From a virus, in the IMG/VR virus record IMGVR_UViG_3300043449_000479, positions 1 to 31,109 of that record: DNA of 31,109 bases; one strand, written 5' to 3'. The translations under genes and the position numbers were made by a program. Positions 1 to 31,109 of this stretch are shown in pieces; position 1 is the stretch's first letter; each line of letters opens with the position of its first letter. The notes below the pieces were generated by a model that was not told the DNA's origin, made no database searches, and was given only the letters and a program-made list of their open reading frames with translations.

Positions 1-366
1 CCCGAGAATTATCTCGAGGTATCTCCGACCGGGAACTTCGAGGTCGAGTCGAACGTCCCGGTCTCCGTAACGGTCGAAAAAGAAAAACCGACTTCGGGAT
101 ATCCGATCTCGATCGATCCTTCGGACGTAATAATAAACCCGGTCTCTTACGACTTCTTTAACCGGAAGGATCTTCGATCGGTCTTATCCGCGACGAAGAT
201 TAAGGAGTCCTTCGGATATCTCGAAACGATTACCTTCTGGGGATCGACGATCCTTTCCCGCCTTAATAAAGTCGAGGCGGAGATCTTCTCGGACGTCCTC
301 CGGGATATCGCGCAACTACTCTCGGATTCCGATAAAAAGTCGGATAATTATTATCCGAAGTCTTAA
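1..366 (+). CDS. Hypothetical protein, 5'-truncated (C-terminal 121 residues)
   Basis: The reading frame is open from base 1 and ends at a TAA (364-366), so only the C-terminal 121 residues are inside the window and the start lies upstream. The visible part begins PENYLEVSPTGNFEVESN, has a Val/Glu-rich beta-like stretch, then a more helical segment (KVEAEIFSDVLRDIAQLL), and ends in NYYPKS. Codon use follows the same near-total avoidance of TG and CA as the neighbouring genes. I recognise no family. A promoter-like box and a palindrome follow it, so it probably ends the transcription unit before the methyltransferase cassette. It is certainly coding by frame and composition; its function is unknown. 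Confidence 0.75.
   Translation, partial: PENYLEVSPTGNFEVESNVPVSVTVEKEKPTSGYPISIDPSDVIINPVSYDFFNRKDLRSVLSATKIKESFGYLETITFWGSTILSRLNKVEAEIFSDVLRDIAQLLSDSDKKSDNYYPKS
341..357. promoter_or_regulatory. Perfect 7-bp-arm palindrome, possible operator
   Basis: CGGATAA-TTA-TTATCCG spans the last codons of the upstream gene and sits 16 bases before the TATATTCG box at 374-381. That is about where a -33 element would lie. A related core (GATAA-N3-TTATCCG) occurs before the RecT-like gene. It could be an operator or part of a terminator. Because GGATAA and TTATCC are common words in this DNA, chance is a real alternative. Confidence 0.35.
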
Positions 367-368
367 GA

Positions 369-381
369 TTCTTTATATTCG
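369..381 (+). promoter_or_regulatory. Promoter-like -7 box (TTCTTTATATTCG) before the modification cassette
   Basis: TATATTCG at 374-381 matches the Bacteroidota -7 consensus TAnnTTTG except for C in place of T. The extended 13-base string TTCTTTATATTCG is repeated exactly before the gene at 28065. No TTCG-like -33 element is visible 19-20 bases upstream; TTAT at 351-354 lies there instead, inside the palindrome. It would drive the 405-2616 operon. Confidence 0.45.
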
Positions 382-383
382 CG

Positions 384-404
384 AACCCTTAATCCCTTAA
401 AAAA
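384..404 (+). repeat. AACCCTTAA leader element, copy before 405
   Basis: The sequence between the -7-like box and the ATG at 405 is an AACCCTTAA word followed by a TCCCTTAAAAAAA word. The same AACCCTTAA(A)n element precedes many genes here (near 2610, 2900, 3440, 6476, 7874, 11132, 19962, 25012, 25304 and 29972). It supplies the A-rich run just before the start codon and no Shine-Dalgarno is present, as is typical of Bacteroidota translation starts. Confidence 0.6.
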
Positions 405-1277
405 ATGAAGAAGACCTTAACCCCTTATCCCTTCTCGATCTTCGATAAGATCTCGAAGGACGATCTCCGGGAGATCCTCGAGATCCTCCGGGAAGAAGTC
501 GATTTCGATATCGAATCGATCTTCGAAGAAACGGTAAACGATATCGCGTTTATTGCCGGGAAGGAAGATAAACGGAAACTCGTTAAAGATCTCGAGTCCC
601 GTTGGTACTCCTCCCTCGAATCCGGAGAACCAGATTCCGAAGTTTATTACTCGATCGATTACCTTCCGAACCTCTGGTCCTGCTGGGCGATTTACCTCCG
701 TAATTATCTCCGATCCCTTAAGTCTCCGAAAGGTATCCCGGCGGATCTCTTTAACGAATCGAGGTCGGTATTAAAGGAGATCGGATCGGTAAAAAAAGTC
801 GTCGATCTCGGGAACGGTATCGGATACTCGACCGCCCTTATTAAGGAACTCTTCCCCGGGGCGCACGTCTTCGCGACGAACTTCGAGGGAAGTCCGCAGT
901 TTAAGATAGGGGAGGCGATCGCGGAGACTTACAGATTTACTCTCCTCCCGGAGGAAGAGTCGAAGAAGATAGGGAAGGCGGAGGTCGTATTCGCCCTCGA
1001 TTATTTCGAGCACTTTAAGGTGCCGATCGACGAACTCGACGAGGTAATCGAAACCTTCTCTCCGGATTACCTTATTACGGCGAACGCGTTCGGGACTCGA
1101 TCGATAGGACACTTCGAGACGTATCGATACGGATCGGAGATATTAACCGGGAGTAAGATCTCTCGGAAGTTTAACGATCGTCTCCGGTCTCTCGGATACG
1201 AAAAACTCGAAACCCGGATCTGGAACGACCGTCCCTCCGTCTGGAAACGTAAACCCGTAACCCTTAAACCGCTATGA
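405..1277 (+). CDS. Class I SAM-dependent methyltransferase-like protein
   Basis: The 290-residue protein has a Rossmann-type SAM-binding motif I, VVDLGNGIGYST, at residues 132-143. A second strand, VFATNF, follows near 155-160, and AEVVFALDYFEHF at 192-204 resembles the post-motif 'D-x-x-EH' seen in many class I methyltransferases. No DNA cytosine-C5 PCQ loop or DPPY/NPPY amino-methyltransferase motif is visible, so the substrate is open: a sugar, a modified base or a small molecule. The first 130 residues are helical and unassigned. The start is ATG after an A7 run. Its stop overlaps the next start (ATGA), coupling it to the 1274 gene and the glycosyltransferase at 1708. That context suggests a part in making or finishing a modified nucleobase, which is inference. 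Confidence 0.6.
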   Translation: MKKTLTPYPFSIFDKISKDDLREILEILREEVDFDIESIFEETVNDIAFIAGKEDKRKLVKDLESRWYSSLESGEPDSEVYYSIDYLPNLWSCWAIYLRNYLRSLKSPKGIPADLFNESRSVLKEIGSVKKVVDLGNGIGYSTALIKELFPGAHVFATNFEGSPQFKIGEAIAETYRFTLLPEEESKKIGKAEVVFALDYFEHFKVPIDELDEVIETFSPDYLITANAFGTRSIGHFETYRYGSEILTGSKISRKFNDRLRSLGYEKLETRIWNDRPSVWKRKPVTLKPL

Positions 1278-1711
1278 CGAAAAAGAACCTTCCGACCCTC
1301 TTCGACCTCGACGAGTTCGAACGCTGGCGAGATACCTGGAACGGGATGCCGACCTTTAATCAGAAGGACTTAACCTCCTTTAAGTCGATAATCGTCCACT
1401 TCGCGACCGAATCGGATTACCGGGAGTTCGGGAAGTTAGTCGGTCAGAAACTTACGTATAAGACTCGATCGATCTGGTATCCCGAAGCCGAAATCGGTCG
1501 AATGATGGATAAACTTATCGTCTCCGATCTCCCGGATCTTCCTCCCGCGAATCCCGTTTATACCGACTCCGATCGTCCTTCGGTAATTCCGACGGCGAAG
1601 GATTACGAAATCGTAAACGAACCGGATCCGGACGAACCGGAAGAAGAGGAACCGGGGGATAATCCTACCGGGGACGACTTCGACGAACTTATTAAACGCG
1701 GAATAATATGA
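1274..1711 (+). CDS. Small conserved phage protein paired with the glycosyltransferase ('MPEF'-type)
   Basis: The 145-residue protein has a compact N-terminal domain: WNGMPTF at 22-28, SIIVHF at 38-43 and LVGQKLTYKTRSIWYP at 55-70. The last third is acidic and proline-rich (around 110-135). From memory, proteins with this W-x-x-MPEF ... IIVxF ... GQKxTxKTxSIWxP pattern occur in many phages, often beside TET-associated glycosyltransferases, and have no established function. ATGA overlaps at both ends place it between the methyltransferase-like gene and the glycosyltransferase, so the three are probably translated as a unit. A substrate- or DNA-binding accessory role is possible but unproven. 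Confidence 0.6.
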   Translation: MTKKNLPTLFDLDEFERWRDTWNGMPTFNQKDLTSFKSIIVHFATESDYREFGKLVGQKLTYKTRSIWYPEAEIGRMMDKLIVSDLPDLPPANPVYTDSDRPSVIPTAKDYEIVNEPDPDEPEEEEPGDNPTGDDFDELIKRGII

Positions 1712-2616
1712 ACCCCTCCTTTCCGATTTATATCGTATCGAAGGGACGGCACGAGTCGAGACTTACTTCGAAGACTCTCGAACGTCTCCGGATCCCTTAC
1801 TTTATCGTCGTCGAAGAATCCGAGTTCGACCTTTACGCGTCCGTAATCGACCGGAAGAAGATCCTTATCCTCGACGAGAGATTTAAGGACGAATACGAAA
1901 CCTGCGACGATTACGGATCGACCCGGAGTAAACTTTCCGGTCCAGCACGGAACTTCGCCTGGGACGACTCGATCCGGAGGGGATTCGCCTGGCACTGGCT
2001 TATCGACGATAATATCGACGGATTCTTTCGACTCTTCGATAATATAAAGACCCCGGTCGGAGACGGGACGATCTTCCGAGTTATGGAAGACTTCGTTCTC
2101 CGATACCGAAACGTCGCGATGGCTGGCCCTAATTACTTTATGTTCGCCTCCCGGAAGTCGAAACTTCCTCCCTTCGTCCTTAATACCCGGATTTACTCCT
2201 GTAACCTTATCCGGAACGACGTTCCCTTCCGCTGGCGGGGAAGACTTAACGAGGATACGATCCTCTCCCTCGACTTACTTAAAGCCGGATGGTGCACGGT
2301 ACTCTTTAACGCGTTCCTTCAGTTAAAGATGACGACCCAGACCCTTAAGGGAGGGAATACGGAATTTTACCGATCGGTCGGAACCCTCGAAAAATCGAAA
2401 CTCCTCGTCGATACGCACCCGGACGTCGCCCGGATTTCGTATAAGTTTAACCGGTGGCACCACCACGTCGATTACCGTCCGTTCCGGAATAACCGTCTCG
2501 AACTCCGGGAAGGAGTAAAGATCGAACCGGGAGTAAACGATTACGGTATGAAGGTAAAATATATCGAAAAAGAGAGGTCGGAAGACGTATCCTCCGACCT
2601 CGATAAAAACCCTTAA
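1708..2616 (+). CDS. TET-associated-type glycosyltransferase (GT-A fold), putative DNA base glycosylation
   Basis: The 302-residue protein opens with PIYIVSKGR (6-14) and continues with GPARNFAWD (78-86). The metal/nucleotide-sugar motif WLIDDNIDGF lies at 97-106, with D100-D101-N102 as the DxD-like residues. Further motifs are RWRGRLNEDT (175-184) and a His cluster HHHVDY (251-256). This order matches the phage family described as TET-associated glycosyltransferases, which add sugars to oxidised 5-methylcytosine in hypermodified phage DNA. Length fits a complete enzyme. No C5-methyltransferase or TET/JBP dioxygenase is in the window, so the acceptor is not known; those genes could lie upstream of base 1. 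It is coupled by ATGA to the previous gene. Fold and family are fairly sure, the acceptor is inference. Confidence 0.8.
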   Translation: MNPSFPIYIVSKGRHESRLTSKTLERLRIPYFIVVEESEFDLYASVIDRKKILILDERFKDEYETCDDYGSTRSKLSGPARNFAWDDSIRRGFAWHWLIDDNIDGFFRLFDNIKTPVGDGTIFRVMEDFVLRYRNVAMAGPNYFMFASRKSKLPPFVLNTRIYSCNLIRNDVPFRWRGRLNEDTILSLDLLKAGWCTVLFNAFLQLKMTTQTLKGGNTEFYRSVGTLEKSKLLVDTHPDVARISYKFNRWHHHVDYRPFRNNRLELREGVKIEPGVNDYGMKVKYIEKERSEDVSSDLDKNP

Positions 2617-2630
2617 TCGCGCCAATAAAA

Positions 2631-2906
2631 ATGAATCGACCGAAATTACGAATAACTTCCGAAGAACTCTTCGGAGATCCGAACCGTCGGAGATTTTCGA
2701 CGATAAAGGACGACTTTAATCCGACCGAAATCGGATTCCTCGTCGAGAATCTTAATCGACGGGGAGACCTTAACCTCGATCCGGACTCCTTAAACCTCGC
2801 CTCGATTAATGCTTTAATCGAAATCCTCTCGAAGATCGAGGACGACTTTACGGAGACCGGGAGGATCCTCTCTCTCTTAATTCGCGTTAAACTTAAAAAC
2901 CCTTAA
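2631..2906 (+). CDS. Hypothetical protein (91 aa)
   Basis: A small acidic/basic mixed protein with no motif I recognise. Visible parts are an N-terminal RITSEELFGDPNRRRFS stretch and an amphipathic C-terminal half (SINALIEILSKIEDDF). The start ATG follows AATAAAA. The TAA stop lies inside an AAACCCTTAAA element, so the protein ends in KNP. It is encoded between the glycosyltransferase and the recombination genes with 14-base gaps on both sides, so it is probably co-transcribed. Function unknown. Confidence 0.6.
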   Translation: MNRPKLRITSEELFGDPNRRRFSTIKDDFNPTEIGFLVENLNRRGDLNLDPDSLNLASINALIEILSKIEDDFTETGRILSLLIRVKLKNP

Positions 2907-2920
2907 ACCCTTAAAAACCT

Positions 2921-3409
2921 ATGAAAAACGAAACTCTCTTATCCGAGTATCTTAACCGGGAAACCGATTACTCGAAATCCTCCGTCGAAAAAGTCTCCGG
3001 TATTATCGTAACGGAGTTCAAACTCGGGAACCTCGATCCGATCCGATTCCTCGGGAAACTCGAGTTCCTTTCGCAAGTAATCGAGAAGGCGAAATCCGAG
3101 ATCCGGGAGAAGACCCTCGAAGAACTCGAGAAGTACGGATCCGAAGCGAAATCCGGAATAAAGAAGGACGGGATTACCTTTAAGATAAAGGAAGTCGGAG
3201 TCCGATACGATTATTCCGCGACCCCCCTCTGGGTCGATAAAAAGTCCGATATCGATAAACTCTCAGAAGAACTTAAGTCGATCGAGGCGACCTTAAAGAC
3301 CTTAAAGGCGAAGACGACGACCCTCGACGAATCGACCGGGGAACTTATCGAACTCCTCCCTCCGATTAAGACTTCGAAGACTTCCGTCGAAATATCTCTT
3401 CCGAAGTAA
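2921..3409 (+). CDS. Conserved phage protein upstream of RecT (162 aa, unknown function)
   Basis: The N-terminal half is strongly helical, with FLGKLEFLSQVIEKAK and a Glu/Lys-rich run at 50-72. A beta segment (GITFKIKEVGVRYDYSA, about 85-101) and W104 follow, then a coiled-coil-like segment (KKSDIDKLSEELKSIEATL) and a short C-terminal strand. From memory, this 'helix - KxxVRxxYDYS-xx-W - coiled coil' pattern is a family of uncharacterised proteins beside recombinases in Bacteroidota phages. It could act with the annealing protein or an exonuclease, but no catalytic motif is seen. Confidence 0.6.
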   Translation: MKNETLLSEYLNRETDYSKSSVEKVSGIIVTEFKLGNLDPIRFLGKLEFLSQVIEKAKSEIREKTLEELEKYGSEAKSGIKKDGITFKIKEVGVRYDYSATPLWVDKKSDIDKLSEELKSIEATLKTLKAKTTTLDESTGELIELLPPIKTSKTSVEISLPK

Positions 3410-3412
3410 ACC

Positions 3413-3435
3413 GATAAAAATTATCCGTATATTTA
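3413..3435 (+). promoter_or_regulatory. Weak promoter-like element with GATAA-N3-TTATC palindrome before RecT
   Basis: GATAAAAATTATC (3413-3425) is directly followed, after CG, by TATATTTA (3428-3435), a -7-like box. A pair of AACCCTTAAAA elements and the ATG at 3462 follow. No -33 match is seen 19-20 bases upstream. The palindrome core resembles the one at 341-357, suggesting a shared regulator, but common words in this DNA make chance plausible. Confidence 0.3.
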
Positions 3436-3461
3436 CGAACCCTTAAAAACCCTTAAAAAAA

Positions 3462-4436
3462 ATGGACTCTTTAACGAAACCCGGAACCGGAACTCCGATC
3501 GAACTCGAGAAAATCCGGACTTATCTTCAGACCCTTAACTTAACGACGAACTTAACCCCGGCGGAGGAGAAACAGTTTATCGAGATCGCGCAGGCGTTCG
3601 GATTAAACCCCTTTAAGAGGGAGATTTACGCGTCGAAGTACGGAACCTCCTTCTCGATTATCGTCGGATTCGAGACGTATATTAAACGGGCGGAGAGATC
3701 CGGACGACTCTCCGGTTGGAACGTCCGTACCGAAGGCGATATAAATTACTCCGATATCGCGAAATCCCGGATAAAGGCGATTATTACGATATATCGGAAG
3801 GACTGGGGACACCCGTTCGTTCACGAAGTTTGGTTCGAGGAGTACGCGCAGAAGACGAAGGACGGATATCTTAATAAGTTCTGGCGGGAGAAACCCCTTA
3901 CGATGATAAAGAAGGTCGCGATGGCCCAAGGATTTCGTCTCTGCTTCTCCGACGAACTCGGGGGATTACCTTATACCTCCGAAGAGATCGGAGTCTTTAC
4001 CGACTCTCTCGACGTAACGACGACCTTTACTCCGGCGAGTAATTCGACTCCTTCCCCGGCGATTCCTTCCGCGGTAACTCCGGAACCGAAACCCGAAAAA
4101 CCGAAGAAGGAGAAGAAGAAGGTCGAGAAGATCGAGAAGGACGACGATTCCTTTACTCCGGCGGAACCTACGGAACCGACCGATCTTACGAAGGAGTTCG
4201 AAAGGATCTCTTCGGAGATCGATAAAGCCGAAACGATCGAGGATCTTAAGAGGATTTATCAGGAGAACGTCGGTTGGTCGAAGGACGGCGAGTTCCTCGG
4301 ACGTCTCTCCGTTAAACGGAAGGAGATCGAATATAAGGAGGAAGAACTTCGCCGTCGTAAACTCGAGGAACCTCCCCTCGAAGTAAAAATCGAACTCGAA
4401 TCCCGTCCCGCGAATAAAGACGGAGAACTCTTTTAA
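3462..4436 (+). CDS. recT: Bet/RecT-family single-strand annealing recombinase
   Basis: This 324-residue protein carries family hallmarks: QAFGLNPFKREIYASKYG (44-61), then SIIVGFETYIKRAERSGRL (65-83) with a following GW, and WREKPLTMIKKVAMAQGF (141-158) leading to a conserved LGGLPYTSEEI. It should bind single-stranded DNA and promote annealing during phage recombination and replication. The domain ends near residue 180. The remaining 140 residues are a Pro/Lys/Glu-rich low-complexity linker and a charged helical tail, so it is longer than typical Bet proteins. No RecE/lambda-exonuclease or YqaJ partner is inside the window; it may lie upstream. A9-rich leader and ATG start. SSB is encoded downstream in the same direction. 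Confidence 0.85.
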   Translation: MDSLTKPGTGTPIELEKIRTYLQTLNLTTNLTPAEEKQFIEIAQAFGLNPFKREIYASKYGTSFSIIVGFETYIKRAERSGRLSGWNVRTEGDINYSDIAKSRIKAIITIYRKDWGHPFVHEVWFEEYAQKTKDGYLNKFWREKPLTMIKKVAMAQGFRLCFSDELGGLPYTSEEIGVFTDSLDVTTTFTPASNSTPSPAIPSAVTPEPKPEKPKKEKKKVEKIEKDDDSFTPAEPTEPTDLTKEFERISSEIDKAETIEDLKRIYQENVGWSKDGEFLGRLSVKRKEIEYKEEELRRRKLEEPPLEVKIELESRPANKDGELF

Positions 4437-4441
4437 GACCT

Positions 4442-4858
4442 ATGACGACCGAATCCCTTAAACTCGAAATAAAGTCGAAGTTCCGGACGATCTCCCGTTT
4501 CGCGGAGATCTCCGGGATTCCGGAACGCGATATCCGATATCTCCTTTCCGGTAAAATGTCCTCCTCCCGTTCCCTCTCCTTCGAAAGAGAACTCCGGAGA
4601 TTATCCCGGTCGATTAAGGAATTACCGGATCCTCGATTTATTACCGATTACGACCGGGAAACGATCCGCGGATTTATCGCGTTAAACTTCCGATCGATCC
4701 GTCGATTCTCGAACGAGTTCCCGGAGTTCTCCGTTTCGTTCGTTTCGAATATCGTTACCGGGAGAAGGAAGTTAAGGACGGAGAGATTCGAGAAACTTCG
4801 GAGGATCCTCTCGGAAGCGCACTTCGAGAGGAGACTTAAAAAACCTCTCCCGCTATGA
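4442..4858 (+). CDS. Tandem HTH-like protein (138 aa), possible regulator
   Basis: The protein contains two similar segments. FRTISRFAEISGIPERDIRYLLSGK spans 14-38 and FRSIRRFSNEFPEFSVSFVSNIVTGR spans 83-108; each is followed by a basic/acidic helix with an ERELRRL or ERFEKLRRI pattern. Each unit resembles the Cro/C1-type helix-turn-helix in which 'SIRRFxxxxG-x(4)-V/I-x-x-ILSGR' forms the recognition helices, so the gene looks like an internal duplication. It is strongly basic, consistent with DNA binding. It lies 5 bases after recT and overlaps the initiator gene by ATGA. It could regulate early genes or bind the origin. Function is inferred only. Confidence 0.55.
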   Translation: MTTESLKLEIKSKFRTISRFAEISGIPERDIRYLLSGKMSSSRSLSFERELRRLSRSIKELPDPRFITDYDRETIRGFIALNFRSIRRFSNEFPEFSVSFVSNIVTGRRKLRTERFEKLRRILSEAHFERRLKKPLPL

Positions 4859-5664
4859 AAAAGAACCCGAAGAACTCCCGGACGCGACCTCCCGCGTTCC
4901 AGTTCTACGCGATGGACTGGCTTACCGACCCCGCCCTCCGACTCTGCGATCCCGCGACCCGGGGAGTCTGGATCGACCTCCTCTGTTATATGTTCCTATC
5001 CTCCGAACCCGGATTCCTTATCGTAAACGGGAACCCGTTAAACGAGGATACGATCCGGAAGTTTACGGGACTCGACTTAAAGACCTTCTCGAAAGTCTTC
5101 TCCGAACTTACGGACTTCGGTATCCTCCGGAAGGACGAGAGGGATATTTATTACTCGAAGAGAATGGTCGAAGACGAACGACTCCGGGAGTTCCGCCGTG
5201 AATCCGGTAAACTCGGAGGGAACCCGAACCTTAAGAAGGAAGTTAAGGAGGAGGTTAAGGAGGAGGTTAAGTATAAGGTTAAGCGAAATCGAACCCCTTC
5301 TTCTTCCTCTTCTTCTTCTTCTTCTTTAATAAATAAAAATATAAATAAAGGGGAGGATTTCGAGGTCTTATCTCACGTCTTTATCGAAACGATCCGGAAG
5401 GAACTCCCGAACGTATCGAAACTCCGGGAGCAATTATCCGAAGAGGAGGCGAATAAACTCGAATCCGAGTTCGGGATCGATCCCGTCCTCGAGATCCTCC
5501 GATCGATGGAGAATTACGCGAAACTCCCGAAGACTTACGTCTCCGTTTACTTAACCGCCTCGAATTGGCTTAAAAAAAGAAAAAATGACCTCGATAATAA
5601 AAACTCCGGAACCTCCGGTCGTCCGGGAAGACCTTCTTTCGAAGACGCACTTCGAAATTTCTAA
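4855..5664 (+). CDS. O-like phage replication initiator (winged-helix N-terminus)
   Basis: The 269-residue N-terminal region carries PAFQFYAMDWLTDPALRL (13-30), LLCYMFLSSEPGFL and a typical RESGKLGGNPNL (115-126), as in DUF1376-like or O-like replication proteins of phages. A VKEE tetrapeptide repeat (128-143) and a nine-serine run form a linker to a helical C-terminal domain (SLINKN onwards). The DNA of the linker holds 12-base repeats and a 25-base A/T-only stretch, the same layout as the lambda origin inside gene O. The protein probably binds the origin and recruits the helicase machinery. It overlaps the next gene by 80 bases, suggesting translational coupling with a partner protein. Confidence 0.65.
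   Translation: MKKNPKNSRTRPPAFQFYAMDWLTDPALRLCDPATRGVWIDLLCYMFLSSEPGFLIVNGNPLNEDTIRKFTGLDLKTFSKVFSELTDFGILRKDERDIYYSKRMVEDERLREFRRESGKLGGNPNLKKEVKEEVKEEVKYKVKRNRTPSSSSSSSSSLINKNINKGEDFEVLSHVFIETIRKELPNVSKLREQLSEEEANKLESEFGIDPVLEILRSMENYAKLPKTYVSVYLTASNWLKKRKNDLDNKNSGTSGRPGRPSFEDALRNF
5230..5349 (+). other. Candidate replication origin inside the initiator gene (iteron array + A/T-only tract)
   Basis: Five copies of (G/C)TTAAG start at 5230, 5242, 5254, 5266 and 5278, an exact 12-base period. A pyrimidine tract follows (5294-5327, mostly TTC/CTT), then an A/T-only stretch of 25 bases (5325-5349), among the most AT-rich segments of the window. Iterons followed by an AT-rich unwinding region within the initiator gene is the lambda O/ori layout. 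The repeats also encode a VKEE protein repeat, so a protein-level cause is possible. Confidence 0.45.
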
Positions 5665-6484
5665 CGGATCCGAGATTATCCGGGCGATCTACGGAACGAA
5701 GATCCGCGATCTCGATCCGACGAACGACGAACCGATTAAAGCCGTCCTTCGATACGTCTTTACGTTAATCGGTCTCCGCCCGGAATATATCCCGGACGAG
5801 ATCCAGAAGGCTGTAATAATCGACTTTATCCGGAAGGATCTTAAGAACTACGGACTCGAGGAGATTCCGATCGCGTTCCGGAAGGCGATAAAGGGAGATC
5901 TCGGGATCGACCCGAACCATTACCAGACTTTTTCGCCTTTATACCTCGCCGGAATTATCTCCGCGTACTCCTCCGAACGGGCGACCGCCTTAAAAAATTA
6001 CCTCCGGAAGATCGAAGAGGAGGAACGTAAAAAAGAAAAACCTATGACCGAAGCCGAAAAAAAAGAGATTCACGATCACTGGATCCGCGAAGGAATCCTT
6101 AAACCTTATCTTTACTTCCTTAAGACCGGATCCCTTACCTTCGGGATTACCCCTTACTCGATCTTATACCGATCTCTCGAAAAAGAACTCGGATTCCTTA
6201 AACTCTCCCCGGAAGAAAAACGGGAGGTCTTCGAGGAAGCGAAAATCGAAGTCGCGAAGGAGATCGAAAGGAAGAAGGACGTTAATACGGTCCAGGACTT
6301 TCGGGATCTTCGTCGATTAAAGGAGATTATCGAGGAGAAGGGAATCGAAGACGGGGCGAAGGATCGTATCGTCTCGAAATGTTACGAAATATCCGTTCGC
6401 CGTTTCTTCGAGGAGGCGAAACGAACCGGAAGAGACCTCGAAACCGAAATCGAAACTTATCTTAAAAACCTTAAAAACCCTTAA
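5585..6484 (+). CDS. Conserved replication-module protein, possible helicase loader
   Basis: The 299-residue protein starts with an ATG after an A7-G-A5 run inside the end of the initiator gene. It has IPDEIQKAVIIDFIRKDLKN (74-93), then a segment with DPNHYQTFSPLYLAGIISAY, a pattern I recall from uncharacterised proteins next to replication initiators in Bacteroidota phages. The second half is rich in Glu/Lys helices (KKEKPMTEAEKKEIHDHW and EVFEEAKIEVAKEIERKK). No Walker A motif is seen, so it is not a DnaC-type ATPase. The 80-base overlap with the initiator argues that the two products act together, perhaps as initiator and loader. The stop lies in an AACCCTTAA element, so the protein ends KNP. 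Confidence 0.55.
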   Translation: MTSIIKTPEPPVVREDLLSKTHFEISNGSEIIRAIYGTKIRDLDPTNDEPIKAVLRYVFTLIGLRPEYIPDEIQKAVIIDFIRKDLKNYGLEEIPIAFRKAIKGDLGIDPNHYQTFSPLYLAGIISAYSSERATALKNYLRKIEEEERKKEKPMTEAEKKEIHDHWIREGILKPYLYFLKTGSLTFGITPYSILYRSLEKELGFLKLSPEEKREVFEEAKIEVAKEIERKKDVNTVQDFRDLRRLKEIIEEKGIEDGAKDRIVSKCYEISVRRFFEEAKRTGRDLETEIETYLKNLKNP

Positions 6485-6498
6485 AAACCCCAAAAAAA
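6464..6498 (+). repeat. AACCCTTAA leader element array before ssb
   Basis: Three successive CCTTAAAAA-type words run through the last codons and stop of the preceding gene and lead into CCCCAAAAAAAA and the ssb ATG. It is the longest array of the element found between genes here. Confidence 0.6.
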
Positions 6499-6873
6499 AT
6501 GAACCGACTCTTTATTCTCGGAAACCTCGGATCCGAACCCGAAGTAAAAAAGTTCGAAGGAAACTCCGCGGTCGCGAACCTTTCGGTCGCCGTATCGGAG
6601 ACGACGAAGGACGCGAACGGAAACCGCGTTAAGACGACCGAATGGTTTAAGTGCGTCTGCTTTAACTCCCTCGCCGTCTTCGTCGAGAGGCACGTCCGGA
6701 AAGGTGCGAAAGTCCTTATCGAAGGACGGATCCGGTCTCGGACTTATACCGACCGGAACGGAAACGAAAAATCCGTCTCGGAAGTCCTCGTCGATCGTCT
6801 CGAACTCCTTACTTGGGAAACTCCCGCCCCGGGGAATAATCCGGTAAACTTTAACCGCGATAATTCCTGGTAA
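6499..6873 (+). CDS. ssb: Single-stranded DNA-binding protein
   Basis: The 124 residues match the SSB OB fold from the first residue: MNRLFILGNLGSEPEVK, then VANLSVAVSE, TTEWFKCVCFNSLA, VERHVRKGAKVLIEGRIRS and a closing LVDRLELL. Aromatic residues W49 and F50 are those expected to stack on single-stranded DNA. The C-terminus is short and ends DNSW rather than with the acidic DDDIPF tip that recruits host replication proteins, so partner contacts may differ. The start follows A8 with no Shine-Dalgarno. It belongs to the replication/recombination block with recT and the initiator. Confidence 0.93.
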   Translation: MNRLFILGNLGSEPEVKKFEGNSAVANLSVAVSETTKDANGNRVKTTEWFKCVCFNSLAVFVERHVRKGAKVLIEGRIRSRTYTDRNGNEKSVSEVLVDRLELLTWETPAPGNNPVNFNRDNSW

Positions 6874-6879
6874 TCGATT

Positions 6880-7344
6880 ATGGAAACGAACCTCGAAAAA
6901 TCCGATTGGATAATCGACCTTAAGGGATACTTCCCGGAGACCGTAAAGGAATCCTTCTCCGGGGAATACTTTACCGATCTCGTTTACGGGACTCGGACGA
7001 TAAACTTTACCGGGACGAAGGACGAACTCGACTCTTATATCGAGAGGATTACGTCGAAGGAGTCGCAGGTTAAGGTAATCGGAATCCTTAATAAAGCCGA
7101 CACGCTCGTCGAGTTCCGTCGCGTCTTCGACGTCGGATCGATACCGACCTCGAGAATTACCGTCTCCGACCTCTTTAACTCTCGATCCTGGACCTTCGAT
7201 ACCTCCGTCGCGGAGAAACTCCTTCTCCCGGAAGAGAGACCCCGTTTCTTCGAAACCTTAAAGGATAATCCGACCCGTCGATTTATTCGCCGGGATTACC
7301 TCGAAGAGTTCGTCCTCGAAAATCTTAAAAATCTCGAAAAATGA
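6880..7344 (+). CDS. Hypothetical protein (154 aa)
   Basis: A soluble alpha/beta protein with no family I recognise. It has a beta-rich first half (TDLVYGTRTINFTGTKDELD), the segment SQVKVIGILNKADTLVEFRRV, and a C-terminal region with RFIRRDYLEEFVLENLKNLEK. Seven bases separate it from ssb, and it overlaps the next membrane protein gene by ATGA. Codon use matches the neighbours. It could be an accessory replication or host-takeover protein. No direct evidence supports a role. Confidence 0.6.
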   Translation: METNLEKSDWIIDLKGYFPETVKESFSGEYFTDLVYGTRTINFTGTKDELDSYIERITSKESQVKVIGILNKADTLVEFRRVFDVGSIPTSRITVSDLFNSRSWTFDTSVAEKLLLPEERPRFFETLKDNPTRRFIRRDYLEEFVLENLKNLEK

Positions 7345-7559
7345 CCCTTAAAGGAAAAATCGCCTTAATTATCGTCCTTCCGACTTACGTCGGATTTATT
7401 ACCCTCGGATTCCTTATCGCCGTCGTTATTTACTTCTTCGCGCTTCTCCTTTCCTTTACCGGGATCGGAGAAGCGTTTGAATATCTCGGGAAGAAGATCC
7501 GATCGGAGGCGATAAGGTCGAAGTTCCGCGACTTAAGAAGGAAGGAGGGACTTAAATGA
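7341..7559 (+). CDS. Small membrane protein (72 aa)
   Basis: One or two hydrophobic segments span residues 8-43 (IALIIVLPTYVGFITLGF, then AVVIYFFALLLSFTGI), followed by a basic cytoplasmic-type tail (KKIRSEAIRSKFRDLRRK). There is no lipobox or signal cleavage site. It is coupled by ATGA at both ends to its neighbours in a run of three small genes, two of which encode membrane proteins. It might act in superinfection exclusion or membrane attachment, which is speculation. Confidence 0.55.
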   Translation: MTLKGKIALIIVLPTYVGFITLGFLIAVVIYFFALLLSFTGIGEAFEYLGKKIRSEAIRSKFRDLRRKEGLK

Positions 7560-7765
7560 ACCCCTTTAAGAAGTCCCCCGGGAACTCGAAGGAGAACGAA
7601 CTCTTAAACGGGATTACGTTCGTAAACGGGCAGATCCAGCAGTATGACTCGTTAATTTATACCCTCGAGCAGCAGAAGAAGGAGTTTATCCGTAATCGAG
7701 AACGTATGGAGAAAGAACTTTCCGATCTTCGGGAAAGTATTAAGAAGACCCCCTTCCGAAAATGA
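7556..7765 (+). CDS. Small coiled-coil protein (69 aa)
   Basis: After a short polar N-terminus, residues 15-62 form a long heptad-like helix (GQIQQYDSLIYTLEQQKKEF, then RERMEKELSDLRESIKK) with no membrane segment. It contains five Gln residues, unusual for this CA-avoiding DNA, which suggests they are selected. It is coupled by ATGA to the membrane protein genes before and after it, so it may be a peripheral partner of them. Confidence 0.55.
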   Translation: MNPFKKSPGNSKENELLNGITFVNGQIQQYDSLIYTLEQQKKEFIRNRERMEKELSDLRESIKKTPFRK

Positions 7766-7881
7766 CGATCCTCCTCGAGATATTTATTACCCTTCTCTTC
7801 GCCCTCTTCGCGATCGCGTCCTTCTTAACCGCGGAAGCCGAAAGGAAGGAGAGACTTAAGAACCGAAAAAAGAACCCTTAA
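7762..7881 (+). CDS. Tiny membrane protein (39 aa)
   Basis: The ATG overlaps the preceding TGA (ATGA), and the frame runs 39 residues to a TAA at 7879-7881. One transmembrane helix (LLEIFITLLFALFAIASFL, residues 4-22) is followed by a short, strongly basic tail (ERKERLKNRKKNP). The coupling, the composition and the classic single-span topology support a real gene despite its size. The stop lies in an AACCCTTAA element. Function unknown. Confidence 0.55.
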   Translation: MTILLEIFITLLFALFAIASFLTAEAERKERLKNRKKNP

Positions 7882-7893
7882 AAACCCTTAAAA
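7872..7893 (+). repeat. AACCCTTAA leader element pair before 7894
   Basis: Two AACCCTTAAAA-like copies straddle the TAA of the 39-residue gene and end in the A-run before the winged-helix gene's ATG. The arrangement is the same as before recT (3438-3461). Confidence 0.6.
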
Positions 7894-8298
7894 ATGATTA
7901 CGAACTTCGAAGAACTTACGGTCGAACTTACGAAGGAGGAGAAGTCCCTCGTTCCGATTATCGTCGATCGATTCCGGAAGAAACCCGGTCGTAAAAATAT
8001 GGTCTCGAATCCCGCGATAATCGAAGGACTCGAGAGAACCTTCGGGATCCGATTAACGGAACCTCGCGTCCGGAAGATCGTCCAGTATATTCGAATAAAT
8101 AACCTCCTCCCGGGACTCGTCGGAGTCTCGAGGGGATACTTCTTTACGGAAGATCCCGAGGAGATCGAAGCCTGGATCGAATCCATGCGGCAGCGGGAGA
8201 ACGCGATCGCCTCCTCCCGGAAGATCGCGGAAGACCACCTCCGGTATCTCCGTTCCGGGAAGACGGGAACGCAACTCGACGTATTCGAATACCTTTAA
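7894..8298 (+). CDS. Winged-helix-like DNA-binding protein (134 aa)
   Basis: Residues 20-85 read as a winged helix: a helix at IVDRFRKKPG, an IIEGLERTFGIRLTEPRVRKI helix pair, then YIRINNLLPGLVGVSRGYFF as the wing with a conserved G-Y-F/Y turn. A helical C-terminal region (IEAWIESMRQRENAIASSRK) follows. I recall this 'RxIVxYIRxNNLxPGLxxxSxGYxxT' pattern in phage proteins that sit between replication and packaging genes. It may regulate early-to-late switching. The start ATG follows two AACCCTTAAAA elements. Confidence 0.55.
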   Translation: MITNFEELTVELTKEEKSLVPIIVDRFRKKPGRKNMVSNPAIIEGLERTFGIRLTEPRVRKIVQYIRINNLLPGLVGVSRGYFFTEDPEEIEAWIESMRQRENAIASSRKIAEDHLRYLRSGKTGTQLDVFEYL

Positions 8299-8309
8299 TC
8301 CCTACCGAC

Positions 8310-8609
8310 GTGGATAAAAAGAACGCGATCCTTAACCATATCGAGAGAGTTTACCCCGGGGAAGAAGTAATCGTCCTCGACGGATTCGACGACGCGATCC
8401 TCGGATTTACCTTCGACGAAGACTTTTACCGGATAATTTACTCCGTCCCGAAGATCGTCGAATCCCTTATGGAATCCGGTATCTCTTTCGTCGAGGCGGT
8501 CGAATACTTCGACTTTAATATCCTCGGACTTAACCTCGGAACCCGTGGTCCGATTTACCTTCACGATCCGACTTATATCCCCCCGAATGAACGATTTGTC
8601 CTTAATTAA
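8310..8609 (+). CDS. Conserved small phage protein, GTG start (99 aa)
   Basis: The frame starts with GTG at 8310, 11 bases after the previous TAA. The sequence ILNHIERVYPGEEVIVLDGFDDAILGFT, then SFVEAVEYFDFNILGLNLG and a C-terminal PIYL, matches a family of uncharacterised phage proteins I recall ('xFADGFEDAxIGI ... ALEYFDFNVLGAYVG'). No catalytic site is evident; the acidic DGFDDA motif is conserved. The last 23 bases overlap the next gene. Confidence 0.6.
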   Translation: MDKKNAILNHIERVYPGEEVIVLDGFDDAILGFTFDEDFYRIIYSVPKIVESLMESGISFVEAVEYFDFNILGLNLGTRGPIYLHDPTYIPPNERFVLN

Positions 8610-8775
8610 CTCCGAGATCGATAAGATCCTCGAACGTCTCGCGGAAGACGACCGCGTATCGATAATCGAGTTCCACCTCCGATACTTCGCGATCGAGAAG
8701 GCGAGACGCGACTTAAACGAATCCTTCGCGGGAATCCTCCGACTTATCCGGGAGGATAAAGGAGGGACGTTTTGA
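8587..8775 (+). CDS. Hypothetical small helical protein (62 aa)
   Basis: I place the start at the ATG at 8587 (MNDLSLINSEIDKILERLAE), inside the last 23 bases of the preceding gene. A GTG at 8545 is in frame but would add residues with no family-like pattern. The rest is one amphipathic helical protein (VSIIEFHLRYFAIEKARRDL). The stop TGA overlaps a TTG start of the next gene. No known family is apparent. Confidence 0.5.
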   Translation: MNDLSLINSEIDKILERLAEDDRVSIIEFHLRYFAIEKARRDLNESFAGILRLIREDKGGTF

Positions 8776-9110
8776 AACCTCGATCCTTCCGTCGTATCCG
8801 GGAAAGGGAACTCTCCCGGATAAACCTCGAGTTCTTCTCCCTCGTCCGGGGATTCGAAGAGTCCCTCTTCGGTCTCGATTGGGATTCGTCCGACGAATTA
8901 AACCGATTTCCGATATTCGAGAAGTATAACGATATTTGGTTAAAGTTCTGCCGACACTGGAAAGAGAACTCCGAGTCCCGAATAATCGACCCGGATCCCC
9001 TCGCCTTCTTCCGATACGCGATCGATAAAGACTTTTCGAATCCTCTTACCTATGAAGAAACCCGCGAAGAAACCGACGAAGACCTCGACGAAGAGATCCC
9101 CGGACGATAA
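8772..9110 (+). CDS. Hypothetical protein, TTG start (112 aa)
   Basis: The start is TTG at 8772, overlapping the previous TGA (TTGA). It has a basic N-terminus (KPRSFRRIRERELSRI), an aromatic central segment (FEKYNDIWLKFCRHWKENS) and a strongly acidic tail (EETREETDEDLDEEIPGR). The last 59 bases overlap the small terminase gene. Its position directly before the terminase genes fits a packaging or DNA-binding accessory role, but no motif proves it. Confidence 0.5.
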   Translation: MKPRSFRRIRERELSRINLEFFSLVRGFEESLFGLDWDSSDELNRFPIFEKYNDIWLKFCRHWKENSESRIIDPDPLAFFRYAIDKDFSNPLTYEETREETDEDLDEEIPGR

Positions 9111-9561
9111 GAAGAAGATCGCCTTCGATATCTTCGAAGTTTACTCCCTCGGAGGAGTAACGATCGAATCCGTCTGCGGAGAGTTCGGGATTACCGCCAG
9201 GACTCTCTGGAATTGGATCGACTCCGATTCCGAACTTTCCGAAGGATATAAAAAGTCGAAGGAGTCCGCCTCTCGAATCGGTAAAGAATCGATCCGGGAG
9301 AAGGCGATCGACGGACTTACTCGACTTATATCCGGGGGATTCGTCGAAGAGGAAGAGACCGAAGAGATCTTCGGGAAGAACGGATCCCTCGTTAAGAAGA
9401 TCGTCCGGAAGAAGAAGAGGTATCTCGCCCCGAATCCGACCGCGGTAATCTTCGCCCTTAAGAACTCCGATCCCGCGAACTGGAACGACGAGATCTCCCT
9501 CGACTTCGGGATCGAAGACCAGGTATTCCGGATCGGAGATACGGAGATAAAGTTTAAGTAA
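9052..9561 (+). CDS. terS: Terminase small subunit (phBC6A51-like)
   Basis: The 169-residue protein has a Lys-rich N-terminus and a helix-turn-helix at about 36-56 (VTIESVCGEFGITARTLWNW). A middle oligomerisation helix region follows, with a C-terminal APNPTAVIFALKNSDPANW (126-144) that closely fits the phage small terminase 'LxPNxTAxIFALKNxxPxxW' signature. It should recognise the packaging site on phage DNA and present it to the large subunit encoded downstream. It begins inside the preceding gene (59-base overlap). A small membrane protein gene separates it from terL. Confidence 0.8.
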   Translation: MKKPAKKPTKTSTKRSPDDKKKIAFDIFEVYSLGGVTIESVCGEFGITARTLWNWIDSDSELSEGYKKSKESASRIGKESIREKAIDGLTRLISGGFVEEEETEEIFGKNGSLVKKIVRKKKRYLAPNPTAVIFALKNSDPANWNDEISLDFGIEDQVFRIGDTEIKFK

Positions 9562-9568
9562 CCCCCCT

Positions 9569-9838
9569 ATGCGAAACCTCGAAGAAAAACTCCGACGGGC
9601 GAAAGAACTTAACTCGACCGACTTCGGGGAATATACCCTCCGCGATAATCCCGGAGGATTCGATCCGAACGAACTCCGATTCTCGATCGGTAATATCGAT
9701 CCGGATAAGATCTTCCGGAAGACGAAACGAAAGATCTTCCTCCTCTCGATCGGAATCCTTTATCTCGTCGTCGCGATTATCCTCGGGACGATCTCGATCT
9801 TCGGATATCTTAAGGACTTAATCCTCTTCTTATTATGA
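9569..9838 (+). CDS. Small membrane protein between terminase genes (89 aa)
   Basis: A polar, basic N-terminal 55 residues (LEEKLRRAKELN ... KIFRKTKRK) are followed by a hydrophobic stretch at 56-89 (IFLLSIGILYLVVAIILGTI, then FGYLKDLILFLL) that could form one or two membrane helices ending at the C-terminus. It starts 7 bases after terS and overlaps terL by ATGA. A membrane protein between terminase subunits is uncommon. Its role is unknown. Confidence 0.55.
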   Translation: MRNLEEKLRRAKELNSTDFGEYTLRDNPGGFDPNELRFSIGNIDPDKIFRKTKRKIFLLSIGILYLVVAIILGTISIFGYLKDLILFLL

Positions 9839-11118
9839 AGAAGGTCGTCTTCGAACCTCACCCGAAGCAGAGGGAGTTTATCGAGGCGGTCTTCTCCGGT
9901 CGGTATAAATACCTCCTCTTCGGAGGTGCCGCCGGGGGAGGGAAGTCGTTCGTCTCCCTCGCGACCTTAATCCTCCTTAACCGGATTTATCCCGGATCGA
10001 AGTCGTTCGTAATCCGGGAATCCCTTCCGACCCTTAAGAGGACGACGATCCCCTCCTTCTTTAAGTTATGCCCTCGATCCTTTATCCGGTCGTATAACCA
10101 GACGGATCAGGTCGTTAAGTTCCGGAACGGATCCTCCCTTACCTTCTTCCCGGAGAATTACGACGCGGATAAGAACCTTACTCGATTCGACGGTATCGAG
10201 GCGAACTTCTTCTTAATCGAGGAGGGACAGGAGTGCCAACGGAAGACCTTCGAGAAGTGTAAACTCCGAGCGGGAAGGAACGTAATCCCGGGACTCGAGA
10301 GGCAGCCGGATCCGATTATCTTAATAACGTGTAACCCGTCGCAGAACTGGACGAAGGAGGTCTTCCGGGATCCCTTCGTAAAGGGAACTCTCTCGGAGGA
10401 TTACTTTTACCTCCCCTCCCTTATGCGGGATAATCCCTCCCTTCCGGAGTCTTATCTCGACGGTCTCGAGAACCTCGACGAGATTACGAAGGCGATCTTC
10501 GTCGAAGGGAACTGGGACGTAATCGACGTCGAACGACCCTTCGCGTATGCCTTTAAGCGGGATAAGAACGTCCGATCCGGTCTCGAGGTCGATCCCCGGG
10601 AACCGATTATCCTTTCCTTCGACTTTAACGTCGATCCGATTACGGCGATTGCGGGACAATCCTACCGGGGGAAGATCCGGATCCTCCGGGAGTTTCGCCT
10701 CCGGAACTCGGATATCTTCGCCCTCTGCGAATCGATCCGATCCGCCTTCGGGAGAAGGGACTTTATCGTTACCGGGGACGCGTCCGGATCCGCCCGTTCC
10801 GCTATGACCCGAGGATCCCTTAATTATTACTCGATAATTAAAGAGGAACTCGATCTCCCGAAGTCCGCCTTCCGAGTCCCGTCCTCGAATCCGTCGATAA
10901 AGAACTCTCGTGCCCTTCTTAACTCGATCCTCGAGAGGCACGCGGACTTCTTAATCGACTCGAGTCTTCAGTTCCTTATATCGGATCTCTTATCGGTCCA
11001 GGCTGACGAGACGGGGGATATCGATAAGTCGAAGGATAAGTCGAAGTCCCACCTTCTCGACTGCCTCCGTTATTACCTCTTCACGTTCCACTCGGATTTC
11101 GTCCGATTCCTTCGGTAA
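9835..11118 (+). CDS. terL: Terminase large subunit (ATPase + nuclease)
   Basis: The 427-residue DNA-packaging motor has Walker A GGAAGGGKS (30-38), Walker B FFLIEEGQE (125-133) and a coupling motif ILITCNPSQN (162-171). RNase H-like nuclease aspartates lie in SFDFNVDP (261-268), TGDASG (313-318) and HLLDCLRYY (406-414). All catalytic positions are present and the length is normal for the Terminase_6/3 type. It should cut and translocate phage DNA into the prohead at the portal. The portal gene is not next to it but about 10 kb downstream, after the tail genes. Confidence 0.95.
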   Translation: MKKVVFEPHPKQREFIEAVFSGRYKYLLFGGAAGGGKSFVSLATLILLNRIYPGSKSFVIRESLPTLKRTTIPSFFKLCPRSFIRSYNQTDQVVKFRNGSSLTFFPENYDADKNLTRFDGIEANFFLIEEGQECQRKTFEKCKLRAGRNVIPGLERQPDPIILITCNPSQNWTKEVFRDPFVKGTLSEDYFYLPSLMRDNPSLPESYLDGLENLDEITKAIFVEGNWDVIDVERPFAYAFKRDKNVRSGLEVDPREPIILSFDFNVDPITAIAGQSYRGKIRILREFRLRNSDIFALCESIRSAFGRRDFIVTGDASGSARSAMTRGSLNYYSIIKEELDLPKSAFRVPSSNPSIKNSRALLNSILERHADFLIDSSLQFLISDLLSVQADETGDIDKSKDKSKSHLLDCLRYYLFTFHSDFVRFLR

Positions 11119-11151
11119 TTCCTACCTTTAACCCTTAATAAAAACCCTCTT

Positions 11152-11718
11152 ATGCTTAACTTCCTTAAACGAAAGAAGACCTCCGGATCCCCGAAACGTA
11201 AACGGGAGATCCTCCTTAAAGAAGTTTACCGGGATAAAGACGGTCGCCCGTGGTACGAATACTCGAACCCCCTTACTCTCCCGGCGAAACGGGCGATTGC
11301 CGCGGAGATCGCGACCCGGTACGCGGACTTAAACCTCTCGAAGAAGAACCTCCTCCTTATTATCGAGGAGATGAAAAAGAAGGCGAACGACGGGAATATC
11401 GTCGAGGTCTTTAACCTCTTATCCGAGATCGAATATCGGACGAACTTCCTCGCGGAGGAGGAGACCTTAACGGAACTCGCCCTCGTTTACTTCGTCGCCG
11501 GGGACGAGGAGGACGAGACGACTTACTCCGATATCGACCGGAACCGGAAGATCGAGATCTTTAAGAGGGATCCCGAAGCGAAAGATTTTTTTTTATCCGC
11601 TGCGTGGCGGTACACGATTCGATTTTCGGATACGTCCGACGTCGATATCCTCGCTTATTTGAGAACGAATCTCCGGGACGTCGAAAGGTTAAGTCTCCTT
11701 ACTCCGCGGTCTCGTTAA
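11152..11718 (+). CDS. Tail assembly chaperone, short (zero-frame) product
   Basis: The 188-residue protein lies directly upstream of the tape measure gene. It has a helical core (LPAKRAIAAEIATRYADLNL, KKNLLLIIEEMKKKANDGN, VFNLLSEIEYR). Codons 146-148 (TTT TTT TTA) contain a canonical slippery heptamer, and a second frame overlaps the last 124 bases. In lambda and many siphophages the two genes before the tape measure make gpG and the -1 frameshift product gpGT, which chaperone tape-measure assembly. Identity rests on position, overlap and slippery site, not on a sequence family I recognise. Composition after the slip site is relaxed, as expected for dual coding. Confidence 0.65.
   Translation: MLNFLKRKKTSGSPKRKREILLKEVYRDKDGRPWYEYSNPLTLPAKRAIAAEIATRYADLNLSKKNLLLIIEEMKKKANDGNIVEVFNLLSEIEYRTNFLAEEETLTELALVYFVAGDEEDETTYSDIDRNRKIEIFKRDPEAKDFFLSAAWRYTIRFSDTSDVDILAYLRTNLRDVERLSLLTPRSR
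11589..11595 (+). promoter_or_regulatory. Programmed -1 frameshift site T TTT TTA
   Basis: The heptamer T TTT TTA lies in the correct phase: zero-frame codons TTT (11590-11592) and TTA (11593-11595) re-pair one base back as TTT TTT. It is part of a nine-T run (11586-11594). A small hairpin TCGGA-TACG-TCCGA (11626-11639) lies 30 bases further on and a CCGC/GCGG stem lies closer. Transcriptional slippage on T9 is an alternative mechanism. Confidence 0.7.
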
Positions 11719-11948
11719 ACGGATATATCGACGAGATAAATTACCTTAATCAGTTAATTTGCGACTCGAAACCCTCCGAAGTAATATCCCTCGAATCCTT
11801 ATCGGTCGAGGAGTATTATCAGACGATCGCGACCTGGCTTAAAATTATCGACGAGAAGAATAAGACGGTCGAAAAATTCCGATCTTCGGACGAGTCCGGA
11901 TCCTCCCCCGAGTCCGGATCGAGGAAGAAGTTCTCCGGGGGAAAGTAA
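11595..11948 (+). CDS. Tail assembly chaperone C-terminal extension, reached by -1 frameshift
   Basis: After slipping at 11589-11595 the -1 frame reads on from 11595 (ATC CGC TGC GTG) without a stop for 117 codons to the TAA ending at 11948. It gives a fusion of 148 + 117 = 265 residues. The only start-like codon of its own is a GTG at 11604 lacking an A-rich leader, so independent translation is unlikely. The extension has a helical middle (YIDEINYLNQLIC, VEEYYQTIATWLKIIDEKN) and a Ser/Gly/Lys tail. By analogy with gpGT, the extension would bind tail tube subunits while the G part binds the tape measure. Confidence 0.6.
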   Translation: MRCVAVHDSIFGYVRRRYPRLFENESPGRRKVKSPYSAVSLNGYIDEINYLNQLICDSKPSEVISLESLSVEEYYQTIATWLKIIDEKNKTVEKFRSSDESGSSPESGSRKKFSGGK

Positions 11949-11957
11949 TTAACGATA

Positions 11958-11963
11958 AAGGAG
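11958..11963 (+). promoter_or_regulatory. Shine-Dalgarno-like AAGGAG before tape measure
   Basis: AAGGAG lies 8 bases before the ATG at 11972. Most genes here have only A-rich leaders, so this is one of the few clear Shine-Dalgarno matches in the window. Confidence 0.5.
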
Positions 11964-11971
11964 AATAAAAA

Positions 11972-14900
11972 ATGGCCGTAAAGAACGTCCTCTTTAAGAT
12001 CCAAGCGGATACCGCGCAACTCCGGAGGGAACTCGACGCGATAAAGAACCGGATCGACGATACCGGGAAGTCGGTCTCCTCCTTCGGGAAGATCCTCGCC
12101 GGTGCCGGTGCCGCGTTCGGAGGGATCGCCGTCGGTGCCCAACTCGCCGGATTCGCGCAGTCCGCCCTTAAAGCCGCATCCGACTTCGAGACTCTAAATA
12201 TCCAATTTAAGACGTTCCTCGGATCCGCGGAAGAGGCGGAGAAGACGATCGCGCAACTCGAGGAGTTCTCGATAAAGACCCCGTTTACGCCGGAACAGGT
12301 TCAGGGTGCGGCGAAGTCCCTCCTCGCCTTCGGTGCCCCGGCGGAATCCCTCGAAGGAACTCTTAAGGTACTCGGGGACGTATCCGCCGGAACCGGGAAG
12401 GATCTTAAGGAACTCGCGATAATTTACGGGCAAGTCCGATCCTCCGGGAAACTTATGGGGCAGGATCTTCTCCAACTTATTAACGCGGGATTTAACCCAC
12501 TTCAGACGATATCGGAGAAGACCGGGACTTCCGTCGCGGATCTTAAGAAGGAGATGGAGAAGGGGAATATCTCCTTCGAGATGGTCGAACAAGCCTTCCG
12601 GGACGCGACCGCGGAAGGAGGTCTCTTCTTTAACCTTACGGAGGAACTCTCGACCTCGACCGCCGGAAGGATATCGACCCTCGAAGGGAACTTCGACGCG
12701 TTAAAGAGGGGAATCGGAGAAGGACTCCTCCCGGTCTTCGAAGTCCTCGTCGATACCGGGGCGAAGATCCTCGAAGTCCTCGGAAACCTACCGAAGACGA
12801 TCGACGAGAATCGCGCTGCCTTCGCCGGATTCGTCGTCGTCCTCGGACTCTCGATCGGTGCCTTAACCCGGGATGCCGCGTTAAAGGCGAAGTCCTCGAT
12901 CGAGACCGCCCTCCTCGCCGGGAAGGAGAGGATCCTCGCGGCAGCGACCGCGTTCCGGAACGTCCAGACTCGACTCGCGACCGCCTCGACGACGGGATTA
13001 ACGATCGCGCAGAGGATTAACTCCGTCGCGACGACCGCCGGGACGGTAGCCGTTCAGGGATTTAACGCGGCACTCCGGGCGAATCCGATCGGTCTCGTTA
13101 TTTCGTTACTCGGAACCCTCGCGGCACTCTTCGTCGATTTCGGAGATGACGTCGAGACGACCGTTAAAGAGGTCGAAAGATTCGCGGACGGGGCGACCGC
13201 GTATAAAGACTTTACGGAAGCCGTAAAGAAGGGAACCGCGGAAGAGATCGGATCCCTTAAGAAACTTACCGATCAGTTAAAGGCGACGACGAAAGGATCG
13301 AAAGAACGGAAGGAGTTAATCGATAAGATTAACGGGACTTACGGAACGACGATAAAGAACCTCGACGACGAGAAGAAGTTCGTTAAGGAGGTCGATACCG
13401 CGTACCGATCCGCTGCCGAAGCGATCTCCCTTAAAGCCAAGGCGAACGCTGCGGAGGAGTCTCTTACGAAACTCTATCAGGAACAGGCGAGATTAACCGG
13501 GATTATCGACGAGAATCAGGCGAAGATCGACGCGAAACGGGCGGAGGCGAATAAGAACCCCGCGTTCCAGGATACGGACGTCGAGAGGATAATTAAAGTT
13601 CAGACGAGTTTCGAGAGTTCGAACGTCGGAGTCGCGAAGGGAGAACTCGCGACCGTTAATAAAGCGATCGAAAGAATAAAGGCGAGTATCCAGGACGAAC
13701 CGATAAAGACCGATCCCGGTAAACCCGAGGTCGAAGTCGATCCGAAGATCGTCGTCGATAAAGCGAAACTCCGTGCGGATCTTAATAAAGAACTCGAGGA
13801 GTTAAAGGTCGATCAGAGGACGCAGAAGATCGAGTTCGTCGATCCGAAGAATATCGACGAGGCGAAGAATAAAGTCCGGGAACTTTCCGAGATCGACCGG
13901 GAGAACGTCGATCGGACGATAGATAATCGAATCGCGGAGGCAAAAGCGAATAAGACCTTAACCGACGACGCACTTAAACTCTTCGAGGATATCCGGAAGA
14001 AGAGGAAGGAGATTATCGACGAGGCGGAGAATAATAAACTTACTCTTATCGATAAGGACTTCGAGGAACGTAACCGGAAGGCGAGTCTCGAGATCGCGGA
14101 AACGGCGACGGAGGAGAAGTTATTTATTCAAGAGACGGAGAACGAGAAACTCGCGGAAGCGCAGCAGAAGGCGATCGAGACCCTCGCGAAGGCGGAGTCC
14201 GAATCCGCGAAGAACGCTGCGAAATTAGTCGTCGAGGCGAGAACCCAAGCCTTAAAGGACGGTCTCGAGAAGGAACGAAAGTTAAAGGAGGACGAGATAA
14301 AGAGGATCCGGGACGAGGAACTTAAGAACGAGAAACTTACTGCGACCGAAAGGGAGGCGATTAAAAAGAAGGCGGATCTCGATATCCTTAAACTTAACCA
14401 GGAGTATCTCGATAAGAAGACGGACGCGACCGATAAAGCGAACGAGACGGATACGGAAGAAACGAAGAAGTCGCAGGACGAGATCCTCGATAAGATCGCG
14501 GAGGTCGCGAAGGCGACGATCGACCTTATTAACTCCGTAATCGAGGCGAGAATCGCGGAGACGGAAGTCGCGATATCGAACCAGGAGAAGAGGATCGAGA
14601 AGGCGAAGGAGATTGCGGAGAAGGGGAACGCGGAGATCCTCCAACTCGAGGAGGAACGTCTCGATAAATTAAACGAACAGAAGGCGAGATACGTCCGTCA
14701 GCAGCAAGCCCTCGGACTTATCGAACTCGCGATAAACTCCGCGATCGCGATTGCGAAGGCTGCCGCGGACGGAGGTGCTGCGGCACCGTTTACGATCGCA
14801 GCGACCCTTATTGCCCTCGCTGCCGGATTTATTCAGGCGAAGTCCCAGGCAGCGCAGGCTGCGAGTTTCGCCTCCGGAGGTTATACCGGGGACGGAGGGA

Positions 14901-15199
14901 AGTTCGAACCCGCGGGAACGGTACACAAGGGAGAGTTCGTCTTTACGAAGGAGAAGACCGCGAAGTATCGATCCTTATTCGAGGATATCCACCGCGGAAG
15001 GGATCCGAATATCGCCTCCGGTATCGGAGAGACGATCGTCGTCGTTAATAATGCCGGGATCGACGATAAACTTTCCCGGATCGAGAAGGCGATAAGGGAT
15101 CAGAGGGGACTCGAATTATCGATCTCGGAGAAGGGAATCCACGGGATCGTCTCGACGTATAACTTTAAGGAATCCCGAATCCGTAACCGCGCACGATAA
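11972..15199 (+). CDS. Tail tape measure protein
   Basis: The 1075-residue protein is the longest in the window. Its N-terminal domain has the tape-measure pattern (LRRELDAIKNRIDDTGKSV, then SDFETLNIQFKTFLGSAEEA, SIKTPFTPEQVQGAAKSLLA, MGQDLLQLINAGFNPLQTI). Hydrophobic segments follow near residues 280-300 and 370-390. A long Glu/Lys coiled-coil region (about 400-870) leads to another hydrophobic stretch (LGLIELAINSAIAIAKAAAD and LIALAAGFIQA). The typical C-terminal FASGGYTGDGG ... HKGEFVFTKE motif closes it. It sets tail length and likely enters the host envelope during DNA delivery. It is preceded by the frameshifting chaperone and followed 3 bases later by distal tail genes. The Ala content is far above that of other proteins here. 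Confidence 0.92.
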   Translation: MAVKNVLFKIQADTAQLRRELDAIKNRIDDTGKSVSSFGKILAGAGAAFGGIAVGAQLAGFAQSALKAASDFETLNIQFKTFLGSAEEAEKTIAQLEEFSIKTPFTPEQVQGAAKSLLAFGAPAESLEGTLKVLGDVSAGTGKDLKELAIIYGQVRSSGKLMGQDLLQLINAGFNPLQTISEKTGTSVADLKKEMEKGNISFEMVEQAFRDATAEGGLFFNLTEELSTSTAGRISTLEGNFDALKRGIGEGLLPVFEVLVDTGAKILEVLGNLPKTIDENRAAFAGFVVVLGLSIGALTRDAALKAKSSIETALLAGKERILAAATAFRNVQTRLATASTTGLTIAQRINSVATTAGTVAVQGFNAALRANPIGLVISLLGTLAALFVDFGDDVETTVKEVERFADGATAYKDFTEAVKKGTAEEIGSLKKLTDQLKATTKGSKERKELIDKINGTYGTTIKNLDDEKKFVKEVDTAYRSAAEAISLKAKANAAEESLTKLYQEQARLTGIIDENQAKIDAKRAEANKNPAFQDTDVERIIKVQTSFESSNVGVAKGELATVNKAIERIKASIQDEPIKTDPGKPEVEVDPKIVVDKAKLRADLNKELEELKVDQRTQKIEFVDPKNIDEAKNKVRELSEIDRENVDRTIDNRIAEAKANKTLTDDALKLFEDIRKKRKEIIDEAENNKLTLIDKDFEERNRKASLEIAETATEEKLFIQETENEKLAEAQQKAIETLAKAESESAKNAAKLVVEARTQALKDGLEKERKLKEDEIKRIRDEELKNEKLTATEREAIKKKADLDILKLNQEYLDKKTDATDKANETDTEETKKSQDEILDKIAEVAKATIDLINSVIEARIAETEVAISNQEKRIEKAKEIAEKGNAEILQLEEERLDKLNEQKARYVRQQQALGLIELAINSAIAIAKAAADGGAAAPFTIAATLIALAAGFIQAKSQAAQAASFASGGYTGDGGKFEPAGTVHKGEFVFTKEKTAKYRSLFEDIHRGRDPNIASGIGETIVVVNNAGIDDKLSRIEKAIRDQRGLELSISEKGIHGIVSTYNFKESRIRNRAR

Positions 15200-15202
15200 G
15201 AT

Positions 15203-16990
15203 ATGGTCTCCTCCTTAAAAATAGAACTTAACGGGACTCTTATTACCGGGAGACTCGACGGGGCGGATACGTTCTCCGTTACTTTACGTCAGTCGGACGA
15301 GGACGGGCGACTCGCGAAGTCGTTCTCCTCCGAACTTACTTTTTACGACGACGGATACTCGATCTTAAAGACGGAACTTATCGACGATCCGACCGGATAC
15401 TCGAAAGAGGTAAAGGTTAAGGTCTGGGATTCCTGCTGCTCCGAAGCCGTCTTCGAGGGAGTAATAAAGGGAGACGGGATCGATTGGTGCGAGCCGGGCT
15501 GCTTTATTACCGCGAACCTCGTCGAGGACGACGACTCGATAAACTGCGTCCGATCGACCCTTATCTGGGATAATCACTCCGGATTCCTCTCCCGTTCGTT
15601 CGTTCCGATCCGATACTGTATCGAGATCCGACCGGAGTTTATCCAATACGTCTTAATCGGTCTCTTATTCCAGTTAAACCTTATCTTCTTCTCCGTAATC
15701 CTCGCCCTTATCCCGGCGATCTTTATTATCTTCGGAATAATATACCTTATCTGTAACGTAATCCGGGCGATCTGCTCCTTCCGGATTCGATTCCGGATCC
15801 TCCGGTGGACGATCCAGATTGGCCCGTTCTGCTCCGCCCCGAACTGTAATACCGGATTCACGAATCCGATTACCGTAATAAATAACCTCCTCGACGTCTT
15901 CCGGGATCTTAATACCGCGATAATCCCCTGCGGTCGATTCCACCCCTCTCCCTTTATACGGGATTACGTCGAGAACGTCTGCGCGAAGTGCGGACTTACG
16001 TTTCAGTCCTCGATCTTAAAGAACCCCTCCTCTCCGTACTTTAACGCGGTCGCGACGTGGGCGCAGATAAAGAAGGGAAGGAAGAAGGACTCGAATAATT
16101 TTACCCTTATCTCCGATAATCTTCCGGTCGAGACTCTCGAGACCCTCCTTAATAACTACCTTAAACCGACTTTTAACGCGGATTACCGGATCGTTAATAA
16201 CGTCCTCGTCTTCGAACGGAAGGACTTCTTCCTTTCGACCTCGACCTGGGTCGATACCGAAACTCTCCTCTCGAACGGAGACCTTATCGATTCCGAGATC
16301 TGTTATACGTGGACCGATAAGGAACGATACGCGTTCGGGAGATTCGAGTATTCCCTCGACGCGCAGGACTATATAGGGAACGAGGCGAAGAACCGATATA
16401 ACGATATCGTCGATTGGAACGTACCTTATTCCCCGTCGCAGACGGGATTCCTTCAGAGGACTCTCCCGGTCGGACTCTCGAGGCACCGGGAGGACGGGAT
16501 CGATACGGACGTATTTACGTTCCACGAGAACGCTCTCGGAGGAGTAATAAACGCGGTCTTCTTCGGGGCATTCTCGAATTACGATAAAGCACTCCTTATT
16601 AACCAACACTGCTTCTTTAACCCGAAGTTTCTTATTTACGATCCGAACTCCGGGAACGACGGAGAAGTTAAGAGGGATTATTCGAACGCGTTCTGCGGAG
16701 GCGATCCCGGTGCCGCCCCGGACGAACGGTATAACTACCCTTTTTGGTTCCTCGAAGGGAAGACGAATAATCTTTATTCGAACTTCCACTTTATCGATAA
16801 TCCTCGTCTCCCGGGGACGACGAACTTCGACTTTAAGTTCTCCTTCCGATTTACCTGCGACGATTACCGATCCTTCGACTTCGCGAAGACCGTCCGACTT
16901 ATTAAGGGAGGGACGATCGTAAACGGAACCGTAAAGGAGATCGAAGTCGATTTCGTTAAACGAGTAATCTCCGTCTCCGGTATCGTATAA
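15203..16990 (+). CDS. Distal tail protein with hydrophobic segment (595 aa)
   Basis: The N-terminal 145 residues are beta-rich (LKIELNGTLITGRLDGADTF) with Cys pairs (DSCCSEAVF, WCEPGCF). A strongly hydrophobic span lies at about 148-193 (YVLIGLLFQLNLIFFSVILA, then IPAIFIIFGIIYLI), followed by a Cys-containing basic stretch. The C-terminal half is soluble with many aromatic residues. Position right after the tape measure fits a distal tail or baseplate-hub protein. The hydrophobic span could insert into the host membrane or be shielded in the particle. It matches a general pattern in Bacteroidota phages as I recall, with no assigned function. Confidence 0.5.
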   Translation: MVSSLKIELNGTLITGRLDGADTFSVTLRQSDEDGRLAKSFSSELTFYDDGYSILKTELIDDPTGYSKEVKVKVWDSCCSEAVFEGVIKGDGIDWCEPGCFITANLVEDDDSINCVRSTLIWDNHSGFLSRSFVPIRYCIEIRPEFIQYVLIGLLFQLNLIFFSVILALIPAIFIIFGIIYLICNVIRAICSFRIRFRILRWTIQIGPFCSAPNCNTGFTNPITVINNLLDVFRDLNTAIIPCGRFHPSPFIRDYVENVCAKCGLTFQSSILKNPSSPYFNAVATWAQIKKGRKKDSNNFTLISDNLPVETLETLLNNYLKPTFNADYRIVNNVLVFERKDFFLSTSTWVDTETLLSNGDLIDSEICYTWTDKERYAFGRFEYSLDAQDYIGNEAKNRYNDIVDWNVPYSPSQTGFLQRTLPVGLSRHREDGIDTDVFTFHENALGGVINAVFFGAFSNYDKALLINQHCFFNPKFLIYDPNSGNDGEVKRDYSNAFCGGDPGAAPDERYNYPFWFLEGKTNNLYSNFHFIDNPRLPGTTNFDFKFSFRFTCDDYRSFDFAKTVRLIKGGTIVNGTVKEIEVDFVKRVISVSGIV

Positions 16991-17011
16991 AAAACCTTAA
17001 TTTTAACCTCG

Positions 17012-19966
17012 ATGATCCTCGACTGCCTCCTTCCCGACGGAACCTCTCCCTCCGATATAAATTACCTCTTCCCGGGAGACTGCTGCCAGACGATTAAGTG
17101 CGTCCTCTCGCTTACCCCGGGAGAGACGTTCCGGGAAGTTCACCGGATCGAGTGGACCGATCCGAACGGATCCTTTATCGTTTCCGTAAACGGTCTCCCG
17201 TATTCGAATCCCCTTCCGACCCACTTTACGATTACGGACGATCCGGATACGAATATCGAGATCGAGTTAAAGATCTGCGGTAATTACTTCTCGAATCCCG
17301 CCCCTTTCGGAGGGAGGCTTACGATTACTTGCCAAAACCCGAATTACGTCGAGACGACGGACTTTAACTTCGATTATTACGACGCGACGACCGCGACCTG
17401 TTACCCTACTCCCCAAGCCTTTACCGGGGGGATCTTCGCCTGGCTTTGCCGGGACGGCGACTGCTCCGAAGTAAACGCGGATCCGATAATAATTCAGAAC
17501 TGCGCTTCGACTTATCTCGAGGTCGATATCTTCGATCCGGGAATCGCGGGACTTACTTTTTATCTTAACGGAGATCTCTCGACCCCTTATACGATCGATC
17601 CGATACTCGGATCCGCGACGATCCAAGTCCCTCCGAACTCGACTTCCGAGATATCCTTTACCTTCTGTCCGACTCCCTCCCCGGGATCCTTTACGTTTCA
17701 GATTCAGATCTGCCGTCTCGACTACGCGATCCCGGTAAATTACTCGACCGTAACCTGCGAATCCTGCGAAATATCCTGTTACGACGTCCTCCTTAAGACC
17801 GAAGCGAACTATATTTTCGACTCCGGAGGATTCTGCGACTTTAATACCTCCTCGATTTATACGAAGGCTGCGATCGGAGAGAAGAAGATCCTCCGATTCG
17901 AACTCGTTTACGACCTCGGATTTACCGGGAACGATATCGACGTTTATTTTAATCCGTGGCTTTACGACGTCGTTTGTAACGTCGCGTCGAAGTACGGATC
18001 CGGTCTTATCGACGACCCTCCTCCGGCGGGATGGCACTTTAAGTTTCAGCCCGTTTACGTCGGTGCCGGGGCGATACCGATGACCCTTTACGGGGCGGGA
18101 ATAAACGCGAATACCCAGCGGAATTATTCCGCGACGATCGAGTTCTTTACCCCTGCCGCCGGGGATCCGAAGTTATTCGCGATCGAACTTACCTTCTTCC
18201 TTATCGAGGATCTCGATAATTGGGTCGATACGGGAGTAATCGCGAACCAGTGGAAACTCTTAAACTCGCACGTCCTCGCTCCGAATCCGATCGAGAACCT
18301 CGTCCAGTCCGTTTATACGGTCGATAAGAGGATCTGCGGACTCGTTTATATCGTCGATCCGGTCCACCCGGTCGAAGTCCCCGGAAGCGGGAATCCGAAC
18401 GTAACTCCTCCGGTTCCTCCGGATCTCGTCCCTTACGAATGCGGTCTCGTTAAGTCGATTCCGATTACCGCCCGTTACTATAACCGCGGTCTTTACGATG
18501 GCCCTTCGGAATATACGAACCCGGTCTTTACCTTAAAGAGGAACTCCGTTACCGTCCCGGACTTCTCGACCTTATTAAAGACGGAGGTCTCCTTTAAGAT
18601 TAACGATATGCCGGGAGGATCCGGAATAACGAACGTCGTCCTCTGGCTTATCGACGGATCGAAGGCGAATAATTTCGACACGATCCTCGGGAATTACGAC
18701 GCGTCCCGGACGGAAGTTTATTCGATCCCCGGAGTATCGGTACTCGATAATCATTTTCAGAGTCCGTCGGTCTCTCCGACTCCGATCGGAGGGGGAGTTT
18801 ACGAATCGAAACTTTACGTCGATACGAACCTCGATCCGAACGGAGTTTATTACCTTATCGCGGTAGTTTACGGATTTACGGATCAGATGGTAAACTCCTT
18901 TATCTCCGATCCGATTTACGTAACGGAGATCCCCGGTATCGAAATCTGCTGCCCTCTCGATATTAACTCCGATTGGGCGGACTTTATCCGATACGACGGT
19001 GCTTATTCCGAGAACTGCTTCTCTCCGACTATGAAGGAACGGATCCGGAATACTCTCGAGATTACCGCGGGGACGTTCCAGACCTGCCTCGACGATTACG
19101 GATTTACGGGAAGTTTCCTCGACGTCCTTACTTCGATCCGATTAAACGTATATCGCCGGGAGGATTCCTTCCCCGCGCCGGGATCGAGGACGTTTTTTTA
19201 CTTCGACTCCTTTAATTCGATCCGGACTCCCGGATTCCCCGGGAATTGGAATAATACCTCTCCCGGATTTACCGTATCCGACGACGGTATCGGAACGATC
19301 TCGACCGTTTACGAAGGACGAGTCCGATACGAAGATACTCTTCCGGTCTCCGGAGGATCCGTTTATACCGCGTTAAACGCGACTCCCTTCGATCGTATTC
19401 CCGCCGGGGGACTCGGATCCGTTTACGCTTCGACTCTCGGAATTACTTACGATTGGGCGGATAAGGATATCTGGTTCGAGTACGTATTTACGTTCGACCT
19501 TTCCGCCTTCTTCGGGCAACCCTGCGTCGTTAATCAGGTTCACTTAAACCGGATCCACCCGATCGATTTCGAGACGACCCCGAATCCCTTTAACTCCCTT
19601 CTTAAACCTCTCGTTATTCGAGGATTCGACGGAACGAATCTCGTCGATATCGATGGCCCGTTCTGCGACGGGACTTACGAATATCTCGAAGTCGAAGTCG
19701 CCTCGAACGGGAATATAAATATGCGAGGATACCTTATCGCCTTCCTCGATCCGTTCCCTTACGGAGTAAACGGTCTCCTCGAAGACGACGGAGGAGTCGT
19801 ATCTCCTTCGGGATTCGTATCTCTCGACGCGTCTCCGATTTACGACGTCCCGAATTACTTTAATACGATCGACACGTTTAAGATCGATCTCTCCCTTCTT
19901 CCCCCGGGAAAGTATCAGATCTGCGGACTCTTCCTCGACGACCCTAACTTCGTCCCGAACCCTTAA
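17012..19966 (+). CDS. Large beta-rich tail protein, probable receptor-binding/fibre (984 aa)
   Basis: The protein is almost entirely short beta strands with Pro/Gly/Asn turns and repeated Ig-like strands such as SFTFQIQICRLDYAIPVNYS and GVYYLIAVVYGFTDQMVNSF. Cysteines are frequent (PGDCCQTIKC, CESCEISC, EICCPLDI). There are no coiled coils, collagen repeats, glycosidase motifs or chaperone domain. Size and position after the tape measure and hub-like genes suggest a tail-tip or receptor-binding protein. The stop lies in an AACCCTTAA element, so it ends VPNP. Receptor binding is inference. Confidence 0.5.
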   Translation: MILDCLLPDGTSPSDINYLFPGDCCQTIKCVLSLTPGETFREVHRIEWTDPNGSFIVSVNGLPYSNPLPTHFTITDDPDTNIEIELKICGNYFSNPAPFGGRLTITCQNPNYVETTDFNFDYYDATTATCYPTPQAFTGGIFAWLCRDGDCSEVNADPIIIQNCASTYLEVDIFDPGIAGLTFYLNGDLSTPYTIDPILGSATIQVPPNSTSEISFTFCPTPSPGSFTFQIQICRLDYAIPVNYSTVTCESCEISCYDVLLKTEANYIFDSGGFCDFNTSSIYTKAAIGEKKILRFELVYDLGFTGNDIDVYFNPWLYDVVCNVASKYGSGLIDDPPPAGWHFKFQPVYVGAGAIPMTLYGAGINANTQRNYSATIEFFTPAAGDPKLFAIELTFFLIEDLDNWVDTGVIANQWKLLNSHVLAPNPIENLVQSVYTVDKRICGLVYIVDPVHPVEVPGSGNPNVTPPVPPDLVPYECGLVKSIPITARYYNRGLYDGPSEYTNPVFTLKRNSVTVPDFSTLLKTEVSFKINDMPGGSGITNVVLWLIDGSKANNFDTILGNYDASRTEVYSIPGVSVLDNHFQSPSVSPTPIGGGVYESKLYVDTNLDPNGVYYLIAVVYGFTDQMVNSFISDPIYVTEIPGIEICCPLDINSDWADFIRYDGAYSENCFSPTMKERIRNTLEITAGTFQTCLDDYGFTGSFLDVLTSIRLNVYRREDSFPAPGSRTFFYFDSFNSIRTPGFPGNWNNTSPGFTVSDDGIGTISTVYEGRVRYEDTLPVSGGSVYTALNATPFDRIPAGGLGSVYASTLGITYDWADKDIWFEYVFTFDLSAFFGQPCVVNQVHLNRIHPIDFETTPNPFNSLLKPLVIRGFDGTNLVDIDGPFCDGTYEYLEVEVASNGNINMRGYLIAFLDPFPYGVNGLLEDDGGVVSPSGFVSLDASPIYDVPNYFNTIDTFKIDLSLLPPGKYQICGLFLDDPNFVPNP

Positions 19967-19976
19967 AAAGAACCCG

Positions 19977-21053
19977 ATGCCGTACTTCTCGAACTACGCT
20001 AATGGCCCGCAAATCTGGTGCGATATAACCTCCGGAGAGTGCGATCTCGGGGATTCCCTCTCCCGGATCGTCTGCGCCGAAATAAATATCCTCTCCTGCG
20101 CTTCGAACGACCCCTCGAACCCCTGTTCGACCGCCGTCGTTAATAACGGTCTCCTCCTCTGCGACTGCGGGGATTCCGTAAACTGCGACCTCTGCGGATC
20201 CGATCTCCCGTACTTTAACCCGGTACTCGGAGACGACGATCTTTACTTTCAGTTTCAGCAGATCGATAATATAAACGGGCAGGATCCGGCGGGACTCTTC
20301 CTTCCGTTCGGGGATTCCTTCGGATTCGTAAACGGATTCGTAAAGGATTGCTGCTCCGGCGATTACGTCCTCGACGGACTCGGGAGTCCGAAGTCGATCG
20401 TCGCGTATTCCGGAGGAGATAATTTCGTCGGAGTATTCCCGGAGAGGGATTATCAGGGGAACGTGACGTGGTTAAACCTTCAGTCGATACGGATCGACGT
20501 CGGTCTCCTTCTTATCGATTTACTCGCGCAGTTCCCCTCCGGGGGAGGGTGCTTTACCCTCGAGTTCGTCTTTAATTACGGGGATATCGGAACCAGGTAC
20601 TCGCTCTGCACGGAACCGTTTACTCTCGTCGATTGCCCCGAGAAGAAACCGACTCTCCTCCTCCGGGGCGATTATCCCGCCCGGGACTGCTTTAATTATT
20701 ATTACGGAACCGAAGCGATCGGGGCGGGGAGTTTCTCTTACGTCGGACAGTATCGACTTCCGGCGGTACTCGAGCAGACGAACTTCGAAATAACGAAGGA
20801 GGTCGTCGGTCCACGTTCTCGCCCGGTATCCTCGGAGATCGTCGAGAACTTCGATCTTCGATCTTATCGCGTACCGAATCGAGTCGCCCGGATCGTCGCG
20901 AATATCTTATCCGCCTCGTCCGTTTACGTAAACGGATTCGAGTATATTTCGGAAGGAGAAGTTTCGAAAAATAACGAACTCGGGAAGACCTGGTTTATCG
21001 AGACGAAACTCTCCCGGATCCGCTGCCAGAAAATCTTATCTTGTCCTTCTTAA
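19977..21053 (+). CDS. Cys-rich tail structural protein (358 aa)
   Basis: I count 17 Cys in 358 residues, clustered in the first 90 (LLCDCGDSVNCDLCG) and at KDCCSG, GGGCF and a C-terminal RCQKILSCP. The middle is beta-rich with FVFNYGDIGTRYSLCTEPF. High Cys in DNA that avoids TG must be actively kept, so disulfides or metal sites in an extracellular particle are likely. It lies between the 984-residue tail protein and the portal. It is probably a tail-tip or minor tail component; no catalytic domain is seen. Confidence 0.5.
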   Translation: MPYFSNYANGPQIWCDITSGECDLGDSLSRIVCAEINILSCASNDPSNPCSTAVVNNGLLLCDCGDSVNCDLCGSDLPYFNPVLGDDDLYFQFQQIDNINGQDPAGLFLPFGDSFGFVNGFVKDCCSGDYVLDGLGSPKSIVAYSGGDNFVGVFPERDYQGNVTWLNLQSIRIDVGLLLIDLLAQFPSGGGCFTLEFVFNYGDIGTRYSLCTEPFTLVDCPEKKPTLLLRGDYPARDCFNYYYGTEAIGAGSFSYVGQYRLPAVLEQTNFEITKEVVGPRSRPVSSEIVENFDLRSYRVPNRVARIVANILSASSVYVNGFEYISEGEVSKNNELGKTWFIETKLSRIRCQKILSCPS

Positions 21054-21066
21054 ACTACCGAAAAAA

Positions 21067-23034
21067 ATGATCGATATCGAACTCCTTAATCGAGAACTCG
21101 GATCCCTTAAACCCCCGAAAAATAAAGAGAACTGGACGAAGATCCGGGATAATATGTTCGTCCATACTCGAGGGAAAAACCCCGGGAGGATCTTAACCGA
21201 TCGACGTCCGAACGAGGATCCGGAACTCCATAAATATCGACTCTCGATAATCGAACCGATTACGAAAGGATCGATAAACCGGGCGATCGATAAACTTTAC
21301 CGGATCTTTATATCCGCGAACTTCTCGATAAAGGTATCGGAGGAACTCTCCCTTTATCTCGACGAGAAGAAGTTCGACGGGCAGTACTTTTACTCTTACG
21401 TTCAGAAGTACGTAGTCCGGAGAATGATCGAGGATCCGAACGGATACCTCGCCTGGATTCCTACCGGAGAAGGTCTCGTCGATCCTTCCGTTAAGGTCGA
21501 AGTCTCGCCTTTAATTATCGACTCCGGTAAGATCGTTTATATCGACGAAGACGCGATCTCCTGGGAATCGACCGACGACGACGATCGAACCGAAATCCTC
21601 CGCGGAGGGAAACGAGTTAAGGAGGGGAAGGTTATTTATACCTTAACGGACGAAGCCTTCTTCCGGCACGAGCAGTACGGGAACGATAAGGATAAGAAGT
21701 TCCTTCTCGTCGAGATTTATCGACACGCGATCGGATTCCTTCCGGCGATCGTTCTCGGAGGAGACTCGACCGACGAAGATTACTTCGAGAGTTACTTCTC
21801 TCCGTTCGTCCCGTTCGGAAACGAGGCGATCCGGCAGTATTCGGATTGGCAGGGAGTAATGACGACCTCCGCCTTCCCCTACCGGGAAGAGGTCGCGGAA
21901 ACCTGCTCCGCCCCGGGCTGCCGCGAAGGATACTGTTACGACTCGAAAGTCGAGGAACACGTCGCCTGCCGCGTCTGTAAAGGAACCGGGAAAGTAATCT
22001 CTCGATCTCCCTTCGGAGTCTTCCTTCGCCCTCGCGGAGGGAACGTCCTCGACGGGGAATCGACCTCCGAACCGATGGTCCGATTCGTATCCCCTCCGGT
22101 CGATATTATCGAGTATTCCGGGAAGGCGTGGGAGACCCTACTTAAGAAGGCGGAGGAGTCTCTTCACTTAACGACGATCGACGAGGCGCAGTCCGGAACG
22201 GCGAAAATGATCGACCGGGAGGACTCCTTTATGGTCTTAACGAAGATCTCGAATAATATCTTCGACGAGATAATTTACCGATCCCTCCTTATTATCGAGA
22301 AGTATCGAAACGTCTCGGATCCGACCGATCCCGTAATTATTAAACCGATCTCCTTCTCGATTAAGACGGAGGAGGATCTTATCGCGGAGATTAACTCCTT
22401 AAGCGATAAGAACGCTCCGGTCGCCTTCCTCGTCGAGACGACGAAGGATCTCGCGAAGAAGAGATTCTCGGGGAATAAAGCGATCTCGAGGATCGTCGAA
22501 ATCCTCGTTTCTTACGATCCGATTTACCACGTAACGGCGAAGGATAAACAGATCCTTCTCGCTTCGGGAATAATTAAGAAGGACGATATCCTTAAGTCCC
22601 TTTACGCGTATAAGACCTTAACCGGGATCGTCTCTCTTAACGGAACCGAATATCTCGAGAAACCTCTTACGGAGATCTTCGCGGATCTCGACGCGGAACT
22701 TAAGAAGATCGTCGATTCGTATTCCGCCGGGACGATTATCGATATTCCGGACTCCGTTCCCGGAGAAGTATCCGGAGGAACGGAAGTAACCCCGGAGATC
22801 GACGAGAAGAGACTCGAGGCGCAGGCGAACTTAAAGGGAACGGTCGGAGGAGTTCAGGGGATACTCGAGATTCAGTCTTCGGTATCGAAGGGAATTACCG
22901 AAAGAAGTTCCGCGGTCGCCCTTCTTAAGGAGATTTACGGATTCGACGACGCGCAATCGAACGCGATCCTCGGGAATCCGAAGTCGATCGGAGAAATCGC
23001 GACGAACGAAGTAAACGTATCCGCGTCCGTATAA
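21067..23034 (+). CDS. Portal protein with internal zinc-finger-like motif
   Basis: The 655-residue protein begins with a portal-like pattern (IRDNMFVHTRGKNPGRI, IEPITKGSINRAIDKLYRIF). It carries a CXXC-type cluster, CSAPGCREGYC followed by CRVCKGTGKV, reminiscent of DnaJ-type zinc ribbons; I recall such inserts in portals of Bacteroidota phages. Its C-terminus (GTVGGVQGILEIQSSVSKGI, SAVALLKEIYGFDDAQSNAI) is the characteristic end of this portal type. It should form the dodecameric ring through which terminase packages DNA. It is separated from terL by the whole tail block. Confidence 0.75.
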   Translation: MIDIELLNRELGSLKPPKNKENWTKIRDNMFVHTRGKNPGRILTDRRPNEDPELHKYRLSIIEPITKGSINRAIDKLYRIFISANFSIKVSEELSLYLDEKKFDGQYFYSYVQKYVVRRMIEDPNGYLAWIPTGEGLVDPSVKVEVSPLIIDSGKIVYIDEDAISWESTDDDDRTEILRGGKRVKEGKVIYTLTDEAFFRHEQYGNDKDKKFLLVEIYRHAIGFLPAIVLGGDSTDEDYFESYFSPFVPFGNEAIRQYSDWQGVMTTSAFPYREEVAETCSAPGCREGYCYDSKVEEHVACRVCKGTGKVISRSPFGVFLRPRGGNVLDGESTSEPMVRFVSPPVDIIEYSGKAWETLLKKAEESLHLTTIDEAQSGTAKMIDREDSFMVLTKISNNIFDEIIYRSLLIIEKYRNVSDPTDPVIIKPISFSIKTEEDLIAEINSLSDKNAPVAFLVETTKDLAKKRFSGNKAISRIVEILVSYDPIYHVTAKDKQILLASGIIKKDDILKSLYAYKTLTGIVSLNGTEYLEKPLTEIFADLDAELKKIVDSYSAGTIIDIPDSVPGEVSGGTEVTPEIDEKRLEAQANLKGTVGGVQGILEIQSSVSKGITERSSAVALLKEIYGFDDAQSNAILGNPKSIGEIATNEVNVSASV

Positions 23035-23044
23035 CCTCTCCCTT

Positions 23045-24748
23045 ATGGCCGAAGACGTATTCTCGAAGTCGATCGACGCGATCCTTAAAAAGAAGGACTC
23101 GTATATCTCGAAATCCGAAGAGGACTTCTTTAAGGGATTCTCGAAAATCGAGGAGGCGATCTTTAAGGCGGTATCCGAGAAGACTTACGAACTTAACGCG
23201 AAGGAGGGGAGACTTATCTTCGACGAATTTAATACCGATATCGTAAACTCCCTTAATAAGACGATCCGGGACGCGATCGAAGGATCCTCTTATCCGACGA
23301 AAGTATCTTCTTACCTCCGGGACTTCGATAAGATAAAGGAATTTAATCTCGAAGCGACGAGTAACGTAAACGATCTTAAGGTAAAGGAACTCGAGAAACT
23401 CGTTAATCCGGTCCAGAAGGCGGTCGTTAAACAGACTCTCGAAGGTCTCGCCGGGGCGGGAGTCGATACGAACTTCTCCGATCCTTTACGGAACGGTCTC
23501 TTTAAGAATATAGTCGCCGGATCGACCTTCTCGGATCTCGAGAATTACCTCCGGGGATTTATCCTTTCGAACGAGTCGAAACTCGGAACCTTCCGGAGGT
23601 ACGTAACCCAAGTCTCGAGGGACGCGTTAAACCAGTTCGACGGGCAAGTAAACGCGAAGATCGCGGACGAATACGGTCTTAACGCTTATCGATACGTCGG
23701 ATCGATTATCGAGGATTCGAGACCGCAGTGCCTCCGTTGGGTCGGTAAAGGAGTCCTCCTTCTCGACGAACTTACGACCGAAATCGCCTGGGCGACCTCC
23801 TCCGGATCCGGAATGATCCCCGGGACGACCCCGGAGAACTTCGCGATTTACCGCGGGGGATATAACTGCCGACACTCCGCCGTGCCGTTCAAACTTACGA
23901 AATCGCAGAGGGAGGAACTCGGGATCGGAGATCCGAAGACCGAAGAGAATCTCGAGAAGGAACTCGATAAGAAGGGAGTCGCCCCTCTTACGGAGGCGGA
24001 GAAAGATCTTAACCTTACTTACGGGAAGTCGAAACTTATCCCTCCAGGACTCGAGAATATCGTCGCGGACTTAAAGATCCCGGATCAGGTCTTCGAATTA
24101 TCGGAGAACGGAAAGTATCGACCCGCGACCTCGAAGGCGAGAAGAGGGACGAAGACTTACGAAAAAGAGTTAAACGATTTTTATTACCTACCGACGACGA
24201 AAGAGGTAACTCTCGGAGTAAACGGAACCCGGTGGGCGAAGTCCGAGAAGTTTCAGAAGGCGGTCGTTATTCACGAATACGCTCACCGGACGCACGGAGA
24301 GAGGGGGATTTTTACCGGATACGGGGTAAACGCTTACTCGGATCCGAAGCACGTCCGGAAGTTTAACGAATCGGAGGATCTCTTAAGAGGGAAACTTAAG
24401 AAGGAGAAACTCGGAAGTAAGGATTTCGATATGCACGAAATATTCTATAAATATCGAGGTAAGTTCGAAGGGTGGACCGATCGCGACGTCCTCGAGTTCT
24501 CCTGCAAATATACCGATACGATCGAAGCCTTAACCGCGGGGAACCTCGGAGGAGGACACGGGAAGAAGTATTATCGAGAGAACGGAGGATATAAACGATA
24601 TCGGGAGTGGTTCGCGCACGCGTCCGAAAATTACTGGATGGGGAACCCGGTCTTTAAGGCGGAGTTCCCGGAACTTTACGACCAAATGAACGATTATTAC
24701 CGGGAGTTCGTCGTTAAGAAGTTCCTCTCCTCCGACCTTAAAAAGTAA
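23045..24748 (+). CDS. MuF-like minor head protein fused to a zincin-type metallopeptidase domain
   Basis: Residues 1-285 are MuF-like: a helical N-terminus, VTQVSRDALNQFDGQVN (187-203), DSRPQCLRWVGKG (224-236) and the closing GGYNCRH (271-277, C275/H277). A separate C-terminal domain (about 330-567) contains VIHEYAHRTHGERG with HExxH at 410-414 and EWFAHASENYW at 521-531, where E521 or E528 could be the third zinc ligand. Fusion of MuF to enzyme or toxin domains is known in phages and prophages; such a domain may be injected with DNA or act in head maturation. No separate head protease gene is recognised here, so maturation is plausible. Placement after portal supports the MuF part. Confidence 0.7.
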   Translation: MAEDVFSKSIDAILKKKDSYISKSEEDFFKGFSKIEEAIFKAVSEKTYELNAKEGRLIFDEFNTDIVNSLNKTIRDAIEGSSYPTKVSSYLRDFDKIKEFNLEATSNVNDLKVKELEKLVNPVQKAVVKQTLEGLAGAGVDTNFSDPLRNGLFKNIVAGSTFSDLENYLRGFILSNESKLGTFRRYVTQVSRDALNQFDGQVNAKIADEYGLNAYRYVGSIIEDSRPQCLRWVGKGVLLLDELTTEIAWATSSGSGMIPGTTPENFAIYRGGYNCRHSAVPFKLTKSQREELGIGDPKTEENLEKELDKKGVAPLTEAEKDLNLTYGKSKLIPPGLENIVADLKIPDQVFELSENGKYRPATSKARRGTKTYEKELNDFYYLPTTKEVTLGVNGTRWAKSEKFQKAVVIHEYAHRTHGERGIFTGYGVNAYSDPKHVRKFNESEDLLRGKLKKEKLGSKDFDMHEIFYKYRGKFEGWTDRDVLEFSCKYTDTIEALTAGNLGGGHGKKYYRENGGYKRYREWFAHASENYWMGNPVFKAEFPELYDQMNDYYREFVVKKFLSSDLKK

Positions 24749-24766
24749 TAAACCGAAGAAAAAAAA

Positions 24767-25000
24767 ATGGCCGAAAATCCTACTCCCTCGACGATACTTA
24801 AAGAGATCGATCGTCTCCTCGGAGAATATCTTACGATAAACCCGGACGCGGATAATCCTCTCGATTACGTTTACGTTCTCGGACTCGACGGAGTTCTTAA
24901 CGTCCTCGAAGAGGCGAATAATCGGAAGATCGTTTTTATTATCGAAGAAGAAGCCGAAGACCGGATCGAGTATAAGATAATCGATTCCGGAAACGAATAA
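24767..25000 (+). CDS. Hypothetical small acidic protein (77 aa)
   Basis: An acidic protein with an N-terminal helix (STILKEIDRLLGEYLTI), a short strand segment (LDYVYVLGLDGVLNVLEEAN) and an acidic C-terminal beta hairpin (KIVFIIEEEAEDRIEYKI). The start follows an AGAAAAAAA leader. It lies between MuF and the scaffold-like gene, so it may be a minor head component. No family is recognised. Confidence 0.5.
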   Translation: MAENPTPSTILKEIDRLLGEYLTINPDADNPLDYVYVLGLDGVLNVLEEANNRKIVFIIEEEAEDRIEYKIIDSGNE

Positions 25001-25032
25001 GTCTTATCTTTAACCCTTAAACCTAATTAACG

Positions 25033-25311
25033 ATGGTAAACCTTAAACGAAAGGTCGTAAACGTCCGAACCGGGAAAGTCCTCGAACTCTCCGACGTCGC
25101 GATCGCGAACCTTAAAAAAATGGGGAAGTTCTCCGATTACGATATCCTCCCCGAACCCGTTAAACTTTCGATCGATAAAGAACCGACTTCGAAAGAGTTC
25201 GTCGAGTTTCCGATCCCGGTCGAATCCGATCCGGAACCGACTTCCGAAACTCCTTCCGGGGAAGTAAAAAAGAAAAAGAAAAAGTCTCTCGATAATAACT
25301 TAAACCCTTAA
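25033..25311 (+). CDS. Small head-module protein with Lys-rich tail (92 aa)
   Basis: The N-terminus VNLKRKVVNVRTGKVLELSD followed by VAIANLKKMGKFSDY resembles short phage proteins in head modules ('VVNVKTGKxxxIsxxaaxxLkK'). The rest is Pro/Glu-rich and disordered, ending in a run of six Lys and NNLNP. It lies 5 bases before the scaffold-like gene, with the stop inside an AACCCTTAA element. It may be an assembly accessory; function is not established. Confidence 0.5.
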   Translation: MVNLKRKVVNVRTGKVLELSDVAIANLKKMGKFSDYDILPEPVKLSIDKEPTSKEFVEFPIPVESDPEPTSETPSGEVKKKKKKSLDNNLNP

Positions 25312-25316
25312 AAAAA

Positions 25317-26141
25317 ATGAAGAACCTCGAAACCTTCTTAAAGAAAATCGGAGTTAAGTCCGAAACGATCTCGAAACTTTCCTCCGAGGAGGAACTTAAC
25401 GTCGAGGATTTCGTAAAGACGTATAAAGAATCCCTCCGCGAAGTTTACGCGAACGATCCGGACTTTATCCAACCGATAAAGGACGAGATCCGCGGATCGG
25501 AATTATCGAAGATCGAGCATAAGATTAAGAAGACCTTCGGACTTTCCTCGGACGAGATTAAGGATAAGAAGTTCGACGAGATTATCTCCCTCGCTTCCGA
25601 GAAGTCGAAGTCGGTCGGATCCTCGACGACGGACGATTTACAGAAGAAACTCGTCGAACTCGCGAACGAGAATAAACGTCTCCTCGAAGAAGTAATTCCT
25701 TCGAAAGAGAACGAAGCGAAAGAGACGATAAAGAACTTCCGGAAGGATTCGACTTTACGATCGATCCTCTCTTCGAAATCTTTAATCGTTTCCCCGGAGG
25801 TCGTAATCCCGGCGATTCAGACGCACCTTAACTCGAATTATTCGATCGATCTCGGAGAGGACGGATCCTTTATCGTTAAGACGAAGAACGGTCTTAATCC
25901 CTTAAACGAAGACGGAACGAAGGTCGTCGGATTCGAAGAGATCCTCGACTCGCAACTTAAGACTCTCGGAGTCCTTAAGCAGTCGAACGCGGGAACCTCG
26001 GGAGGAACTACCGGAGGAGAAAGGAAGTCGATCTTTACGAAGACCGAAGGAGAGTCTCCGAAGTTTAACCTTCCCGGATTAAAGGTCGCGGAAGAGAACG
26101 CGGAGAAAATGAAAAATATCCGGACGTTCGGTAATAAGTAA
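25317..26141 (+). CDS. Scaffold-like capsid assembly protein (274 aa)
   Basis: The protein is highly charged and helical, with a coiled-coil middle (TTDDLQKKLVELANENKRLL, residues about 104-123). A small ordered part follows (SNYSIDLGEDGSFIVKTKNG), then a Gly/Thr-rich linker (SNAGTSGGTTGGERKS) and a basic C-terminal tail. This is the usual architecture of phage scaffolding proteins, with the C-terminal basic part binding capsid subunits. The major capsid gene follows after a promoter. Its last codons carry the -33-like part of that promoter. There is no protease signature inside it. Confidence 0.6.
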   Translation: MKNLETFLKKIGVKSETISKLSSEEELNVEDFVKTYKESLREVYANDPDFIQPIKDEIRGSELSKIEHKIKKTFGLSSDEIKDKKFDEIISLASEKSKSVGSSTTDDLQKKLVELANENKRLLEEVIPSKENEAKETIKNFRKDSTLRSILSSKSLIVSPEVVIPAIQTHLNSNYSIDLGEDGSFIVKTKNGLNPLNEDGTKVVGFEEILDSQLKTLGVLKQSNAGTSGGTTGGERKSIFTKTEGESPKFNLPGLKVAEENAEKMKNIRTFGNK

Positions 26142-26158
26142 AAAATTACTTATATTCG
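26127..26158 (+). promoter_or_regulatory. Promoter for the major capsid gene: TTCG-N20-TATATTCG
   Basis: TTCG (26127-26130) and TATATTCG (26151-26158) are 20 bases apart, matching the Bacteroidota layout TTTG-N19/20-TAnnTTTG with C in place of T in both boxes. The -33 box lies in the last codons of the scaffold-like gene. Transcription would begin near 26165 and produce a leader of about 185 bases before the capsid ATG, fitting strong late expression of a virion protein. Confidence 0.6.
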
Positions 26159-26350
26159 TCCCGGAGACGGCGGTCTCGAATAAACGCACCTCGGGGAAGG
26201 CGATATCCCTTAATCGCCCGGGGAACCGATCCCGAAATCGGAGAAGACGATCGATTTATTTCGATCCGATTCTTATCGATCTCGGGATTCGTCTTTTTCC
26301 GGAAACCTTATCTCTTATCTCTTATCTCTTAACTCTTAACTCTAAAAAAA
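26142..26350 (+). other. Long structured leader of the capsid gene
   Basis: This is the longest gene-free stretch (209 bases). It holds the -7 box, a GAGAC-GGCG-GTCTC hairpin at 26164-26177 at about the predicted transcript start, and GATCGA-N6-TCGATC (26249-26266). An alternative longer pairing (26240-26250 with 26289-26299, including two G-U pairs) is followed by a T run. Then come tandem heptamers and an A8 run at the ATG. It reads as an untranslated leader; stabilising or regulatory roles are inference. Confidence 0.5.
26307..26341 (+). repeat. Five tandem heptamers CTTAWCT before the capsid start
   Basis: CTTATCT occurs three times in tandem (26307-26327) and CTTAACT twice (26328-26341), directly before CTAAAAAAA and the ATG at 26351. 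The array is pyrimidine-rich and unstructured, so it may keep the start region open for ribosome loading, or be a protein-binding site. It is the clearest perfect short tandem repeat outside a gene here. Confidence 0.75.
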
Positions 26351-27367
26351 ATGGCTTATACCCAAGGACTCTGCTCCGCCCTCCAAGTAAACCTTAACGA
26401 TATCGCCGGGATAAACGCTCCCGCCCTTAATCGTCAGAAGGTCGGATATCTCGACGCGCTTATGTCGGAGATGAACCGTATGAATATGACCGCGACCGTC
26501 GTCCCCTCGGACGGGAAGTTTAAGACGACGCAGGTTAATTACCAGCCGCAGGCGTGCGATTCCGACGTCGTTACCGACTGCGCTCCGAACTGCACCCCGG
26601 AGGTAACTCCCGAACCGAAGTCCGTTAATATAACGGAGTTCGCCTGCGCGAAATATAAGATGGCCTTCGCGGAAGACGATATGCGTAAACTCTGCGAGGC
26701 GGATTCCGTCTGGGCAGGTCAGAATATCATGCGAGCCATGAACGCGATTAACGTCTCCGTCGATAAGTCTCTTCTTACTCTTCAGGCGAGTAATTTCGGA
26801 ACCTTCGCGGACGGGGCGAATAATAAGTCCGTCCCTCTTTTTAATTCGACGACGAACGCCCCGAACCCTATGGCCTGGGCTGCGATCCGTCACTTTTACG
26901 ACCAGACTTCCGCTGCCGGATCTCCTCTTATTATCGGAGGAGGATCGATCGATTTATTCGCGAAGGCGCAGCAGATCGCGTGCTGCAATTCGACCGCCGG
27001 AATGGATCTCGCCCGTATGACCGGAGACGGATACTTCTTTAACGACGTAAACGTGAACTCGATTATCGACCCGAAGGAGTTTATCGTTCTCGCTCCCGGG
27101 GCGGTCCAGTTAATTACGTGGAATAAATACCTCGGAGAATACGCGAAGAGGAACGACTCTTTCGAGCACGGAACGATCGTCGATCCTTTTACCGGACTCG
27201 TTTACGATCTTAAGACTTCTTACGACGACTGCGCGGAGAAGTGGTATATCGAACTCGCTCTTAACTGGCACCTCTTCTTCCTTCCGACTCCGATCCTCTG
27301 CGCTGACGCCGGAGTAAACCTTACCTTCCACTTTAGTGACTGCTCCGGCGATCCTATCGAGTGTTAA
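26351..27367 (+). CDS. Major capsid protein
   Basis: The 338-residue protein follows the scaffold-like gene and has its own promoter and long leader. Its sequence is mixed alpha/beta with an N-terminal helix (LDALMSEMNRMNMTATVV), a central region (ACAKYKMAFAEDDMRKLC), SLLTLQASNFGTF, PLIIGGGSIDLFAKAQQIAC and a C-terminal Cys-containing tail. No HK97 hallmark motif is certain, so the call rests on position, length and expression signals. It uses many Met, Cys, Gln, Ala and His codons: I count 20 TG and 14 CA in its first 600 bases against 3 and 1 at the window start. This relaxation suggests protein-level demands override the dinucleotide bias. A prominent non-capsid virion protein is the alternative. 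Confidence 0.7.
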   Translation: MAYTQGLCSALQVNLNDIAGINAPALNRQKVGYLDALMSEMNRMNMTATVVPSDGKFKTTQVNYQPQACDSDVVTDCAPNCTPEVTPEPKSVNITEFACAKYKMAFAEDDMRKLCEADSVWAGQNIMRAMNAINVSVDKSLLTLQASNFGTFADGANNKSVPLFNSTTNAPNPMAWAAIRHFYDQTSAAGSPLIIGGGSIDLFAKAQQIACCNSTAGMDLARMTGDGYFFNDVNVNSIIDPKEFIVLAPGAVQLITWNKYLGEYAKRNDSFEHGTIVDPFTGLVYDLKTSYDDCAEKWYIELALNWHLFFLPTPILCADAGVNLTFHFSDCSGDPIEC

Positions 27368-27424
27368 TCCTAACGGAGACGAATTAACGAAGTCGAATAA
27401 TTAACCTTAAAAAACTCTCGAAAA

Positions 27425-27982
27425 ATGGCAATATGCAACTCGAACTGCGCTCCGGATTTACCCGTAGCGTATTCCGGGGGATGCGGTATCGTAACCCGCC
27501 CCGGTGGTATTAAAAAACTAATCTTTATTAAGTGCGACGCGGCAGCCTGGGATTACGACGATCCGGCAGCGTGGACGACCGCGGTAAACGCGGGGAACGT
27601 CGTCGCCTCCGGTCTTATCCTCGGACAGAAGCCGAAGGGATCCTTTACGAAAAAGAGGATCGCGTCCTGCCAACCCGAAGGAGTAATCGGGGCGGAGAAG
27701 TCGATTACTTTCCAGGATTATAACACGGACACGGTAACTGCCGGAGGAGGCTGTCTCGCTTACGATTTCTGGAATACGATCCTCTCCGAACCGTCCTCTT
27801 ATCGCTTCGGATACTATACCTGCGACGGATTCTTTTATGGTCCGATTAACGATTTTCAGATCGAGATCGACGAAGTAATCGAGGATAATAATACCGGATC
27901 GATTTACTTCGACGGTACTATTCTCTGGAATACGATTACGATGGCCTGCGGAGTCTCCGTAAACCTCGACGGAATTATTTAA
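27425..27982 (+). CDS. Virion structural protein, candidate major tail tube or head decoration (185 aa)
   Basis: A beta-rich, Cys-containing protein (MAICNSNCAPDLP, YSGGCGIVTRPGGIKKLIFI, SCQPEGVIGAEKSITFQDYN, MACGVSVNL). It immediately follows the capsid gene, where tail tube or decoration genes often lie, and uses Cys/Trp/Ala-rich composition like other abundant virion proteins here. A strong terminator-like hairpin follows it. I recognise no family; tail tube is the best guess because no other gene in the window fits that role. Confidence 0.45.
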   Translation: MAICNSNCAPDLPVAYSGGCGIVTRPGGIKKLIFIKCDAAAWDYDDPAAWTTAVNAGNVVASGLILGQKPKGSFTKKRIASCQPEGVIGAEKSITFQDYNTDTVTAGGGCLAYDFWNTILSEPSSYRFGYYTCDGFFYGPINDFQIEIDEVIEDNNTGSIYFDGTILWNTITMACGVSVNLDGII

Positions 27983-28005
27983 GTCTTCCTCGAGGCGACT
28001 AAATT

Positions 28006-28046
28006 AGGGGGACGGATTTCGATTATCCGTTCCCCTTCTTTATATT
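28006..28046 (+). terminator. Rho-independent terminator-like hairpin ending the structural block
   Basis: Twelve-base arms (28006-28017 and 28025-28036) pair throughout with one G-U, around a seven-base loop, with a GGGG/CCCC base. The tail TCTTTATATT is T-rich. It lies 23 bases after the 27425 gene's stop and would end capsid-operon transcripts. The next promoter's two boxes are interleaved with this hairpin. Confidence 0.65.
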
Positions 28047-28048
28047 CG
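28018..28048 (+). promoter_or_regulatory. Promoter for the lysis block: TTCG-N19-TATATTCG
   Basis: TTCG (28018-28021, in the hairpin loop) and TATATTCG (28041-28048) are 19 bases apart, the same arrangement as the capsid promoter. The extended TTCTTTATATTCG string is identical to that at 369-381. The ATG of the next gene is 16 bases after the box. As DNA it can be a promoter while as RNA the same bases form the terminator. Confidence 0.55.
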
Positions 28049-28064
28049 ACGAAAAATACGACTT

Positions 28065-28538
28065 ATGATAATCGACTTCTCTCTCTTAAACTCGACCTCT
28101 CCGGAAGTACGGAAGGCGATCGACGACTTTCATTACGGACTCGGGAGTTATTACGATATAACCGTAATCCCGGCGGATAATTCGAAGATCGTCGGAACGT
28201 CCTTCGCGGATCTTATTACTTCCGGGGACGGATCTCTTATCGTCGTAAACCGATCCGGATTCCGATACCGGGAGAACCGGGATATCCGGAACGTGATCGC
28301 TTATACCCTCGAGAAGAACGAAGGTCTCTCGATCGTTAAGAAGTCTTCCCCGAATTACGATCTCTTCCTCTTTACTTTCGAGGAAGGTATCGACGCGGAA
28401 CTTAATAAGCCGAAAAAGAACTTAATTAAGAGGAGGAAGAAGGAGACCGAAATCGAAACCCCGAATCCGGTAACTCCGGAACCGATTATCGTTAAATTCG
28501 ACGGAGATCCTTACGAAGAAGAACCTCTCGAAAAATGA
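28065..28538 (+). CDS. Hypothetical protein at start of lysis block (157 aa)
   Basis: A soluble alpha/beta domain of about 110 residues (EVRKAIDDFHYGLGSYYDIT, KIVGTSFADLITSGDGSLIV, NYDLFLFTFEEGIDAEL) is followed by a Lys-rich linker (KKNLIKRRKKETEIE) and a Pro/Glu-rich tail. No catalytic motif is visible. The stop overlaps the endolysin start (ATGA). It could be a head-tail connector or a lysis accessory; neither is supported strongly. Confidence 0.5.
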   Translation: MIIDFSLLNSTSPEVRKAIDDFHYGLGSYYDITVIPADNSKIVGTSFADLITSGDGSLIVVNRSGFRYRENRDIRNVIAYTLEKNEGLSIVKKSSPNYDLFLFTFEEGIDAELNKPKKNLIKRRKKETEIETPNPVTPEPIIVKFDGDPYEEEPLEK

Positions 28539-29056
28539 AACCCTTCCGATACTTAATCCTCCACTGCACGGCGACTCCCGAAGGTCGATCCGTTACCGCG
28601 GAAACCGTCCGGAACTGGCATACGAAACCCCCTCCCGCCGGGAGAGGTTGGTCTCGAGTCGGATACTCGGATTTAATACTTCTCGACGGAACGAGGCATC
28701 GATTCGTTAAGCACGACGGCGATAAGTGGATCGACCCCGAAGAGATTACGAACGGAGTCTCCGGGATAAACTCGGAGTCGAGGCACGTCGCTTACGTCGG
28801 AGGATTATCGAAGGACGGGAAGACGTCGAAGGATACTCTTACGGAGGCGCAGAACGCGACTCTCTCCGCGATAATCGCGGAAGTCCTCGGATACGCTCCG
28901 GACGTTATTATCGCCGGGCATAACCAATTCTCGAATAAGTCCTGCCCCTCCTTCTGGGTGCCGGATTACCTCCTTAATCGATCCCTCGTCCGGATCCCGG
29001 AGAAAAATATCTTCTTAAACGATCCCTTCCGATATGGCCCCAAACTGTCTCGATAA
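28535..29056 (+). CDS. Endolysin, N-acetylmuramoyl-L-alanine amidase (Amidase_2, T7 lysozyme-like)
   Basis: The 173-residue protein has zinc ligands H10 (LILHCTAT), H129 (IIAGHNQ) and C137 (NKSCPSF), plus Y44 and K135, which correspond to H17, Y46, H122, K128 and C130 of T7 lysozyme with the same H-x5-K-x-C spacing. A single domain without a separate cell-wall-binding module fits phages of Gram-negative hosts. It cleaves the amide bond between MurNAc and L-Ala in peptidoglycan. Its 3' end overlaps the next gene by 23 bases. Holin and spanin-like genes follow within 1.6 kb, completing the lysis set. Confidence 0.9.
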   Translation: MKPFRYLILHCTATPEGRSVTAETVRNWHTKPPPAGRGWSRVGYSDLILLDGTRHRFVKHDGDKWIDPEEITNGVSGINSESRHVAYVGGLSKDGKTSKDTLTEAQNATLSAIIAEVLGYAPDVIIAGHNQFSNKSCPSFWVPDYLLNRSLVRIPEKNIFLNDPFRYGPKLSR

Positions 29057-29975
29057 TTACGTCGGAGTTAAGTGTTTAACTCCTCCTCCCCGTTCGGGAT
29101 ACTATATTAACGACCTCGAGGGACTTAACCTCCGATATGCCGCGGATATCGCGGACTCCGATTACGTCTCCGGACTCGAGTTCCTCCGGTCGAAGATCGC
29201 CTTCGCGACGGAACTCGTCCTCTCCGATATCGTTACTTATACGCTTCCTTACTTCCGAATAAATTCGATTATCGACGAATTAACGGCGGGGAAGTTTAAG
29301 ACGAACTTCCTTCCTCCCGCCCCGGCGGATCGAGGATTCGAGGTTAAAGTCCGAAACTCCCGTCTTCTTCGGATCCGACTCCGTAAAGTCGAGATCCGGA
29401 TTCTCGAAGCGAATACGACTTCCGCGATTATCGTTACCGACGGAAACGAATCCTTCTCCTTTCCTTTTACGACCGACTCGAACGGATTCGCGGAGATCTT
29501 CCCGGACTATCTTTCGAAGACCGACCGGATCCTCGTTACCTTAAACGATACCGCGATAAACGTCCTCGATTCCCAGATAAAAACCTGCGGTGCCTGCTCC
29601 TCGATATCCGGTCGATATCTTTACGCTTCCGGCTGGAACGGAACCTCGACCTCGAGTTCCTCTTACGGTCTCTCGATCGACCTTAACGCGGAGTGCTCCC
29701 TCGACGAAATCGCCTGTATTCTCTCCCCTCGTCTCGGACTTCCGATCCTTTATCGATCCGGAATCGAGGTCGTAAAGGAGGCGATTACGACCGACCGACT
29801 TAATTCCGTAACCCTTCTCGATTCCGAGAAGGGAGAGTTCCTTCTCGACTCTTATTCGAAGGAATACGATAAACTAATTAAAGGACTTATCGAGTCGATC
29901 CCGTTATTATTCCGCCGGATCGACGACTGCTGCGTCCTCTGTAACCAATCCCGGTACGGGATTACGATACCTTAA
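29034..29975 (+). CDS. Conserved virion-like protein within the lysis block (313 aa)
   Basis: The N-terminal pattern YYINDLEGLNLRYAADIAD (residues about 23-41) resembles the 'GLYINDLPGISLxxxxxIA' opening of a protein common in Bacteroidota phages that I believe is a structural or tail-associated protein. A beta-rich middle (KVEIRILEANTTSAIIVTDG), a Cys cluster (KTCGACSS), a Ser/Gly-rich turn and a Cys-rich end (DDCCVLCNQSR) follow. It starts inside the endolysin gene (23-base overlap). I cannot assign a function. Confidence 0.5.
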   Translation: MAPNCLDNYVGVKCLTPPPRSGYYINDLEGLNLRYAADIADSDYVSGLEFLRSKIAFATELVLSDIVTYTLPYFRINSIIDELTAGKFKTNFLPPAPADRGFEVKVRNSRLLRIRLRKVEIRILEANTTSAIIVTDGNESFSFPFTTDSNGFAEIFPDYLSKTDRILVTLNDTAINVLDSQIKTCGACSSISGRYLYASGWNGTSTSSSSYGLSIDLNAECSLDEIACILSPRLGLPILYRSGIEVVKEAITTDRLNSVTLLDSEKGEFLLDSYSKEYDKLIKGLIESIPLLFRRIDDCCVLCNQSRYGITIP

Positions 29976-29997
29976 CCCCTTAAACCCTCTCTCTATT

Positions 29998-30120
29998 ATG
30001 GTAAACTCTCTCTCTCTCTCTCGCTGCGGAGGCGGTTGCGGAGGCGGATCCCGCCCTCGCCCGTCCTCTCCTTCTCGCCCTCGCCCGGTATCCCCTCGAC
30101 CTCTCCGCCCTTCGCGATGA
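29998..30120 (+). CDS. Tiny Gly/Cys/Arg/Pro protein (40 aa)
   Basis: The ATG at 29998 follows a pyrimidine-rich stretch. The frame runs 40 residues: MVNSLSLS, then RCGGGCGGGSRPRPSSPSRP and a further Arg/Pro/Ser stretch. Its TGA overlaps the holin ATG (ATGA), the linkage used across the window. GC content is the highest in the window and the residue mix unlike all neighbours. It may be a leader peptide that couples holin translation or a small basic protein. No family is known to me. The alternative is a non-coding spacer with TCTCTC and Pro/Arg-like repeats. Confidence 0.45.
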   Translation: MVNSLSLSRCGGGCGGGSRPRPSSPSRPRPVSPRPLRPSR

Positions 30121-30659
30121 AATCCTCCTTCCCCGTAATCTCCGAAGCGAAAGAGATACTCGAGTCGGTCTTATCCTTAAACCTTAAACCCGTGGTCTTA
30201 ATCTTATCCTCCCTCGGGGGATTTACCCTCGGATCCGTTTCCGGATTCGTCTCCGACTGGATTTATACTCCGGCGGTCTCTTTTTACGCTCTTCTCGGAC
30301 TTATTACGGCGGACCACTTCTCCGGAATGTACCGGGCGTGGGTAAACGATCGCTTCGAAACCCGGAAGGCGTGCCGCGTCTTCTGGACTCTCCTTACCCA
30401 CGTCTTCCTTCTTTCCTTCGCCTCGAATCTCGCGAAGGGATCCTCCGCCCTTTACTGGCTTGACGAAGGAATCTTCGTTCCTCTCGTCCTCGTTAATATC
30501 CTCTCCCTCGTTAAGAACCTCTCCCTTCTCGGACTCGTTAAGAAGGAGTTCGCGAACTTCCTTTATCGGAAGGTCGATTCGTATAAAAACGATCTCGTAA
30601 ATGCCCCGAAACCCGAAACTCCTCCTCCTCCTTCTCGTCTCCCTGACGACGGTTGTTAA
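30117..30659 (+). CDS. Holin (phage holin family, 180 aa)
   Basis: I start it at the ATG at 30117, overlapping the previous TGA; a TTG 81 bases upstream is in frame but would add a Pro-rich stretch. Three or four hydrophobic spans are visible: PVVLILSSLGGFTLGSVSGF (about 25-44), YTPAVSFYALLGLIT, VFWTLLTHVFLLSFASNLA and VPLVLVNILSLVKNL. The LLGLITADHFSGMYRAW segment with the following basic VNDRFETRK is the phage_holin_4-type signature (D-x-x-S/T-G). It should form holes in the cytoplasmic membrane that release the amidase. Its last 59 bases overlap the spanin-like gene. Confidence 0.75.
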   Translation: MKSSFPVISEAKEILESVLSLNLKPVVLILSSLGGFTLGSVSGFVSDWIYTPAVSFYALLGLITADHFSGMYRAWVNDRFETRKACRVFWTLLTHVFLLSFASNLAKGSSALYWLDEGIFVPLVLVNILSLVKNLSLLGLVKKEFANFLYRKVDSYKNDLVNAPKPETPPPPSRLPDDGC

Positions 30660-31047
30660 TCTCTCCTCCTGCGTAACCGCGGAACGCTGCCGGGCGAAGT
30701 TCCCCGAATCGACGTATCGAGTAACGACGATCGTCGATACGACGATTATTACCTCGACGACCTCCTTCGATACGATTATTCGAGTCGATTCCCGGGATAC
30801 CGTCTTCGTTTACGACGCGACTTCCCGGATAAAGGTTAAGGTCGTCCGAGTCCCCGGGGATTCGATCTTCGTCCGTTCCGAGTGCCCTCCGGATACGATC
30901 CGGATCGAGAAGATCCGAACGGAGACGACCTCGGAAAGGATCCGGAATATCGCCTTAAACGGAGGGAAGGATTTATATCTTTCGATCTTCCTCTTATTAT
31001 TCGCCGTCCTCGTCGTATCTTTATTTATTAACTCCGTAAAAAAATGA
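30601..31047 (+). CDS. Unimolecular spanin-like lipoprotein (148 aa)
   Basis: It has a lipoprotein signal (PRNPKLLLLLLVSLTTVV, then NLSSC, lipobox Cys at 23) and a periplasmic region dominated by Thr/Val/Asp beta strands (VDTTIITSTTSFDTIIRVDS). A C-terminal membrane helix (LYLSIFLLLFAVLVVSLFI) precedes a short basic tail. Outer-membrane lipid anchor plus inner-membrane helix in one chain is the u-spanin topology (T1 gp11 type), whose job is to fuse the membranes in the last step of lysis of Gram-negative hosts. Position directly after the holin supports this. It starts 59 bases inside the holin gene and ends with ATGA. Confidence 0.7.
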   Translation: MPRNPKLLLLLLVSLTTVVNLSSCVTAERCRAKFPESTYRVTTIVDTTIITSTTSFDTIIRVDSRDTVFVYDATSRIKVKVVRVPGDSIFVRSECPPDTIRIEKIRTETTSERIRNIALNGGKDLYLSIFLLLFAVLVVSLFINSVKK

Positions 31048-31109
31048 TCCCCTTCGATAAGTTCGCCTCCCGGATCGGAGATATCGCGAAAGAGATATCC
31101 GACCCGGCG
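31044..31109 (+). CDS. Start of next gene, 3'-truncated (22 residues visible)
   Basis: The ATG overlaps the spanin-like gene's TGA after an A-rich run, and 22 codons remain open to the window edge (MIPFDKFASRIGDIAKEISD followed by PA). It continues the coupled lysis-block operon. Too little is visible to name it. Confidence 0.5.
   Translation, partial: MIPFDKFASRIGDIAKEISDPA

What the first reader, a model, noticed from the sequence alone, without database searches (positions are those of the whole stretch)
405..2616. Coupled methyltransferase-like / MPEF-type / TET-associated glycosyltransferase cassette
Three genes joined by ATGA overlaps encode a class I methyltransferase-like protein, a small conserved companion of unknown function and a glycosyltransferase with WLIDDNIDGF and HHHVDY motifs. 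Phage TET-associated glycosyltransferases belong to pathways that build sugar-bearing cytosines. The methyltransferase lacks visible C5-cytosine motifs, so it may modify the sugar or act late. This could be a variant hypermodification pathway, with the methylating and oxidising enzymes upstream of the window.
Basis: partly seen in the sequence, partly recalled or inferred. Interest (0 to 1): 0.7.

Follow-up and report, generated by a model that had tools for sequence, protein, structure and literature searches.

The report
Phage glycosyltransferase cassette with partner, methylase
Three overlapping phage genes form a conserved unit, found in many unrelated phages, that most likely attaches a sugar to the phage's DNA and then methylates that sugar, without any of the known enzymes that normally make the attachment point.

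Summary
In detail: 405-1277, 1274-1711 and 1708-2616 encode a class I methyltransferase (MT), an 'MPEF'-domain protein (CP) and a TAGT-family glycosyltransferase (GT; PF20691, 3e-36), joined by two ATGA overlaps. They are a real unit. In 52 distinct MT loci, GT lies within 1 kb in 41, in any order, with GT-MT and CP-GT fusions. Of 103 MPEF loci found blind to GT, 98 have GT within 1 kb. About half of MPEF proteins carry a long N-terminal extension (ParB-like where scanned). Other phages put an FkbM methyltransferase, a sulfotransferase, a second GT or a radical-SAM enzyme in the MT slot, which points to tailoring of a transferred sugar. So this is a 'solitary' TAGT system, a kind the 2026 literature calls undefined. 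Best model: CP positions GT on phage DNA and MT caps the sugar. The acceptor (DNA or protein) is unproven. Separately, the genome almost lacks CA/TG dinucleotides.

The parts
405..1277 (+). MT: class I SAM methyltransferase, 290 aa, with an N-terminal helical region (1 to about 110)
   Evidence: Pfam Methyltransf_23 6e-5, sub-threshold; relatives above cut-off; AF2 pLDDT 95, nearest PDB folds small-molecule O-/N-methyltransferases; family-invariant D134 G136 G138 E202 H203 N227 G235 H236
1274..1711 (+). CP: MPEF-domain companion, 145 aa; stand-alone, no ParB domain; acidic C-terminal tail
   Evidence: AF2 confident mainly at residues 30-80
1337..1525 (+). MPEF core domain of CP (W22 to about residue 84: WNGMPTF...SIIVHF...GQ.LT.KTRSIWYP)
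   Evidence: conserved columns W22, M25, P26, F43, F52, W68, P70 in 74-75 sequences
1708..2616 (+). GT: TAGT-family (PF20691) glycosyltransferase, 302 aa
   Evidence: PF20691 3.1e-36; phrog_842 1.1e-46; keeps near-invariant R81 N82, D100 D101 N102, N181 E182 D183, G215 G216 N217
1996..2025 (+). WLIDDNIDGF: contains the DDN motif, 98-99% conserved
2458..2475 (+). HHHVDY motif near the GT C-terminus
   Evidence: H252 conserved in 95%
1274..1277 (+). ATGA stop/start overlap, MT to CP
1708..1711 (+). ATGA stop/start overlap, CP to GT
1..366 (+). left border gene of the variable interval (open at the window edge); 57-61% identical in sister phages L103 and L094
2631..2906 (+). 91-aa gene just right of the cassette; 38% identical homologue in L108/L119
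2921..3409 (+). right border gene of the variable interval; 46-54% identical in sister phages, followed by RecT in window and sisters
3462..4436 (+). RecT/Bet-like annealing protein: places the cassette in the recombination/replication module
   Evidence: PF03837 4.9e-27, phrog_10056 4.5e-42

Best explanation
The three genes make one enzyme system that builds a methylated sugar on a phage acceptor, most likely phage DNA. GT transfers a sugar from a nucleotide-sugar. CP, the MPEF domain, is its obligate partner; in about half of the family it carries a ParB-like extension and in some phages it is fused to GT, so it probably positions GT on its substrate. MT then methylates the transferred sugar. 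Shown: family identities, obligate coupling, fusions, and interchange of MT with other sugar-tailoring enzyme types. Inferred: DNA as acceptor, sugar O-methylation, CP as targeting subunit. The source of the acceptor group is unknown; it is not a TET or hydroxymethylase pathway of any recognisable kind.
For: Coupling: 41 of 52 distinct MT loci have GT within 1 kb, orders CP-MT-GT 14, MT-CP-GT 8, CP-GT-MT 8, MT-GT 6, GT-MT 5, and 4 of them are GT-MT fusions. A scan on the MPEF DNA motif, blind to GT, gave 103 true MPEF loci, 98 with GT within 1 kb. CP-GT fusions occur, including Aeromonas phages phiAS5 and 65. Targeting: 99 of 209 MPEF proteins (not deduplicated) carry a >90-aa N-terminal extension, which is ParB_N by Pfam or NCBIfam in most of those scanned. 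Tailoring: genes between CP and GT are MT (28), a second TAGT (8), radical SAM/SPASM (4), FkbM methyltransferase (2), sulfotransferase (2) or other GTs, counts not deduplicated; L032 has a ParB_N-MPEF-FkbM protein before GT. DNA as acceptor: TAGT of T6 acts on DNA (PMC13216743); the window cassette sits with RecT, a replisome organizer and SSB; sisters L082 and L118 carry a C5-cytosine methylase in the same interval.
Against: No acceptor-making enzyme is recognisable, so glycosylated DNA lacks a known precursor. Many cassettes adjoin terminase genes (28 of 57 loci), and in Vibrio phage 1.076.O the CP-GT gene lies between portal and head-morphogenesis genes, which would also fit virion-protein glycosylation. 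T4 relatives lacking the gene-42 network, which that review's list implies for Aeh1 and 65, are said probably to lack major cytosine modification (PMC2993671). The window CP lacks the ParB part.
Confidence: 0.55

Rival explanations
1. Virion protein glycosylation: GT glycosylates a capsid or tail protein and MT methylates the glycan, as proposed for Corndog-like mycobacteriophages, whose O-methyltransferase and glycosyltransferase genes lie among structural genes.
For: Terminase within 3 kb in 28 of 57, 14 of 55 and 6 of 47 loci of the three searches; Vibrio phage 1.076.O has the gene between portal and head genes; the Corndog precedent pairs an O-methyltransferase with GTs (PMC4351075); no hydroxyl source for DNA.
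Against: ParB-like extension on about half of the partner proteins; TAGT chemistry is on DNA in T6 (PMC13216743); the window cassette and many MT cassettes lie with recombination/replication genes.
Confidence: 0.25
2. Classical TET route: a C5-methyltransferase and a TET dioxygenase in the missing part of this genome make 5hmC, which GT glycosylates.
For: TAGT family name; P12024L shows a true TET-TAGT-methylase operon; sister phages L082 and L118 carry C5-methylases; the window is a linear, perhaps incomplete record.
Against: P12024L's TAGT is only 25.6% identical, its methylase is of N6/N4 type and its operon has no MPEF gene hit. No TET in any metagenomic cassette record tested; C5-methylase only in a minority.
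Confidence: 0.07
3. Alteration of host surface glycans or of another small-molecule glycoside: GT and MT act on a host glycan.
For: GT-A fold related to GT2 (PMC13216743); NAD-epimerase and cytidylyltransferase genes flank some cassettes.
Against: ParB-like partner; no flippase or membrane glycosylation genes recur in the neighbour clusters.
Confidence: 0.08

Closest known systems
TAGT family PF20691: T2/T6 beta-glucosyl-HMC-alpha-glucosyltransferase
   Same: Same Pfam and PHROG family and conserved motifs; GT-A fold per literature
   Different: The T6 enzyme extends glucosyl-hmC made through dCMP hydroxymethylase and alpha-GT (PMC13216743); here no hydroxymethylase or TET is found and GT is coupled to the MPEF protein and MT
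TET-TAGT-methylase operon of Nonlabens phage P12024L
   Same: GT next to a methyltransferase
   Different: TET present, DNA N6/N4-type methylase, no MPEF hit, TAGT about 25% identical
Solitary TAGTs of Aeromonas phages Aeh1, 65 and phiAS5
   Same: About 52-55% identical GT; phiAS5 and 65 carry an MPEF domain fused N-terminally; Aeh1 enzyme listed as 'presumably modifies DNA, unknown base' (PMC8056088)
   Different: CP and GT are one polypeptide; no methyltransferase annotated next to the phiAS5 and 65 genes
ParB-CTPase fusions of phages (PMC12704722)
   Same: ParB fold fused to accessory domains, including Methyltransf_23 in phages
   Different: The passages read name neither MPEF nor TAGT; the window CP lacks ParB
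Corndog-type putative virion modification genes (PMC4351075)
   Same: O-methyltransferase beside glycosyltransferases
   Different: Located between portal and protease genes; whether those GTs are TAGTs was not tested

Membership tests
TAGT glycosyltransferase (PF20691) | match above curated cut-off over the domain | tested here: met
   125.7 bits v 27.5, residues 5-215
TAGT glycosyltransferase (PF20691) | conserved DDN and NED motifs | tested here: met
   D100 D101 N102 and N181 E182 D183
TAGT glycosyltransferase (PF20691) | sugar transfer to DNA | not testable with these tools
   needs biochemistry
TET-TAGT hypermodification pathway | TET/JBP dioxygenase in the same genome | tested here: inconclusive
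   absent from the 31-kb window and all metagenomic cassette records tested, but the window may be incomplete
TET-TAGT hypermodification pathway | C5-cytosine methyltransferase in the same genome | tested here: inconclusive
   absent from the window; present in a minority of relatives
T-even glucosyl-hmC pathway | dCMP hydroxymethylase (TS fold) | tested here: not met
   PF00303 absent from the window and 41 metagenomic cassette records; the phiAS5 hit is annotated thymidylate synthase; a missing contig end could still hide one
DNA C5 or amino methyltransferase (for MT) | PCQ/ENV or [DNS]PP[YFW] catalytic motif | tested here: not met
   none in window MT; [DNS]PP[YFW] in 0 of 50 and PC[QN] in 1 of 50 family members
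MPEF-coupled TAGT cassette (described here) | MPEF-domain protein adjoining TAGT | tested here: met
   98 of 103 MPEF loci; window CP and GT overlap by ATGA
MPEF-coupled TAGT cassette (described here) | ParB-like domain on the MPEF protein (optional feature) | tested here: not met
   window CP has only about 21 residues before the domain; 99 of 209 members have a >90-aa extension

The most novel reading that the evidence does not exclude
A widespread phage DNA-modification system in which an MPEF/ParB-directed TAGT attaches a sugar to DNA without hydroxymethylcytosine or TET chemistry, and interchangeable enzymes then methylate, sulfate or extend the sugar.
Probability: 0.35. Interest if true: 0.85.

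Novelty: new variant of a known kind. Interest (0 to 1): 0.6.

Why it matters
A 2026 study counts 288 of 753 glucosyltransferase-bearing phage genomes with a solitary TAGT of undefined function (PMC13216743). This work gives such TAGTs an obligate partner (MPEF, often with a ParB-like part), a recurrent tailoring slot (methyl, sulfo, second sugar, radical SAM), natural fusions, and cultured phages in which to test them (Aeh1, 65, phiAS5, Vibrio 1.124.O and 1.076.O). If DNA is the acceptor, new base-glycosylation chemistry is implied; if protein, a new virion-glycosylation family.

Tried and rejected
TET and C5-methylase as partners: no support. MT alone as query in viral contigs found nothing; the three-sequence alignment found 102 loci, 80 kept. 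CP against PDB: no convincing sequence relative and no fold match; its viral fold matches are unnamed or uncharacterised phage proteins. MT fold search gave only generic small-molecule methyltransferases, TM 0.29-0.47 by query length, so its acceptor cannot be read from the fold. A link of the dinucleotide bias to the cassette was considered and dropped: TAGT loci span CA 0.53-1.34 and cassette-free sisters show other extremes. A TAGT tree had long branches and an unsettled bootstrap; MT-bearing GTs are scattered on it and nothing more is claimed. Iyer et al. 2013 and Burke et al. 2021 are not held, so an earlier description of parts of this system cannot be excluded.

Full report
Observation. 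The window is itself a whole 31,109-bp IMG/VR virus record classed linear, hence perhaps a fragment. GT is a clear PF20691 TAGT and phrog_842 protein. MT folds confidently as a class I methyltransferase. CP matches nothing in four family libraries.

The companion. CP homologues sit directly before GT in most of 80 TAGT loci. In many, the domain is the C-terminal part of a longer protein whose N-terminal part is ParB_N in most of those scanned; in others it is fused to the N-terminus of GT (L026, L034, phiAS5, phage 65 and more). A scan of viral contigs with the DNA motif for W.GMPEF, which knows nothing of GT, gave 103 loci encoding a true domain, of which 98 have TAGT within 1 kb. Of the other five, L222, L227 and L265 have the gene close to an end of the DNA held, L246 has downstream a gene that by eye resembles an FkbM methyltransferase and then the contig piece ends, and L215 has GT 1,054 bases away beyond one gene. 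The companion is thus an obligate partner of this TAGT clade. Of 209 such proteins (not deduplicated) 99 are unfused with a >90-aa N-terminal extension, 95 are short and 15 are fused to GT. The AlphaFold2 model of the window CP is confident mainly at residues 30-80 and shows one long helix there (46-56) and no assigned strands, so it may need its partner to complete a fold (inference).

The methyltransferase. MT relatives found with an alignment are coupled to TAGT: among 52 non-redundant MT loci, GT lies within 1 kb in 41 and somewhere in the fetched DNA in 45; the other seven fetched stretches hold no GT. All orders occur and four are GT-MT fusions. MT has none of the C5 or amino-MTase motifs; its family-wide motif is EYFEH (49 of 50), which follows the fourth core strand. 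It is therefore not a recognisable DNA-base methylase.

The tailoring slot. Genes between CP and GT in different phages are MT (28), a second TAGT (8), radical SAM/SPASM (4), FkbM methyltransferase (2), sulfotransferase (2) and other glycosyltransferases (counts not deduplicated); NAD-epimerase and cytidylyltransferase genes flank some cassettes. Methylation, sulfation and extension are all ways to decorate a sugar, so the simplest common factor is a transferred sugar. This is inference.

What supplies the acceptor. Tet_JBP is absent from every metagenomic cassette record tested (39 relatives plus the window; 28 more), while the same search finds phage TETs in Nigel and P12024L. PF00303 is absent from the window and 41 metagenomic records. 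It is present in phiAS5, annotated thymidylate synthase, and in phage 65 and henriette 12B8, where its identity was not examined. PF00145 occurs in 7 of 40 and 3 of 31 records. Complete cultured genomes with ParB-TAGT near terminase (c5, jlb1, vB_EcoS-666R9) have none of the three. The literature states that solitary TAGTs are common and undefined (PMC13216743) and lists the Aeh1 enzyme as a presumed DNA modifier of unknown base (PMC8056088).

Genomic slot. In sister phages found through the terminase (78-79% identical in L082, 74% in L094 and L103; L118 holds only part of the gene) the interval between the left border gene and the gene at 2921 is variable: empty in L103, a beta-helix protein in L094, a C5-cytosine methylase in L082 and L118, the MT-CP-GT cassette here. 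The C5 genes lie to the right of the 2631-type gene and the cassette to its left, so it is the same interval, not the same junction. In L082 and L118 the left gene is matched by position, not by BLAST.

Verdict. The unit is real (near certain); its acceptor is open. I favour DNA because of the ParB-like partner, the family's known substrate in T6 and the genomic setting, over virion protein glycosylation (Corndog precedent, PMC4351075), which stays a serious rival because many cassettes lie beside terminase genes.

Noticed in passing
window 1-31109: The genome almost lacks CA and TG dinucleotides (rho 0.17; 292 CA and 383 TG in 31 kb; in 15 genes TTG 0, CTG 0, ACA 0, TCA 1, GTG 2), with GC halved and CG and GA raised, uniformly along the genome. 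Cause unknown; selection against a dinucleotide-targeting defence is one idea.
   Followed up: partly
L094, L095, L096, L097, L103, L106, L112 versus L086-L093, L108, L118: Phages with terminase 69-74% identical to the window's nearly lack CG instead (rho 0.04-0.07; 42 CG in 21 kb of L103), while others have CG about 1.8-1.9. Related phages carry opposite extreme dinucleotide biases.
   Followed up: partly
L082 2968-4083; L118 3667-5112: C5-cytosine methylases in the same variable interval that holds the cassette in the window.
   Followed up: partly
L323 2622-4887 (Nonlabens phage P12024L): True TET-TAGT-N6/N4 methylase operon in a cultured marine phage.
   Followed up: partly
L322 90-1713; L324 2274-3849; L325 2217-3933: Remote TAGTs (22-25% identical) in Lactobacillus and E. 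coli phages overlap a ParB gene with a different, non-MPEF C-terminal part, near terminase.
   Followed up: partly
L195 7548-8156: Gene beside GT with a possible 2OG-Fe(II) oxygenase HxD...H pattern by eye; no Pfam match.
   Followed up: no
L203 5883-7648: MT-GT pair on a 7.7-kb contig binned as a Verrucomicrobia MAG, the only hit in genome contigs; probably viral.
   Followed up: no
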